A stretch of 53,080 bases of DNA. Origin: Rhodospirillaceae bacterium. GTDB lineage: Bacteria > Pseudomonadota > Alphaproteobacteria > Rhodospirillales > JABHCV01. The notes under the pieces were generated by a model, which worked only from the letters and a program-made list of their open reading frames with translations, was not told the DNA's origin and did no database searches. The stretch spans positions 1 through 53,080 of the forward strand of contig JABMOQ010000033.1 of NCBI GenBank assembly GCA_013204045.1, read 5' to 3'. The position numbers were made by a program, and so were the translations under genes. Below are positions 1 to 53,080 of the stretch, piece after piece (position 1 is the first letter of the stretch; the number at the start of each line of letters is the position of its first letter).

Positions 1-130
1 GTTGCAGGTCAGGGTCAGCCATGTGGACGCCGCCGAAGAAGTGTTCTCGACCCTGATGGGTGATATGGTTGAACCACGCCGCGACTTCATTCAGGCCAAC
101 GCGTTGAAGGTGGCGAACCTGGACGTATAA
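1..130 (+). CDS. gyrB: DNA gyrase subunit B, C-terminal end (partial)
   Basis: The window opens inside a gene read in the frame that starts at base 2 and ends at TAA 128-130. The visible 42 residues include the stretch [20 protein letters not shown] and end in ALKVANLDV. This is the characteristic C-terminus of GyrB, the ATPase subunit of DNA gyrase that introduces negative supercoils with GyrA. The 5' part lies outside the window, so nothing can be said about the ATPase or TOPRIM domains. ParE has a similar C-terminus, but the NVANLD-type ending favours GyrB. Confidence 0.88.
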
Positions 131-190
131 GGAGGGCCGCCCGCCTTAGATGTCCAACTGCTGCAAACCCTGAAACGAAAGAGTTTTCCC

Positions 191-2053
191 GTGAGAATAT
201 TGATGCGTCTGGCGACGCTGGCTGTGTGGGCCGCCATCGCCGTTATGGGTATTTTCGGCTTCTATGCTTACGATTTGCCCGATGTTGACGACGCGCTGGC
301 GCGCACCCGCAGGCCGACCGTGACACTGTTGGCCCGCGATGGCGCCCATCTATTGACCCTCGGCGATATTCACGGCCTGGCGGTCAAGCTCAACGATTTG
401 CCGCCGGCCTTGTCGCAGGCCGTGCTGGCGACCGAGGATCGACGGTTTTATTCTCATTTCGGGCTCGACCCCATCGGCCTGGCGCGGGCAACCCTCGCCA
501 ATGTGCGGGCCGGACGCATCGTCCAGGGTGGCTCGACCCTGACCCAGCAGGTCGCAAAAAACCTGTTTCTCACCCCGGAAAGAACGCTCAAAAGAAAAGT
601 TCAGGAGTTGCTGCTGGCCCTGTGGCTGGAGCGAAAATTCAACAAGGACCAAATTCTTACCATCTACCTGAACCGGGTTTACCTGGGCAATGGCACCTAC
701 GGGGTCGATGCGGCGGCCCGGCGCTATTTCCGCAAAAGCGCCAGTCGCCTCAGCCCGTATCAGGCGGCAATGCTGGCCGGGATGCTGAAGGCGCCGTCCC
801 GCTACAATCCGGCCCGCAGTCCGAAACGGGCCAGGAAAAGGACACACCAGGTGCTCGCCAATATGGTCGATGCCGGGTATCTGAGCCAGCGTGACGCCGA
901 TGCCATCAAGAATAACCAGGCCCCCGTAGATCCGGTCAGGACCAGTCGCCGGTCGCGGTATTTTTCCGACTGGGCGCTCGATCAGGTCGCCGATTTTGTC
1001 ATCCCCGGCGACCGCGACATCATCGTTAAAACCACCCTGGACCGCCGCTTGCAGGCGGACGCCGAGGAAGCCATCGCCGCCGCATTAAGCAAGGGGCGGA
1101 CCGCCAACGCCGGGCAGGCGGCGCTGGTGGCGATGAGCCCGGACGGTGCCGTCCGGGCCATGGTCGGCGGCGGCGATTACGGGGTCAGTCAGTTCAACCG
1201 TGCGACCCAGGCGAAGCGTCAGCCGGGGTCTGCGTTCAAGCCGATCGTGTTCATGGCCGGCCTGGAATCCGGCCTTGCCCCGTCAAGCAGGTTCGAGGAC
1301 AAGCCATTGACCATCGAAGGGTGGAGCCCTCGCAATTTTGATCGCAAGCACGTTGGCCCGATTACCATGGCCGAGGCGCTGGCCAGCTCCAACAACACCG
1401 TCGCGGTCAAGATTGCCGAGCGCGCCGGGCGTAAAAATGTCATCGCTGCCGCCCGGCGGTTGGGTGTGACCGCCGACCTGACGCCGGGGCCAAGCCTGGC
1501 GCTCGGCTCGTCCGGCGTCAGCCTGCTTGAAATGACATCGGCCTACGGCGCGTTCGCCAATGGGGGCTTCGGCATCTGGGCCTACGGCATCGAGGAAATC
1601 ACCGATGACAGGGGGGCTGTTCTGTACCGCCGTCAGGGTTCCGGCCCCGGCCGGGTTATGGATGCGGGCATTGCCGGGGCCATGAACGCCATGCTGGCGG
1701 CGGCCATCCGCACCGGCACCGGCAAGGCGGCCAACATAAACCGCCCGGTTGCCGGCAAAACCGGCACCAGCCAGAATTTTCGCGACGCCTGGTTTATCGG
1801 CTACAGCGCCGATCTGGTGGCCGGCGTCTGGATGGGCAACGATGATGCAAGTTCCATGAAAAAAGTCACAGGGGGCGGCCTACCGGCCCGGGCGTGGCGG
1901 GACTTTATGATGCAGGCTCACGAAAAAACCCCGGCCACCGCCCTGCCGTCGGCGACGTTCGTTCCAAAAAAATCTGACGGGCAGCCGTCTGCCGAGAAGG
2001 CAGGCCAGAAAGGCTTTCTGAAAGGCCTACTGGATAATCTGTTCGGGAACTAG
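191..2053 (+). CDS. PBP1A-family bifunctional penicillin-binding protein (transglycosylase/transpeptidase)
   Basis: A peptidoglycan synthase of 620 residues with one N-terminal membrane anchor (about residues 5-27) and the rest periplasmic. The glycosyltransferase 51 domain (about 50-230) shows EDRRFYSHFG, with the catalytic Glu, and QGGSTLTQQ. The transpeptidase domain (about 275-570) shows the acyl-enzyme SxxK motif in QPGSAFKPI, an SSNN motif and KTGTSQ. It polymerises lipid II and cross-links the stem peptides. It is shorter than typical 750-850-residue PBP1A proteins and lacks an obvious extra OB-fold insert. GTG 191 is used here; ATG 203 is a reasonable alternative because the hydrophobic segment follows either. 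It is preceded by gyrB with a 60-bp gap and followed at its stop codon by a long inverted repeat. It is not PBP1C by motif context. Confidence 0.9.
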   Translation: MRILMRLATLAVWAAIAVMGIFGFYAYDLPDVDDALARTRRPTVTLLARDGAHLLTLGDIHGLAVKLNDLPPALSQAVLATEDRRFYSHFGLDPIGLARATLANVRAGRIVQGGSTLTQQVAKNLFLTPERTLKRKVQELLLALWLERKFNKDQILTIYLNRVYLGNGTYGVDAAARRYFRKSASRLSPYQAAMLAGMLKAPSRYNPARSPKRARKRTHQVLANMVDAGYLSQRDADAIKNNQAPVDPVRTSRRSRYFSDWALDQVADFVIPGDRDIIVKTTLDRRLQADAEEAIAAALSKGRTANAGQAALVAMSPDGAVRAMVGGGDYGVSQFNRATQAKRQPGSAFKPIVFMAGLESGLAPSSRFEDKPLTIEGWSPRNFDRKHVGPITMAEALASSNNTVAVKIAERAGRKNVIAAARRLGVTADLTPGPSLALGSSGVSLLEMTSAYGAFANGGFGIWAYGIEEITDDRGAVLYRRQGSGPGRVMDAGIAGAMNAMLAAAIRTGTGKAANINRPVAGKTGTSQNFRDAWFIGYSADLVAGVWMGNDDASSMKKVTGGGLPARAWRDFMMQAHEKTPATALPSATFVPKKSDGQPSAEKAGQKGFLKGLLDNLFGN

Positions 2054-2214
2054 AGCATATCCGGGCTAATCTGCCCCACCGAAGGCCCTGTTATTTTACT
2101 TCGTGACGTCGTCACACTCCTTACCCGATGCACCGCATTGCGTTGCGGCACGTTCCTAGTCACGAAGTAAAATAACAGGGTCAGAATGATTCAAATTAGC
2201 CCGGATATGCTCTA
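2051..2214. repeat. 164-bp imperfect inverted repeat, MITE-like or bidirectional terminator
   Basis: The outer arms are a perfect 20-bp inverted repeat, TAGAGCATATCCGGGCTAAT at 2051-2070 and its reverse complement at 2195-2214. A second perfect 22-bp pair lies inside, at 2086-2107 (CCCTGTTATTTTACTTCGTG plus AC) and 2159-2180. The apex contains a short CCGCA/TGCGG pair. The two flanking convergent genes take their TAG stop codons from the two outer ends, so the element fills the whole spacer. It could be a miniature inverted-repeat element that landed between the genes, or a very long bidirectional terminator. No transposase is present and no second copy was seen in the window. Confidence 0.75.
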
Positions 2215-3684
2215 GCACGTTTCACCGGCTAGTTTGGCGATGGTTGCCGTTGTCGAATGGCCCGGCTCTAACGGGATCAGTTCGACCCGGCCGCCATGGG
2301 CCCTGACCATATCGGCACCGACGACCTCGTCGGGCTTGTAATCGGCGCCCTTGACCAGCACGTCGGGACGGATCGCTTCGATCAGGTTGATGGGTGTGTC
2401 TTCGCCGAAGATAATAACCACATCGACCGACGCCAACGATGCCAGCACGGCGGCGCGTGCCGCCTCGCCCTGGATCGGTCGGTTTTCACCCTTCAGGCGC
2501 TTGACCGAAGCATCGCTGTTGAGCCCGACAACCAACATGCCACAAGCGGCCTTGGCCTTGGCCAGCAATGATACGTGGCCCGGGTGCAGCAAGTCGAAAC
2601 AGCCGTTGGTGAAACCGATGGCCAGGCCTGACTGGCGCCATTTTTCCATATGGCCCTGGGCCTGCCCGATGGACATGATTTTGGTCTCGGCGGCGCTAAG
2701 GTCCAGATGATGGAGTCCGGCAGCAATGTCGGCGGTGTAAGCGACGGCGGTGCCGACCTTGCCGACGACGATGCCGGCGGCCGTGTTGGCCAGGTCGGCA
2801 GCTTCCTCAAAGGCGCCGCCGGCACCGAGGACGGCGGCCAAAGTCGCGACCACCGTATCGCCAGCGCCCGAGACATCGAAAACATCGCGGGCGGCGGCTT
2901 TCAGGTGGACCGGGTCCTGCCCTCGCACCTTCATGGTCATGCCGTCCTTGCTGCGGGTTGCCACGACGACGCCAAAATCATAATCATCGATCAAGCTCTC
3001 GATGGCGGCAATAATCTCGTCATCGTTATCGACCGGCATGGCGGTTGCCAGAAAAAGCTCGGCCCGGTTCGGCGTGATCACATCGGCACCCCGGTAGCGC
3101 TCATAATCGGCCCCCTTGGGGTCGACGATCACCGTCTTGCCGGCTTTCTGGGCCGTTGTAATCAGGGCGCGGATAACGCCGTCGGTCAGCACGCCCTTGC
3201 GATAATCGGACAGCACCACCACATCGCAGTCAGCCATGGCGGCCTTCGCCGCCGAGATAAGTTGCTTTTCCATCCCGGCGCTTAAGGAATAGATGGTTTC
3301 CCGGTCGGCGCGCAGCATCTGCTGGCCGTTGGCAAGGAAGCGTGTCTTGGATGAGGTGCGCCGTCCGCTATCGTCGACGAGGGGCTGGTCGGATATGTTT
3401 TCTTCGGCCAGCAGTCGTTCAATTTCACCGCCGTCATGGTCTTTGCCGATGACGGTGACGAAGCGGACATGAGCGCCGAGTCCGTTCAGGTTGCGCACCA
3501 CGTTGCCGGCGCCGCCCAGCATGGTGTCGAGCCGTTCCAGTTTCAACACCGGAATCGGTGCTTCTGGCGATATGCGATCGACGGAACCGTAGTGAAAATG
3601 ATCGAGGATAACATCGCCGACACACAGCACCCGCGCCCCACCAAGCCGCCCGATCAACGACAGCCGGGGTTCAAGGTCGCTCAT
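2212..3684 (-). CDS. hldE: Bifunctional heptose 7-phosphate kinase / heptose 1-phosphate adenylyltransferase
   Basis: 490 residues, the usual length for HldE (RfaE). Residues about 1-330 are a PfkB/ribokinase-type kinase with the catalytic loop DVSGAGDTVVAT. Residues about 350-490 are a nucleotidyltransferase with GFTNGCFDLLHPGH, which carries the HxGH motif. The protein phosphorylates D-glycero-D-manno-heptose 7-phosphate at C1 and later adenylylates heptose 1-phosphate, on the way to ADP-heptose for the LPS inner core. It starts at ATG 3684 and overlaps the gmhA stop by 4 bp, so the two are translationally coupled. Its stop codon lies in the right arm of the inverted repeat shared with the PBP gene. 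Confidence 0.95.
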   Translation of the reverse strand: MSDLEPRLSLIGRLGGARVLCVGDVILDHFHYGSVDRISPEAPIPVLKLERLDTMLGGAGNVVRNLNGLGAHVRFVTVIGKDHDGGEIERLLAEENISDQPLVDDSGRRTSSKTRFLANGQQMLRADRETIYSLSAGMEKQLISAAKAAMADCDVVVLSDYRKGVLTDGVIRALITTAQKAGKTVIVDPKGADYERYRGADVITPNRAELFLATAMPVDNDDEIIAAIESLIDDYDFGVVVATRSKDGMTMKVRGQDPVHLKAAARDVFDVSGAGDTVVATLAAVLGAGGAFEEAADLANTAAGIVVGKVGTAVAYTADIAAGLHHLDLSAAETKIMSIGQAQGHMEKWRQSGLAIGFTNGCFDLLHPGHVSLLAKAKAACGMLVVGLNSDASVKRLKGENRPIQGEAARAAVLASLASVDVVIIFGEDTPINLIEAIRPDVLVKGADYKPDEVVGADMVRAHGGRVELIPLEPGHSTTATIAKLAGETC

Positions 3685-4259
3685 GCCAGACCCAATTCGT
3701 TCTCAAGGCCCGCACACAGCATATGGCCGATCATGATATGCATTTCCTGAATACGGGCGGTGTTGGTGGACGGCACCGCGACAAGCGGGTCGACAAGGCC
3801 TGCCATGCGGCCACCATCCTTGCCGGTCAGTCCGGCGGCGGCGGCGCCCAGCTTGTTCGCGGCGGTTAAAGCGCGAATGACATTTTCGCTGTTGCCAGAT
3901 GTCGATATGCCGATGGCCAGATCACCCTCCCGGACCAGGGCTTCGACCTGGCGGGCGAACAAATCTTCAAAACTGAAATCGTTACCGATGGCGGTCAGCG
4001 CCGACGTATCCGTGGTCAGGGCGATGGCGGCAATGGGGGGGCGGTCTTTCTTGAACCGGACCACCAGTTCGGTGGCCAGATGCTGGGCGTCGGCGGCGCT
4101 GCCGCCGTTGCCGAAGAATACGATCTTGCCACCCCTTTTGATGGCCAGGGTAGCGGCGGCGACTAGTTTTGCAAAAGGTTGGCCAAGCGCCGCACGCGTG
4201 GCTGCCAGCACCTCGGCGTGCTCGTCAAATTCGTCGCTGAAGAATTTTTCCATATCCAT
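3681..4259 (-). CDS. gmhA: Sedoheptulose 7-phosphate isomerase, SIS domain
   Basis: About 192 residues forming one SIS domain. The sugar-phosphate-binding loops are visible as FFGNGGSAADAQHLATEL and GISTSGNSENVIRAL. GmhA converts sedoheptulose 7-phosphate to D-glycero-D-manno-heptose 7-phosphate, the first step before HldE. The longest open frame starts at a TTG (4268). ATG 4259 is preferred because it has an AGG about 10 bases upstream and the protein then begins MDMEKFF, as is usual for the family. It lies 11 bp downstream of the bi-domain oxidoreductase and overlaps hldE by 4 bp, which indicates one minus-strand operon. Confidence 0.93.
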   Translation of the reverse strand: MDMEKFFSDEFDEHAEVLAATRAALGQPFAKLVAAATLAIKRGGKIVFFGNGGSAADAQHLATELVVRFKKDRPPIAAIALTTDTSALTAIGNDFSFEDLFARQVEALVREGDLAIGISTSGNSENVIRALTAANKLGAAAAGLTGKDGGRMAGLVDPLVAVPSTNTARIQEMHIMIGHMLCAGLENELGLA

Positions 4260-4270
4260 CTTTTTCAAGC

Positions 4271-6421
4271 CTAAAGGTCGATGCGCCGTCCGTCACGCAG
4301 GGATTCCAGAACCGCGATGGTGGCCAGCGACGTTTCAATGAGTTCCGCTTCGTCAATAGGTGGCGGGCCGCCCTTGGCGACGGCGCTGACGAAGGCGGTA
4401 AGCCCCGCCTTGATGCCCTTGTCCTGGGCCCTGGCGCACGGTTTGTTGACATGGCCATGCTCGGCGATGGTATAGGACTGGAAATTGTCGATGGTGACGA
4501 CGGTGCCGCCGGCATAGGCTTCGATCAGCTCCTTCGAATAGGCGTTGTCGCCAAGGCCCGTATAGGCGACGACAGCCAGCGAGCCATCGGCGAAGTGAAG
4601 CGTAATGGTCAGGTCATCACAGGCACCGGTCACCACGGCGGCGGCGTCAGCCTGTACCGAAACGATGGGCGAGCCCGTTAAATAGCGGGCCAGATCGACA
4701 AAATGACAGGCCTCGCCCAGAATACGCCCGCCGCCTTCGTCGGCGGCATGAATCCAGCTTTCCGGTGGAATGTGTCCGGCGTTGACACGCAGCAGCAGGA
4801 ACTTGGTTCCTGCCTGGCGCGCCAGCCGGCCGCGCACCATTTCAGAGATGGCAGCGAAGCGGCGGTTGAAGTCGACCTGAAAAAAGCCGCTTGATTCGTT
4901 GCGGGCCTCGATCACCTGGTTAAGTTGTTCCCGGGTAAGCGCCAGCGGTTTTTCTACCAGCACGGATTTTCCGGCTTTGAGGGCAGCGGCCGTCAGTTCT
5001 GCGTGGCTGTCGTGGCGGGTGGCGATAAGCACGGCATTGATTTCCGGGTTACCTATAACGGCTTCGATATCGGCGGATGCATTCTGGAAGCCAAACGTTT
5101 CGCCGGTATGTTCGGAAGATGCCCCCCGCTGCGTCACTACTGTGTGCAGTTTGACCCGATTCATTTTTTGTAATTCCGGCAGCAGCACCGATTTGGCGAA
5201 GCCGCCGGCGCCGATGACACCCAGCACGCAGCCATCGGGCACTTTGCCAGCAATGGCCGGGAATGAAGGCCTGATCTTTTCCACCGTGCCGTCGTAGGCA
5301 AGAACCACGCCCAGGTGGGGCTCCGCCCCGCTGGTGACAAGTTCATAGGCTTTTTCGGCATCGTCCAGCGCGAATGTGTGTGTGGTCAGGGCCTGAACAT
5401 TGAGTCGGCGGTCCAGGGACGGCGCCATCAGGCGCACACATTCGGCCAGGTTTTCGGTTTCCGTCCAGCGCACCCAGCCTTCCGGATACTTCATGCCGCG
5501 TTTTTCAAAGTCGGGATCGTAACGGCCCGGGCCATAAGATCTGGAAACCACCAGGTTCAGTTCCTTTTGCATGAACTCCCGGTACGGGAATTCGGTGCCG
5601 GTCAGGCCGACCATGCAGACCCGGGCACGGTCGCGGGCGATGGTGCCTGCTACCTGAAAGGGCTCCGAGGTTTCGGCCGCCGCAGAAATGATGACGCCAT
5701 CGCAGCCACGGCCATGGGTCAGCGCCTGAACGGCTTCTTCCAGTCCGTCGCCGCCCAGATCATATGTCGCCTCGGCACCGGAACGGCGCGCCAGTTCCAG
5801 GCGCGATACGTTGTAATCAAGGGACAGCACGCGCACGCCCGACAGCATCAGCAAGCGGACAATCAATTGTCCCAAAAGCCCGACGCCGATAACGGCGACG
5901 ATATCGCCCAGACCGGCATTCAGATTGCGCACCGCATGCATGGCGATCGACGCCAGCGTGCCGAAGCAGGCTTCTTCATATGTCACGTCATCGGGGATCG
6001 GGGCGGCCAGATTGACCGGGATGACGTTGAGTTCGGCATGATTGGCGAGTCCCGCCCCGGCGCAGGCGACTCGTTGGCCGACCCTGAAGACACCCTCGAG
6101 CCCCTCGCCGACGGCGATGACCTCACCGGCCGCCGAATATCCCAACGGCAGCGGCTCGTCGAGCCGCGCCATGACCGCCCGGAAAGTGGCGGCGATGCCA
6201 TCGCGCTTGGCTTTGCCCAATACCTTTTTGACCAGTTCGGGCCGCGCGCGGGCCTTTCCGGCCAGGCTTTTGCGGGCGAATTCAATGACCATGCGCTCGG
6301 TGCCGGCCGAAATCAGCGAGGCATGGGTGCGCACAAGGATATGGCCGGATTTAACGGTCGGTTCGGGAACGGCCCTGAGGGCCAGTTTGCCGGTTCGGGC
6401 GCTTTGAATAACTTGTTTCAT
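4271..6421 (-). CDS. Bi-domain oxidoreductase: zinc-type alcohol dehydrogenase fused to Gfo/Idh/MocA dehydrogenase
   Basis: 716 residues with two dehydrogenase halves. Residues about 1-375 are a medium-chain (MDR) alcohol-dehydrogenase-like unit with the Rossmann loop VIGVGLLGQ. Residues about 393-716 are a Gfo/Idh/MocA unit with VIGAGGFAKS for NAD(P) binding and the VEKPLALT signature. Such fusions are known in bacterial surface-polysaccharide loci and are thought to act on sugars or sugar nucleotides, but the substrate is not established. The gene is first in the operon with gmhA and hldE, which ties it to envelope sugar metabolism. The start is ATG 6421, upstream of a 170-bp spacer to the divergent hemerythrin gene. 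Confidence 0.85.
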   Translation of the reverse strand: MKQVIQSARTGKLALRAVPEPTVKSGHILVRTHASLISAGTERMVIEFARKSLAGKARARPELVKKVLGKAKRDGIAATFRAVMARLDEPLPLGYSAAGEVIAVGEGLEGVFRVGQRVACAGAGLANHAELNVIPVNLAAPIPDDVTYEEACFGTLASIAMHAVRNLNAGLGDIVAVIGVGLLGQLIVRLLMLSGVRVLSLDYNVSRLELARRSGAEATYDLGGDGLEEAVQALTHGRGCDGVIISAAAETSEPFQVAGTIARDRARVCMVGLTGTEFPYREFMQKELNLVVSRSYGPGRYDPDFEKRGMKYPEGWVRWTETENLAECVRLMAPSLDRRLNVQALTTHTFALDDAEKAYELVTSGAEPHLGVVLAYDGTVEKIRPSFPAIAGKVPDGCVLGVIGAGGFAKSVLLPELQKMNRVKLHTVVTQRGASSEHTGETFGFQNASADIEAVIGNPEINAVLIATRHDSHAELTAAALKAGKSVLVEKPLALTREQLNQVIEARNESSGFFQVDFNRRFAAISEMVRGRLARQAGTKFLLLRVNAGHIPPESWIHAADEGGGRILGEACHFVDLARYLTGSPIVSVQADAAAVVTGACDDLTITLHFADGSLAVVAYTGLGDNAYSKELIEAYAGGTVVTIDNFQSYTIAEHGHVNKPCARAQDKGIKAGLTAFVSAVAKGGPPPIDEAELIETSLATIAVLESLRDGRRIDL

Positions 6422-6591
6422 TGCAAAGTTTTACTCTGATTTGCCCCATAGATGCAAAGGTCGCCTGAGGGAGCCAAAAGGCCAGTCTTTGTCCTTTCAG
6501 GAATAACATTGATATGTATTTTTATAATAGTTTAAAAGTACCCACCCTTTCAGCGTCAGAAGAATTCGCGCCTGAGGGGCGGAGCAAGGAA

Positions 6592-6999
6592 ATGACGAAG
6601 ATTCAGTGGCTATCCTCGTTCGATACGGGGATATCCAGCATCGACAAAGACCATCACGATCTGATTGAGGCCATATCCGGCGTTCAAGCGGCTCTTGACG
6701 TCGACGATCTTGAGTCGGCCACCGGTTTGTTTGAAAACTTTCTGAACATGGCCCGCTCTCATTTCGCCCGGGAAGAGGCTTTTTTAAAGAAAATTTATTT
6801 CCCGCGCATCGAGGCGCACTCGGTGGCCCATCGTGAGCTTTTGGTCATGGGCGAAAGCATCGTCGCCCAGACAAAAAATAATATGGACGGTCCGCAGGCG
6901 AAAAAGCACCTGGAAGACATGGTCTACTTCCTGCTCGAAGACATCATCAAGGCCGATGCCGACTTCAAATCCTACGCCCAGGAACACGGGGCCCAGTGA
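6592..6999 (+). CDS. Bacteriohemerythrin-like protein
   Basis: A single-domain four-helix hemerythrin of about 135 residues. The ligand pattern is visible as DKDHHDLI (first His), HFAREE (H-x3-E) and HSVAHREL (H-x3-H). The C-terminal HxxxxD ligand pair reads DIIKAD, so the usual last His appears replaced by Asp. The family binds O2 or senses redox state with a carboxylate-bridged di-iron site. The open frame extends back to ATG 6514, but ATG 6592 is chosen: it follows a good ribosome binding site (GGAGCAAGGAA) and places the domain at the N-terminus. The gene stands alone, divergent from the heptose operon. Confidence 0.85.
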   Translation: MTKIQWLSSFDTGISSIDKDHHDLIEAISGVQAALDVDDLESATGLFENFLNMARSHFAREEAFLKKIYFPRIEAHSVAHRELLVMGESIVAQTKNNMDGPQAKKHLEDMVYFLLEDIIKADADFKSYAQEHGAQ

Positions 7000-7066
7000 C
7001 CGGCCCCCGTGGGCTGCTTTCATGTAAATGCTGGTAAGGACAGGCCCTGTCGGGTAAATCCTAATC

Positions 7067-8887
7067 ATGTGCGGACTTGCAGCCATCTTTGCCTACGGCC
7101 CGGGGTCAGCCCCGGTCGAAAAAAATATCCTCGTTGCCATGAACGAACGCATGGCTCGGCGTGGTCCCGACGGCGAAGGGCTATGGCTATCGGCCGATGC
7201 CCGCGTCGGGCTGTCCCATCGGCGGCTGGCCATTATTGATCTTGATGACCGCGCCGCCCAGCCGATGTGCTTTGCGGCGGAAAGTGGCCGGATTCACATT
7301 ACCTATAACGGCGAAATTTATAATTTTCGGGAACTGCGCGGCCAGCTGGAAGCGGGCGGCGCGACGTTTAAAACGTCATCCGATACCGAGGTCCTGCTGC
7401 ACCTCTATCATCGGGACGGTGCGGCCATGGCCGAGTCCTTGCGCGGCATGTTCGCCTTCGCCATCTGGGACGAAGGCAAGGGCGGCCTGTTGCTGGGCCG
7501 CGATCCATTCGGCATCAAGCCGCTTTACTACATGGATGATGGCAGAACCATCACGGTTGCCTCGCAGGTCAAGGCGATCCTGGCCGGGCTTGCCCAAGGC
7601 GGCCGACCGACCCCGCCCTTCGATGCCGCGGCCCATGCCGGATTTTTCCTGTTCGGCCATGTGCCGGAACCGCTGAGTCTTTTCAAGGGTATCCGGGCGC
7701 TTCCGGCGGGAACGACCCGGTGGATTGACGGTGACGGGCCGGGACCGTTAAAAAAATACTTCGATATTTCGGCGCATTTAAGCGGCGCAGGCTCGGAGGG
7801 GGATCGTGATCTTGGCGCCCTCCTGCGTGATTCGGTTGCCCATCATCTGATCGCCGACGTTCCCGTCGGCGTGTTCTTATCGGCCGGACTCGATTCGGCA
7901 ACACTGGCGGCGCTGGCCGCCGAATCCGCCGATACCCATGGCGCCGGCATCGATACCCTGACTCTCGGCTTCGAGGAATTCGCCGGCACCCCGAATGACG
8001 AGGTGGCCCTGGCCGAAACCGTCGCCGCCGCCTGCGGGACACGCCATCATAGCGTGCGTGTCGCCGGCCTGAATTTCGCCGATGACCTGGACGATCTGCT
8101 GGATGTCATGGATCAGCCGAGCATCGACGGGGTCAATGTTTACTTCGTCGCCAAGGCAGCGCACCGGGCCGGTCTCAAGGTGGCGCTGTCGGGGCTTGGC
8201 GGCGACGAATTATTCGGCGGCTATGACAGCTTCAAACAGATTCCGTCCCTGGTCGGGGCGGTGGGCTGGCTGCCGGGCGGGGCGACGGTCGGCGCTGCAC
8301 TCCGCGGGCTGGCAGCGCCCGTCTCCGGACGTCTGCGCAAGCCCAAGGCGGCGGGCCTGCTGGAATACGGCACCCGCTTCGGCGATGCCTATTTGCTCCG
8401 CCGCGCCTTGTATATGCCTTGGGAAATAGCCAACGGAATCGACGGGGTGATGGATGCCGACATGGGCCGCGCCGGACTTGCCGAACTGGACGTCCTTGGG
8501 CAGCTCGACGCGTGTCAGGCCCCTGCCGGTGCGCCGACGGCCAAAGTGGCGGCGTTGGAAATGAGTTTTTACATGCGCGCCCAACTGCTGCGCGATGCCG
8601 ATTGGGCGGGCATGGCCCATGGCTTGGAAATAAGGGTACCGCTGGTGGACCGCGCCTTGTTCGAGGGCCTCGCCGGCGGGATCGGAAAAGGCCATGGCCC
8701 GTCGAAACAGGCCATGGCCCAGACCCCTCGGCGGCGATTGCCCGATGCGGTGCTGAAAAGGCCGAAAACCGGCTTTTCGGTGCCCGTGCGCGACTGGATA
8801 CAGGGTGCGGGAAAGGCCTCTGAAAACCATGAAGTTGGCCTGCGGGGCTGGGCAAAAACGGTCTACCGGGCGCAAATCAGGGGGTAA
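7067..8887 (+). CDS. asnB: Glutamine-hydrolysing asparagine synthase family protein
   Basis: 606 residues. The N-terminal class II glutamine amidotransferase starts with the catalytic Cys after Met (MCGLAAIFAYG) and contains RRGPDGEG and TYNGEIYNFRELR. The C-terminal ATP pyrophosphatase domain has the P-loop-like VFLSAGLDSATLAAL, where the common SGGxDS is SAGLDS, and SGLGGDELFGGYD. The family converts aspartate, glutamine and ATP to asparagine. In polysaccharide clusters, relatives can amidate sugar acids or other carboxylates. The neighbours (heptose genes and a UXS-like SDR) make an envelope role possible, so the gene symbol is a family name only. No clear ribosome binding site precedes ATG 7067. 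Confidence 0.85.
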   Translation: MCGLAAIFAYGPGSAPVEKNILVAMNERMARRGPDGEGLWLSADARVGLSHRRLAIIDLDDRAAQPMCFAAESGRIHITYNGEIYNFRELRGQLEAGGATFKTSSDTEVLLHLYHRDGAAMAESLRGMFAFAIWDEGKGGLLLGRDPFGIKPLYYMDDGRTITVASQVKAILAGLAQGGRPTPPFDAAAHAGFFLFGHVPEPLSLFKGIRALPAGTTRWIDGDGPGPLKKYFDISAHLSGAGSEGDRDLGALLRDSVAHHLIADVPVGVFLSAGLDSATLAALAAESADTHGAGIDTLTLGFEEFAGTPNDEVALAETVAAACGTRHHSVRVAGLNFADDLDDLLDVMDQPSIDGVNVYFVAKAAHRAGLKVALSGLGGDELFGGYDSFKQIPSLVGAVGWLPGGATVGAALRGLAAPVSGRLRKPKAAGLLEYGTRFGDAYLLRRALYMPWEIANGIDGVMDADMGRAGLAELDVLGQLDACQAPAGAPTAKVAALEMSFYMRAQLLRDADWAGMAHGLEIRVPLVDRALFEGLAGGIGKGHGPSKQAMAQTPRRRLPDAVLKRPKTGFSVPVRDWIQGAGKASENHEVGLRGWAKTVYRAQIRG

Positions 8888-8890
8888 AAA

Positions 8891-8956
8891 GGGTGAAATA
8901 GGCCCTTACCCAGTAAAATAAGGGCATAATTTCCACCCGCTGTGCTGAAACAGCGG
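8891..8956. terminator. Hairpin pair between convergent genes, probable bidirectional terminator
   Basis: A stem GCCCTTA (8902-8908) / TAAGGGC (8919-8925) is extended by a nearly complementary outer pair, GGGTGAAAT (8891-8899) and ATTTCCACCC (8929-8938). A second hairpin, CCGCTGT-GCTGAA-ACAGCGG, follows at 8937-8956. The site lies between the stop codons of two convergent genes, as expected for a shared terminator. There is no strong T run. Confidence 0.55.
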
Positions 8957-9027
8957 ATATTACCCTTATAAACCCCGTTTTTGATGCAAAAAGCCCGATA
9001 AAACAGCACATTCTAATTTGTGCCGGG

Positions 9028-9969
9028 TCAGACGATTCCCCTGAAGTAGGCGATGGTTTTTTCCAGGCCCTCATCCAGCTTGACCGCCGGTCGCCAGCCG
9101 AGGGACTTCTCGGCCAGGGATATGTCGGGGCAGCGTTGCATGGGGTCATCCATGGGCAGCGGTTTTTCGACCAGCTCGGACGTCGATCCGGTCATGTGGA
9201 TGATTTTTTCGGCCAGTTCCCGGATGGTGAATTCGTCCGGGTTGCCCAGATTCATCGGCCCGGTTACGTCATCGGGCGCCGCCATAAGCCTGAGGAAGCC
9301 TTCAATCAGATCATCGACATAACAGAACGAGCGGGTTTGCTTGCCGTCGCCATAGACGGTGATCGGCTGACCTTTAAGCGCCTGTACGATAAAGTTGGAA
9401 ACCACGCGTCCGTCGTCGGGCAGCATTTTCGGTCCGTACGTGTTGAAGATGCGAGCCACCCGGATGCTCAAATTATGTTGACGCAGGTAATCGAAGAAAA
9501 GGGTTTCGGCGCAGCGCTTGCCTTCATCGTAACAGGCCCTGGGGCCCGTCGTTGAAACGTTGCCGTGATAATCCTCGGTCTGTGGATGGACACTGGGGTC
9601 GCCGTATACCTCGCTGGTCGACGCCTGAAAAATCCTGGCCCCGGTCCGCTTCGCCAGACCCAGCATGTTAATGGCGCCATGAACGCTGGTCTTGGTCGTC
9701 TGTACCGGGTTGTTCTGGTAGTGAATGGGCGACGCCGGACAGGCCAGGTTGTAGATCTCGTCAACCTCCACATACAACGGAAAAGTAATGTCATGGCGCT
9801 CCAGTTCGAAGCGTGGATTATCAAGCAGGGGCAGAATATTATCACGGGAGCCGGTGTAAAAATTATCGACACACAAGACCTCGTTGCCCAGCTCCAGCAG
9901 CCGCGCACACAGGTGCGAGCCGAGAAATCCCGCCCCGCCGGTAACAAGAATACGTTTGTTGGAAGCCAT
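9028..9969 (-). CDS. NAD-dependent SDR, UDP-glucuronate decarboxylase (UXS)-like
   Basis: About 313 residues of extended SDR fold. The N-terminal NAD-binding motif is [12 protein letters not shown], and the catalytic Tyr and Lys are in [13 protein letters not shown]. The stretch ARIFNTYGP(K)MLPDDGRV is typical of UDP-glucuronate decarboxylases that make UDP-xylose via UDP-4-keto-glucose. The product would feed surface polysaccharide synthesis. The frame stays open to a TTG at 9993, but ATG 9969 ([12 protein letters not shown]) places the Rossmann motif at the usual distance. A general sugar-nucleotide epimerase/dehydratase cannot be excluded. Confidence 0.85.
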
Positions 9970-10335
9970 TATCGGGTCTGTCTCATTTTGCAAAGTGTTT
10001 CTGGAATCGGCAAAAACCTAGCATTGTTATCAACAGAGCACTAGATCGAAAGGAAGCGCCGCCCGCCGTTGTTGGGCCAGGTGCTGACTTCCCCTTTGGC
10101 ATTTTCCCAAGTCCGCGACACATCGTCGCCATTGATGAAATTCGGCCAATGAAAATCACGCCGAGTTGTGTGTCAGGGGGGAATGGGAATATGATGGCCC
10201 AGGCGGGGAAAGATACCCGTTTGCAGGGGCCCGGCCTCTTTTGTATCTCGTGGGGCGTATGATAATCGACTATTAACGGTTTTTCCTTATCTTGCGGATG
10301 GTTGGTTACCCGCAACGGAGGTTTGAGCACGAACA
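9970..10335. other. Intergenic region between divergent genes, no supported gene
   Basis: About 366 bp separating the UXS-like gene (minus) from the first GGDEF-EAL-like gene (plus), so it should contain both promoters. A GGAGG lies about 16 bases before ATG 10336. A 44-codon stop-bounded minus-strand stretch ending at a TAG near 10042 (reading VSRTWENAKGEVSTWPNN in part) has protein-like composition but no start codon apart from an internal GTG. It may be a gene remnant. Confidence 0.4.
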
Positions 10336-11583
10336 ATGGCCCTGATCGGCACGATCATGAATTCTCCGGGCTCGGAAAAAGCGAGCGAGGAAACCCTGTT
10401 GCTCAACCGGCTCAGGGGGCTTGGCGATGACCGGAACGGTCATTTTGCCGTTCATATCCACATGTCTGCCCTCCGGCCCAGCAACCGCAAGCCCCATTTC
10501 CTTAAAATTGCGGCCCGAACTTTTGACAATTTACTCAGCAATTTCGACGCCACCCTGTTCAGAATGTGGAACGTTGACTTCGTGTTGTTATGTCGCGAAG
10601 TGCCGATCGAGGAAGTCGACCCCGTCATCTTGAAGATCCGGCAGTTGTTCAGCGAGGACCCGCTGACCGAAGGCGAGGATGGCTCCTTGGATGACCGGTT
10701 CACGACCTGGTACGACTTGTCCCAGCCAAATGATTTTTCTGCTTTTGTTGAACTGTCCAATAAATTTGCCATCGAGATGGCAGAGCGCCGCCGCCAGGAC
10801 GAGCAGTCTGTTTCGCCCAATGCCTTGTCGGGTGCGCGCCTGAACCCAGCCAGTGCTGGCGAGATCAACCTTAATCTGCAACGGGTCAAGATTGACGACC
10901 TGATCACGGAACAAACGGCGATTATCATCCATTCCGGCGGCAAGGGTGATGTGATGTTCCGCGAGTTGTTCGTATCCATGAAGGAACTGCAAAAAAGAGT
11001 CGCTCCCGATGTCAACCTGTTCGGCAGCTTGTGGCTGTTCCAGTTCCTGACGGAAACCATAGACAGGCGGGTGTTGAGCGTCATTTCACAGCGTGACTTT
11101 ACCGCAATGCAGTACCCGATCAGCCTGAACCTGAACATCAGTTCGGTTCTTGGCCGAGAGTTCCAGCACTTCCGTCAAAGTGTCGGCGACAATACGGAAA
11201 AAATCATCGTCGAGTTCCAGTTGATAGACATATTTTCCGACATTATTGCCTACACGGATGCCCGCGAAATGTTGCAAGAAAACGGGTACAGGGTCCTGAT
11301 TGATGGCCTTAGCCCACTGGCCCTTGAATATTTTGATCCCGCACGACTGCAGGCTGATCTGGTCAAGATTAGTTGGGGCCAGGAGTTCGAAAGCGAAGGC
11401 TCCGACGCCCGCATCGAAGACATGCGGGCCGTCGTGAAAAAAATGGGCGCCGACAGCGTCATCCTGGGGCGAACGGATTCGGAAGATGCGGTGGTGTGGG
11501 CCCTCGGCATAGGGGTCACTCGGTTTCAGGGCTACTACATCGACACCGTGGTCGAGGCCATGCAGGCCAAAGGGATTATCTGA
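10336..11583 (+). CDS. Degenerate GGDEF-EAL-like protein, first of a tandem pair
   Basis: 415 residues with no signal peptide or membrane segment. The N-terminal part (about 30-120: FAVHIHMSALRP, LFRMWNVDFVLLCR, IRQLFSEDPL) resembles the strand order of a GGDEF domain without the GG(D/E)EF signature. The C-terminal part (about 290-415) resembles an EAL fold (IVEFQLIDIFSDI, GYRVLIDGLSPLALEYFD, DLVKISWGQEF, VTRFQGYYID) but lacks the EAL motif and most metal ligands. It is probably a non-catalytic nucleotide sensor or scaffold rather than a c-di-GMP enzyme. Its TGA overlaps the ATG of the next gene, a paralogue with the same layout. The fold assignment is inference from pattern, not from a search. 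Confidence 0.6.
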   Translation: MALIGTIMNSPGSEKASEETLLLNRLRGLGDDRNGHFAVHIHMSALRPSNRKPHFLKIAARTFDNLLSNFDATLFRMWNVDFVLLCREVPIEEVDPVILKIRQLFSEDPLTEGEDGSLDDRFTTWYDLSQPNDFSAFVELSNKFAIEMAERRRQDEQSVSPNALSGARLNPASAGEINLNLQRVKIDDLITEQTAIIIHSGGKGDVMFRELFVSMKELQKRVAPDVNLFGSLWLFQFLTETIDRRVLSVISQRDFTAMQYPISLNLNISSVLGREFQHFRQSVGDNTEKIIVEFQLIDIFSDIIAYTDAREMLQENGYRVLIDGLSPLALEYFDPARLQADLVKISWGQEFESEGSDARIEDMRAVVKKMGADSVILGRTDSEDAVVWALGIGVTRFQGYYIDTVVEAMQAKGII

Positions 11584-12881
11584 TGGCCGAGACCGAAAAA
11601 ACCCCGAAGCGTATGCCCAGCCAGGAAAAGTTGCTGATGGATTACATGCAGCGGCTGGAAGAAAACAAGGATGACCGCAAGGCGGTGCATCTACATCTTT
11701 CCGACCTGAAACCCTATAATCGCCGCGACAGCCATCTTCAGGCCGCGATCAACAGTTTCGAGAATTTAATTAAGAACCTGAACGGGCAACTGTTCGCCCT
11801 GAACAATGCGGACATGTTTTTTTTCTTCAAGGCCACGGCCCTGGCGCAGACGGAAACCGTTGTGCAGAAAGTTCGCTTTCTTTTCAGCGATGATCCGCTG
11901 CTGGAGGACGAAGGCCCCGATGAAAACCGTTTCTCTACCTGGTATGACGCCAGCAGGGATTACAAAAAAATACTGCATATGGTGCAGTCGATCGTTGAGT
12001 CAGAGGAAAAAACCAAAACTGAAAAACGCAGTCGGACGGATACCCGCGCGGCACTGAAAATGCGCCAAAAAAAGGGCGATCCCCTGACGCCGGAAATTCT
12101 TTTCCGGGTCGAAAATGCGCTGGAACGCGCGGACCTGTCCAATCTTGTGCGGCGTCAGTTCATCTGCTCGGTCGATGCCCGAATGGTCCCTGTGCAAAGC
12201 TTCAGCGAGATGTTCATTTCCATCAACGACCTGCGCGAAACAATGGTTCCGGGGATTAACCTGCTGTCCAATCGTTGGCTGTTTCAACACCTGACCGAAA
12301 CCCTCGATGTGCGGATGCTTTCACTGTTGTCGAAAACCGATACCGTAACCGTTACCGGCGATGTCAGCTTCAATGCAAATGTGGGCACTCTTCTGAGTCA
12401 GGAGTTTCAGGATTTCGACGAAAATATTGCGGCTTCCCGGCGCGGCTCGATGATTATCGAATTGCAGACGGTCGATATTTTTTCAGACCTCAGCGCCTAT
12501 ACCTTTGCCCGCGAGTTTGTGCAGGACAAGGGCTATCGGGTGTGCATCGACGGGCTGACCCTGCACACCATGCCGATGATCGACCGGGAAAGGCTGGGCG
12601 CCGATATGGTCAAGATGCAATGGCATTCCGACATGGTCGAAGGCGGCCCGGATATACAGGAAAAAATTCGCGCCATGGTTAAACGAACCGGCGCCAACAA
12701 GGTCATCTTGTGCCGGGTCGATAACCGCGAGGCGGTTGACTTCGGGCAATCTACCGGCATCAACCTTTTCCAGGGCCATTTTGTCGAGAACCTGATCGCC
12801 GAGGACGGCCGCCGCCGCGAGCTGCTGCGTCTGAAGCGGCGCATGGAACGCGCCGAAAGCGAAGAGAGTGATGAAGATTAA
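11583..12881 (+). CDS. Degenerate GGDEF-EAL-like protein, second of a tandem pair
   Basis: 432 residues, starting at ATG 11583 inside the ATGA overlap with the previous gene. A longer in-frame opening upstream is only the overlap. It repeats the neighbour's architecture: KAVHLHLSDLKPYNRRDSH and VRFLFSDDPLLEDEG near the N-terminus, and IIELQTVDIFSDLSAYTFA, YRVCIDGLTLHTM, DMVKMQWHSDM and LFQGHFVENL near the C-terminus. The shared motif spacing shows gene duplication. The middle holds a basic linker (about 140-160), and the C-terminus is charged (RRMERAESEESDED). Catalytic residues of diguanylate cyclases and phosphodiesterases are not seen, so a regulatory or heteromeric role is more likely than catalysis. 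It is convergent with cobT. Confidence 0.6.
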   Translation: MAETEKTPKRMPSQEKLLMDYMQRLEENKDDRKAVHLHLSDLKPYNRRDSHLQAAINSFENLIKNLNGQLFALNNADMFFFFKATALAQTETVVQKVRFLFSDDPLLEDEGPDENRFSTWYDASRDYKKILHMVQSIVESEEKTKTEKRSRTDTRAALKMRQKKGDPLTPEILFRVENALERADLSNLVRRQFICSVDARMVPVQSFSEMFISINDLRETMVPGINLLSNRWLFQHLTETLDVRMLSLLSKTDTVTVTGDVSFNANVGTLLSQEFQDFDENIAASRRGSMIIELQTVDIFSDLSAYTFAREFVQDKGYRVCIDGLTLHTMPMIDRERLGADMVKMQWHSDMVEGGPDIQEKIRAMVKRTGANKVILCRVDNREAVDFGQSTGINLFQGHFVENLIAEDGRRRELLRLKRRMERAESEESDED

Positions 12882-12897
12882 CCAAACCTGCCCCGGC

Positions 12898-13926
12898 TCA
12901 GTCCTTGTCGCTGACGCCGGCTTCGGCAAACGTCGCCATGCCGGAGTGGCACGCCACCGCAGCCTTTAATATGCCAACCGCCAGTGCCGCGCCGGAGGCC
13001 TCGCCGAGGCGCATATGCATATCCAACAGCGGCGTCTTGCCGATGGCGTCGAGCAGCCGCAAATGGCCCGGCTCTGTCGACACATGGCCGACCATGCAGT
13101 GATCGAGGGCCCCGGCCAGGGTCGCTTCCAGGGTCGCCGCGGCGGCGGTCGAAACATAACCATCAAGCAATACGGGCACCCGCTTCAGGCGCCCCCCGAT
13201 GACGGCGCCGACGATGGCCGCCAACTCGCGCCCACCGAGCGAGCACAGAACATCGAGCCCGTCACCTTTATTATGAGCGTTGTGACGGGCAACGCCGTCG
13301 CCGACGGCCTTGATTTTTGCCGTCATGGCTTCGCCCTCGACACCGGTACCGGGGCCGGTCCAGTCGGCCGCCGCCCCGCCGTAAAGACCATGACAAATTG
13401 CCGCGGCGGCGGTGGTGTTGCCGATCCCCATTTCGCCCAGACACAAAACGTCGCTACCACCGACAACGATGTCCATGCCGGCCTGGATGGCGGCGACGCA
13501 TTCTTCCTCGGTCATGGCCGGCTGCTTGGTAAAGTCGGCGGTCGGATGCGCCAGGTCGAGGGCATCGACTGAAAGTTTAATATTGAAAGCCTTGCAAAGC
13601 TGATTAATGGCGGCGCCGCCAGCGCTGAAATTACCGACCATCTGTTCGGTCACTTCGGCCGGGTAGGCCGACACGCCTTGCGCCGTGACGCCGTGGTTGC
13701 CAGCGAATACCTGGGCCCGCGGGGCGTCCATGGTCGGCGGATGGCGGCCCTGCCAAAGGGCCAGCCAATGGCTTATTTCTTCCAACCGGCCCAGTGATCC
13801 GGGGGGTTTCGTCAACTGCGGTTCGCGGGCGGCGGCGGCGGCGCCGGCCGTGTCGTCGGGGCCGGGCAGTTGGGCCAGCAGGCCGCGGACATCGTTTAAA
13901 CTGTTGATGGCGGGTAAATCGGTCAT
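12898..13926 (-). CDS. cobT: Nicotinate-nucleotide:dimethylbenzimidazole phosphoribosyltransferase
   Basis: 342 residues, the normal CobT length. Family hallmarks are KPPGSLGRLEEI near the N-terminus, FAGNHGVTAQGVSAYP, EMGIGNTTAAAA and the C-terminal LGEASGAALAV, which holds the catalytic Glu. It transfers phosphoribose from nicotinate mononucleotide to dimethylbenzimidazole to give alpha-ribazole phosphate for the lower ligand of cobalamin. It is transcribed divergently from cobS with a 74-bp spacer, so the two can share a control region. No cobalamin riboswitch elements are seen in that spacer. Confidence 0.95.
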   Translation of the reverse strand: MTDLPAINSLNDVRGLLAQLPGPDDTAGAAAAAREPQLTKPPGSLGRLEEISHWLALWQGRHPPTMDAPRAQVFAGNHGVTAQGVSAYPAEVTEQMVGNFSAGGAAINQLCKAFNIKLSVDALDLAHPTADFTKQPAMTEEECVAAIQAGMDIVVGGSDVLCLGEMGIGNTTAAAAICHGLYGGAAADWTGPGTGVEGEAMTAKIKAVGDGVARHNAHNKGDGLDVLCSLGGRELAAIVGAVIGGRLKRVPVLLDGYVSTAAAATLEATLAGALDHCMVGHVSTEPGHLRLLDAIGKTPLLDMHMRLGEASGAALAVGILKAAVACHSGMATFAEAGVSDKD

Positions 13927-14000
13927 GAAAGAAATTCCATATTTCAGGGCACTAACCTATAACCGAAACGGATGATACGCGCACCCCAGGAAATGAGACG

Positions 14001-14786
14001 ATGATAAAAAAGCCCGACGACAATCTGAGCATCCTGACCGGCTGGATCAGGGACACGCTGACGGCGGCCCGCTTCCTGACGCGGTTGCCGGTGCCGATGG
14101 CGGGTGTCGAAACAGAACGTTCGCTGGCCGAGGTTGTCTGGTCATTCCCCGTTATTGGCCTGATCGTCGGCGCCATCGGGGCGGCCGCCTTGATGATCGC
14201 AACGTCCGCCGGGCTGCATCCGCTGGCCTCCAGCCTTGTCGCCCTTGCGGCTATTTCACTGGTTACCGGGGCGTTGCATGAAGACGGGTTGGCCGATGTC
14301 GCCGACGGTTTCGGCGGCGGCGCTGAAATATCGGACAAGCTACGCATTATGCGGGACAGCACCGTCGGCACCTACGGCGTATTGGTGCTGGTATTCTCTG
14401 TCGCCGTTCGGGCGGCGGCGTTGGCCGGAATGCAAGGTTCGGGAACGGCGGCGTTAGCGCTGATCGCCGCCGCCGCCGTATCCAGGGGGCTGGTTGCCGC
14501 CGCCATGGCGTGGATGGAACCGGCCCGCACGGACGGGCTGGGGGCCAGTGCCGGTCGCCCGGAAGGCGAGGCCGCCCTTGTCGCCCTGGCCCTTTCGGCG
14601 GTCGTTGTTTTTGTTCTTCTTGGTTCGGCCGGTTGGGCAGTGCTGGCCGCTGCCGTCGTGGCGGCGGCCTTCATGGGCTGGACCGCCAACCGGCAAATCG
14701 GCGGCCACACCGGCGATGTGTTCGGCGCCGTACAGCAGGTGGCAGAAATTGCGGCGCTGATCGCCGCCGCCGCCGTACTCGGCTGA
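14001..14786 (+). CDS. cobS: Adenosylcobinamide-GDP ribazoletransferase (cobalamin synthase)
   Basis: 261 residues, very hydrophobic with several predicted membrane helices. The characteristic acidic motif HEDGLADVADGFGGG binds the metal-phosphate centre, and GGHTGDVFGA near the C-terminus is also typical. It joins adenosylcobinamide-GDP and alpha-ribazole (phosphate) in the inner membrane, the last committed step of cobalamin assembly. This is the membrane CobS, not the AAA+ CobS subunit of cobaltochelatase. Its stop overlaps the start of the phosphatase gene that follows. Confidence 0.95.
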   Translation: MIKKPDDNLSILTGWIRDTLTAARFLTRLPVPMAGVETERSLAEVVWSFPVIGLIVGAIGAAALMIATSAGLHPLASSLVALAAISLVTGALHEDGLADVADGFGGGAEISDKLRIMRDSTVGTYGVLVLVFSVAVRAAALAGMQGSGTAALALIAAAAVSRGLVAAAMAWMEPARTDGLGASAGRPEGEAALVALALSAVVVFVLLGSAGWAVLAAAVVAAAFMGWTANRQIGGHTGDVFGAVQQVAEIAALIAAAAVLG

Positions 14787-15418
14787 TGACGGGTGACGCA
14801 ACCCGCTGGTGGTGGGTGCGCCACGCGCCGGTCACCGGTCATGATGGTAAAATCTACGGTCAGTCCGATGTGCCTTGCGATACCTCCGACACGGCCTCCT
14901 TTCGGGCGCTGGCGCACATGTTGCCCGATGGCGCCGTGTGGGTCAGTTCCCACCTTGGCCGCACCCTTGAAACGGCGGCCGCGATCCGCGCCGCCGGCAA
15001 ACCGGCCCCGGAACCGGCCCCGGAGCCAGACTTTGCCGAACAGCATTTTGGCGACTGGCAAACACAGTCGTGGGATGATCTGCACGCTGGCGGAACGCCA
15101 GAATACAGGGCGTTCTGGGAAAATCCTGGTCACAGTGCCGCCCCCGGCGGAGAAAGCTTCGCCGATCTGATTGTCCGGGTCACCGCCGTCATGGCCCGTT
15201 TAAACGGGGATCACGATGGGCGCGACATCGTCGCCGTCGCCCACGGCGGCACCATCCGCGCCGCCCTTGCCACCGCCCTGGACCTGAAACCGGCCCGGGC
15301 GCTGGCCATCAAGATCGATACCCTGTCCCTGACCCGCATGGATTATGTGCCCGGCGGCCTGTTTGAGGGCCAGGGCGGGATGTGGCGGATTGTCTCGGTC
15401 AATGTGCCGCCGCGCTAG
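14786..15418 (+). CDS. cobC: Alpha-ribazole phosphatase-like histidine phosphatase
   Basis: 210 residues of the histidine phosphatase superfamily. The RHG-type motif reads WVRHAPVTGH, with the nucleophilic His, and the second catalytic His is in VVAVAHGGTIRAAL (as AHGG). Position between cobS and cobU supports removal of the 5'-phosphate from alpha-ribazole phosphate or adenosylcobalamin 5'-phosphate. ATG 14786 in the ATGA overlap with cobS is chosen. The frame is open further upstream but only inside cobS. General phosphoglycerate-mutase-like activity cannot be excluded from sequence. Confidence 0.87.
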   Translation: MTGDATRWWWVRHAPVTGHDGKIYGQSDVPCDTSDTASFRALAHMLPDGAVWVSSHLGRTLETAAAIRAAGKPAPEPAPEPDFAEQHFGDWQTQSWDDLHAGGTPEYRAFWENPGHSAAPGGESFADLIVRVTAVMARLNGDHDGRDIVAVAHGGTIRAALATALDLKPARALAIKIDTLSLTRMDYVPGGLFEGQGGMWRIVSVNVPPR

Positions 15419-15476
15419 TTTCATCGCCCCCGCCTGTGCTACGTTCCCGGCCTTCTAATGGATGGAATGACGGTCT

Positions 15477-16001
15477 GTGAAAACCTCTTCAACATTGCCT
15501 GCCCTGACCCTTGTGCTGGGCGGCCAGCGATCCGGCAAAAGCGCCCACGGCGAAGCGTTGATCGGCAAGGCCGATGCGGTTTATCTGGCAACCTGCGAGA
15601 TTCTGGACGGCACCATGGCCGATCGCATCGCCCGCCACCAGAAGCGCCGCGGCGATCACTGGATAACGGTCGAGGAACCGGCCAATCTTGCCGCCGCCCT
15701 TGTTGAGAACGATACCGCCGGACGCCCGATCCTGGTCGACAGCCTTGGCATGTGGATATCCAATTTGCTCGGCGCCGGGGCTGACCCCGAGGCCGAAATA
15801 TCCGCCCTTGCCAGTGCCTTAAAAAAGCTTACATGTCCGGTGGTCATGGTTTCCGAAGAAACCGGACTTGGCATCATTCCGGACAATCCACTGGCCCGGG
15901 ATTTTATTGATGCCCTCGGCCTCGCCAATCAGGTGATTGCAGATCAAGCCGAACGCGTCGTCCTCATCGTCGCCGGGCAGGCGCTAACTCTAAAAGGATA
16001 A
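15477..16001 (+). CDS. cobU: Adenosylcobinamide kinase / adenosylcobinamide-phosphate guanylyltransferase
   Basis: 174 residues with a P-loop near the N-terminus (LVLGGQRSGKS) and the family stretches VYLATCEILD, RIARHQKRRGDHW, LVDSLGMWISNLL and MVSEETGLGIIPDNPLAR. It phosphorylates adenosylcobinamide and transfers GMP to give AdoCbi-GDP, the substrate of CobS (CobP in Pseudomonas naming). The start is GTG 15477, and no in-frame ATG would retain the P-loop. It is followed after 9 bp by cobW. Confidence 0.94.
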   Translation: MKTSSTLPALTLVLGGQRSGKSAHGEALIGKADAVYLATCEILDGTMADRIARHQKRRGDHWITVEEPANLAAALVENDTAGRPILVDSLGMWISNLLGAGADPEAEISALASALKKLTCPVVMVSEETGLGIIPDNPLARDFIDALGLANQVIADQAERVVLIVAGQALTLKG

Positions 16002-16010
16002 GACCAAAAA

Positions 16011-17012
16011 ATGAAAATTCCCGCCACCGTCATCACCGGGTTTCTCGGCGCCGGCAAAACCACCCTGGTGCGCCACTTGTTGCAAAATGCCGGTGGTCGG
16101 CGCATTGCGCTGATCATTAACGAATTTGGCGATCTGGGTGTCGATGCCGATATTCTCGACGGTTGCGGCATCGAAGGTTGCGAAGAAGGCGACATGATCG
16201 AGCTTGCCAACGGGTGTATCTGCTGCACGGTCGCCGATGAATTCATACCGACCATGGAAGCGTTGCTGGGGCGCGACCAGCCCCCCGATCACATCGTCAT
16301 TGAAACTTCTGGCCTGGCGCTACCCAAACCCCTGGTCAAGGCCTTCAACTGGCCCGAGGTCAGGTCCCGGGTCACCGTCGACGGGGTCATCGCCGTTATT
16401 GATGCGCCGGCCGTTGCCGAAGGCCGCTTCGCAGACGCTGAAGGGGCCGCCCCATCGCCCGATCATGATAACCCGCTGGAAGAAGTTTTCGAAGATCAGC
16501 TGCTCGCTGCCGATCTGGTTATCCTCAACAAATCAGATCTCCTCGATGAAGCGGCGCTGGCGTCCGTTACGGTTAGCCTCGCCGGCAGCCTCAGGGATTC
16601 CGTCAAGACTATTGCCGCCGTCAATGCCGCCATCAATATCGATGTCTTGCTCGGCCTGACGGCGGCCGCCGAAGATGATGTGGAAAATCGCCGTTCCCAT
16701 CACGACGGCGAAGACGACCACGACCACGACGATTTTGAAAGCTTCACCGTCAACATGAATGACATCACCGACCCTTCGGGTTTGGAAAGCCTGCTGGCCC
16801 AGGTAACTACCGCCCACGACATCTTGCGTATCAAGGGTATTGTTCATGTGCCCGGCAAGGATATGCGTCATGTGGTGCAGGGCGTCGGCCCGCGCATCCA
16901 GCGTTACTATGACCGGCCGTGGGCGGACGGCGAAGAACGACGCGGACGGCTGGTGTTCATCGGACAAAAGGGCCTCGATCGCGCCGCCATCACGGCGGCG
17001 GTCACGGGCTAG
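16011..17012 (+). CDS. cobW: CobW-type GTPase metallochaperone
   Basis: 333 residues of the COG0523 family. The P-loop is TGFLGAGKTTLVRH, the metal-binding CxCC motif is in NGCICCTVADEF, and NKSDLLDE is the guanine-specificity loop. A His/Asp-rich stretch (about 225-240, HHDGEDDHDHDD) can hold metal. The C-terminal CobW domain follows (LRIKGIVHVPGKDMRHV). CobW proteins deliver a divalent metal, here most likely Co(II), to an acceptor. The adjacent cobN is the obvious acceptor, with only a 14-bp gap between the genes. Confidence 0.93.
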   Translation: MKIPATVITGFLGAGKTTLVRHLLQNAGGRRIALIINEFGDLGVDADILDGCGIEGCEEGDMIELANGCICCTVADEFIPTMEALLGRDQPPDHIVIETSGLALPKPLVKAFNWPEVRSRVTVDGVIAVIDAPAVAEGRFADAEGAAPSPDHDNPLEEVFEDQLLAADLVILNKSDLLDEAALASVTVSLAGSLRDSVKTIAAVNAAINIDVLLGLTAAAEDDVENRRSHHDGEDDHDHDDFESFTVNMNDITDPSGLESLLAQVTTAHDILRIKGIVHVPGKDMRHVVQGVGPRIQRYYDRPWADGEERRGRLVFIGQKGLDRAAITAAVTG

Positions 17013-17026
17013 GGGCGGGTTAAGGC

Positions 17027-20000
17027 ATGCATCTACTCGCCGCGACACCGGGGGGCGTATCGGATGGCTCGGAAGCCATCGATCTGGCTCAAAGTCCCGG
17101 CGACATTATTTTCCTGACTGCCGCCGATACCGAACTGGCGGCCATGGCCGGGGCCTATGGGGCCATGGAAAATGAAGGCTTCCCGTCGCTGCGGCTGGCC
17201 AGCCTGCTGCACCTTGGTCACAACATGTCCGTCGACCTTTATATGGAGCAGACGGCACGTCACGCCCGGCTCATCATCGTCCGTTTGTTGGGCGGGCGCG
17301 GGTACTGGGAATACGGGGTCGAGCAACTGGTCGCCGTCGCCCGTGAACACAATATTCAGCTTGCCTTCCTGCCCGGCGATGACCAGCCCGATGCGGAATT
17401 GTCGGCGGCCTCAAGCGTGGCGCCGGAAGCCTGCCACCGGTTATGGCAGTACTGCGTTCATGGCGGTCCGGAAAATGCCCGGGCGTTTATAGGGTATGCG
17501 GCATTCCTGACCGGCTTTGAGTGCCAATGGCGCGAACCAAAGCCGTTGCTCCGCGCCGGTTTTTATAATGACGCCGTTCAGGATAGATGGCGCGACGGCC
17601 AGCCGCTGGCGGCGCTGGTTTTCTACCGGGCCTTGCTGCAGGCCGGAAATTTAAAGACCATCGATGCAATTATTGAAGCGCTTCTGGAAGCCAAACTAAA
17701 CCCCTTGCCGATTTACGTCGCCAGCCTCAAGGACCCGGTGGCGGCGGCGACCATCGACGAAATTTTTAAGGATCACAAGCCGGACGTAATTTTGAACACA
17801 ACCGGCTTCGCCGTGTCGTCGCCGGGCGCCGAACACATCCCGACACCCCTAAGCCAGGCCGGCGTGCCGGTGCTGCAGGTGGTGTTCTCGGGTTCATCTC
17901 TGGATGACTGGCGCGGCGGCATGCACGGCCTTTCGGCCCGCGACATCGCCATGAACGTGGCGTTGCCCGAGGTCGACGGCAGCATCCTCGCCCGTGCCGT
18001 GTCGTTCAAGGGCCTGAAGCGCCACGACGACAAAACCGAAACCGACATCGTCACCTACGAACCGGTGGCCGATCGCATCGCCTTTACCGCCCGCCTTGCC
18101 GCCGGTTGGGCCGGGCTGGCGCGCACCGCGCCCAAGGACCGGCACATCGCCGTGGTGCTGGCCAACTATCCCAACCGGGATGGGCGCATCGGCAATGGCG
18201 TCGGCCTGGACACCCCGGCCGCCGCCGTGGTCGCCCTCGGGGCCATGCAGGCGGCCGGCTATAGCGTCGATGAACTTCCTGATGGCGGCGACGCCCTGGT
18301 GCGCCGTCTGGCGGCCGGCCCGACCAACGCCACCGATACCATCAAAAACCAGCAGGCGACGGAGACCTTGTCCCTGGAATCCTACCAGGAATTTTTTGCT
18401 GAACTTTCCGAACACACCCGCCGCCGGGTGACCAAGCGCTGGGGCTCGCCCGAGACCGATCCCTTCATGCGCAGCGACGGGCATTTTGCAATCCCCGCTT
18501 ACCGGCTCGGCAACATCGCCGTCTGCCTGCAACCGGCGCGCGGCTACAACATTGATCCGACCAGCAGCTATCATGATCCCGATCTGGTGCCGCCCCACGG
18601 GTACCTGGCGTTTTATGCCTGGGTGCGGCGGGAATTTGCCGCCCACGCGGTGATTCATTTTGGCAAGCACGGCAACTTGGAATGGCTGCCCGGCAAGTCG
18701 CTGGCCTTATCGGGTGACTGCTTCCCGGAAGTGGCCTTGGGCCCCATCCCCCATATTTATCCGTTTATCGTCAATGATCCCGGCGAGGGCACGCAAGCCA
18801 AGCGCCGGGCCTCGGCGGTGATCATCGATCACCTGACGCCGCCGCTAACCCGGGCCGAAAGTTACGGGCCGCTGGCCGACCTGGAGCTGCTGGTCGATGA
18901 ATTTTACGAGGCCTCCGGCGTCGATCCGCGCCGCCTGAAAGTCCTGAAAAAGGAAATCCTCACCCTTTGCGCGGCCTCTGGCCTAGGCTCCGATTGCGGC
19001 ATGGACGGGGCCGCCGACGAAGACACGGCGCTCTCCAGGCTCGACAATTATTTATGCGAGTTAAAGGAAATGCAGATCCGCGACGGCTTGCACATTTTCG
19101 GCCAGGCCCCGGAAGGCCGCCTGTTGGCCGATTTACTGGCAGCCCTGGTGCGGGTGCCGCGGGGCAAAGGCGTCGGCGGCGATGCTTCGCTGCAACGTGC
19201 CCTGGCCGATGATCTGGGACTGGGCTTCGATCCGCTGGATTGTGATATGGCGGCGGCGTGGGCCGGGCCGAAACCGGACGCGCTCACCGGCGATCATACA
19301 TGGCGCAGCACCGGCGATACGGTCGAACGGCTGGAAGGGCTGGCGCTCAGGTTGATCACCGGCGAGGCATCGCCGGATAGGGCATGGACGCGAGCGCTTG
19401 ATGTGTTGGAGTCTCTGGAAGCCAAAATAAAGCCCGCCGTCATGGCCTGCGGCGCGGCTGAAATTCGCGGCCTGCTGACGGCCCTGGATGGCCGCTTCGT
19501 CGCCCCCGGACCTTCCGGCGCGCCGACCCGGGGTCGCCCCGATGTGCTGCCGACGGGACGCAATTTCTATTCCATCGATACCCGCACCGTGCCGACCCCG
19601 GCGGCCTGGACGCTGGGCTGGAAGTCGGCCGGCTTGCTGGTCGAGCGTCATATGCAGGAGCACGGTGCGTGGCCGAAGGTGATGGCGCTGACCGCATGGG
19701 GCACGTCGAACATGCGCACCGGCGGCGATGACATCGCGCAAGGGCTGGCCCTGATGGGGGTGCGCCCGACCTGGGATGCGGCGAGCCGCCGGGTCACCGG
19801 GTTCGAGGTGTTGCCGGTGTCGGTGCTGGGCCGTCCCCGCGTCGATGTGACGCTCCGGGTGTCGGGTTTTTTCCGCGACGCCTTTCCTGGCCTTATCGAT
19901 TTATTTTCCTCGGCGGCCCGCGCCGTCGCCGCCCTGGATGAGCCGCCCGCCGACAATCCATTGGCGGTGCACGTATCGATCGAGGCCAAACGGCTGGTGG

Positions 20001-20734
20001 CCGAGGGGGCGGCGCCGGAAACCGCAAGCCTGCGTGCCGGCTACCGGGTTTTCGGCTCCATGCCGGGCGCTTACGGGGCCGGATTGCAGGCGCTGATAGA
20101 TGAAAAAGGCTGGCAGACGGAAACCGATCTGGCCCGTGCCTATGTGGCCTGGGGTGGCTATGCCTATGGTGAAGGCGCTCAAGGCACCGCCGAGCACGGA
20201 TTGTTTGAACAAAGGCTGTCGTCGGTCGAGGCGGTTATCCACAACCAGGACAACCGGGAACACGACCTGCTCGATTCCGATGATTATTACCAGTTCGAAG
20301 GCGGCATGACGGCCGCCGTGCGCGAGCTGTCGGGTAAGCAGCCAACGGTCTGGCATAATGATCATTCCAGACCCGAAACCCCCCGTATACGTACCCTGGA
20401 AGACGAAATCGCCCGGGTCGTCCGGGCCCGGGTGGTCAACCCGAAATGGATTTCCGGGGTCATGCGACACGGCTATAAGGGGGCGTTCGAAATGGCGGCC
20501 ACGGTCGATTACCTGTTCGCCTTTGCGGCCACGGCGAAATGCGTCAAAGACCATCATTTCGATGCCGTATACGAGGCCTATCTTGGCGACGAGACCGTGC
20601 GCGGCTTTATCGCCGAGCATAATCCGGAAGCCTTGAAGGAAATGGTCGACCGCTTGCTGGAGGCGCAAATGAGGGGCCTGTGGACGCCGCGCCTTAATAG
20701 TACCCATGCGGCCCTTTCCGAATTGGCCAGATAG
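17027..20734 (+). CDS. cobN: Cobaltochelatase large subunit
   Basis: 1235 residues, as expected for CobN. Typical segments are FGKHGNLEWLPGKSLALS, IYPFIVNDPGEGTQAKRR, TAWGTSNMRTGGDDIAQGL and the C-terminal ARVVNPKWISGVMRHGYKGA. CobN binds hydrogenobyrinic acid a,c-diamide and inserts Co(II) in the late-insertion (aerobic) pathway together with the AAA+ CobS and CobT-type chelatase subunits, which are not in this window. The same cluster encodes CbiX, an early chelatase. The related magnesium chelatase BchH/ChlH is unlikely given the cob operon context. It lies between cobW and a 56-aa ORF. Confidence 0.93.
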   Translation: MHLLAATPGGVSDGSEAIDLAQSPGDIIFLTAADTELAAMAGAYGAMENEGFPSLRLASLLHLGHNMSVDLYMEQTARHARLIIVRLLGGRGYWEYGVEQLVAVAREHNIQLAFLPGDDQPDAELSAASSVAPEACHRLWQYCVHGGPENARAFIGYAAFLTGFECQWREPKPLLRAGFYNDAVQDRWRDGQPLAALVFYRALLQAGNLKTIDAIIEALLEAKLNPLPIYVASLKDPVAAATIDEIFKDHKPDVILNTTGFAVSSPGAEHIPTPLSQAGVPVLQVVFSGSSLDDWRGGMHGLSARDIAMNVALPEVDGSILARAVSFKGLKRHDDKTETDIVTYEPVADRIAFTARLAAGWAGLARTAPKDRHIAVVLANYPNRDGRIGNGVGLDTPAAAVVALGAMQAAGYSVDELPDGGDALVRRLAAGPTNATDTIKNQQATETLSLESYQEFFAELSEHTRRRVTKRWGSPETDPFMRSDGHFAIPAYRLGNIAVCLQPARGYNIDPTSSYHDPDLVPPHGYLAFYAWVRREFAAHAVIHFGKHGNLEWLPGKSLALSGDCFPEVALGPIPHIYPFIVNDPGEGTQAKRRASAVIIDHLTPPLTRAESYGPLADLELLVDEFYEASGVDPRRLKVLKKEILTLCAASGLGSDCGMDGAADEDTALSRLDNYLCELKEMQIRDGLHIFGQAPEGRLLADLLAALVRVPRGKGVGGDASLQRALADDLGLGFDPLDCDMAAAWAGPKPDALTGDHTWRSTGDTVERLEGLALRLITGEASPDRAWTRALDVLESLEAKIKPAVMACGAAEIRGLLTALDGRFVAPGPSGAPTRGRPDVLPTGRNFYSIDTRTVPTPAAWTLGWKSAGLLVERHMQEHGAWPKVMALTAWGTSNMRTGGDDIAQGLALMGVRPTWDAASRRVTGFEVLPVSVLGRPRVDVTLRVSGFFRDAFPGLIDLFSSAARAVAALDEPPADNPLAVHVSIEAKRLVAEGAAPETASLRAGYRVFGSMPGAYGAGLQALIDEKGWQTETDLARAYVAWGGYAYGEGAQGTAEHGLFEQRLSSVEAVIHNQDNREHDLLDSDDYYQFEGGMTAAVRELSGKQPTVWHNDHSRPETPRIRTLEDEIARVVRARVVNPKWISGVMRHGYKGAFEMAATVDYLFAFAATAKCVKDHHFDAVYEAYLGDETVRGFIAEHNPEALKEMVDRLLEAQMRGLWTPRLNSTHAALSELAR

Positions 20735-20748
20735 GGATAAAAAGCAGG

Positions 20749-20919
20749 ATGGCAAAAAAGAAACTAACCCTCGGCTGGGAAGAATGGGTGGCGTTGCCGG
20801 GCCTTGAAGGCATTGAACAGGTCACCGGCAAGAACATCGCCGGCATGATCATCGAACACGTCGAGGGCCACGACCGGCCCGGCAAATTGAAAACACGAAA
20901 GAAAGAAAAAGCCAGATGA
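20749..20919 (+). CDS. Small 56-aa protein between cobN and cobO
   Basis: A short ORF from ATG 20749 to TGA 20917-20919 whose stop overlaps the cobO start (ATGA), with 14 bp to cobN upstream. It reads MAKKKLTLGWEEWVALPGLE and later GMIIEHVEGHDRPGK, then ends in a strongly basic tail. The LGWEEWVALPGL segment resembles the N-terminus of RimK-linked retropepsin-like proteins, but the Asp-Thr-Gly active site of that family is absent. Operon position and coupling suggest a real gene, perhaps an accessory factor for CobN or CobO. The function is unknown. Confidence 0.6.
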   Translation: MAKKKLTLGWEEWVALPGLEGIEQVTGKNIAGMIIEHVEGHDRPGKLKTRKKEKAR

Positions 20920-21524
20920 CCGCTGAAAATGACGACGCCCGCCATTCGGAAAAGATGGCCAAGAAAAAGGCCGCCCGCGACAAGATTCTGGCAACCAAAA
21001 CGCAAGAGAAAGGGTTGCTGATCGTCCACACCGGCAAGGGCAAGGGCAAATCGACGGCGGCCTGGGGCATGGCATTGCGCATGATTGGTCACGGCAAGCG
21101 CATCGGCATCGTGCAGTTCGTCAAGGGGGCGTGGGAAACCGGCGAGCGGGGGGTGTTCGATAAATTCCCCGATCAGGTGGTGATCAAGGCGCTCGGCGAG
21201 GGTTTCACCTGGGAAACCCAGGACAAGGCCCGCGACATCGCGGCCGCAGAAAAGGCCTGGGCGGCCGCCCGGGAAATGATCGCCGACGACAGTCTTTCCA
21301 TGGTCATTCTGGACGAGCTCAACATCGTGCTGCGCTATGAATATCTGGCTCTGGACGATGTGTTGAAGGGGCTGGAAGCCAGACCAGACGGCCTGCATGT
21401 TGTCGTCACCGGGCGCAATGCGGCAGATGCCATGATCGAGGCCGCCGATCTTGTGACCGAGATGACGCTGGTCAAGCATCCGTTCCGCGCCGGTATCAAG
21501 GCACAGGCCGGGGTGGAATTTTAG
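20916..21524 (+). CDS. cobO: Corrinoid adenosyltransferase, BtuR/CobO type
   Basis: 202 residues. The P-loop VHTGKGKGKSTAAWGMALR and the following GIVQFVKGAWETGE and VILDELNIVLRYEYL are signatures of the CobA/BtuR/CobO family. It transfers the adenosyl group of ATP to the Co(I) corrinoid, giving the adenosylated cobyrinic acid diamide used by CobQ. The start is ATG 20916, coupled to the small ORF upstream. A charged N-terminal extension (about 30 residues) precedes the P-loop, as in alphaproteobacterial CobO. Confidence 0.95.
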   Translation: MTAENDDARHSEKMAKKKAARDKILATKTQEKGLLIVHTGKGKGKSTAAWGMALRMIGHGKRIGIVQFVKGAWETGERGVFDKFPDQVVIKALGEGFTWETQDKARDIAAAEKAWAAAREMIADDSLSMVILDELNIVLRYEYLALDDVLKGLEARPDGLHVVVTGRNAADAMIEAADLVTEMTLVKHPFRAGIKAQAGVEF

Positions 21525-21568
21525 GGTAGAATACCCTGCAGTTCACGATTCGCATTTAGGGGGCTCGT

Positions 21569-22255
21569 ATGAAGAAAATTTCTTTTATCACCATAATGTT
21601 TATTGCGGCGTCGTCGCTGGCGTCGTGCGCCGACATGCGCCGGGAACCGGTCGATATCGCCCGCAATGTGGTCAGTCAGGCCACCGATACGGTTAATCGT
21701 TTTTCCTCCATGCCGGATCTCAAGGGGTTTGCCGAGTATATGCCGGCGGCCCGGGGCATCGTCGTGCTGCCCAACGTTATCAAGGGCGGCCTGATGTTCG
21801 GTGGCGAGGGTGGAAATGGCGTGCTGCTGGTGCGCCGCGCCAATGGTTCGTGGAGCCAGCCGGCCTTTTATATTCTCGGCGCCGCCAGCTTCGGCATCCA
21901 GGCCGGCTTGCAGAACACGGAAATTATCCTGCTGCTGCAAAGCGACAAGGCCATCGATGCGGTCATCGACCATCAGGGCAAGCTGGGGGCCGATGCCGGG
22001 ATCACCGTTGGTATGATCGGTGCCGGGGCCGAGGTCTCGACCACCACAAATATCGGCCTCGACGTGCTCGCCTTCGCCAATGCCAAGGTCGGCCTGTTCG
22101 GGGGCGCATCGCTGGAAGGCGCGGTGCTGGCCCGGCGCACCGATCTCAACGAAGCTTATTACGGCATGGGGGCCGGGCCCCGCGACATCCTGTTCGGCAA
22201 CGCCTTCGCCAATGCCCAATCGGGCGGGTTGAGGGCGGCCCTTGGCGCAGAATAA
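21569..22255 (+). CDS. SYLF-domain (Ysc84-like) lipoprotein
   Basis: 228 residues with a lipoprotein signal peptide ending in the lipobox LASC (Cys about residue 20), so it is probably anchored in an envelope membrane. The rest is a SYLF/Ysc84 domain with the glycine-rich signature segments [22 protein letters not shown] and later [17 protein letters not shown]. The family binds lipids (phosphoinositides in eukaryotes), and its bacterial role is unclear. It sits between cobO and cobQ and its 3' end overlaps the cobQ start by 14 bp if TTG 22242 is used. It has no known role in cobalamin synthesis, so it may be carried along in the operon. Confidence 0.85.
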
Positions 22256-23747
22256 ATCCGGCAAGGGGGCTCCTGCCCGCGCCCTGATGTTTCAGGGAAC
22301 CGGCTCGGATGTGGGCAAGTCGTTGCTGGTGGCCGGCCTTGCCCGGGCCTTTCATAATCGCGGCCTTGCCGTCCGCCCCTTCAAGCCGCAGAACATGTCC
22401 AACAACGCCGCCGTCACGGTGGAAGGCGGCGAAATTGGCCGCGCCCAGGCGTTGCAGGCCAGGGCTTGCGGAATCGCGCCATCCCTGCACATGAACCCTG
22501 TCTTGCTAAAGCCGGAAACCGATACGGGCGCGCAGGTGATCGTTCAGGGCAAGGTCGAAACAACGGCCAAGGCCGCCGACTATCATGCCCTGAAACCGAA
22601 ACTGATGAAGCGCGTTCTGGAAAGTTTTCACATCACCGCCAAGGGCGTCGACCTTGTGTTGATCGAGGGCGCCGGCAGCGCCGCCGAGGTAAACCTGCGG
22701 GACGCCGACATCGCCAACATGGGCTTTGCGGTGGCGGCGAATGTTCCTGTGGTGTTGATCGGCGACATCGACCGGGGCGGGGTGATCGCTTCCATCGTTG
22801 GCACCCATGCATTGCTGGACGACACCGACCGGGACCAGCTGGCCGGTTACATCATCAATAAATTTCGCGGCGATCCCAAACTGTTTGCCGCCGCCGACGG
22901 TATCATTAAGGAAAAAACCGGGCTCGGGTCTTTCGGGCTGGTGCCGTGGTTTGCGGACGCCCGCCGTCTGCCGGCCGAGGACGCCATGTCGTTGGATAAC
23001 CGGGAGCGGGGGGTCGGCGCGACCGCCGATATCCGCATCGCTGTGCCGCGGCTATCGCGCATTGCCAATTTTGACGATCTTGACCCGCTGATGGGGGAAG
23101 ACGGCGTCACCGTTGATATTATCGAAGCCGGATCGCCCCTGCCCGCCCATGCCGACGTGGTGTTGCTGCCGGGGTCCAAGGCGACCCTGGCGGATCTGGA
23201 CTTCTTGCGCGACCAAGGATGGGATGTGGATATCGCCGGTCATGTGCGCCGGGGTGGGTTGGTGGTCGGCCTGTGCGGCGGCTACCAGATGCTCGGCAAG
23301 CGGCTCAGCGATCCGGTTGGGGTCGAGGGCAAGGCGGGTCAGCGGGACGGCCTCGGCTTGCTCCATGTGGAAACCGTGCTCACCGACGACAAGGCACTGG
23401 AAACGGTGACCGGGCATTGCGCTCTCACCCAGGCCCCCATCCACGGCTATGAAATGCATCTGGGCCTGACCGAAGGGCCGGACCGGGCGCGACCCTGGCT
23501 GCATTTAAGTGACGGGCGCTCGGAAGGGGCTGTTTCCGCCGATGGCCGGATCATGGGCTCGTACGTGCATGGCATTTTCGCCGCCGATGATTTTCGCCAC
23601 GGTTTTCTGGATGCCATTCGTTCGGGCAGCGTCCGTACCCAGGATTATGAACAACGGATAGAGGAAACGCTGGATGGGTTGGCCGCGCATCTGGAAAAGC
23701 ATCTCGATCTGGACGGCTTGCTCGAAGCGGCACGCCCCGTCACCTAG
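22242..23747 (+). CDS. cobQ: Cobyric acid synthase
   Basis: 501 residues. The N-terminal ATP-binding domain has [13 protein letters not shown] and [15 protein letters not shown]. The C-terminal glutamine amidotransferase-like domain has the nucleophile in [10 protein letters not shown] and a catalytic His region in [14 protein letters not shown]. It amidates the b, d, e and g carboxylates of adenosylcobyrinic acid a,c-diamide using glutamine. The annotated start is TTG 22242, overlapping the SYLF gene. ATG 22287 would begin directly at [12 protein letters not shown] and is also possible. It is convergent with the AEC transporter gene, with a 4-bp overlap. Confidence 0.95.
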
Positions 23748-24676
23748 ATCAGAAAGGCGACCAGTCCTGAAAATGACAGCACGGCAAGGGCGGTAGAAAT
23801 CAAAATCGCCGTTGACGATCTCAACACGTAAACCCCGAAACTGCTGGCGATGATGTAAACGTTTCCGGCAACCGGGGCGGCTGCCGTCAGCACGGCGGCC
23901 GTCGCCCACAACGGCTCGATCTGGAATATTTGAGTCATCGTCCCCCACATGACAGCCGGATAGACGAACAGCTTGGCCGCGCTCATGTAGGCCGCCTCGG
24001 CCATGGCGTCGGCCATTTTGCGCTGCGACAGGGTGGCGCCGAGGGCAAACAGGGCGGCCGGCCCGGCGGCCCGGCCCAATAAACTTGTAAAGCTTTCGAC
24101 CGGGGCAGGCAGGGTGAGTCCCCCCGCCGACCACAAGACTCCGGCGGCAATAGACAGCACGAACGGGTTCAGGGCCACGCCGCGAACAACAGTGCGGACG
24201 AAATCGGCCGAGGCACCGGTATCATGACGATCGATTTCCAGCAGCGCGATCGATAGTGGCACCAGCACCACCAGATCGACCAGCCAGCCGAGCACCACCG
24301 GCAGGGTCGCCGCCTCGCCGAGCAAGGCGATGATCAGGGGCAGGGCGAGGTACCCCACATTGCCGACGCTGCCGGCCTGTCCCAGCAACGCCGATTCCCC
24401 CAGCGTCGTTTTAAACAGCAGGTGCCCGACCGTGGCAGTGGCGGCGAACATGAAAAGTCCGGCCGCCCCATAGGCCAGCATAAAGGACGGGTTGGCGATG
24501 TCGGCCACATGCCTGGACGCCAGGGATGAAAATATCAGGCACGGCAGGGCAAAGTAGAAAACGAATGCATTAAGGCCGGCGATGCCCGGCTCGCTGAGGA
24601 TTTGCCGCCTTCCCGCCAGCCAGCCGCAGGCGATCAGGGCGAAAAACGGCAAGGTGATGGTGATAATGCCTTGCAA
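23744..24676 (-). CDS. AEC-family (auxin efflux carrier-like) transporter
   Basis: 310 residues with about ten hydrophobic helices in two bundles separated by a loop around residue 165. The N-terminus [23 protein letters not shown] and the segments [18 protein letters not shown] and [18 protein letters not shown] are typical of the AEC family. Bacterial members export or exchange small organic acids, and the substrate cannot be predicted here. It starts 4 bp downstream of the cbiB stop, so it is probably co-transcribed with cbiB. That placement makes a link to cobalamin precursors possible but unproven. Confidence 0.85.
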
Positions 24677-24680
24677 GGGG

Positions 24681-25685
24681 TTAGCTTCCCAGCCTGACCA
24701 TGGATACGGCGGCCACCCACATGCCGTTGATCAGCGAGGCGACCAGATAAAGATAGAGCATGCGGCGGATGTCCTTGGCCGTCGCCCGGGCCGAGCCGCC
24801 GCCGATCCACGGCGCATTGACGGTACGGTCGGAATATTTACGGGGGCCGGCGATGGCCAGGTCAAGGGCGCCGGCGGCGGCGGCTTCCGGCCAGCCGGCA
24901 TTCATTGAATTGTGCTTGGGGGCGTCCCGCCACATGATTTTCAGGGCGCGCAGCGGATTGGCCGTCGGCACGAAGGCTGCGGCGGCGGCAATAAAAAGAC
25001 CGGAAAGCCGCGCCGGGATCAGGTTAAGTACATCGTCCAGGCGCGCCGCCGTCATGCCGAAGGCCCGGTATTTGGGCGTCATATGACCGATCATGCTGTC
25101 CATGGTGTTGACGGTTTTATAGATGAGGATGCCGGGAAAACCGAACAGCACGTACCAGAACACCGGGGCGACGACCCCGTCGCAGAAATTTTCGGCGCAC
25201 GATTCGATGGCGGCGCGGGACACCCCATGCGCGTCGAGCAAGCGCGGGTCGCGGCCGACAATGTGCGACACGGCTTCCCGGCCCGCCTCCAGTCCGCTGC
25301 CATCAAGGGCGACAGCGACGGTGCGAACCCGGTCGTAAAGGCCGCGCCCGGCAAGCAGCATAATCAGGCCGAGCAATTCGACGATCCAGCCGAAATCATG
25401 ATGTTGGGTCAGCCACGCCACCGCCCACCCGGTTCCGCCGGTAAAGCTAACCATAAGCGCAACGACCAGGGCGCCCCGGATGGCCCGGTCGGCTTCGCTG
25501 CGGGATTCCCGGTTGAGTTTGCGGTCGAACCAGTCGATCAGGGCGCCGATCAATTGGACCGGATGCTTGATTCGCCGGAACACCGCCTCGGCGGCGCCCA
25601 CGTATGATTCGATGACCAGCGCGATCAGCAGCAGGACAAGTGGGTCAAAGCCGTGTTCGCTGCCGCCGATTCCAAAGGTAAACAT
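24681..25685 (-). CDS. cbiB: Adenosylcobinamide-phosphate synthase
   Basis: 334 residues, an integral membrane protein (CbiB; CobD in Pseudomonas naming). Hallmarks are the HPVQLIGALIDWFDRKLNR segment, ESCAENFCDGVVAPVFWYVLFG, YKTVNTMDSMIGH and the C-terminal NAGWPEAAAAGALDLAIAGP. It attaches aminopropanol or its phosphate to cobyric acid to give cobinamide (phosphate). The start is ATG 25685, divergent from cbiX with a 101-bp spacer and upstream of the AEC transporter. Confidence 0.94.
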   Translation of the reverse strand: MFTFGIGGSEHGFDPLVLLLIALVIESYVGAAEAVFRRIKHPVQLIGALIDWFDRKLNRESRSEADRAIRGALVVALMVSFTGGTGWAVAWLTQHHDFGWIVELLGLIMLLAGRGLYDRVRTVAVALDGSGLEAGREAVSHIVGRDPRLLDAHGVSRAAIESCAENFCDGVVAPVFWYVLFGFPGILIYKTVNTMDSMIGHMTPKYRAFGMTAARLDDVLNLIPARLSGLFIAAAAAFVPTANPLRALKIMWRDAPKHNSMNAGWPEAAAAGALDLAIAGPRKYSDRTVNAPWIGGGSARATAKDIRRMLYLYLVASLINGMWVAAVSMVRLGS

Positions 25686-25786
25686 GCCCCGCAGTCTGGT
25701 GTATGGGAATCACCGCCGTCAATTGAAATACTTGGAATGTGCCTCCCCTTGAGCCTATAGTCCGCCGGTAACCCCGGACGGAGGCC

Positions 25787-26809
25787 ATGACCAGCCGGGC
25801 CAGCGCATTTTTAACAAGCCCGAAGGCAAGGACCAGGCATATGACCGAGACCCCCCCTGTAAAAACAGGCCTGATGATTTGTGGCCACGGAAGCCGCGAT
25901 TCCGATGCCGTTGCCCAGTTCAACCGGCTGGCCGGGCATTTGCGGTTGCGCCTGCCCGAATACGACATCGAAAGCGGCTTCCTGGAATTTGCCAAGCCGG
26001 TGCTGCGCGAAGGCCTGGACAAGCTGATGGAGCGCGGCGCCAAGCGCATATTATGCCTGCCCGGCATGCTGTTCGCCGCCGGCCATGTGAAGAACGACCT
26101 GCCCAGCGAGGTCAATGAATTCGCCGCCGATAATCCGGGCATTGACGTGCGTTACGGGCGCGAACTGGCCATCGACCGGCGGCTTTTGAAAGCCGCAAGC
26201 GAGCGCATCGAAGAAGCCGAGGCCGCCGCCCAAACCAAGGTGGCCCGCGAAGATACCTTGCTGATGGTGGTCGGGCGCGGCACCAACGATTCCGACGCCA
26301 ATTCAAACGTCTGCAAGGTCGCCCGCATGTTATGGGAAGGTATGGGCTTCGGCTGGGCCGAGGTCAGTTATTCCGGCGTTACCACGCCGCTCGTCGATGC
26401 GGGCATGGAAAAAGCCGTGAAGCTGGGCTTTAAACGGATCATCGTCTTCCCTTATTTCCTGTTTACCGGGGTGCTGGTGCGGCGCATCTACGATTGGGCC
26501 GACGAAGCCGCCGCCACCCATACGGGCGTTGAAATTCTTAAAGCCGGATACCTCAACGATCATCCATTGTTGCTGGAAACCTTTGCCGACCGGGTCGGTG
26601 AAATGCTGACCGGCGACAACGTCATGAATTGCCAGTTGTGCAAATACCGGGAACAGATCATCGGCTTTGAAGGCGACGTCGGCCAGCCACAGGTCGGCCA
26701 CCACCATCATGTGCGCGGCATCGGCACCGACGATCACCATCATCATGATCATGATCATGATCATGGCCACGGCCACCATCACCACGGGGATGCGGGCGAT
26801 GACGGCTGA
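25787..26809 (+). CDS. cbiX: Sirohydrochlorin cobaltochelatase, CbiX long form with His-rich tail
   Basis: 340 residues. Two CbiX-type halves are visible: MICGHGSRDSDAVAQFNRLAG in the first, with the metal-ligand His, and the FPYFLFTGVLVRRI segment in the second. A CQLCKYR motif (about residue 283) follows, then a His/Asp-rich C-terminal tail (about 300-335) likely to bind cobalt. CbiX inserts Co(II) into sirohydrochlorin at the start of the early-insertion (anaerobic) pathway. ATG 25787 has GGAGG only two bases upstream. ATG 25841 (MTETPPVKTGLMICGHG), with AAGG nine bases upstream, may be the true start. It is first gene of the cobHLIJM operon. Confidence 0.92.
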   Translation: MTSRASAFLTSPKARTRHMTETPPVKTGLMICGHGSRDSDAVAQFNRLAGHLRLRLPEYDIESGFLEFAKPVLREGLDKLMERGAKRILCLPGMLFAAGHVKNDLPSEVNEFAADNPGIDVRYGRELAIDRRLLKAASERIEEAEAAAQTKVAREDTLLMVVGRGTNDSDANSNVCKVARMLWEGMGFGWAEVSYSGVTTPLVDAGMEKAVKLGFKRIIVFPYFLFTGVLVRRIYDWADEAAATHTGVEILKAGYLNDHPLLLETFADRVGEMLTGDNVMNCQLCKYREQIIGFEGDVGQPQVGHHHHVRGIGTDDHHHHDHDHDHGHGHHHHGDAGDDG

Positions 26810-27506
26810 GCGGCTCGACTATTTGCGCGACCCTAAGGAAATTTATCGCCGCTCGTTTGAAATGATCGGCGCAGCGGCGGACCTGGACCGGTTTCCCGCC
26901 GACGTCCGGCCGGTCGCCGAGCGGCTGGTCCATGCATCGGGGCTGGAAACCGCGGCCCGCGATCTGGTGTTTTCTGATGGCGCCGGCGCGGTCGGGCGGC
27001 GGGCGCTGGCCGCCGGCGCGCCCATCTATGTGGACGCCGAAATGGTCGCCGCCGGGATTATCCAAAAACGGCTTTCCGGCAACCGGGTGATCTGCACCCT
27101 CAACGATGAAGGGATCGCGCACCGCGCCGCCGAACAGGGCACCACCCGCTCGGCCGCCGCCGTCGAGACGTGGCAAAATAAACTGCCGGACTGCCCGCTG
27201 GAAGGCAGCGTGGTCGCCATCGGCAATGCGCCGACGGCGCTTTTCCGGCTGCTCGAAGGGCTCTTGGCGGGCTGGCCAAGGCCGGCGCTGGTGCTGGGAT
27301 TTCCGGTCGGCTTCGTCGGTGCCGCCGAATCGAAAGACGCGCTCATCAAATATGGCCGCCAACTGGACCTGCCGTTCATCACCCTTACCGGGCGCATGGG
27401 CGGCAGCGCCATGGCGGCGGCGGCGGTCAATGCCCTTGCCGGAGGCAAGAGGGAACATAAGTCCGGAGGCAAGAGGGAACATAAGTCCAGAGGCAACGGA
27501 GAATGA
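26799..27506 (+). CDS. cobH: Precorrin-8X methylmutase
   Basis: About 235 residues (CobH/CbiC). The N-terminus LDYLRDPKEIYRRSFEMI and the segments VYVDAEMVAAGI-like (IYVDAEMVAAGI), NAPTALFRLLE and GFPVGFVGAAESK are family signatures; the conserved active-site region is AAESK. It migrates a methyl group from C11 to C12 of precorrin-8 to give hydrogenobyrinic acid or its cobalt form. ATG 26799 is preferred (GGGG nine bases upstream). ATG 26790 is also in frame, and both lie inside the 3' end of cbiX. The C-terminus carries an unusual basic tail encoded by a 24-bp tandem duplication. Confidence 0.93.
   Translation: MTAERLDYLRDPKEIYRRSFEMIGAAADLDRFPADVRPVAERLVHASGLETAARDLVFSDGAGAVGRRALAAGAPIYVDAEMVAAGIIQKRLSGNRVICTLNDEGIAHRAAEQGTTRSAAAVETWQNKLPDCPLEGSVVAIGNAPTALFRLLEGLLAGWPRPALVLGFPVGFVGAAESKDALIKYGRQLDLPFITLTGRMGGSAMAAAAVNALAGGKREHKSGGKREHKSRGNGE
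27441..27488 (+). repeat. 24-bp perfect tandem duplication at the 3' end of cobH
   Basis: Two identical 24-bp units (27441-27464 and 27465-27488, each beginning GGAGGCAAGAGGGAACATAA) are followed by a partial third copy (AGAGGCAA). They encode GGKREHKS twice, then RGNGE. The repeat lies just before the cobL start, and the GGAG/AGAGG stretches also provide its ribosome binding region. Confidence 0.9.
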
Positions 27507-28729
27507 GCAAATCAATTAATGATCCCTGGATCACCGTTATCGGTATCGGCGAGGACGGGCTGGATGGTTTGTCCCCGGCACTTTGCGCCGTCATAGATGC
27601 CGCCGAGGTATTGGTCGGCGGCGATCGGCATCATGAAAAAGTTCCCGTCAGCAACGCTGAACGGCTGACCTGGAAAGGTGGTTTCGCCGCGGCGGTTCAG
27701 GAAATCGGCAAACACCGGGGCCGCCGGGTCGTCGTGCTTGCCTCGGGTGATCCCATGAACTACGGCGCCGGGGCCATGATCGTCCGCGAATTCGGCGCCG
27801 ATGCCGTCGTTATCCACCCGGCCCCCGGCGCGTTCAGCCTGGCCGCCGCCCGTATGGGCTGGTCGATTCCCGATTGCGAGACGTTGACCATTCATGGCCG
27901 ACCCTTGGAAGCGCTCGGCCTGCATCTATCGCCGGGGGCGAAATTGCTGGTCCTCAGCCAGGGCGGCGACAGTCCGGCGGCGGCGGCCGAACTGCTTTCG
28001 GCTTTCGGCTACGGCCTCAGCCGCATCACCGTGCTCGAACATCTGGGCGGCCTCAACGAAAAACGTTTCGATGGCATGGCCGCCGATTGGCACCATGGCC
28101 GCGCCGCCGATCTTAACGTGCTGGCCATTGAATGCATTGCCGAGCCCGGCGCATCGGCACTGTCGCGGGCCCCGGGCCTGCCCGACGATGTGTTCGCCCA
28201 TGATGGTCAGTTGACCAAGCGTGAAGTGCGCGCCGTCACGTTGGCCGCCTTGCAATCCCTGCCGGGGCAGATTTTGTGGGATATCGGCGCCGGTTGCGGC
28301 TCGGTGGCCATCGAATGGCTGCGGCTGGGCAGCAACCGGCGCGCCGTCGCCGTCGAAAAATCACTGGAACGGTGTCATCTGATCGGCCAGAACGCGGCTG
28401 CTCTCGGCACCCATAATATGGTCGTCGTCAACGGCACATTTCCCGATGTGGCAAGCGGCCTCGGCCCGGCCCCCGATGCGATCTTTGTCGGTGGCGGGGT
28501 ATCGGCGCCGGGCCTGCTGGACGTCGCCTGGGACGCCTTGAAGCCGGGCGGCATATTTGTCGCCAATGGGGTTACCCTGGAGGCCGAGCAGGCATTGCTG
28601 GACTTTCGCCAACGCCATGATGGCGACCTGACCCGCATTTCCGTCGAGCGGGCCGGGCCGGTCGGGGGCCTGACCGCCTTTCGCCCGATGATGGCGGTCA
28701 CCCAACTGGCGCAGCGGAAACAACCATGA
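27503..28729 (+). CDS. cobL: Precorrin-6Y C5,15-methyltransferase (decarboxylating), CbiE-CbiT fusion
   Basis: 408 residues in two domains. The N-terminal CbiE-type tetrapyrrole methylase (about 8-210) contains VLASGDPMNYGAGAMIV and ALCAVIDAAEVLVGG. The C-terminal CbiT-type methyltransferase (about 225-405) contains LTKREVRAVTLAALQSLPG and the SAM-binding WDIGAGCGSVAIEWLR. Together they methylate C5 and C15 and decarboxylate the C12 acetate. The start ATG 27503 overlaps the cobH stop and the stop overlaps cobI, both by 4 bp. Confidence 0.95.
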   Translation: MSKSINDPWITVIGIGEDGLDGLSPALCAVIDAAEVLVGGDRHHEKVPVSNAERLTWKGGFAAAVQEIGKHRGRRVVVLASGDPMNYGAGAMIVREFGADAVVIHPAPGAFSLAAARMGWSIPDCETLTIHGRPLEALGLHLSPGAKLLVLSQGGDSPAAAAELLSAFGYGLSRITVLEHLGGLNEKRFDGMAADWHHGRAADLNVLAIECIAEPGASALSRAPGLPDDVFAHDGQLTKREVRAVTLAALQSLPGQILWDIGAGCGSVAIEWLRLGSNRRAVAVEKSLERCHLIGQNAAALGTHNMVVVNGTFPDVASGLGPAPDAIFVGGGVSAPGLLDVAWDALKPGGIFVANGVTLEAEQALLDFRQRHDGDLTRISVERAGPVGGLTAFRPMMAVTQLAQRKQP

Positions 28730-29451
28730 GCGCGACCCTTTACGGCGTCGGCGTCGGCCCCGGCGATCCCGAATTGTTGACGTTAAAAGCGGTCAAGGTG
28801 CTGGCCGCCGTGCCGGTCATCGCCTATGTGGCGCCACGGGTTGACGGTGAGGTCGATGGCAAGGTGGCGCCGTCGCTGGCGCGGGCCATCGCCGCCCCGC
28901 ATCTGCAGGGCGCAAAAACAGAAATCACCATTGCCATCGCCATGCGGGAGGATCCGGGGTCGGGGCAACTTGAATATGACCGGGCGGCGGCGGTGATCGC
29001 CGACCATCTGGCGGCGGGCCGCGACGTCGCCATGTTGTGCGAGGGCGACCCGTTGCTCTACGGCTCGTTCATGTATGTGCTGGAACGCTTGCGGGGCGAT
29101 CACAAGATCATCACCGTGCCCGGCGTTTCGGCGCTGTCGGCGGCGGCGGCGCAAGCGGGCGTTGCCATGGTGTCGCGCCGACAAAGCCTGATGCTGGTTC
29201 CGGCGACACTTGATGAGGGGCCTCTGGAAGCCAAAATTAAAATTGCCGATGCGATCGCCGTGTTCAAGGTCGGCCGCCATCTGGATAAGGTGCGCCGGGT
29301 GCTGGGTCGCCTCGGCCGCGATGGCGATGCCATATATATAGAGAACGCCTCTTTGGCCGACGCAAAAGTCACGGCCCTGTCCGATGCCCCCGGCGCGGCC
29401 CCCTATTTTTCCATGGTGCTGGTTCCGGCCCCAAGCGGAGATTCTGAATGA
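28726..29451 (+). CDS. cobI: Precorrin-2 C20-methyltransferase
   Basis: 241 residues of the tetrapyrrole methylase family (CobI/CbiL). The N-terminus LYGVGVGPGDPELLTLKAVKVL and the segments MLCEGDPLLYGSFMYVLERL and VPGVSALSAAAAQAG are diagnostic. It methylates C20 of precorrin-2 or its cobalt form using SAM. It overlaps cobL and the cbiG-cobJ fusion by 4 bp on each side, so expression is tightly coupled. Confidence 0.95.
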   Translation: MSATLYGVGVGPGDPELLTLKAVKVLAAVPVIAYVAPRVDGEVDGKVAPSLARAIAAPHLQGAKTEITIAIAMREDPGSGQLEYDRAAAVIADHLAAGRDVAMLCEGDPLLYGSFMYVLERLRGDHKIITVPGVSALSAAAAQAGVAMVSRRQSLMLVPATLDEGPLEAKIKIADAIAVFKVGRHLDKVRRVLGRLGRDGDAIYIENASLADAKVTALSDAPGAAPYFSMVLVPAPSGDSE

Positions 29452-31244
29452 CGGCGATTATTGTTCTTGATCCGGCAGCTATTGAACTGGCGCGGAAACT
29501 GGCGGCGGGTCTGGAGGGAGCCTGTATTCACGGGCTTGCCGGCCGGGTCCAGGGGGCGGAAGTTTCTTTTTCGGAAACCGCGGATCATTTGCGGAAACTG
29601 TTTCAGTCCGGCGAGGCCATCGTCGGCATCTGCGCCGCCGCTATTTTAATTCGTGCCCTGTCTCCGGTCATCGCCGATAAAAACAACGAGCCTGCCGTGA
29701 TCGCGGTTTCCGGCGACGGCGCATCCGTGGTGCCGTTATTGGGCGGACACGCCGGGGCCAATCGCATGGCGGCCGCGATCGCCAAGCTGACATCCGGCCA
29801 TGCCGCCGTTACCACCGCCACCGATGTTGCCTTCGGCATGGCCCTTGATGATCCGCCGTCCGGCTGGCGTCTGGCCAACCGGGCCGCCGTCAAGGGTGTC
29901 GCCGCCCGGCTGCTGGCCGGCGCGCCGGTGTCGCTGGACGCCGGGTGCGGCAATATAAAATGGCTGACCGAATCGGCGGCCAATTTCGTTGACCGGGCGG
30001 ACGGGCCGGGCATCATCGTTACCGAAAAGAGTGCGCCGGGTGGCGATGACCTGGTCTTGCACCCGCCGGTGCTGGTGCTCGGGGTCGGCTGCGAGCGGGG
30101 CTGTGGCACGGATGAGCTGATCGGGCTCGCCATGGATACCCTGGCCGGGGCCGGGCTGTCGCCCCTGGCCGTGGCCGCCGTGGTATCGCTGGATTTGAAA
30201 ATGGACGAGGACGCGGTGCATGGGCTGGCGGCGCATCTGGATGTGCCGGCCCGGTTTTTTGACGCCGCCCGGCTGGAAGCCGAAACGCCGCGCCTGGCCC
30301 ATCCGTCCGATGCGGTGTTTGCCGAAGTCGGCTGCCATGGCGTCGCCGAGGCTGCGGCCCTGGCCGCCGCCGGAATGTTGCGGGTCGAAAAACACAAATC
30401 TAAACGCGCCACCTGCGCTGTCGGCTTTGCCACCGGCGGGATCGATCCTGAAGCCATTGGCAGCGCCCGCGGACGGCTGCGCATCGTCGGCATCGGCCCC
30501 GGCTCGGACGGTTGGCGTGCGCCGGCGGCAAGCCGCGATCTGGCCCTGGCCACCGACGTGGTTGGCTATGGCCTGTATCTGGATTTGGTCGGTGATCTGA
30601 TCGCCGGCAAACAACGCCATTCATCCCAGTTGGCCGAGGAAGAAGCCCGCGTCCGCATGGCCCTCGACCTGGCCGGGGCGGGGCGCGACGTGGCGCTGGT
30701 CTGTTCCGGTGATGCCGGAATTTACGCGCTTGCCACCCTGGCCTTCGAGCTGCTGGACCGGGAAGACCGGGCCGACTGGAACCGGGTCCTTATATCGGTG
30801 ACGCCGGGCATTTCGGCGTTTCAGGCCGCCGCCGCCCGCATCGGCGCCCCCATGGGCCATGATTTTTGCACCATATCGCTGTCCGACCTGCTGACTCCGT
30901 GGGAAGAGATAGAGCGCCGCCTGCAAGCCGCCGCCGATGGTGATTTCGTTGTCGCCTTCTATAATCCGGTATCCAGACGCCGCAAGACGCAACTGGCCCG
31001 GGCCCGGGAAATTCTGCTGACCGGGCGCGGCCCCCAGACCCCGGTGGTGCTGGCCCGCAACCTCGGCCGGGACGGCGAGAAGATTGACGTTATCACCCTT
31101 GATGAGCTGACCCCCGATCATGCCGACATGCTGACCATGGTGGTCGTCGGCAACGGCCAGACGAAAGTAACCCGGCGCGGCCAACGGCAATGGGTTTACA
31201 CGCCGCGCGGCTATGCGGCCAAGATGGAGACAGCGAAGCAATGA
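29448..31244 (+). CDS. cobJ: Fused cobalt-precorrin-5A hydrolase (CbiG) and precorrin-3B C17-methyltransferase (CobJ/CbiH)
   Basis: 598 residues with two activities. Residues about 1-325 are CbiG-like: GGHAGANRMAAAIAKLTSGH in the N-terminal half and LGVGCERGCGTDELIGLA, plus FATGGIDPEA-type sequence, in the C-terminal half. Residues about 343-598 are CobJ-like: LRIVGIGPGSDGWRAPAA, LVCSGDAGIYALATLAFELL and FYNPVSRRRKTQLARARE. CbiG opens the delta-lactone and releases the C20 unit as acetaldehyde in the anaerobic route. CobJ methylates C17 with ring contraction. The fusion physically links consecutive steps. The ends overlap cobI and cobM by 4 bp. Confidence 0.94.
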   Translation: MTAIIVLDPAAIELARKLAAGLEGACIHGLAGRVQGAEVSFSETADHLRKLFQSGEAIVGICAAAILIRALSPVIADKNNEPAVIAVSGDGASVVPLLGGHAGANRMAAAIAKLTSGHAAVTTATDVAFGMALDDPPSGWRLANRAAVKGVAARLLAGAPVSLDAGCGNIKWLTESAANFVDRADGPGIIVTEKSAPGGDDLVLHPPVLVLGVGCERGCGTDELIGLAMDTLAGAGLSPLAVAAVVSLDLKMDEDAVHGLAAHLDVPARFFDAARLEAETPRLAHPSDAVFAEVGCHGVAEAAALAAAGMLRVEKHKSKRATCAVGFATGGIDPEAIGSARGRLRIVGIGPGSDGWRAPAASRDLALATDVVGYGLYLDLVGDLIAGKQRHSSQLAEEEARVRMALDLAGAGRDVALVCSGDAGIYALATLAFELLDREDRADWNRVLISVTPGISAFQAAAARIGAPMGHDFCTISLSDLLTPWEEIERRLQAAADGDFVVAFYNPVSRRRKTQLARAREILLTGRGPQTPVVLARNLGRDGEKIDVITLDELTPDHADMLTMVVVGNGQTKVTRRGQRQWVYTPRGYAAKMETAKQ

Positions 31245-31999
31245 CCGTCCATTTCATTGGCGCCGGGCCGGGCGCTGCCGACCTGATCACGGTGCGCGGC
31301 CTGAACCTGATAAAGGACGCCGGGCTGGTTCTCTATGCGGGCTCACTGGTGCCCGAAGCGATTGTTGCCGAGGCCAATTCAAAAGCCCGCGTCATCGACA
31401 GCGCCCCCCTGAACCTGGACGAAATCATCGACGAGATCGAAACCGCCCATGCAAAGGGCGCGTCCGTGGCGCGGGTTCATTCGGGCGATCCTGCACTTTA
31501 CGGCGCCGTCGCCGAACAGATGCGCCGCCTCGATGCGCTGGGTATCGACTATGATGTGACGCCGGGGGTGTCGGCCTATGCCGCCGCCGCGGCGGCCATG
31601 AAAACCGAACTGACCCTGCCCGGCATCAGCCAGACCGTGGTGCTGACCCGTACGGCGGTGCGCTCGTCCGATATGCCGAAAGGCGAAGACCTGGTTTCCC
31701 TGGGCAAAAGCGGCGCCACCCTGGCCATCCACTTGTCCATCAACAATCTGGCCCCGGTGGTCCGTGATCTTGTGCCGTCATATGGCGATGATTGTCCGGC
31801 CTGCGTGGTTTACCGGGCCAGCTGGCCCGATGAGAAAATTATTCGCGGCACCCTTGCCGACATCCGCCAAAAGGTAAAGGCGGCGGGCATCACCCGCACC
31901 GCGCTGATCATGGTTGGCCGGGTGCTGGGGGAAGAGGCCTTCGACGATTCACGGCTTTATGCCGCTGATCACCATCATGTGCTAAGGCCGAAAGCCTAA
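31241..31999 (+). CDS. cobM: Precorrin-4 C11-methyltransferase
   Basis: 252 residues of the CobM/CbiF family. It begins VHFIGAGPGAADLITVRGLNL and contains YAGSLVPEAIVA, RVHSGDPALYGAVAEQM, TPGVSAYAAAAAAM and LPGISQTVVLTR. It transfers a methyl group from SAM to C11 of (cobalt-)precorrin-4. The start ATG 31241 lies in the ATGA overlap with the upstream fusion gene; an earlier in-frame start would only extend into that gene. It is convergent with cobK, with 4 bp of overlap. Confidence 0.95.
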   Translation: MTVHFIGAGPGAADLITVRGLNLIKDAGLVLYAGSLVPEAIVAEANSKARVIDSAPLNLDEIIDEIETAHAKGASVARVHSGDPALYGAVAEQMRRLDALGIDYDVTPGVSAYAAAAAAMKTELTLPGISQTVVLTRTAVRSSDMPKGEDLVSLGKSGATLAIHLSINNLAPVVRDLVPSYGDDCPACVVYRASWPDEKIIRGTLADIRQKVKAAGITRTALIMVGRVLGEEAFDDSRLYAADHHHVLRPKA

Positions 32000-32751
32000 A
32001 GTCTTTTTTTCATCCAGCTTAATGCCGCCTCGACGGTTTCCGCCGTCTCGCCGGGTTCGGGCAAGGGGCGGGCGATCAGCAGGATGCGAAGGTTCAGGGC
32101 AACGGCGGCGCCCAATTTTGCAACAGTCGCCGCCCCGCCGCTTTGCTTGCTCACCAGGGTATCGATGCGGTGCCCTTCCAGAAGCCCCACTTCAGCTTCG
32201 TCGGTAAACGGGGGCCGTCCGGTGATCAGGGTATAATCCTTGAGCGGCAGCGGTCCGTCCGGCGCTTCGATCATGCGGACCAGAAAATGAATGCCCTCCA
32301 CATGGGCAAAGGCGTCCAGCCCGCTGCGGCCAATGGTCAGAAAAGCCCTTTTTGACATGCTCGGCAGCACCTCTGCGGCGGCGGCCATGTCAGGGACCTC
32401 GACCCAGCGGGCACTGGGGGGCATCCGCCACGGCGGGCGTCGCAATGCCAGCCTGGGAATTTCGGTGGCCAGACAGGCGTCATAAGCATTGGTGGAAATG
32501 TTGGCGGCAAACGGATGGGTGGCATCGATGAGCAAATCAATGGATTCCGATTTTATATAATCGGCCAGACCGGGGCCGCCGCCGAAGCCGCCGACACGGA
32601 CCGTGCCGGGGATTTCGCGCGGGGTGCCGATGCGCCCGGCCAGCGAGCTGATGACGTGGAGCCGGCCCGGATACAAGCTGACAAGCCGGTCAGCAAGTTC
32701 CACCGCTTCGCCGGTGCCACCCAAAATCAGCAATCTTTTCTCCTTAGACAT
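31996..32751 (-). CDS. cobK: Precorrin-6A reductase
   Basis: About 251 residues (CobK/CbiJ). The N-terminal nucleotide-binding loop LLILGGTGEAVELADRL and the segments LLIDATHPFAANIS, FLTIGRSGLDAFA and TLVSKQSGGAATVAKLGAAV are diagnostic. It reduces the C18-C19 double bond with a pyridine nucleotide. ATG 32751 is chosen because the reading frame is open into cbiD but the family starts at the Rossmann strand. The start overlaps the cbiD stop by 8 bp. Confidence 0.94.
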   Translation of the reverse strand: MSKEKRLLILGGTGEAVELADRLVSLYPGRLHVISSLAGRIGTPREIPGTVRVGGFGGGPGLADYIKSESIDLLIDATHPFAANISTNAYDACLATEIPRLALRRPPWRMPPSARWVEVPDMAAAAEVLPSMSKRAFLTIGRSGLDAFAHVEGIHFLVRMIEAPDGPLPLKDYTLITGRPPFTDEAEVGLLEGHRIDTLVSKQSGGAATVAKLGAAVALNLRILLIARPLPEPGETAETVEAALSWMKKRL

Positions 32752-33850
32752 TTTTAAAAGCTCCTGCCCGTCCGGCCAGATTGCCGTCACGGTCGAAAAC
32801 CACGACTTCCACTTCGGTGCCGCCGGAAAGGGTCGCCATGCTGACCTCGCGGGCCGCCGCCGCCGCCCGGTCGGCGATGGGGATGCCACCCGCGGTGGCC
32901 ATTTCCAGAACCTGCATGGCGGTGTTGGCTTGTTTCGCCCGGGCCACCAAATCCGGCTTGCCGCCCAAATCGCCGAGCCAGCGGGCAAGGGTGTCAAAAT
33001 CGACGGACGAGCGCGCCGAATGAAGATCCATGTTGCCGTCGCCAAGCTTGACCAGTTTTCCAAACCCACCGGCGATGGTCAGCCGTTCGATCGGATGGGT
33101 ACGCAGGTATTTCAGCAGGCCGCCGGCGAAGTCACCCATATCGATCAATGCGGTTTCTGCAAGGCCATGCAGCTTGCTGACGGCGGCTTCCGATGTGCTG
33201 CCGGTAGCCGCCGCAATATGGTTTAGGCCCTGGGCACGGGCCACATCGACACCGCTGTGAATGGCGCTGATCCAGGCGGCGCACGAATAGGGCCGGACGA
33301 TTCCGGTGGTTCCCAAAATCGACAGTCCGCCGACGATGCCAAGCCGACCATTCATGGTTTTTTCGGCCAGTTTTTCGCCGCCCGGGATCGAGATCGTAAT
33401 GCTCAGGTCGGGGCTGCGACCATGTTCGCCTGCGATGGCGGTCAGGCATTCCGTTATCATGGCGCGCGGCGCCGGATTGATGGCGGGCGCCCCCGGCGGC
33501 ACGGGAAGCCCGGCCAGGGTTACGGTTCCGACACCCGGGCCAGCATGAAATACAATGCCGCCGCCTGATTTTCCAGGGCCCACGGTGACGACAATTTCGG
33601 CCCCATGGGTGACGTCGGGATCGTCGCCGGCATCTTTAACAATACCGGCGGTCGCCGTATCGCCTTCCAGGGTGGCCGTGGAAAGGGCGAATATCGGCTG
33701 CTGGCCGCCGGGCAGGGTGATCGTTACCTGGCCTTGGAAAGCGCCCTCATAAATTGCCCTCAGGGCGGCCGCCGCCGCCGCCTGGGCACAGGCCCCGGTC
33801 GTCCAGCCGCAGCGCAGGTCTCCCTCGGGTTTACGGGCATTCTCATTCAT
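32744..33850 (-). CDS. cbiD: Cobalt-precorrin-5B C1-methyltransferase
   Basis: 368 residues. The N-terminal signature RCGWTTGACAQAAAAAAL, the VVTVGPGKSGGGIVFHAGPG region, IVGGLSILGTTGIVRPYSC and GGFGKLVKLGDGNMDLHSARSSVDF identify CbiD. The enzyme methylates C1 in the cobalt-early pathway, where it replaces CobF. Together with CbiG and CbiX it argues for the anaerobic-type route. It is the first gene of a two-gene unit with cobK, divergent from sco across 153 bp. Confidence 0.95.
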   Translation of the reverse strand: MNENARKPEGDLRCGWTTGACAQAAAAAALRAIYEGAFQGQVTITLPGGQQPIFALSTATLEGDTATAGIVKDAGDDPDVTHGAEIVVTVGPGKSGGGIVFHAGPGVGTVTLAGLPVPPGAPAINPAPRAMITECLTAIAGEHGRSPDLSITISIPGGEKLAEKTMNGRLGIVGGLSILGTTGIVRPYSCAAWISAIHSGVDVARAQGLNHIAAATGSTSEAAVSKLHGLAETALIDMGDFAGGLLKYLRTHPIERLTIAGGFGKLVKLGDGNMDLHSARSSVDFDTLARWLGDLGGKPDLVARAKQANTAMQVLEMATAGGIPIADRAAAAAREVSMATLSGGTEVEVVVFDRDGNLAGRAGAFKNV

Positions 33851-34003
33851 GGGCTCTAATGTAGCTCAGGCCAGCGGGGCGCTCCACCGGCCTTTTCAAT
33901 TGCCGGTTCAAATATTATATGAATGGGGTTGATGGCAAGCCGCAGGGGGCTATCATACAGGCCTTCTTGAAAGCGCTAAAATCCACAACCGGACCCTTGA
34001 AAC

Positions 34004-34732
34004 ATGACAGACGATAAACCGGCGAAGTCCCCTCCCAAGGCAAGATCGAAGCCTCAGGCTGGCAATAAAAAAGAAAAAAAACGAAACCCTTCGGCCAAGG
34101 CACCTCACCTGCCCAACCGCCGTAACACCTACATCGCCTTTATCCTGATTCTCAGCGCCGTGATCGCAGGGTGGAAATTCTATCTTGGCCCGAAGCTTTC
34201 AGAACCTTTCTCGCCCCAGGCCGCGTTCAATGTGGAAACCGTCGGCAAGCCGAAAATCGGCGGGCCATTCACCCTGACCGATCACAACGGGCGAACGGTC
34301 AGCGATGGCGATTTCCGGGGACGCTACATGTTGGTCTATTTCGGCTACACATTCTGCCCCGATGTCTGCCCGACGGCGTTGACCGTCATGTCCGATGCCC
34401 TCGACCTGGTGGGCGACAAAGCAGACAAGGTGGCCCCTATTTTCATAACCGTTGATCCGGAACGCGACACGCCTGAATATCTCAAGGCATATGTCGAGCA
34501 TTTCCATCCGCGCCTCTTGGGCCTGACCGGAAGCCCCGAGCAGGTCGCCGCCGCCGCCAAGGGCTACAAGGTTTATTACTCCAAGGTCGGCGATGGTTAC
34601 GATGACGGCGATTATTCCATGGACCATTCATCGTATACCTACCTGATCGGCCCCGATGGAGAATATGTTGCGGCTTTCGGACACAAGACGGACGCTGAAG
34701 ATATGGCCAAAAAGCTGGAGAAATTTTTGTGA
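34004..34732 (+). CDS. SCO1/SenC-family copper chaperone
   Basis: 242 residues. A Lys/Pro-rich cytoplasmic tail of about 40 residues precedes one transmembrane helix (about 45-63), and a thioredoxin-like domain faces the periplasm. Copper ligands are visible as the CxxxC of TFCPDVCPTALTVM and a His in MDHSSYTYLIGPDG. SCO proteins deliver copper to, or reduce cysteines of, the CuA site of cytochrome c oxidase. The gene overlaps cobB by 4 bp, so two unrelated metal-handling genes are translationally coupled. Confidence 0.92.
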   Translation: MTDDKPAKSPPKARSKPQAGNKKEKKRNPSAKAPHLPNRRNTYIAFILILSAVIAGWKFYLGPKLSEPFSPQAAFNVETVGKPKIGGPFTLTDHNGRTVSDGDFRGRYMLVYFGYTFCPDVCPTALTVMSDALDLVGDKADKVAPIFITVDPERDTPEYLKAYVEHFHPRLLGLTGSPEQVAAAAKGYKVYYSKVGDGYDDGDYSMDHSSYTYLIGPDGEYVAAFGHKTDAEDMAKKLEKFL

Positions 34733-36081
34733 CTTCGGCGAACGGCATCATTATCGCCGCACCGGCATCGGGCAGCGGCAAGACCGTATTGACCTTGGGG
34801 CTGCTCAGGCATTTGTCGCGCACCGGTGTCGCCGTGTCTTCGGCCAAGGCCGGCCCCGACTACATAGACCCATCCTTTCACGCCGCCGCGACCGGCAAGT
34901 CGTGCTTCAACCTTGATCCGTGGGCCATGCGCCCGTCGTTGCTGGCGGCCACCGCTGCCGCAACCGGGGCCGCCAGCACTGTTATCTGCGAGGGGGTCAT
35001 GGGGCTGTTCGATGGGGCGGTCATGGAGCAGGGCTCGACCGCCGATTTGGCGGAAATAACCGGCTGGCCGGTGATCCTGGTGATCGATGCCGGCGCTCAA
35101 GGGGCATCTGCCGCCGCCGTGCTCAGGGGGTTTGCGACTCACAGGCCCGGGCTTACCCTGGCCGGCGTCATATTCAATCGTACGGGTGGTGAGAAGCACC
35201 AAAATATTCTGAGAAATGCGGTGGCCACGGCGCTGCCGGACATCAAGGTTCTTGGCTGTCTGCCCCGGCAACAGGGGTTGGAAATCAGCGGACGCCATCT
35301 GGGCCTGATTCAGGCGGCAGAGATTCGCAATATTGACAGCCTTCTCGATGCGGCCGCCGATCTGGTCAGTGAACATATTGATGTGGCGGCGATCATGGAT
35401 CTGGCATCACCCCTTAAAACCGATAACGTTCCGGATGCGGCGCCCTATCCCGTGCAACCGATCGGCCAGCACATCGCCATCGCCGCCGACGAGGCTTTTT
35501 CGTTCTGTTATCCGCTGACCATTGACGGGTGGCGCGCCCAGGGTGTGGAAATTTCCTTTTTCTCGCCCCTTGATGACCAGTCGCCGGATGAAAGCGCCGA
35601 CGCCGTATTTTTGCCGGGCGGGTATCCGGAACTGTACGGTTACCGGTTGTCATCGGCGAGCCGTTTTCAGGAAGGTTTGCGCGCTGCGGTGGGGCGCGGG
35701 GCGCTGGTTTATGGGGAATGCGGCGGTTACATGGCCCTGGGCAAGGGCATGATCGACGCCGACGGCGCCCGCCACGCCATGGCCGGACTGCTGCCGCTGG
35801 AAACATCCTTCGCCACCCGGCAGCTTCATCTGGGCTATCGCCAGGTTGAACTGGATACCGGTGGCGCCCTTGGCTGCGGCGGGTTGTTGGGGAAACCTGG
35901 CACCCGTTACCGGGGCCATGAATTTCATTATGCGACGGTTCTGAATGAAAGCCCCGGCGCACCGCTGTTTAAATGCCTCGACGTATCGGGCAATGATCTC
36001 GGGCTGGCGGGGCTGGCGGATGGCCGGGTCATGGGATCATTCATCCACCTGATTGACCGCGTGGGCGATGAAAATGGATAA
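34729..36081 (+). CDS. cobB: Cobyrinic/hydrogenobyrinic acid a,c-diamide synthase
   Basis: 450 residues (CobB/CbiA). The P-loop is APASGSGKTVLTLGLLRHL and is followed by SSAKAGPDYIDPSFHAA. The C-terminal amidotransferase domain has FLPGGYPELYG and the nucleophile in VYGECGGYMALG. It amidates carboxylates a and c with glutamine and ATP. The start is GTG 34729 within the TGA overlap of sco. The 3' end overlaps the YcgN-like gene by about 14 bp. Whether it prefers the cobalt-free or cobalt form cannot be told from the sequence. Confidence 0.94.
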   Translation: MTSANGIIIAAPASGSGKTVLTLGLLRHLSRTGVAVSSAKAGPDYIDPSFHAAATGKSCFNLDPWAMRPSLLAATAAATGAASTVICEGVMGLFDGAVMEQGSTADLAEITGWPVILVIDAGAQGASAAAVLRGFATHRPGLTLAGVIFNRTGGEKHQNILRNAVATALPDIKVLGCLPRQQGLEISGRHLGLIQAAEIRNIDSLLDAAADLVSEHIDVAAIMDLASPLKTDNVPDAAPYPVQPIGQHIAIAADEAFSFCYPLTIDGWRAQGVEISFFSPLDDQSPDESADAVFLPGGYPELYGYRLSSASRFQEGLRAAVGRGALVYGECGGYMALGKGMIDADGARHAMAGLLPLETSFATRQLHLGYRQVELDTGGALGCGGLLGKPGTRYRGHEFHYATVLNESPGAPLFKCLDVSGNDLGLAGLADGRVMGSFIHLIDRVGDENG

Positions 36082-36529
36082 GCGCCCGGCAACGCCCGAG
36101 CCGCCGTTCTGGCATACCAAGACGCTCGCCAAAATGAACACCCAGGAATGGGAATCCCTTTGCGACGGTTGTGCCAGATGTTGCCTGGAAAAACTTGAAG
36201 ACTCCGATACCGGCGTCGTCAGCTACACGGAAGTCGCCTGCGGGCTGCTCGATATCAAGAAATGTAAATGCTCAAATTATGACGAGCGTCAAAAATTCAT
36301 GCCCGATTGTGAAAAGCTGACACCGGCCAATATCATGTTCCTGAAATGGATGCCGTCGACCTGCGCTTACAAACTGTTGGCCGAAGGCAAAGACCTGCCG
36401 GACTGGCATCCGTTAATCACCGGTGACCCCGAGTCCGTACATAAAGCCGGTATTTCGGTTCGCAAGCGCGCCGTCGCGGCCACCGAGGCCGGCGACCTTG
36501 AAGATCATATTGTCAGCTGGCCGGAGTAA
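36068..36529 (+). CDS. YcgN / UPF0260 cysteine-rich protein
   Basis: About 153 residues with many conserved cysteines: LCDGCARCCLEK, a CKCSNY motif and PDCEKLTP. The ending LITGDPESVHKAGISVRKRA is typical of the UPF0260 (YcgN) family, which probably binds zinc or an Fe-S cluster. The function is not established. ATG 36068 is preferred over the TTG at 36053; ATG 36074 is also possible. The start overlaps cobB and the stop overlaps the next gene by 1 bp. Confidence 0.87.
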   Translation: MKMDKRPATPEPPFWHTKTLAKMNTQEWESLCDGCARCCLEKLEDSDTGVVSYTEVACGLLDIKKCKCSNYDERQKFMPDCEKLTPANIMFLKWMPSTCAYKLLAEGKDLPDWHPLITGDPESVHKAGISVRKRAVAATEAGDLEDHIVSWPE

Positions 36530-37254
36530 TGAATGTGCCGGGACGCCGCAAACCCATTCGCGAAAAACAGCACACCATTGACGTCGGTGGACGAAGCGTG
36601 CCGCTGCTGCTGCGTCATCACCCGCGCGCCCGCAGGCTGATTCTGAAAATAGATGCCGAAACCGACGGCGCCGTGGTCACCATCCCGCCGGGAACGACAA
36701 TCGCCGACGGGCTGGAGATGGCGAAACGCCAGTCGGACTGGATCGTCCGGCAACTTGATGGGCTGCCGCGCCGGGTGCCGTTCGAGGATGGTCGGCGCGT
36801 GCCGTTTATGGGGCAAGATCTTCTGATCCGCCATATGCCCGCCAGCCGCGGCACCGTGTGGATAGAAGGCGACACATTATGCGTCGCCGGACAGGCCGAA
36901 CACCTTGCCCGCCGACTGACCGACTGGATGAAGAGGCGCGTGCGCCAGGAAATCTCCGCAAAGGTCGAGGAGAAGGCCGCACGAATCCAATGCCGGGCCG
37001 GACGCATCTCCATCCGCGACACCCGCACCAGATGGGGCTCGTGCACCGAAGGCGGCGGCCTGTCGTTTAGTTGGCGGTTGGTCATGACGCCGGGTTACGT
37101 GCTCGATTATGTGGTCGCCCACGAAGTCGCCCATCTTGTCCATATGGATCATGGGGCCCGGTTCTGGTCCCTGGTCGAGGACCTGGCCGCCGACATGAAG
37201 GGGGCCAAACACTGGATCGACGGACAGGGTGCCACCCTGCACCGGATCGGCTGA
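36529..37254 (+). CDS. YgjP-like M48-family metallopeptidase
   Basis: 241 residues. The zinc-binding motif HEVAHLVHMDHGARFW supplies HExxH and a downstream His. Upstream are RRLILKIDAETDGAVVTIP and RDTRTRWGSCTEGGGLSFSW, both typical of the YgjP/DUF45 family of cytosolic metallohydrolases. The biological substrate is unknown. It starts at ATG 36529, directly coupled to the YcgN-like gene. Confidence 0.88.
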   Translation: MNVPGRRKPIREKQHTIDVGGRSVPLLLRHHPRARRLILKIDAETDGAVVTIPPGTTIADGLEMAKRQSDWIVRQLDGLPRRVPFEDGRRVPFMGQDLLIRHMPASRGTVWIEGDTLCVAGQAEHLARRLTDWMKRRVRQEISAKVEEKAARIQCRAGRISIRDTRTRWGSCTEGGGLSFSWRLVMTPGYVLDYVVAHEVAHLVHMDHGARFWSLVEDLAADMKGAKHWIDGQGATLHRIG

Positions 37255-37268
37255 AAGGTTCGCCGCCC

Positions 37269-37985
37269 ATGCCCCTGTCGGCCCTGATATTCGATGTGGA
37301 CGGCACCCTTGCCGATACCGAAGATGCCCACCGCCTGGCCTTCAATGCGGCCTTCGCCGATTATGGCTTCCATTGGAAGTGGGACCGCGATGTTTACACC
37401 CGGCTGCTGGCGGTGACCGGCGGGCGGGCGCGCATCCGCCATTTCCTTGAAGGCGCCGCCCCAGACATGCTGGAACGTGCCGACATCGGCGATGTGATCG
37501 CCAGCCTGCACAAGTGCAAGACCGATCATTACGTTGCCGCCCTTAATTCAGGCGGCGTACCGCTGCGCCCCGGCGTCGAAAGGCTGTTGCGCGAAGCCCA
37601 CGCCGAAAGCGGCCTGCGCCTGGCCATCGCAACGACGACGACGCCCGTCAACATTCAGGCCTTGATTGAAAACACCCTGGGCGCCGAGGCCCTTGATTGG
37701 TTCGACGCCATCGGCGCCGCCGATTGTGTTGAAAATCTGAAGCCGGCACCCGATGTCTATCTCTGGGTGCTCGATCGGCTGGGGCTGGATGCGGCCGATT
37801 GCCTGGCCCTGGAAGACAGTGCCAACGGCCTTAAGGCGGCCAGCGCCGCCGGCCTGAAAACGGTGATTACCGCCTGTCCATATACGGCGCATCATGATTT
37901 CGGCGGCGCCCTTCGGGTACTCGGCGGGCTCGGCGATGATGTCGATGTTGGAACGCTCAGGGGCTGGCACGGCGCGCCGGGATAA
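37269..37985 (+). CDS. HAD-superfamily phosphatase, CbbY/beta-phosphoglucomutase-like
   Basis: 238 residues. The HAD motif I is LIFDVDGTLADTEDAHR with the nucleophilic Asp. Motif II is IATTTT, the Lys region is NLKPAPDVY and motif IV is LALEDSANGLKAASAAG. The cap is helical, as in subfamily IA. CbbY-type proteins dephosphorylate sugar phosphates such as xylulose 1,5-bisphosphate. No Calvin-cycle neighbour is visible, so the substrate is open. It lies 14 bp after the YgjP-like gene, probably in the same operon. Confidence 0.86.
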   Translation: MPLSALIFDVDGTLADTEDAHRLAFNAAFADYGFHWKWDRDVYTRLLAVTGGRARIRHFLEGAAPDMLERADIGDVIASLHKCKTDHYVAALNSGGVPLRPGVERLLREAHAESGLRLAIATTTTPVNIQALIENTLGAEALDWFDAIGAADCVENLKPAPDVYLWVLDRLGLDAADCLALEDSANGLKAASAAGLKTVITACPYTAHHDFGGALRVLGGLGDDVDVGTLRGWHGAPG

Positions 37986-38045
37986 TGCCTTGTTAAATAT
38001 ATTTTTTCCTTTCAGGCAGCATTAAGGTGACGGCCTAAAAATTAG

Positions 38046-39116
38046 GTGATTGTCCAGAAAAACGGCAAAGAAAACATGTCACATAACAGGCTGATTCTTT
38101 TCATAGGCACCATGGCGGCGGTCATGCTGATCGCCGCCGCCGCGACCCTGAGCCTGAATCGCATCGAAACCGGTGCCCGCGCCGAACTGCGCCAGTCCAT
38201 GGAGACGATTCTGCAAACCTCGCACCAGTCCCTGCGCACGTGGTTCCGCGACAAGGAATCGACGGCCAAGGTGTGGGCCGCCAACGAGCATCTGCTATCG
38301 CTAACGCAAGCGCTTTTGCAGGTGCCGACCACCCGGCAGGATCTGGCCACCGCCCCGGCACAAAGGAAAATGCGCGACCTGCTGGCGCCGGTGTTCAAAA
38401 GCTGGGGCTACAAGGGTTTTTTCCTCATCAATCATGAAGATGTAAACATCGCCTCATCCCGCGATATCAATCTTGGCGTGACCAATCTTCTGGTCGGCCA
38501 GGAAAATTTCCTGGAACGGGCGTGGCGGGGCGAAACCCTGATCAGCATGCCGCTGCCGTCCGACGTGGCGCTTCGGGATTATGCCGGCGAAATGGTCGAG
38601 GGGTTGGCGACCATGTTCGCGGCTTCGGCCATCCGCGATGCCGGCGGCGACGTGATCGCGGTGCTGGCTTTCCGCCTGGGCCCGGACGAAACAGGGCTGT
38701 CTGGTTCGGTGCCCAAAAGGGAAGCACAAGCCCTGCCCGACATCGGGGGCCGGGTGCTGTATGTGGAAGACAATCCGGCCAACCTGCAGCTGATGGAAAT
38801 GATCATGGACGGCATGTACGGCATCGAGATGATCTCGGCCCATAGCGCCGAAATGGGCATCGAAATGGCGCGCAGCCAGAAACCCCATGTTATTTTGATG
38901 GATATCAACCTGCCCGGCAAGGATGGCTTCGAGGCATTGGAAAAACTGCTGGAATATCCGGAAACCCGCACCATCCCGGTGATTGCCATCTCCGCCCGGG
39001 CCACCAAGCGCGATATCGACAAGGGGGTGGCAGCGGGCTTTTTCGAATACCTGACCAAGCCGATTCAGGTGGCGGCGGTGACGGCGTCCATCGAACGCGC
39101 CTTGAAGCAGCATTGA
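38046..39116 (+). CDS. Membrane-anchored Cache-like sensor fused directly to a response-regulator receiver
   Basis: 356 residues. One N-terminal helix (about 17-37) precedes a region of about 190 residues that looks like an extracytoplasmic Cache-type sensor (SHQSLRTWFRDKESTAKVWA, GFFLINHEDVNIASS). A CheY-like receiver follows (about 235-356) with VLYVEDNPANLQLM, the phosphoacceptor Asp in ILMDINLPGKDGF, and a YLTKPI lysine motif. No second membrane helix or kinase domain is seen between them, which is unusual. GTG 38046 is used. ATG 38076 (MSHNRLILFIG) is equally plausible. It is followed closely by the YbaK-like gene. Confidence 0.75.
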   Translation: MIVQKNGKENMSHNRLILFIGTMAAVMLIAAAATLSLNRIETGARAELRQSMETILQTSHQSLRTWFRDKESTAKVWAANEHLLSLTQALLQVPTTRQDLATAPAQRKMRDLLAPVFKSWGYKGFFLINHEDVNIASSRDINLGVTNLLVGQENFLERAWRGETLISMPLPSDVALRDYAGEMVEGLATMFAASAIRDAGGDVIAVLAFRLGPDETGLSGSVPKREAQALPDIGGRVLYVEDNPANLQLMEMIMDGMYGIEMISAHSAEMGIEMARSQKPHVILMDINLPGKDGFEALEKLLEYPETRTIPVIAISARATKRDIDKGVAAGFFEYLTKPIQVAAVTASIERALKQH

Positions 39117-39127
39117 CGGCAGGCCCC

Positions 39128-39616
39128 ATGGGACTGGAAACCGACATCAGGAACATGCTCGAAGCCTCCGGCGTCGCCCATGAAATCATCCCCTGCGATC
39201 CGGCGCTGGCTGATACGGCTGTGTTTTGTGACCATTACGGATATTCCCCGGACATCTCGGCCAACACCATCATCGTTAAATCCAAAACCGGCGAACAAAA
39301 ATATGCCGCCTGTGTGGTGCTGGCGACGACGCGCCTCGACGTCAACAAAACGGTTCGCAAAAAGCTGGCGGCGCGCAAGGTTTCCTTCGCCACCACGGAA
39401 GAAGCCGAAAAGCTGACCGGCATGACATCCGGCGGCGTCATGCCGCTGTTGCTGCCCGGGGGTTTGCCGCTGTGGATCGATGCCCGCATCATGGACCTGG
39501 ACCGGGTTATCCTCGGCGGCGGCTCGCGGTCTTTGAAGGTGATTGTCGAGCCGGCGGTCTTCGCCACGCTGGCGGGAACCGAAATCGTCCCCGGCCTGGC
39601 CCTCGACATCAACTGA
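39128..39616 (+). CDS. YbaK/EbsC-family aminoacyl-tRNA deacylase-like protein
   Basis: 162 residues from ATG 39128; a TTG at 39113 is also in frame. Family features are IIVKSKTGEQKYAACVVLA, VRKKLAARKVSFATTEEAEKLTGM and the GGVMPLLLPGGLPLWIDARI segment. Members of this family hydrolyse mischarged aminoacyl-tRNA, such as Cys-tRNA(Pro), or related thioesters. The usual specificity cannot be assigned. It is the last core gene before the islands and is followed by a strong terminator. Confidence 0.85.
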   Translation: MGLETDIRNMLEASGVAHEIIPCDPALADTAVFCDHYGYSPDISANTIIVKSKTGEQKYAACVVLATTRLDVNKTVRKKLAARKVSFATTEEAEKLTGMTSGGVMPLLLPGGLPLWIDARIMDLDRVILGGGSRSLKVIVEPAVFATLAGTEIVPGLALDIN

Positions 39617-39715
39617 AATAGGGCTTCCCGTTAGCAACACCATAGCAACATGGCGGCAATCAACCGGCAACACGCATTGGTTATATTTCTAATGCCTGAT
39701 CAATACCAGGCACGT

Positions 39716-39782
39716 GCGGACCAGGGGCATGATTGCCCCCCGATCATAACCCCCCCTAACCCCTGGTCCGCCTCCCTTTTTT
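39716..39782 (+). terminator. Strong rho-independent terminator
   Basis: A perfect 12-bp inverted repeat, GCGGACCAGGGG (39716-39727) and CCCCTGGTCCGC (39760-39771), encloses a nested GGGGCA-TGAT-TGCCCC hairpin and is followed by a run of six T (39777-39782). It lies about 100 bp after the YbaK-like stop codon and just before the first tRNA-derived repeat. Confidence 0.8.
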
Positions 39783-39864
39783 CACAAGCCCGGTTGCGAT
39801 TTTCAGCGCCATCCACACAATCGTGGCGGGCCACCGCTGCGGAAAAAAATACCTAAACCAGGGG

Positions 39865-39914
39865 AAAATGGTGCACCCGGCGAGATTCTAACTCACGACC
39901 TCTGCCTTCGGAGG
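39865..39914 (-). repeat. Left attachment repeat: decayed 3' end of tRNA-Arg(CCG)
   Basis: On the minus strand this 50-bp block reads as a tRNA 3' half: anticodon loop CTCCGAA with CCG, a GGCAG anticodon-stem strand, T-arm GTGAG/CTCGC, acceptor strand CGGGTGC and ACCA. It is followed (to the right) by unrelated sequence, so there is no 5' half. It matches the copy at 44831-44880 at 49 of 50 positions. The difference, at 39889, changes the T-loop. It marks the outer boundary of island 1. Confidence 0.85.
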
Positions 39915-40124
39915 GTGCCAGCTCGAATAAAACGATAGTTAAATCAACGCGTTGTTCGGGTGCTGTTGCGTACAAACACCTGAGACAATGCAGATGGAGT
40001 CCGCTATTAGCCAAAAGCGACCGTCGTTACGACCAAGCGAATAATCTTTAGGGAGGATTTTCAAATAGCGAATTGGATTCTTAGTTGCCCAATAGGACAA
40101 AATGGAGCATTCCCGCGGAGGGGA
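39915..40124. other. Non-coding left end of island 1
   Basis: About 210 bp between the left repeat and the acyltransferase gene. No ORF, RNA gene or strong hairpin was recognised. Confidence 0.4.
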
Positions 40125-40959
40125 TCATTCAGGAAATTCCTCTCTCCATCGCTGAACAATATCGGCTGGAAACCTGACGTGATCAGGTCGGCAGTGATAA
40201 TGCCTTCGCCATGGATAGGCGGGCTTCTTGGTGCCCGTCAATCTGATACGTTCGACACTTCCTTTTAAGGACATGGGGTTACCGGCAGCGATCGTCAAAT
40301 CTGGGACATCACGGTTAACCAAGGTGTGAGATCCGACAAAGGCGTCCCTTCCTATCTTGCAGCCCGGCAGCACCGTAATCCGTGTGCCTAATACAGCATA
40401 ATCACCAACGGTCGGTCCCTTGTCCCCAAGGGATGGGGGATGGGGGTCATTGGTAAAAATACAATACGGAAATATCCAAACAAAATTACCGATTTTGGCA
40501 CCTTGGCATAGGTGCACGTTATTATATGTGAAAACAAAATCGCCGACCGTCAGATGGCCTTCCACCTCTGTAGAGGTTCCAAATATACAGTTATCACCGA
40601 TTTTTGACTGTTCTCTAATAAGGACGTTATGCCCCGTTTTGAATTTGCTACCAATATTTGAACCTACGTAAAAAATTGAGTGAGACCTCAAGTGAGCGTT
40701 ATCGCCAATGACCAAACGATTAGTCCCATCAAATTCGCCAGCTCCAAGATAACAATAGGGCTCTACGACTGAGTTATCCCCCAACTCAACGCCGTCTCCA
40801 ATGGTAACAAAGTCACCAATGGTACAATTTTTGCCGATTACTGCATTTTCTGAGATGTTTCTAGAAATGACAGGCCCCTCTTAAAATATACATTCCCACT
40901 CTATTGCCAGCATAAAATGCGGGCCCGACTATATCAAAAGAATCGCTGCCCCTTGACAT
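40125..40959 (-). pseudogene. Left-handed beta-helix acyltransferase, apparent frameshift near the N-terminus
   Basis: The C-terminal 219 residues form a hexapeptide-repeat acyltransferase (GDNAHLRSHSIFYVGSNIGS, VGDYAVLGTRITVLPGCKIG, IAAGNPMSLKG), probably a trimeric O- or N-acyltransferase. Hexapeptide repeats continue in frame upstream (NISENAVIGKNCTIGDFVTI) to a stop at 40881-40883 with no ATG, GTG or TTG available before the internal TTG at 40784. In the next frame a plausible N-terminus starts at ATG 40959 (MSRGSDSFDIVGPAFYAGNR then MYILRG). Removing one G from the GGGG run at 40874-40878 would join the two frames. It is either a recent frameshift or a sequencing error. It is the last gene of the ACP cassette and probably transfers the acyl group made by it. 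Confidence 0.75.
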
Positions 40960-40998
40960 CAATAAATGCTCGGCGCCAAAGCTTGCCGGAAAAAATAA

Positions 40999-41274
40999 TC
41001 AGGCATTTGCAATGTGCTCAGCAAGGTTCCCGACGACAGCTAGATTTTTATTGTTGAAGTCGTCAATCGATATTTCGACATCATAGTTGGTCTCAATCTC
41101 AAAAAGCAGGTTAATAATATCCAACGAGTCAAACTGGAGGTCTTCAATAAAATGTAGTTCCCCCGAATCCCGGCCCGAAAAATCACCCAAATCATCTTTA
41201 TAAGAAACGGCCATTTTAACTAATTCTCTGGTCAGTTTTTCCTTAGGGTTTTCTGTCATAGCTTCTTCTTTCAT
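40999..41274 (-). CDS. Acyl carrier protein
   Basis: 91 residues, acidic and helical. The phosphopantetheine attachment Ser is in LQFDSLDIINLLFEIE. ATG 41274 is used; ATG 41259 (MTENPKEK) is an alternative. Acyl carrier proteins carry thioester-bound intermediates. This one lies between a KASIII-like gene (4-bp gap) and the acyltransferase, so it is probably a dedicated carrier for the cassette rather than the fatty-acid synthase AcpP. Confidence 0.9.
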   Translation of the reverse strand: MKEEAMTENPKEKLTRELVKMAVSYKDDLGDFSGRDSGELHFIEDLQFDSLDIINLLFEIETNYDVEISIDDFNNKNLAVVGNLAEHIANA

Positions 41275-41278
41275 TCAC

Positions 41279-42235
41279 TTACTTACTCATGATCACTACG
41301 CTTGCCCAAGACAAGCCAACCCCGAACCCCGACATAAAAATCTTTTCGGGACGAGGCCCATTGCTCAAAATGCCCCGACACAACGCGATCGGAATCGTGG
41401 AAGAGGTCGTATTCCCTATATCCGCAATATCGACAAGCACTTTCTCAGTTGGGATATTCAACCTCATAGCCAATGTTTTCAATACGTAACGGCTTGCTTG
41501 GTGAAATATCCATACATCTATATCTGGCGCTGTCAACTCGTTGGCTTCAAGGCATTTTGCCACTGATTTTGGTATCGATGACATGACAAAATTAAAGATG
41601 TTCTGCCCGTTCATATAAAGCGGTTCGATTAAATCGCGCCGCATTCCACTGCCACGAGCGATCAAGGAGTCCGATTTTTTACCGAAGGTACCAAAGTCGA
41701 ATTTACCTAATTTATAAGCCGGATTACGTCCAAGCCAAGTCGCCGAAGAGCCATCGCCAAACAATGGTGCTGTCGCGCGGTCTTTTTGGTCGATAATTTT
41801 TGAGTAGGTTTCTGCCGTTATCAGAATCGCATTGTCGAAACCGTTGGCTTCCATCATTCCCTGAGCAACACTTAAGCCATATACGTAACCCGAACAGCCC
41901 AGATTGATGTCAAGAGCTGCAACCGAAGAAGGTAATCCCAACCGATCCTGAACCAACGCTGATACCTGGGGCAGACAATAATCCGGCGTCTGAGTAACAA
42001 CGATCAACAAGTCAACCGCATTAGGATCGAGGTCAGTTTCATCCAACAACTTTGCCCCAGCAGCGGTCGCTAGATCGGATGTGTATTCATCTTCGGCTGC
42101 AATATGCCGCGAGAGAATACCCAGTTTTTCTCTTATAAACTGCTCATCAAATCCATGGTCCTCAATGACCCTATCATTTGAAACCGCTTCCCCAGGCACA
42201 AAGAACTTGATTTCCTTAATACCGACCGATCCCAT
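41279..42235 (-). CDS. 3-oxoacyl-ACP synthase III (KASIII/FabH)-like condensing enzyme
   Basis: 318 residues of thiolase fold with the full Cys-His-Asn triad: Cys in INLGCSGYVYGLSV, His in IFHQASRYVLKTLA and Asn in DIGNTTSSTIPIAL. FabH-type enzymes condense an acyl-CoA starter with malonyl-ACP. In sugar-modification loci relatives supply unusual acyl chains on a dedicated ACP. It is followed at once by the ACP gene and preceded by the MaoC-like gene. The substrate is unknown. Confidence 0.88.
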   Translation of the reverse strand: MGSVGIKEIKFFVPGEAVSNDRVIEDHGFDEQFIREKLGILSRHIAAEDEYTSDLATAAGAKLLDETDLDPNAVDLLIVVTQTPDYCLPQVSALVQDRLGLPSSVAALDINLGCSGYVYGLSVAQGMMEANGFDNAILITAETYSKIIDQKDRATAPLFGDGSSATWLGRNPAYKLGKFDFGTFGKKSDSLIARGSGMRRDLIEPLYMNGQNIFNFVMSSIPKSVAKCLEANELTAPDIDVWIFHQASRYVLKTLAMRLNIPTEKVLVDIADIGNTTSSTIPIALCRGILSNGPRPEKIFMSGFGVGLSWASVVIMSK

Positions 42236-42321
42236 TATTTATACGCCTCACATTTGGACAAAAAACCAATCAATTGAATATTCTTGATAATTCAAACAAG
42301 AAATCTAAATAAATTCGTCTA

Positions 42322-42741
42322 TTAATTATTTACCAGAATCTTAATAACCATATTCGTATCGGCGACTTGTACATTATTTTGATTAAAGCACTTTGCTTTA
42401 ATTTTTAATGCCTTCATGGACCTTAGCCGCCCGACAACCTCCACCGTCGCGGTGATCACATCGCCCATATAAACAGGGGCTAGGAAGCGAGTATTTTTCT
42501 CCAAGGCGACGACGACAGTTTCCTCGGAGCCAAATGTTTCGACCAGCGCTCCCGCAATCCGGCTTTCAGTTACAAAGCCGTTTGAAATGGCGCTCTTAAA
42601 TCCAAACTTTTTGCCCACCGTGTCATCGAAATGTATCGGGTTGAAATCACCGCTGATTTCAGCAAATTGATTGTTATACTCTATTGTCACCTGACGGGTT
42701 AAAGAACCTTTGTATCCAATGACAAAATCATCGAATTTCAT
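42322..42741 (-). CDS. MaoC-like (hot-dog fold) dehydratase/hydratase
   Basis: 139 residues with the hot-dog hydratase-2 motif FNPIHFDDTVGKKFGFKSAI, in which Asp and His are the usual catalytic pair, and the central FLAPVYMGDVITATVEVVGR strand. MaoC-like proteins hydrate or dehydrate acyl thioesters on CoA or ACP. Here it probably acts on a 3-hydroxyacyl intermediate of the cassette. The gap to the KASIII-like gene is 86 bp and to the HMG-CoA-synthase-like gene 43 bp, all on the same strand. Confidence 0.85.
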   Translation of the reverse strand: MKFDDFVIGYKGSLTRQVTIEYNNQFAEISGDFNPIHFDDTVGKKFGFKSAISNGFVTESRIAGALVETFGSEETVVVALEKNTRFLAPVYMGDVITATVEVVGRLRSMKALKIKAKCFNQNNVQVADTNMVIKILVNN

Positions 42742-42784
42742 GGATCATCATATCCTTTAATAACACATTTTGACGTTAAGTGTT

Positions 42785-43963
42785 TCATACGGATCCGTAT
42801 ATGCGTTTTTCATCTTCGACCCCGATAAACTTGAATGGGCCCGATGCCTTTATTGCTGAAACCTTTTCTTGCGGACTTCCTCCCCGCTCATATATTTCGG
42901 CTAAGCGCTCATAATCCCCAACACTAACTTTATTTCTCGCATCCAGTTGCTCTTGCACATCAAACTTTTTCAATATCTGTTCGCATCCTGGGACAAACTC
43001 GCCTCTGATAAGCACGGCACCACATCCCGAGCCGTAGGAAAACAAGTAACACCCGTCGTAGGCGTCCGTTATCGACGGTTCCTGCTTACGCTCGTGGAAC
43101 TCACCTAACACGCTCATTAAACCCAGCCATACGCTCCCCGTATAAATGTTCCCCACTCTGGAGGCATAGCGAAGGCCCGCAGCGACCTTTTCAAGAAAGC
43201 TCTCTTTCGGTGAGGCATCGTCAAACAACTTGGCAATTCGATGGTAGGTCTGCTGCACTAGCTTTGGATATGGCGCATGAAAAACAAACGCGGCACCCTT
43301 TTTCAGAGTTTCTTGCTGGAAGCAATAGGTCGCCGCATCCGCATAGCATTGCGCTGAAAACATCCCATCCACAATGGGATACTTTTTTTCCAGCGGCTTC
43401 CAAAAATCGTAAACGCTTTTGCTGAAGGAGCTAACCTCTTCTAGCGCCATCAATCTTGGATTGGCGCAAATCAGCATGGCGACAGCGCCCGCCCCCTGCG
43501 TCGGCTCGCCCGCAGATTCCCGCTCATAACGAGCAATATCTGATGCAATAACCAGCGCATATCTGCCTTTTCCTGCCCCCCGGACCCAGTCAAGAGCCGA
43601 GAGAACACCATAAGTCGCCCCGATACAGGCATGCATGATGTCATAGACTCTGCAATTCGGGCCAATCCCAACAAGTTCATGGACATGAGTAGCGGTCGGT
43701 TTCGACTTGTCTTCAGCACTTTCTGTGCCAACGATCAAAAGTCCAATGTCTGACCTAGATATACCGGCTTCATCAATGACTTTATCGGCCGCATTCGCTG
43801 CTAGGACAACAGCATCTTCATCATTTGAGGCAATTGAGATTTCTCTTATTCCAATTCCCTCTGTGTATTTTTTGGGGTCCACACCTCGAACGGTAGCCAA
43901 TTCGTCCAATGCCAGGAAGTGCCCTGGAGTATAGAAAGCAATATGGTCAATCCCGACGTCCAT
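42785..43963 (-). CDS. HMG-CoA synthase-family protein
   Basis: 392 residues, the size of bacterial HMG-CoA synthases. The catalytic residues are visible: Glu in VGTESAEDKSKP, the acyl-binding Cys in DIMHACIGATYGVL and the His in FVFHAPYPKLVQ. The family joins acetyl-CoA (or acetyl-ACP) to a beta-keto thioester to give a beta-branched product. It occurs in mevalonate synthesis and in polyketide beta-branching. No mevalonate genes accompany it. The ACP, KASIII and MaoC neighbours suggest synthesis of a branched acyl group for the acyltransferase at the end of the operon. The start is ATG 43963. Confidence 0.88.
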   Translation of the reverse strand: MDVGIDHIAFYTPGHFLALDELATVRGVDPKKYTEGIGIREISIASNDEDAVVLAANAADKVIDEAGISRSDIGLLIVGTESAEDKSKPTATHVHELVGIGPNCRVYDIMHACIGATYGVLSALDWVRGAGKGRYALVIASDIARYERESAGEPTQGAGAVAMLICANPRLMALEEVSSFSKSVYDFWKPLEKKYPIVDGMFSAQCYADAATYCFQQETLKKGAAFVFHAPYPKLVQQTYHRIAKLFDDASPKESFLEKVAAGLRYASRVGNIYTGSVWLGLMSVLGEFHERKQEPSITDAYDGCYLFSYGSGCGAVLIRGEFVPGCEQILKKFDVQEQLDARNKVSVGDYERLAEIYERGGSPQEKVSAIKASGPFKFIGVEDEKRIYGSV

Positions 43964-44030
43964 TATTTATCCTTTAGGGCGACGAAGCCTGATTTCGGAA
44001 GATCTTGGGTCAAGTCAATATTCGGCATAC

Positions 44031-44325
44031 CTATAATATCCATGACAATGTAGAGGGCAATATGCGCGTATTCTTATTGCCAATAAAGTTGAATCCACCA
44101 CAGTTTCTAGACAGGCGAAGCGCCCTTATTCGTGCACCCTTTTCCGCAAGCTCAAGTATTTTGGCAAGAACTATCGTCTTGGCTTCCGTAATCGACGAAA
44201 AGGATTTCAAGTTCACAATCCAATTTTTTAGCAGTTGCCGTCAGCCGTTTATAAAATGGAACGATATTTTCCGACTCATTGAAAACAGTGCCAACCACGG
44301 ATGGGAGGGATGGCGAGGCGTTCAA
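44031..44325 (-). pseudogene. Frameshifted N-terminal remnant of a GT2 (GtrB/DPM-like) glycosyltransferase
   Basis: Two minus-strand frames together look like the start of a polyprenyl-phosphate glycosyltransferase. The first, from TTG 44325, reads GTVFNESENIVPFYKRL then CELEILFVDYGSQDDS, matching the family VFNESEN and FVDDGSxD motifs, and stops at 44152. The next frame continues LAKILELAEKGARIRALRLS followed by RN, the expected next block. At least one frameshift separates them, and the rest of the enzyme is missing. It sits just upstream of the acyl cassette and suggests the island once carried a lipid-linked sugar transferase. Confidence 0.7.
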
Positions 44326-44419
44326 AACAAGGTCTCTCTAGCGTGACTCAGAAAAGCGACTTTAAGTCATCAATATTTAAAATGACAGTTGTTATAAATC
44401 GTATGTTTTCTTCGTTTCG

Positions 44420-44795
44420 TTGACGAAGACCAAGAACAGAGAAGACCGATCGGATCGTCTTACAGAGTGGGCAAAACAGGTGTTGGCAGGTTTGGACCCG
44501 CAAGAGTCCGGCCCGGTATTCACCTATCGCGGACAGGCTATTAAGTGCGTTAAAAACAACATTCAACAAAGCACGCATACGGACAAAGTTGGAAGATTTC
44601 CGCTTTCACGACCTGAGGCATACGTTCGCCTCACGTCTCGCACAACAGGGCGTTCCTTTGTACGAGATCATGCACCTGACGGGGCACAAGAGCTTCCAGA
44701 TGGTGCAGCGCTATGCGCACCTGGCGCCCGACTTCCAAGAGCGGGCAATCGGGACGCTCAACGCCTATGGCACAGTTTCGGCACAGTCGGCCTAA
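44420..44795 (+). pseudogene. Broken tyrosine recombinase (integrase) C-terminal fragment
   Basis: Two overlapping plus-strand frames carry integrase sequence. The first, from TTG 44420, reads KTKNREDRSDRLTEWAKQVL and VFTYRGQAIKCVKNN. The second, from about 44589, reads EDFRFHDLRHTFASRLAQQ, LTGHKSFQMVQRYAHLAP, which includes the HxxR, H and catalytic Tyr blocks. The N-terminal domains are absent and a frameshift lies near 44570-44590, so it cannot be active. It points at the tRNA-derived repeat 36 bp downstream, and was probably the integrase of island 1. Confidence 0.85.
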
Positions 44796-44830
44796 ACGCC
44801 ATAAGCAAAAATGGCTATAAGTCATTGAAA

Positions 44831-44880
44831 AAAATGGTGCACCCGGCGAGATTCGAACTCACGACCTCTGCCTTCGGAGG
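44831..44880 (-). repeat. Central attachment repeat: 3' end of tRNA-Arg(CCG)
   Basis: On the minus strand this reads as a sound tRNA 3' half (CTCCGAA anticodon loop, GGCAG, T-loop with TTCGAAT, acceptor CGGGTGC, then ACCA). Unrelated sequence follows to the right, so it is not a complete tRNA gene. It repeats 39865-39914 with one mismatch and separates island 1 from island 2. Confidence 0.87.
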
Positions 44881-45003
44881 CAAAAGGAATTTCTGTTATA
44901 TATTGAATTTAAACGATTTTCCATTTTTTTCGTGCTCTCCTGTTTGCGGATTTGCCCTTATTTTGTGGGTGCTACCCAGAGTTCTACGTTCTTTCTGCGT
45001 CCC

Positions 45004-46041
45004 CTACATGCGGTCGGCCATATCCCGAATGTGTTGGTCATTGTGATGGGCATAGACCCGTTCAAGAGTCGGGAAGGACATATTCATGAAGGCAGCGACA
45101 TCGGAAATTTTCTCACCATTTTGGACCAGTAAACTCACGCGCGTATGGCGCAGGGTGTGAGGCGTCACGTCATGAAGCCCGGCTTGTTTGCAGGCGGTGC
45201 GAAAGCCCTTCACGATGCTCTGGACCCTTTTGTAAGGGGCATGCCTTTGGTGGAACAAAAAGGAGCTTTTACCTTTTGAGAAACGGTAATGACGTTGTAG
45301 GTGGGGCAACAGCTTCCTAGGAATTGGAATTTTTGCTCTGCGCTTGTTGGTTTCTTCTTGTCTAGGTTTGTTAAAGTCGATGGTGCCGGAGTTAAAATCA
45401 ATTTGCGACCACTCCAGCTCCATGATCGCGTTGCGTCTCGCGCCGGTATAAAATGCGATCACGATGAACAAACGAAGGGTGAACTTGGAGCGATGTTCTC
45501 GACCGGCGGCTTGTAGAAGTTTTGCCATTTCAGTGCGAGTCAGCCAGCGGTCTTTCGGTTTGCCTCCTTTGGGAACAATGAACTTAGCAATGGGTAAAAC
45601 CCTGTTCATGGAGACCGCATGATTGATTGCTGCCCTCAGACAGGTCAATTCTCTGCGAACGGTACCTTTCGCCCGGGGAGATTGATCCACATAGGCTTTG
45701 ATTGTTTCCTTGTTGACCTTGTCGAGGGTGCCATCTTCCCAAAAATTGAGAATATGATCGATGGCATAGCCAAGGCGGGAGGCTTCTCGGTCTTGTTCGA
45801 CAAAACGGGCATAGTCTTCCAGCACCTGGGCGATTGTCATTTTGTTCGGATTAATAGCCTGGCCGGTCAGCGCGGCGCGTCGTTCTCCGAGGAAAGTTTC
45901 GAGGGCTTCTTCAGCCTCTGCGCGATTTGCCGTGCCCGTTGAACGCTCTTTTTGCTTTCCGTCTGTGTCGATGAAGCGAATGTAATAGTTTTGTTTTTGC
46001 TTGCGCTTGATGATGCGCGGTCCTGTGCCGGGTCGAGACAT
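45004..46041 (-). CDS. int: Tyrosine recombinase (phage-type integrase)
   Basis: 345 residues. An N-terminal SAM-like core-binding domain (about 70-155: NKMTIAQVLEDYARFVEQDR) precedes the catalytic domain. The catalytic Arg is in YTGARRNAIMELEW, the HxxR in TPHTLRHTRVSLL, and the nucleophilic Tyr in LERVYAHHND. It catalyses site-specific integration and excision. It ends 123 bp from the tRNA-Arg repeat at 44831, which is therefore its likely att site. Its 5' end overlaps the excisionase-like gene by 175 bp. Confidence 0.93.
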   Translation of the reverse strand: MSRPGTGPRIIKRKQKQNYYIRFIDTDGKQKERSTGTANRAEAEEALETFLGERRAALTGQAINPNKMTIAQVLEDYARFVEQDREASRLGYAIDHILNFWEDGTLDKVNKETIKAYVDQSPRAKGTVRRELTCLRAAINHAVSMNRVLPIAKFIVPKGGKPKDRWLTRTEMAKLLQAAGREHRSKFTLRLFIVIAFYTGARRNAIMELEWSQIDFNSGTIDFNKPRQEETNKRRAKIPIPRKLLPHLQRHYRFSKGKSSFLFHQRHAPYKRVQSIVKGFRTACKQAGLHDVTPHTLRHTRVSLLVQNGEKISDVAAFMNMSFPTLERVYAHHNDQHIRDMADRM

Positions 46042-46211
46042 GGTTCCACCATATTTGTTTGAATGTATTCATTAATTGCGTCTTTGGGGGCGAAGATATT
46101 TCCACCAATTCGAATGTGGCGAATCAAATTTGAAGAAATCAGGTTGCGAATTCTACGAACAGGCCAGCCGACATGGATCGCTAATTCTTTAGGCGAAAGA
46201 AGCTCTTCCAT
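45867..46211 (-). CDS. Excisionase-like helix-turn-helix protein
   Basis: 114 residues. The N-terminal 55 residues form a winged HTH of the excisionase/MerR-like type (LLSPKELAIHVGWPVRRIRN then IRHIRIGGNIFAPKDAINEY). The remainder is polar and Ser/Lys-rich and overlaps the integrase reading frame in another frame. It may direct excision with Int or regulate int. The long overlap is unusual. The open frame alone would allow a shorter true product, but no earlier stop exists. Confidence 0.75.
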   Translation of the reverse strand: MEELLSPKELAIHVGWPVRRIRNLISSNLIRHIRIGGNIFAPKDAINEYIQTNMVEPCLDPAQDRASSSASKNKTITFASSTQTESKKSVQRARQIAQRLKKPSKLSSENDAPR

Positions 46212-46243
46212 TGCGCAATCTCTCTTTCTTATTGTTTCTCTTT

Positions 46244-46316
46244 TTATTCTGGGTAGAATAAGGTATGAACGAGATAATTAAGTAACATAAACATATTTAT
46301 GGTAACAATTGATACC
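46244..46316. promoter_or_regulatory. Two palindromes between divergent xis-like and XRE genes, candidate operators
   Basis: TTATTCT-GGGT-AGAATAA (46244-46261) is a perfect 7-bp inverted repeat. GGTAACAATTGATACC (46301-46316) is a near-perfect palindrome, with one mismatched pair, centred on CAATTG and ending one base before ATG 46318. Both sit in the divergent promoter region, as expected for binding sites of the XRE-type repressor encoded next door. Confidence 0.5.
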
Positions 46317-46317
46317 A

Positions 46318-46725
46318 ATGTCAATGAAAAGTTCCTCTTTATCCGAACGATTGCACACGGTTCGTAAGCGAACCGGCCTTTCGCAAGCCGATTTTGGGAA
46401 AAAGTTGGGAATTTCTGACAGGGCTTATAAGAACTACGAGTTGGAAATCAGGAAACTGCCGATTGAAGCTGCTAAGCTCATTTGCCATGAGTTCGCCATT
46501 GATATCCGCTGGCTACTGCTGGGGCAGGGGTTTATCGATTCGCAAGCTCTAGGAGATGCTGTTGAAGCAGCGGTTCTCGAAACTAAGGCATTTTTTATGG
46601 AAAATGATGTTCAGATGAACCCGAAACAGGAAGCAAAAATTGTTCGTTTCCTGGTTCAGCAGATCGAGGAAAACGGTTCAATATCTGAAGATATTAAGCG
46701 TAGCTTTTTTGAAGCAATTATTTAA
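46318..46725 (+). CDS. XRE-family HTH regulator
   Basis: About 135 residues. A lambda-repressor-like HTH occupies about residues 8-65 (LHTVRKRTGLSQADFGKKLG, ISDRAYKNYELEIRKLPIEA). The C-terminal half is helical and probably mediates dimerisation (NPKQEAKIVRFLVQQIEENG). ATG 46318 is chosen. ATG 46324 is equally close, and a TTG at 46309 lies within the palindrome. It is divergent from the excisionase-like gene and probably represses the island's integration genes. Confidence 0.87.
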   Translation: MSMKSSSLSERLHTVRKRTGLSQADFGKKLGISDRAYKNYELEIRKLPIEAAKLICHEFAIDIRWLLLGQGFIDSQALGDAVEAAVLETKAFFMENDVQMNPKQEAKIVRFLVQQIEENGSISEDIKRSFFEAII

Positions 46726-46742
46726 ACCTGGGAGATAGACTG

Positions 46743-47123
46743 ATGAACCACTTCAGAAACCAAATGCGTACCATTCTTGAGGACACGTTTGTTACCAGAG
46801 GGCAAGAATACGTTGATGCAGGCGACAGAATTTTCATTCTGAACCAACCCATTTCAACGCGGCACGTCTGGCGTCTTAAGCTCTTTGCGTTATTGAGCAT
46901 TATTCCGGCATATCTTCTTTTCGCCTTTCTATTTCATGGTTGGTTTGAGGCGAATGCATGGACGGCTTCTGCACTCGCAATTTTGATATGCGTAAATGTG
47001 ATCTCCCTTTATCTCGTCGCGTATGTCGAAAGGCAAGTTGGATATTGGAAATTGAGTTTTGTTCAGGGTCACGTTCACACGGGCAATAAGCAAAGATGCG
47101 AATGGCGTTTCATGGTGGCGTAG
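46743..47123 (+). CDS. Small membrane protein of unknown function
   Basis: 126 residues with two hydrophobic segments (about 46-65 FALLSIIPAYLLFAFLF and 73-95 ALAILICVNVISLYLVAYV) and a polar N-terminus. It starts 17 bp after the XRE gene, so it is probably co-transcribed. No family was recognised. Confidence 0.6.
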   Translation: MNHFRNQMRTILEDTFVTRGQEYVDAGDRIFILNQPISTRHVWRLKLFALLSIIPAYLLFAFLFHGWFEANAWTASALAILICVNVISLYLVAYVERQVGYWKLSFVQGHVHTGNKQRCEWRFMVA

Positions 47124-47159
47124 AGCCGGTTTGATCGGATACATGAAAGAACTGACCCC

Positions 47160-48218
47160 ATGAGCAAGCGCCCTTCCAAAGGCCCGATCATACGCAACAG
47201 CACGGCGGAGTTTTTGATCTTCATCGGCCAAAGCGGTGATGAGGGTATCGAGGTCCGCTATCAGGACGAAACCATCTGGCTGACGCAGAAGCTGATGGCC
47301 GAGCTGTTCAGTGTCGAGCGGTCCGTTATCACTAAGCATTTGCAAAACATCTTTAAAGACAACGAACTGGATAGTGATTCAGTATGTGCAATTTTTGCAC
47401 ATACTGCCGCCGACGGCAAAATATACGATACGCAGTTTTATAATCTGGACGCCATTATTTCCGTTGGCTACCGGGTTAATTCGGTTCGCGCCACCCAGTT
47501 TCGCCAGTGGGCGACCCCGGTCCTTAGGGAATTCGCTATCAAAGGCTATGTGATGGACAGGAAGCGCCTGGAAAACGGCACCTATCTGGGCGAAGATTAT
47601 TTTGAAAGGCTGCTTGAAGAAATCCGGGAAATCCGCCTGAGCGAACGCCGATTTTATCAGAAGATTACTGATATTTACGCCACCGCCCTAGACTATAACA
47701 ACGACGCCCCAACCACCCGCGACTTTTTTGCCAAGGTACAAAATAAGCTGCATTACGCCATTCATGGTCACACCGCCGCTGAGATAATAAAAAAACGGGC
47801 GAACAGCGACAAACAACACATGGGCCTGACAAGTTGGGACGCGGCTCCGGAAGGTAAAATCCTTAAAACCGATGTTGTCGTGGCGAAAAACTATCTCAGC
47901 AACGACGAACTTGAATCCTTGGGTCGTATCGTCAACGCCTATCTTGATTTAGCCGAGGACCGCGCACACCGCCAAATCCCCATGACCATGGAAGACTGGG
48001 CCAGCCGCCTGGATCGTTTCCTTGAATTCGACGACCGGGAAATACTCACTAACGCCGGGACCATCAGCGCCAAAATAGCCAAAGATCACGCCCAAAACGA
48101 ATTCGAAAAATACCGCCCTCTGCAAGATCGACTGTTTGAATCCGATTTTGACAAAGAAGTTAAGAAGATTGAGAAGGCCTCGAAGGGGCGGGAGAAAGCG
48201 GGCGAAGATGATGAATAG
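47160..48218 (+). CDS. rhuM: RhuM-family virulence protein
   Basis: 352 residues. The N-terminal region has the RhuM signatures IWLTQKLMAELFSVERSVIT, SVCAIFAHTAADGKIYDTQF and NLDAIISVGYRVNSVRATQFR. A helical C-terminal region follows (TTRDFFAKVQNKLHYAIHGH, ending in a Lys/Glu tail). RhuM was named in a Salmonella pathogenicity island and homologues are common on islands. The biochemical function is not established. It starts 36 bp after the small membrane protein and is convergent with the Sel1-caspase gene. Confidence 0.9.
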   Translation: MSKRPSKGPIIRNSTAEFLIFIGQSGDEGIEVRYQDETIWLTQKLMAELFSVERSVITKHLQNIFKDNELDSDSVCAIFAHTAADGKIYDTQFYNLDAIISVGYRVNSVRATQFRQWATPVLREFAIKGYVMDRKRLENGTYLGEDYFERLLEEIREIRLSERRFYQKITDIYATALDYNNDAPTTRDFFAKVQNKLHYAIHGHTAAEIIKKRANSDKQHMGLTSWDAAPEGKILKTDVVVAKNYLSNDELESLGRIVNAYLDLAEDRAHRQIPMTMEDWASRLDRFLEFDDREILTNAGTISAKIAKDHAQNEFEKYRPLQDRLFESDFDKEVKKIEKASKGREKAGEDDE

Positions 48219-48298
48219 ACAGATGGACTGAGGTCACAATAGGCCGGCCCGGCAGCTCAACACCTCGTAAATGCCTCGGCTTAAAAACACCCGCCTCC

Positions 48299-51085
48299 TC
48301 ATTTTCCAACAACAATCTGCGCCGTCTGCTCACGTCCATAATAACGGCGGGCGTAGTAGGTCAGAGTTTCTTTGAAATACCGGCCAAGCTCATCGTAACC
48401 GACCTTACCATCGCCGTTTCCATAGGGTTTGGCGTCGGCTTCGCCGCTCATGCCTTTGAGGAAGTACTTGGTGAAAAGTCCGCTTGATGAGTCCTGCTCC
48501 CATGAAGCGATCTGGTTGGCTGCACCGGCGGTGATGACGGTTATGTTCGGCGGAATGCCCGTCTCCTTGGCCTTCAGATAAATGGGGGAAGCTTTGGCGA
48601 TGACTGATCCGGATTGGCTGGTTCCAGAGAAACAGGCTTCCAGAACCACGGTCACCGACTTCGCCGGTATCTTGCTCAGGTTATTATATAGCGTCTTCAA
48701 CGAATAACCGTTTAGATCAATGAGCGAGGCTTGGGCATTTGAGGGCACAAGGTAACTGTTTCCCTCTTCCCCTCCGGGCGCTCCGTGGCCGGAGTAGTAA
48801 ACAAAGACGCGCGACTTCCCGGCCTTCACAAAGTTATATAATTGACCCTTGGAATTCGTCTCACTGCCGAACGTGGCAATGAGTTCGGCCTGGCTAGCGT
48901 CTTTCAGAAATATGATGTTCTCTTCTCGAATGCCGAGAGACTGTTTGATGTAATTTTTGATTCCCGCAGCATCGGCATAGGCCGGGATTACATCTGGAAT
49001 ATCTTTTCCCTTTTTATAATCAGCATTGCCGATGATTACGGCTATGTCGTCCGGTTGAGGTTTGGAGGAACGGAACCGAACATTTATGGGTTTTGATGGA
49101 AAGCCGGATGCGATTTTCTTGGGAGGTATTGGTGAGGCTTTAACAACCTTTTTAGGCATTGTAGGAACGAGCAGTGAAGCACTGGCGGTTTGAGAATTTA
49201 CGGTATTCAACTTTTCAAGAAGTTGTTGGGCAGAAAGGTTCCCTTGTTTAGCTGCCAATCGCAACCATTTTTTGGCTTCCTTGAGGTCTTGAAGAACACC
49301 TTGTCCTGCGGCATAGCTGGCCCCGAGTTGTAATTGGGCGTTGGCATACCCTTGGGCGGCAGCTTTGTGAAACCAATTAACCCCCTCGGCATAATCCTGA
49401 GGAATACCTTTGCCCAAGTTATACATAAATCCAAGAACAGACTGAGCCTCTGCATCTCCCTGGGAAGCGGCCTTGCGAAGCCACTTAAACGATTCTTTAT
49501 CATCCTTAGGCACCCCACCAAATCCCATAGAGTACATAGAGGCCAAGAGATTCTGAGAATCTAGATCTCCCTGCTCTGCAGCGAGTAGGGTCCAATTTCT
49601 GAACCCTTCTTCGCTATTCATAATATCCAGTTCGTGAGTGCCGCTAAAATTCATTTCTTGCTTTTCAGCTAGTTGATACCACCTTTCTGCTTCTTTGGCG
49701 TTTTGTGGGACACCGATGCCGTTGTCATACATCAAACCTAGATAGTACTGAGCTTTCGCTACACCTTGATCAGCCGCGAGACGTAGCCATTTGGCGGCCT
49801 CTTTATAATTAATTGTAATTCCTTGTATTCCAATATATCTCACCCCCAAGGAGAAATGAGCATTAGCGTAACTCTGATCAGCAGCTTTAAGGTACCATTT
49901 CAGAGCCTCGGCATGATCTTGGGGGGCTCCCAAGCCTCTATCGTACATAAACCCAAGTTGTAATTGCGCTTCTGCATCACCCTGCTTGGCGGCCTTGCGA
50001 TACCAATTAATTGCCTTTGCAGAATCCCAATGAACACCAATGCCCCATTTGTACATCATCCCAAGTTGGGATTGGGCCATAACATATCCCAGCTCAGCTA
50101 ATGGTCTGAAAACCTTTAATGCCGAGTCGTAATCTTTCTTAACAAATGCATCAAAGCCCTTTTGGAAAGCAGAAAGCATTACGCCGGGGTTCACTTCATC
50201 AAATGCTTTTTGCGAAGGAATGTGCCCTTGTTCAGCGGATTTCCGGTACCATTTTACAGCCTCGGCATGATCTTGGGGGAGCCCTCGTCCCGTTTCGTAT
50301 TTCTTACCAAGATAGTACTGAGCGTCCAGGTCGCCCTGTTCAGCTGCCTTGCGGCACCATTTGACTGCTTCTGTGTCATCATCAAGAAAATACATTCTAC
50401 AAAGGTAAGATTGGGCAGAAGAAATTCCCTGTTTAGCAGCTAGCTGCATCCATTCACGGGCTTTGACGTGTCCAAATTCTGCTGCTTCTCGTATAAGTTT
50501 GACGGCCTTTTCTTTATCTTGGGGAAATCCCCGTCCCTCATTGAACATCAAACCCATAGTGTACTGGGCTTTGAGTTTCCACTTTACTTCTTGGAGCAGC
50601 CTCATGGCTTCCTTGTCATTTTTGGGAACACCTCGTCCTTCAAAATACATAACCCCAAGATTGGCTTTTGCATCAACATTCCCTTGTTTTTCTGCCAACA
50701 TGTACCATTTGGCGGCTTCCTTATAATCTTTAGGAATACCAGGAACACCATCCTCGTATATTGTGCCCAGATTGTTCTGGGCATTAACGTTTCCCTGATT
50801 TGCGGCTAACCGAAACCACTTTATGGCTACTTTAATATCTTTTGTGAATGCTTCTGTTTTACGGGGTACACCACGCCCGTTTGAGTACAATACACCAAGA
50901 CGGTTCTGTGCATCGGTATCTCCTTGTTCCGCCAGTTGCTCCCACTTTTTCAATGCAGTCGCATAATCCTCCTTTGTTAATTCAGCAGATGAAACTGGGA
51001 ATACAACCAACAAGGAAAGCAAAAAAGTGAGAAAGAACTTTCGTTTCTTAAGAACCAAAAATACGTGTATGAACATCATCGTCAC
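48299..51085 (-). CDS. Secreted Sel1-repeat protein with C-terminal caspase-like protease domain
   Basis: 928 residues. A signal peptide (about 1-34, hydrophobic FFLTFLLSLLVVFPVSSA) is followed by about 14-16 Sel1/TPR-like repeats (about 36-640; for example GDLDAQYYLGKKYETGRGLP), then a linker and a caspase-like (peptidase C14) domain from about 690. The catalytic His is in FVYYSGHGAPGG and the Cys in VLEACFSGTSQ (about residue 818). Near the end NGDGKVGYDEL resembles an EF-hand loop, although its first acidic position is not Asp. The Sel1 array probably binds partner proteins and the caspase domain cleaves after activation. It is last in the cyclase/caspase operon. Confidence 0.88.
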   Translation of the reverse strand: MTMMFIHVFLVLKKRKFFLTFLLSLLVVFPVSSAELTKEDYATALKKWEQLAEQGDTDAQNRLGVLYSNGRGVPRKTEAFTKDIKVAIKWFRLAANQGNVNAQNNLGTIYEDGVPGIPKDYKEAAKWYMLAEKQGNVDAKANLGVMYFEGRGVPKNDKEAMRLLQEVKWKLKAQYTMGLMFNEGRGFPQDKEKAVKLIREAAEFGHVKAREWMQLAAKQGISSAQSYLCRMYFLDDDTEAVKWCRKAAEQGDLDAQYYLGKKYETGRGLPQDHAEAVKWYRKSAEQGHIPSQKAFDEVNPGVMLSAFQKGFDAFVKKDYDSALKVFRPLAELGYVMAQSQLGMMYKWGIGVHWDSAKAINWYRKAAKQGDAEAQLQLGFMYDRGLGAPQDHAEALKWYLKAADQSYANAHFSLGVRYIGIQGITINYKEAAKWLRLAADQGVAKAQYYLGLMYDNGIGVPQNAKEAERWYQLAEKQEMNFSGTHELDIMNSEEGFRNWTLLAAEQGDLDSQNLLASMYSMGFGGVPKDDKESFKWLRKAASQGDAEAQSVLGFMYNLGKGIPQDYAEGVNWFHKAAAQGYANAQLQLGASYAAGQGVLQDLKEAKKWLRLAAKQGNLSAQQLLEKLNTVNSQTASASLLVPTMPKKVVKASPIPPKKIASGFPSKPINVRFRSSKPQPDDIAVIIGNADYKKGKDIPDVIPAYADAAGIKNYIKQSLGIREENIIFLKDASQAELIATFGSETNSKGQLYNFVKAGKSRVFVYYSGHGAPGGEEGNSYLVPSNAQASLIDLNGYSLKTLYNNLSKIPAKSVTVVLEACFSGTSQSGSVIAKASPIYLKAKETGIPPNITVITAGAANQIASWEQDSSSGLFTKYFLKGMSGEADAKPYGNGDGKVGYDELGRYFKETLTYYARRYYGREQTAQIVVGK

Positions 51086-51097
51086 TCCCTTGCTGAT

Positions 51098-51451
51098 TCA
51101 CTGCGATTTTTTCGCACTTACTATTTCAAGAGCCTCACTGTGAGTGCCGACTTGCCTGCCCGTGTTGGATAACTTGACAAAATCAGTGTGCTTACAATTC
51201 TCGCAATACAGCTTGAAGGCGAGTGTGAATCCGTTTTTTGCTTTCTTTTTAAATTCTGAGTTATATGAGTTCTCTGGAGACTCTTCCTTTATCCCGTATT
51301 CAAGAATACGCATGATGTGCTTATCCGAACACTTCGGACAGAAAAAGTAAAAATAATCAGTGTCTGTAGCGCCAGTTAACCCTCCATATTCTGCGGCTTC
51401 TAATCCGCAGTAAGCCTTGCCATTATTAAATTGTGACATATTTCGTTTCAT
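51098..51451 (-). CDS. Small zinc-ribbon protein of unknown function
   Basis: 117 residues with two CxxC pairs, YFFCPKCSDKHIM and KLYCENCKHTDF, which should form a zinc ribbon. The spacing between the pairs is long (about 45 residues). It lies 12 bp before the Sel1-caspase start and 11 bp after the 112-aa gene, in the same operon. No family was recognised. Confidence 0.65.
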   Translation of the reverse strand: MKRNMSQFNNGKAYCGLEAAEYGGLTGATDTDYFYFFCPKCSDKHIMRILEYGIKEESPENSYNSEFKKKAKNGFTLAFKLYCENCKHTDFVKLSNTGRQVGTHSEALEIVSAKKSQ

Positions 51452-51462
51452 AGCTTTTCCAG

Positions 51463-51801
51463 TTATTTTTTCAACACCGTAACGACAACATCCCGTTCAT
51501 TAGGATTGCCATCGACATCTTTAACCGTCTCGGCGTAGGTTCCATCGCGCAACTGCAAGGCGGCTTCTTCCGGCGTGATCAGCCATTCGTAAAGGCCGAA
51601 ATATTCTCCACATAGCCAACTCCCCTTGAAAACCCTACCAGAGTTATAACCTAAAAAAGTGAGGCTCTCATCAAGTTTATACAACCATGGGAAACCCAAA
51701 GAGAATACCTCCTGAGTAGGATACGGTTTGGAAAACGTTTTATTCCATGGGGGGTGCTTTTTGAAACTTGTTGTGACCCGATGGCTAAAATGAGAACTCA
51801 C
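51463..51801 (-). CDS. 112-aa protein of unknown function
   Basis: 112 residues from GTG 51801, aromatic-rich in the middle (SLGFPWLYKL, GLYEWLITPEEAALQLRDG), with no signal peptide or known motif. It sits 8 bp after the cyclase-like gene, with AGGAAAA about 13 bases upstream of the start. It is a probable operon member of unknown function. Confidence 0.6.
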   Translation of the reverse strand: MSSHFSHRVTTSFKKHPPWNKTFSKPYPTQEVFSLGFPWLYKLDESLTFLGYNSGRVFKGSWLCGEYFGLYEWLITPEEAALQLRDGTYAETVKDVDGNPNERDVVVTVLKK

Positions 51802-51809
51802 TTTTCGGG

Positions 51810-52565
51810 TTATTTTCCTGCAATTAATCTTTGGGTTTCAGAAACCCATTCGTCCGATACGTTATTTTTATGAATATGAATATAATTGGTTAACTGCTTT
51901 TCAAGCAGCTTTGCAGGCACATGCAAACTTTCAGTACCTCCTCGCAGACATCCCAATAAGTCTTCAACCATAGGCAATTGACAGTGAACCCAATCAATCT
52001 GCAAGGCTTCCTCTGATTGTCGAAGGATTGACACACCCTCGCTTGGCAAAAATCTGTCCAAACTGGCGTCCACGAATAACAGTGGTCCTTTTGGTCCTTT
52101 TGATTGCAGTTTGAAGGGATTTATTAGGGCGCTTCCCATAACTGGAATTAATGTCATAAGTCCATCACCAATTGCAACTGAACGCTGGCGAAAGGACTTG
52201 TCCCTTGTTATTTCTGTGGGAAGACACCCCGTGATATCGGCAAAATCGCCAGTGGAAATTCCCGCTCGGCAAACACCCCCACCTTCACGACCTCTGAGCA
52301 GCATCGATTGCATAAGCGATACGGCTATTGAAAGAGGAAGATTTAAACTATTCTTTGAAAAATAGGATAAAATCAGAAAACCGTCTCCGAACTGGTGGAT
52401 AAACAAACGTTCCGGATCAGTGAAATATTTGCCGATTTTGAACAGGTCACCTGCTAAGCACCCAAGGGAAAACAGAGCATCAGAGGGATTTCGGCTATAC
52501 CGATGGGAAAACCCCTCAATGTCTATATATAGTCCCCATCTGTCTTCCATCCTGTTTCCACTCAT
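51810..52565 (-). CDS. Divergent class III nucleotidyl-cyclase-like protein
   Basis: About 251 residues. The first metal-ligand region of class III cyclases is visible as LYIDIEGFSHRY and the second as HQFGDGFLILSYF. A later VCRAGISTGDFADI resembles the GxxxG strand before the substrate-binding part, and SALINPFKLQSKGPKGPLLF fits the usual GPALxxAYxLE segment. Family cyclases make cAMP, cGMP, cUMP or cCMP. The product here is unknown. It begins 26 bp after the caspase-like gene. ATG 52565 is preferred, with GGAAAG just upstream, over TTG 52586. No transmembrane segment or sensor domain is seen. Confidence 0.65.
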   Translation of the reverse strand: MSGNRMEDRWGLYIDIEGFSHRYSRNPSDALFSLGCLAGDLFKIGKYFTDPERLFIHQFGDGFLILSYFSKNSLNLPLSIAVSLMQSMLLRGREGGGVCRAGISTGDFADITGCLPTEITRDKSFRQRSVAIGDGLMTLIPVMGSALINPFKLQSKGPKGPLLFVDASLDRFLPSEGVSILRQSEEALQIDWVHCQLPMVEDLLGCLRGGTESLHVPAKLLEKQLTNYIHIHKNNVSDEWVSETQRLIAGK

Positions 52566-52590
52566 GAAACTTTCCAACAAGTGCAAATAC

Positions 52591-53080
52591 TTACCACCTC
52601 ACCAACACCCTCTCAGCATCGCCCTGAAGCTCCGGCGTCTGGTTGCGTTGGATGCGTGAGACATTTGCCTGCACGTACTGGTGCAGTTCTCCTGCGGTGA
52701 TTTTCTGGTCGTTGTTGTTGTCCGCCGGGCCTTCCATCCCCTTCATAAGCCAGTAACTGAACAGGCCGTGTTCAACTTCTGGCAGGAGTTTGGCTGTCTG
52801 GTCCATGCCAGCAGCCGAGATCAAGGTGAAACCTGAAGGCACGTCCTGCTGTTTCGGTGACAGAAGAATCGGGCGACTGGCTAACAGAGCTTCATCAGTT
52901 CTGGATGTTCCGCTGTAACAAGTATCAAGAAAGACGGTAACCGATCTTGGCTTGGCGTCGGCGATGCTCTTGAACAGGTCTGAGCGCAGAATGGACGTTC
53001 TGTTCAACAACTGTGGCATGCCGCTATGTGGCAGCAAGTATAGTTCATTGCCGTCATCCGAACCCAGACCGTGACCAGCA
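52591..53080 (-). CDS. Caspase-like protease with EF-hand-like loop (partial, runs off the window)
   Basis: The visible 3' part, about 163 residues, continues upstream beyond the window edge. The catalytic His is in AGHGLGSDDGNELY and the Cys in VTVFLDTCYSGTSRT. A p10-like segment follows (SGFTLISAAGMDQTAKLLPE), then DNNNDQKITAGE, which fits an EF-hand loop (acidic positions 1, 5 and 12, Ile at 8). It is a paralogue of the caspase domain in the 928-aa protein but ends without Sel1 repeats. It lies immediately upstream of the cyclase-like gene. Whether it has a signal peptide or sensor domain is outside the window. Confidence 0.85.
   Translation of the reverse strand, partial: AGHGLGSDDGNELYLLPHSGMPQLLNRTSILRSDLFKSIADAKPRSVTVFLDTCYSGTSRTDEALLASRPILLSPKQQDVPSGFTLISAAGMDQTAKLLPEVEHGLFSYWLMKGMEGPADNNNDQKITAGELHQYVQANVSRIQRNQTPELQGDAERVLVRW

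Follow-up and report, generated by a model that had tools for sequence, protein, structure and literature searches.

A four-gene core of HMG synthase homologue, MaoC, KASIII and acyl carrier protein as a candidate source of branched acyl groups for surface amino sugars

The gene cassette and the DNA segment that carries it

In the window (the whole stretch analyzed, 53,080 nucleotides of a Rhodospirillaceae contig), positions 40125–43963 of the minus strand hold five genes in the order HMG synthase homologue (HMGS), MaoC, KASIII, acyl carrier protein (ACP), and hexapeptide transferase, as the preliminary description had read them, and each protein scores above its Pfam cut-off (PF01154/PF08540, PF01575, PF08541/PF08545, PF00550, and PF00132, in that order). 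HMGS (42785–43963, minus strand, 392 aa) is followed by a MaoC-type (hot-dog) hydratase/dehydratase of 139 aa (42322–42741, minus; PF01575, 7.8e-22), a FabH-like beta-ketoacyl-ACP synthase, KASIII, of 318 aa (41279–42235, minus; NF006829, 264.3 bits, cut-off 249), a dedicated ACP of 91 aa with a DSL attachment motif (40999–41274, minus; PF00550, 25.0, cut-off 20.8), and a QdtC-like hexapeptide (left-handed beta-helix) N-acyltransferase (40125–40868, minus).

The segment with the cassette looks foreign. The G+C content is 42%–51% across 40–44 kb vs. 58%–63% across 33–40 kb, and the segment lies between two copies of a 50-bp repeat (39865–39914 and 44831–44880, both minus), 98% identical and 4,966 bp apart, each resembling an attachment site at a tRNA 3′ end. 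The chance expectation for such a pair is none, and only these two copies occur in the genome with up to three mismatches allowed. A tRNA scan found no tRNA gene in the window, so the repeat is called tRNA-3′-end-like on its sequence alone. The C-terminal remnant of a tyrosine integrase adjoins the right repeat (44424–44795, plus; PF00589, 2.3e-17, profile positions 109–169 of 172), and a full-length tyrosine integrase of the neighboring island lies directly outside it (45004–46041, minus; PF00589, 1.4e-21). From the repeats, an integrase probably brought the cassette into this genome. Next to the cassette is a stop-terminated N-terminal piece of an ArnC-type family 2 glycosyltransferase (44155–44337, minus). 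This remnant, already mentioned in the preliminary description, is real (E 4.3e-6 with the ArnC-type glycosyltransferase model NF007986; E 0.0011 with solved ArnC-type chains, 9hwj) but weak, with a score far below the NF007986 cut-off and zero Pfam matches at E 0.01. Promoter and terminator scans are both near chance (11 vs. 8.3 expected and 7 vs. 5.5 expected, respectively).

The hexapeptide protein resembles in sequence the sugar N-acetyltransferase QdtC (3fs8; phmmer E 2.6e-44, query residues 6–225 of 249). Its frame is longer than listed, with no stop until TAA is reached in frame at 40883–40881; the first ordinary start is TTG 40784, with no ATG, GTG, or TTG in between, and the match to QdtC begins ∼25 residues upstream of that TTG. 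At the position of the expected start, directly after GAGGGG, stands ATT (40868–40866), a possible rare start codon. The QdtA/FdtA ketoisomerase family (PF05523) has matches in two of the five genomes overall and none in the genome of the window (G000, rated 98.73% complete), so that the cassette may be an orphaned remnant there. This absence and the restriction of the QdtC-like transferase to the window weigh against the acyl-donor module proposed below.

The cassette could be, in this genome, a dead or dying island relic with no present function. We consider this a serious possibility, though somewhat short of an even chance, and it is compatible with the module. The integration repeats with their integrase stub, the broken glycosyltransferase beside the cassette, a full-length transferase lacking an ordinary start codon, and the missing FdtA/QdtA all point in that direction. 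On the other hand, HMGS, MaoC, KASIII, and ACP are full length and keep all catalytic motifs, the ATT may act as a start, and NeuB, encoded beside flagellin in the same genome, could supply another amino-sugar acceptor.

Recurrence of the four-gene core

HMGS, MaoC, KASIII, and an ACP-like protein occur together in all five loci of the HMGS clade, the window and four loci in metagenome assemblies (L008, L009, L015, and L016), five loci being the whole sample. The order of the core is shuffled among them, with KASIII first in L015. The co-occurrence outside polyketide clusters that the preliminary description proposed as a check is thus found for four families in 4/4 other loci; the hexapeptide transferase accompanies the cassette in none of the four. 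Instead, transferases of the PF02522 (L008, L009, and L015) and GNAT families are present.

Identities between loci are 49%–61% for HMGS, 58%–67% for MaoC, 36%–59% for KASIII, and 16%–51% for ACP. The window MaoC has 58%–64% identity to its four counterparts, with SGDxNP[IV]HF invariant. Similarity across loci is thus highest for HMGS and MaoC, as expected if both act consecutively on one intermediate. The Cys-His-Asn triad of KASIII (GCSG, FHQA, GN) is intact in 5/5 loci, and KASIII is the only KS-type neighbor recognized. The DSL motif of ACP is likewise found in 5/5 loci. Against the PP-binding cut-off of 20.8, the ACP counterpart of L009 is above (28.7) and that of L008 below (13.3); the one in L016 has no PP-binding match and the one in L015 no family match at all. 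A profile of the L015 and L016 proteins does match a solved ACP (E 1.7e-7). For the ACP-like proteins of L016 and L008, structure models are poor (pLDDT 55.6 and 63.6, respectively), and a fold search with the poor L008 model gave zero matches at E 0.001. The weak ACP match in L008, L015, and L016 is a point against the module.

In L008, HMGS and MaoC lie between PseB (525, cut-off 407.75) and PseC (486.3, cut-off 423.5). In L009, NeuB (465.9, cut-off 399.65), NeuC (439.2, cut-off 235.9), and an N-acetyl sugar amidotransferase (373.2, cut-off 203.2) are encoded. By their gene content, these two are pseudaminic- or legionaminic-type clusters; L015 and L016 have sugar-type genes nearby. Large proteins with no Pfam match also occur (three in L009, one in L008, one in L015). 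Among the 40 neighboring proteins scanned in the four loci, we did not observe crotonase or decarboxylase families, nor a ketoreductase as main match, and no crotonase is present among the window proteins scanned, in agreement with the preliminary description, which had remarked on the missing crotonase pair. With none of these among the neighbors, HMG is the sole beta-hydroxy acyl group that the visible set could offer to MaoC. HMG-CoA reductase is absent from the cassette neighbors scanned in the window and the four loci.

Searches of genome contigs with a single HMGS protein gave no further members, and those with a three-row HMGS alignment gave four confirmed loci from 63 stretches, including the known G402 and G589 loci. 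Viral contigs had no match with the HMGS query and none with one ACP query; plasmid records gave 87 matches, all below 60% identity. Within the lineage of the window, and counting its own genome, matches were found in 2/6 genomes of the family, 3/297 of the order, 6/385 of the class (the other five at 223–269 bits; four of these were checked and each adjoins a reductase), and 4/398 of the phylum (the other three mevalonate-type judging by neighbors). The phylum of G1034 gave 5/297, the four others at 324–345 bits, and its order, at a stricter limit, 1/389, G1034 itself; the class of G1035 gave 1/58, again G1035 itself. Members of the cassette clade score 701–722 bits in the HMGS model, and four of the searches, among them those of the family and class of the window and of the phylum of G1034, gave no score between 345 and 701. 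This gap is partly built in, the model having been derived from the five cassette HMGS themselves.

The HMG synthase homologue

Residues E81, C113, and H229, which we take to be catalytic, are invariant in the HMGS of 5/5 loci. All five score below the TIGR01835 cut-off of 360.35 bits (303.0, 307.2, 314.9, 317.1, and, for the window, 331.7), whereas six of six mevalonate controls, each with HMG-CoA reductase (PF00368) confirmed beside it in a neighbor scan, score above it (407–527 bits). A seventh control, of the L031 type, also passes (386.1 bits). In a tree from which PKS-type HMGS were left out, the five cassette proteins form a distinct monophyletic clade (support 100/99). Against solved structures, the HMGS profile gives 323.6 bits with 5hwo and 303.6 bits with 1xpl, presumably the Myxococcus xanthus and Staphylococcus aureus enzymes, vs. 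169.7 for PksG and 166.6 for CurD (overall, 304–324 bits for the two MvaS and 161–170 for the PksG/CurD range). The cassette HMGS is thus, as judged from these scores, closest to the CoA-type synthases of the mevalonate pathway and not to the ACP-type PksG and CurD. This type tells against the module, in which an ACP-bound substrate is proposed.

A polyketide beta-branching cassette is ruled out, with no condensation-inactive KS0 for a malonyl-ACP donor and no ECH1/ECH2 crotonase pair among the neighbors scanned, and an HMGS that by its scores is not of the PksG/CurD type.

A possible beta-branching line for amino-sugar acyl groups

The four-gene recurrence, the intact catalytic motifs, the HMGS clade, and the nonulosonic-acid or other glycan neighbors would fit an acyl-donor module that works by beta-branching and serves surface amino sugars, a reading to which we give about an even chance. 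KASIII would condense acetyl-CoA with malonyl on the dedicated ACP, yielding acetoacetyl-ACP, and HMGS would add an acetyl unit at the beta-ketone, giving 3-hydroxy-3-methylglutaryl-ACP. MaoC could then dehydrate the tertiary alcohol to 3-methylglutaconyl-ACP, the role of the ECH1 crotonase in polyketide beta-branching. Lastly, a local N-acyltransferase, the QdtC-like hexapeptide protein in the window and PF02522 or GNAT proteins in its relatives, would acylate a nucleotide-linked amino sugar at its amino group with the branched dicarboxylic acyl group.

Branched acyl groups of a similar kind, reported on such sugars, also speak for the module. PMC10609480 describes 3-hydroxy-3-methyl-5-oxoprolyl on Fuc3N in Vibrio cholerae O5 and its dimethyl relative, 3-hydroxy-2,3-dimethyl-5-oxoprolyl, on Qui3N in Plesiomonas shigelloides O74; PMC3210612 describes 3-hydroxy-3-methylbutyrate on Qui4N in Shewanella. 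A literature search covering few subscription journals found no paper tying HMGS genes to branched or pyroglutamate-like acyl groups on amino sugars. More tentatively, below an even chance, the set may be an HMGS/MaoC beta-branching line working without a PKS, its 3-methylglutaconyl (or hydroxymethylglutaryl) thioester ending in amide linkage on pseudaminic-, legionaminic-, or Qui3N-type sugars, with a mobile four-gene core across Rhodospirillales and Desulfobacteraceae, exchangeable transferases, and a so far undescribed sugar decoration as product. If so, the HMGS clade together with MaoC, KASIII, and ACP would be a gene signature from which nonulosonic acids and 3-amino sugars could be predicted to carry a charged branched acyl group. 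It would also represent a second use of HMGS beta-branching, the MaoC fold taking the part of the crotonase on a tertiary alcohol.

The same module may operate with a different end product, the MaoC product not being final and hydroxymethylglutaryl itself or a further product reaching the sugar through enzymes encoded elsewhere. The further products would be 3-hydroxy-3-methylbutyryl (by decarboxylation) or 3-hydroxy-3-methyl-5-oxoprolyl (by amination). These are the acyl groups actually reported on Qui4N, Fuc3N, and Qui3N (same sources), and the large Pfam-less proteins of L008, L009, and L015 could be counted in favor; but MaoC is present in every locus and as tightly conserved as HMGS, and the 40 neighbors scanned contain neither decarboxylases nor crotonases, which makes this unlikely.

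The preliminary description had KASIII extending the product of MaoC. HMGS and MaoC would then work on CoA esters, and 3-methylglutaconyl-CoA would be the KASIII primer with malonyl-ACP, sending a C8 branched 3-oxo-acyl-ACP to the sugar. The CoA-type sequence of HMGS and the gene order of the window agree with this, but gene order differs among other loci, a beta-keto group would be left with no reductase seen, and acetoacetyl-CoA would have to come from outside the gene set. We regard this order as improbable; KASIII acting before HMGS is likelier. Mevalonate or isovaleryl-CoA type primary metabolism is very improbable: although HMGS is closest to MvaS enzymes, including that of M. xanthus, where HMG-CoA also feeds isovaleryl-CoA, the sub-cut-off TIGR01835 scores (5/5, vs. 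6/6 reductase-linked controls above) and the lack of a reductase among the neighbors scanned rule out a mevalonate operon, and mevalonate synthesis has no use for KASIII or ACP.

On the whole, the preliminary interpretation is partly supported. Its worry that the genes might not co-occur elsewhere, or might be a known mevalonate or fatty-acid set, is answered by the recurrence of the core and by the HMGS scores. Its suggestion of a branched acyl decoration of a surface glycan gains from the amino-sugar and surface-glycan contexts and from the QdtC-like fifth protein, but the cassette is perhaps orphaned here.

Comparison with known systems

With MvaS (TIGR01835), the cassette HMGS shares the family, the catalytic residues, and the nearest solved relatives. 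It differs in its separate clade, in scores under the equivalog cut-off, and in the lack of adjoining reductase or mevalonate genes. The window transferase aligns along nearly its whole length with QdtC, which we take to be the N-acetyltransferase of dTDP-3-amino-3,6-dideoxyglucose. The donor of QdtC is presumably acetyl-CoA, whereas a branched acyl-ACP is proposed here, and the QdtA/FdtA partner is missing. In bacteria, amino sugars can also carry 3-hydroxybutyryl-type N-acyl groups, which KASIII and ACP genes probably feed. Common to both would be a short beta-hydroxy acyl group carried by a nonulosonic acid or an amino-deoxy sugar, probably with acetoacetyl-ACP as shared intermediate; here, HMGS and MaoC would replace the ketoreductase, bringing in a branch and a second carboxylate.

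The HMGS beta-branching (beta-methylation) cassette of polyketide synthases, as defined in PMC10006238, has in common with the proposed module small separate proteins and an HMGS-type addition on a beta-ketoacyl-ACP, then a dehydration. Here, however, there is no PKS, KASIII stands in place of the condensation-inactive KS0, a MaoC fold in place of the crotonase ECH1, the ECH2 decarboxylase is not seen, and HMGS is of the MvaS type by sequence. The oxoprolyl groups on Fuc3N of V. cholerae O5 and Qui3N of P. shigelloides O74 (PMC10609480) are, like the proposed product, beta-methyl-branched acyl groups with a five-carbon chain on a 3-amino-3,6-dideoxyhexose, but they contain a nitrogen in the acyl ring.

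A recurrent gene set around a distinct HMGS clade

The five ORFs of the preliminary description (HMGS, MaoC, KASIII, ACP, and a hexapeptide transferase) are present on the minus strand within 40125–43963, and their families are borne out by Pfam and NCBIfam. In the HMGS, E81, C113, and H229, which we take to be the catalytic residues, are intact, as are the catalytic motifs of MaoC, KASIII, and ACP. The transferase gene, last of the cassette, extends beyond the listed ORF: its frame is open back to a TAA (40883–40881), with no ATG, GTG, or TTG ahead of 40784, and an ATT codon (40868–40866) is preceded by GAGGGG. Because the match to QdtC, a sugar N-acetyltransferase of known structure, starts ~25 residues upstream of TTG 40784, either ATT is the start or the start has been lost. 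Upstream of HMGS, a broken ArnC-type GT2 piece corresponds to the GT2 remnant noticed previously.

Genome searches turned up four more HMGS of this clade: L008 in Rhodospirillaceae SI037_bin24 (HMGS identity 56–57%), L009 in Rhodospirillales bin.359 (53–54%), L015 in a proteobacterial bin (51%), and L016 in Desulfobacteraceae GH14 (49%). The five form one group (support 100/99) in a 17-row tree that also took in eight mevalonate-type and four intermediate HMGS. Each of the five HMGS genes has a MaoC gene, a KASIII gene, and an ACP-like ORF nearby. The order is HMGS-MaoC-(230 aa unknown)-KASIII-ACP in L009, HMGS-MaoC-PseC-ACP-KASIII in L008, KASIII-HMGS-MaoC-ACP in L015, and HMGS-MaoC-ACP-KASIII in L016; this reshuffling argues that the genes stay together under selection. 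The gene set singled out in the preliminary description is real, unusual, and recurrent. The ACP assignment is firm for the window and for L009, moderate for L015 and L016 (match to a solved ACP at E 1.7e-7), and weak for L008 (best solved ACP match, E 0.023). The 230-aa protein of L009 (8281–8973, minus strand), without Pfam match, occurs between MaoC and KASIII in that one locus of the five.

Neighborhoods of the relatives

L008 reads PseB, GNAT, HMGS, MaoC, PseC, ACP, KASIII, DUF4910, PF02522 transferase, with a cytidylyltransferase farther along, as well as a NeuB-family synthase scoring below both NeuB and PseI cut-offs. L009 reads LegB-like, LegC-like, NeuC, NeuB, PglD-like, nucleotidyltransferase, sugar amidotransferase, PF02522 transferase, followed by the module and a cytidylyltransferase; its LegC-like protein reaches 385.2 with the LegC-family model (cut-off 420), and at E 1e-20 its LegB-like protein has no NCBIfam match. 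L015 has a GNAT protein and a PF02522 transferase among its neighbors; those in L016 are a GNAT protein, a CmcI-type methyltransferase, a DegT aminotransferase, a sulfotransferase, and two GT2. Among the 40 neighboring proteins scanned in these four loci, no crotonase or UbiD family member was found, and the ketoreductase-type matches are solely secondary matches of PseB.

Large proteins without Pfam match lie near the cassettes of L008 (7708–9444, minus strand), L015 (2033–3652, plus strand), and L009 (39–1796, 3701–5671, and 5632–6987, minus strand); they occur in nonulosonic-acid type and related clusters.

Mevalonate and polyketide readings

A mevalonate role is rejected: six control HMGS with adjacent HMG-CoA reductase all pass TIGR01835 (407–527 bits), and the cassette HMGS miss it (303–332 bits). 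A polyketide beta-branching cassette is likewise rejected, since the defining partners, as listed in PMC10006238, are missing and the HMGS are closer to MvaS than to PksG/CurD in profile comparison.

Outside the cassette clade, in genomes of the phylum of L016, the HMGS of L031 (~39% identical to that of the window) adjoins UbiD and an acetyl-CoA hydrolase/transferase, and at the HMGS locus L033 an Aconitase X protein lies beside UbiD. L031, L033, and probably L032 resemble a bacterial instance of the archaeal-type mevalonate route.

The putative integration unit and its host genome

The cassette is carried on a 4,966-bp unit flanked by two 50-bp direct repeats (98% identical); with up to 3 mismatches allowed, the assembly has no further copy. 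The repeat terminates in a T-arm-like GTTCGAATC plus CCA, with a substitution within GTTCGAATC in one copy, and therefore resembles the 3′ end of a tRNA gene; no tRNA gene was found within the window. A tyrosine integrase C-terminal stub sits at the right end of the unit, a complete tyrosine integrase is located beyond the right repeat, and G+C is 42–51% over 40–44 kb versus 58–63% over 33–40 kb. Together, these features suggest tandem integrations at one tRNA.

The same low-G+C island encodes a protein that combines Sel1 repeats with a caspase (C14) domain (48299–51085, minus strand) and, judged by eye, another caspase-like C-terminus, truncated where the contig ends (52591–53079, minus strand). 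A RhuM-family protein (PF13310, 8.6e-111; 47160–48218, plus strand) lies between an HTH regulator and the Sel1-caspase gene.

Given the start-codon question in the transferase and the broken GT2, the window's copy may be a relic. Its genome has a single HMGS gene, and the FdtA/QdtA family, which would make a dTDP-3-amino sugar, is absent from it. On another contig (C64, locus L055), NeuB adjoins a flagellin gene; TPR-like and radical-SAM-like proteins lie there too (all but NeuB by eye), and this is a probable flagellin glycosylation locus.

Proposed function

The cassette is best called a predicted sugar N-acylation system fed by KASIII and ACP, with an HMGS branch. KASIII would give acetoacetyl-ACP, HMGS would convert it to HMG-ACP, MaoC would yield 3-methylglutaconyl-ACP, and the acyl group would be N-transferred to an amino sugar. 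This is the shortest scheme using every enzyme, with none left over, and, based on the families, the most likely one; it is coherent and testable, and rests on five loci. The general role suggested in the preliminary description, a branched-acyl assembly line decorating a surface glycan, was guessed well, with product and activity as predictions from sequence.

For the MaoC step, we take as a parallel the itaconate-degradation hydratase Ich/RipB, a MaoC-type enzyme handling a tertiary beta-hydroxy thioester; its model matches the window MaoC weakly (17.2 bits, far below the cut-off of 340). For the product, branched acyl groups have been published on Qui3N and Fuc3N (excerpts of PMC10609480) and on Qui4N (excerpts of PMC3210612).

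Follow-up and report, generated by a model that had tools for sequence, protein, structure and literature searches.

A candidate sigma-linked envelope caspase operon with a cyclase-like gene on an integrative mobilizable element at tRNA-Arg(CCG)

Introduction

What a nucleotidyl-cyclase-like gene does between two caspase-like protease genes is the question raised by the end of the DNA analysed here. The window, 53,080 nucleotides in its whole length, is the entire contig C136 of a Rhodospirillaceae bacterium (GCA_013204045.1 JABMOQ010000033.1:1-53080), part of a 2.68 Mb genome. An earlier note on this sequence had described an island-borne operon at 48299-53080 and offered two readings of it, an immune system following the logic of Pycsar and CBASS and a competing role at the envelope. 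The roles of bacterial caspases are mostly unknown, and the locus connects them with what may be an envelope stress switch, carried by transferable DNA. Its cyclase-like protein leads to a family that is spread over phages and plasmids, is named in none of the libraries searched, and has a chemistry that is directly testable.

Results

Five open reading frames on one strand make up the gene group.
48299-51085, minus strand: Sel1-caspase (caspase 2), with an N-terminal signal peptide (by eye), a C-terminal caspase domain, and GHG and EACFSG dyad motifs
51098-51451, minus strand: 117-aa protein with two CxxC pairs, zinc-ribbon-like
51463-51801, minus strand: probable 112-aa protein of unknown kind, from coding statistics, with a GTG start
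51810-52586, minus strand: class III nucleotidyl-cyclase-like protein, 258 aa, with the likely start ATG at about 52565
52591-53080, minus strand: C-terminal part of caspase 1, the remainder lying on contig C4 (L038:1-1331, minus strand)

All five frames are intact, the gaps between them are about 8-26 bp, and ribosome-binding-like sequences are present, which bears out the tight packing that had been described. Codon statistics favoured the annotated frame for both small ORFs. The CxxC pairs of the 117-aa protein resemble a zinc ribbon, as had been proposed (weak Pfam match under the cut-off), and a plasmid search gave no homologue of it; Pfam, NCBIfam and further homologue searches with the 112-aa protein gave none either. 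Because no homologue of either was found, the two small proteins of the earlier note are retained as products of probable genes only.

The frame of caspase 1 is cut at 53080 because the window, a whole contig, ends there, and for the same reason 48299-53080 omits an ECF sigma/anti-sigma pair and mobilisation genes. The terminal 140 bases of the window recur at the start of contig C4 of the same genome; the overlap between C136 and C4 is exactly 141 bp, as k-mer assemblers leave. The join that we infer from this assembly overlap keeps the caspase 1 frame continuous and gives a 559-aa protein with a LAGC lipobox, Sel1 repeats, a weak Ig-like stretch, and a caspase domain. The first gene, described earlier as a caspase-like protease, is therefore still read as a caspase, not a small one but the truncated end of a Sel1-repeat lipoprotein-caspase that is finished on C4.

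The Sel1-caspase matched Pfam Peptidase_C14 (E 1e-10) and, over many repeats, Sel1 (E 2e-108), confirming its earlier description; Sel1 belongs to the domains most often joined to bacterial metacaspases (PMC3501461). The frame at 52591-53079 matched the NCBIfam model caspase_w_EACC1 (E 6e-14, under the model cut-off), which caspase 2 also matched below the cut-off. Pfam caspase matches above the cut-off were obtained for both proteins, caspase 1 as completed, and in each the GHG and C(Y/F)SG motifs are preserved. By these matches both are assigned to the bacterial caspases (Peptidase_C14) with a His-Cys dyad, in line with the two caspase-like proteases first reported. Their caspase domains are 32% identical (E 9e-38) and their Sel1 repeats also align, indicating that the two are paralogous. 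A caspase search of IMG/VR returned none.

Judged by eye, N-terminal export signals occur in both caspases, and the cyclase-like protein has none. Both caspases are thus probably exported, caspase 1 as a lipoprotein and caspase 2 to the periplasm, which supports the envelope role that the earlier note had set beside defence and argues against a cytosolic messenger switch of the Pycsar or CBASS type.

On C4, an ECF sigma gene lies divergent to the caspase operon (Pfam Sigma70_r2, E 1e-13, and r4_2, E 1e-11, above the cut-off). Adjoining it is a gene for a membrane anti-sigma-like protein, with domain matches to zf-HC2 (E 0.04) and DUF3379 (E 3e-4) and an N-terminal third that resembles proteins annotated as anti-sigma factors next to sigma genes; these weak domain hits suggest that it is a membrane anti-sigma factor. 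A search of the intergenic stretch that separates the operon from the divergent ECF gene gave no convincing ECF promoter. That stretch (L038:1332-1578) contains an inverted repeat, GAATACGGC/GCCGTATTC, whose arms are separated by about 115 bp.

Among relatives of the anti-sigma protein in the phylum, 20 ECF loci were read, and at one of them a caspase gene lay some 5 kb off, within another gene group. We also surveyed 59 caspase loci from 56 genomes of the same class, and an ECF gene was near only one of them; the sigma-caspase link proposed here consequently rests on adjacency and distant precedent. Operons of sigma-70 factors with metacaspases are on record from Myxococcus, Anaeromyxobacter, Haliangium, Sorangium, Ralstonia and Fibrobacter, as are operons with more than one metacaspase (PMC3501461).

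The surroundings of the operon are those of a mobile element.
39865-39915, no strand assigned: outer att-like repeat, a copy of the 3' part of tRNA-Arg(CCG), 42/51 identical to C4 6376-6426, with exact 15- and 17-base stretches
44831-44881, no strand assigned: inner att-like repeat, marking the integrase side of the island and sharing 42 of 51 bases with the tRNA-Arg copy
45004-46041, minus strand: tyrosine integrase (Pfam Phage_integrase, E 1e-21; PHROG integrase, E 1e-59)
45867-46211, minus strand: excisionase-like HTH protein, overlapping the integrase frame (PHROG 66 excisionase/regulator, E 2e-7)
46309-46725, plus strand: HTH_3 regulator (Pfam HTH_3, E 1.5e-8)
47160-48218, plus strand: RhuM-family protein (Pfam Virulence_RhuM, E 9e-111)
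C4 6380-6456: tRNA-Arg(CCG), the other end of the island

Past the sigma pair, C4 encodes a DUF5338 protein, a relaxase (E 6e-33), a NikA-like protein (E 5e-14) and a ParA-like ATPase, and beyond the last of these the GC content is back to about 60%. From 44830 to the tRNA, the element measures 14,536 bp in the joined C136-C4 sequence and contains the integrase, the excisionase-like gene, the HTH regulator, RhuM, the caspase operon and the sigma pair. With an integrase, att-like repeats at a tRNA gene and a relaxase, it has the make-up of an integrative mobilizable element, so that the operon is island-borne, as had been claimed. The stretch at 39865-44830, between the att-like repeats, is low in GC. 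By eye, its genes include ketoacyl-synthase III-like, MaoC-like and acyl-carrier ones; with an integrase remnant at 44589-44795, it resembles an earlier insertion next to the island that used the same tRNA.

The cyclase-like protein gave no match in Pfam, NCBIfam, PHROG or PADLOC and nothing but one chance match among PDB sequences. Its nearest relative, 37-38% identical, is encoded by a Neomarinimicrobiota MAG (L003), where no caspase adjoins it; tblastn searches of plasmids and phages with both proteins returned none. A wider family was recognised by a motif pattern (IDILGF / FSDSIVIS / RGGIS / FGPAM-AY-LE-YPRI) and was then tested. The pattern led to nine viral contigs (L149-L157), and members were collected from plasmids (L158-L165), on which they are annotated as hypothetical, and from chromosomes (L166-L177). 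Searched against Pfam, NCBIfam and PADLOC, the wider family gave no convincing match. The member at L149 is apparently fused to TPR/Sel1-like repeats (by eye).

When the window/L003 pair was compared with the wider phage and plasmid family by hhalign, the match reached 96% (P 1.5e-9, score 68.6), against a score of 9.6 for the reversed control and 20.3 for the best of 60 shuffles. The wider family in turn matched the PF00211 cyclases in a profile comparison run without a shuffled control (92%, P 6e-7), and the best PDB sequence matches of its profile were adenylate and guanylate cyclases (E 0.1-0.5). Direct profile comparison with class III cyclases was marginal (P 0.025, score 20.9 versus 20.3 for the best shuffled). 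Two fold models were of low confidence (pLDDT 42); class III cyclases ranked first in the Foldseek results of each, with E values no better than 0.01, and a uridylate cyclase (8jsz) was among the top matches of one. Taken together, the transitive profile link and the Foldseek lists argue, indirectly but consistently, for homology with the class III nucleotidyl cyclase superfamily, as first proposed.

Relative to the wider family, the two metal-binding Asp positions and the RGGIS-like and GPA-AY-LE-like motifs align, whereas the window protein and its L003 relative form a divergent branch with FGDG for FSDS, GP-GP for YPRI, and an insertion before the GSAL motif. The metal-binding positions, D22 and D68, are invariant in nine aligned relatives, and through them the protein probably binds a nucleotide. 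At the position of the transition-state Arg (four after N156), where the alignment is less certain, the window protein has Leu and the relatives have no Arg. Because the canonical catalytic Arg is apparently missing, the protein is likelier a nucleotide sensor or an atypical enzyme than a canonical cyclase.

The earlier proposal counted on relatives of the cyclase-like gene lying beside caspase genes. Across 30 loci of the cyclase-like family, a set that includes one duplicate pair and some short or broken loci, none had a caspase or an ECF gene in reach, so the pairing looks peculiar to the island. The family was likewise absent from all 59 caspase loci of the class, 12 of which hold more than one caspase. 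A pairing of this cyclase-like protein with caspases, an arrangement called unfamiliar in the earlier note, is accordingly found at no other locus examined, and conservation speaks against a new cyclase-caspase immune system.

An ordinary class III cyclase was present at 6 of the 59 caspase loci (L103, L105, L119, L125, L129 and L148, the caspase-cyclase stretches of the first two being L103:5889-9911 and L105:5652-9912) where 1.9 were expected (P 0.013, a whole-locus count in which L103 and L105 share a genus). A 2-kb adjacency count had been selected post hoc, and two of the six loci come from one genus, so this is the one value quoted. The caspases of this class therefore adjoin class III cyclases somewhat above chance, and the theme of a cyclase with a caspase is not baseless. 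Four of the six, on Pfam evidence, are cyclases of the transmembrane CHASE2 type, and L105 by eye closely resembles one of these four; the cyclase-like protein of the window is of another type than these neighbours. No paper naming CHASE2, adenylate cyclase and caspase together was found in the literature searched.

These counts bear on the alternative that the operon came together by chance: an orphan cyclase-like gene, unrelated to the caspases, and two small genes would have interrupted tandem genes for exported caspases, and nothing in their functions would link them. The paralogous caspases do flank three other genes, and neither the 30 family loci nor the locus of the nearest relative places a caspase alongside; the short gaps, the ribosome-binding-like sequences and the five intact frames nevertheless suggest a single transcript, and we judge such an assembly unlikely.

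Defence systems were then compared. PADLOC gave no match for the cyclase-like, small and truncated caspase proteins, and for the cyclase-like protein no PycC-type match up to E 1; for the Sel1-caspase the matches were limited to a generic caspase model and to PtuA, the latter driven by the repeats. A Pfam scan of the island proteins found no TIR, no TM/TIR effector and no known cyclic-nucleotide-binding domain. Known Pycsar effectors are PycTM and PycTIR (PMC11224242), and the locus appears to fall outside Pycsar on both counts, the PycC-type model and the PycTM/PycTIR partner. A system of the Pycsar or CBASS type, its caspase effectors switched on by a cyclic nucleotide, could appeal to the class III cyclase-like protein with both metal Asp residues and to the uridylate cyclase matched by the low-confidence model. 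Since the catalytic Arg position is not conserved, the effectors are predicted to lie outside the cytosol, and PADLOC gave no model match, we consider this part of the earlier proposal very improbable.

A broader anti-phage or anti-mobile-element module would work otherwise: infection would hurt the envelope or alter a nucleotide pool; the ECF switch, the cyclase-like protein or both would sense this, and the caspases would kill the cell or block entry. The operon is cargo of a mobile island, and on some plasmids wider-family genes adjoin defence genes, standing directly after dsr1 or directly after an AbiE pair; at L166, a DNA-methyltransferase-like gene is near (by eye). Caspase-like effectors activated by a nucleotide also exist, in type IV Thoeris (PMC12847820). 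The PADLOC results, the export signals and the absence of the pairing from the relatives' loci count against it, and we hold the module to be rather unlikely.

Discussion

Our leading interpretation, to which we give about even credence, is that the locus is a sigma-linked envelope caspase operon carried as cargo by an integrative mobilizable element at tRNA-Arg(CCG). As sigma-metacaspase operons are already known (PMC3501461), what would be new is a mobile variant with an orphan cyclase-like gene. The membrane anti-sigma factor would hold the ECF sigma factor until an envelope signal frees it; the freed sigma factor would then direct expression of the divergent operon and so of the two caspase-like paralogues, a lipoprotein and a periplasmic protease, whose substrates may be proteins of the envelope or outside the cell. 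The cyclase-like protein would remain cytosolic, probably as a nucleotide-binding partner or a passenger. A mobile immunity or death module of a new kind, in which the membrane ECF switch and a catalytically unusual cyclase-like nucleotide sensor jointly control the two exported caspases, is a further reading that we regard as quite unlikely.

Among known systems, Pycsar shares with the locus a class III cyclase-type protein and a mobile context, but here PADLOC found no match, no PycTM/TIR partner was found and the caspases appear to be exported. Type IV Thoeris, which joins a TIR protein with a caspase-like protease, likewise has a nucleotide-linked protein near a caspase-like protease; no TIR was found at our locus, whose caspases carry Sel1 repeats and export signals. 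The EACC1/VMAP caspase and cNMP-cyclase conflict systems (PMC7159879) combine caspase and cyclase domains in related systems, and caspase_w_EACC1 was matched below its cut-off, whereas no EACC1, MoxR, vWA or VMAP component occurred among the island proteins scanned by Pfam and NCBIfam. In the sigma-70-metacaspase operons (PMC3501461), as here, metacaspase genes adjoin a sigma-70-type factor and more than one metacaspase may share an operon; the present locus differs in that its sigma gene is divergent rather than in the same operon, and in having a putative anti-sigma factor, export signals, a cyclase-like gene and a mobilizable element as its carrier.
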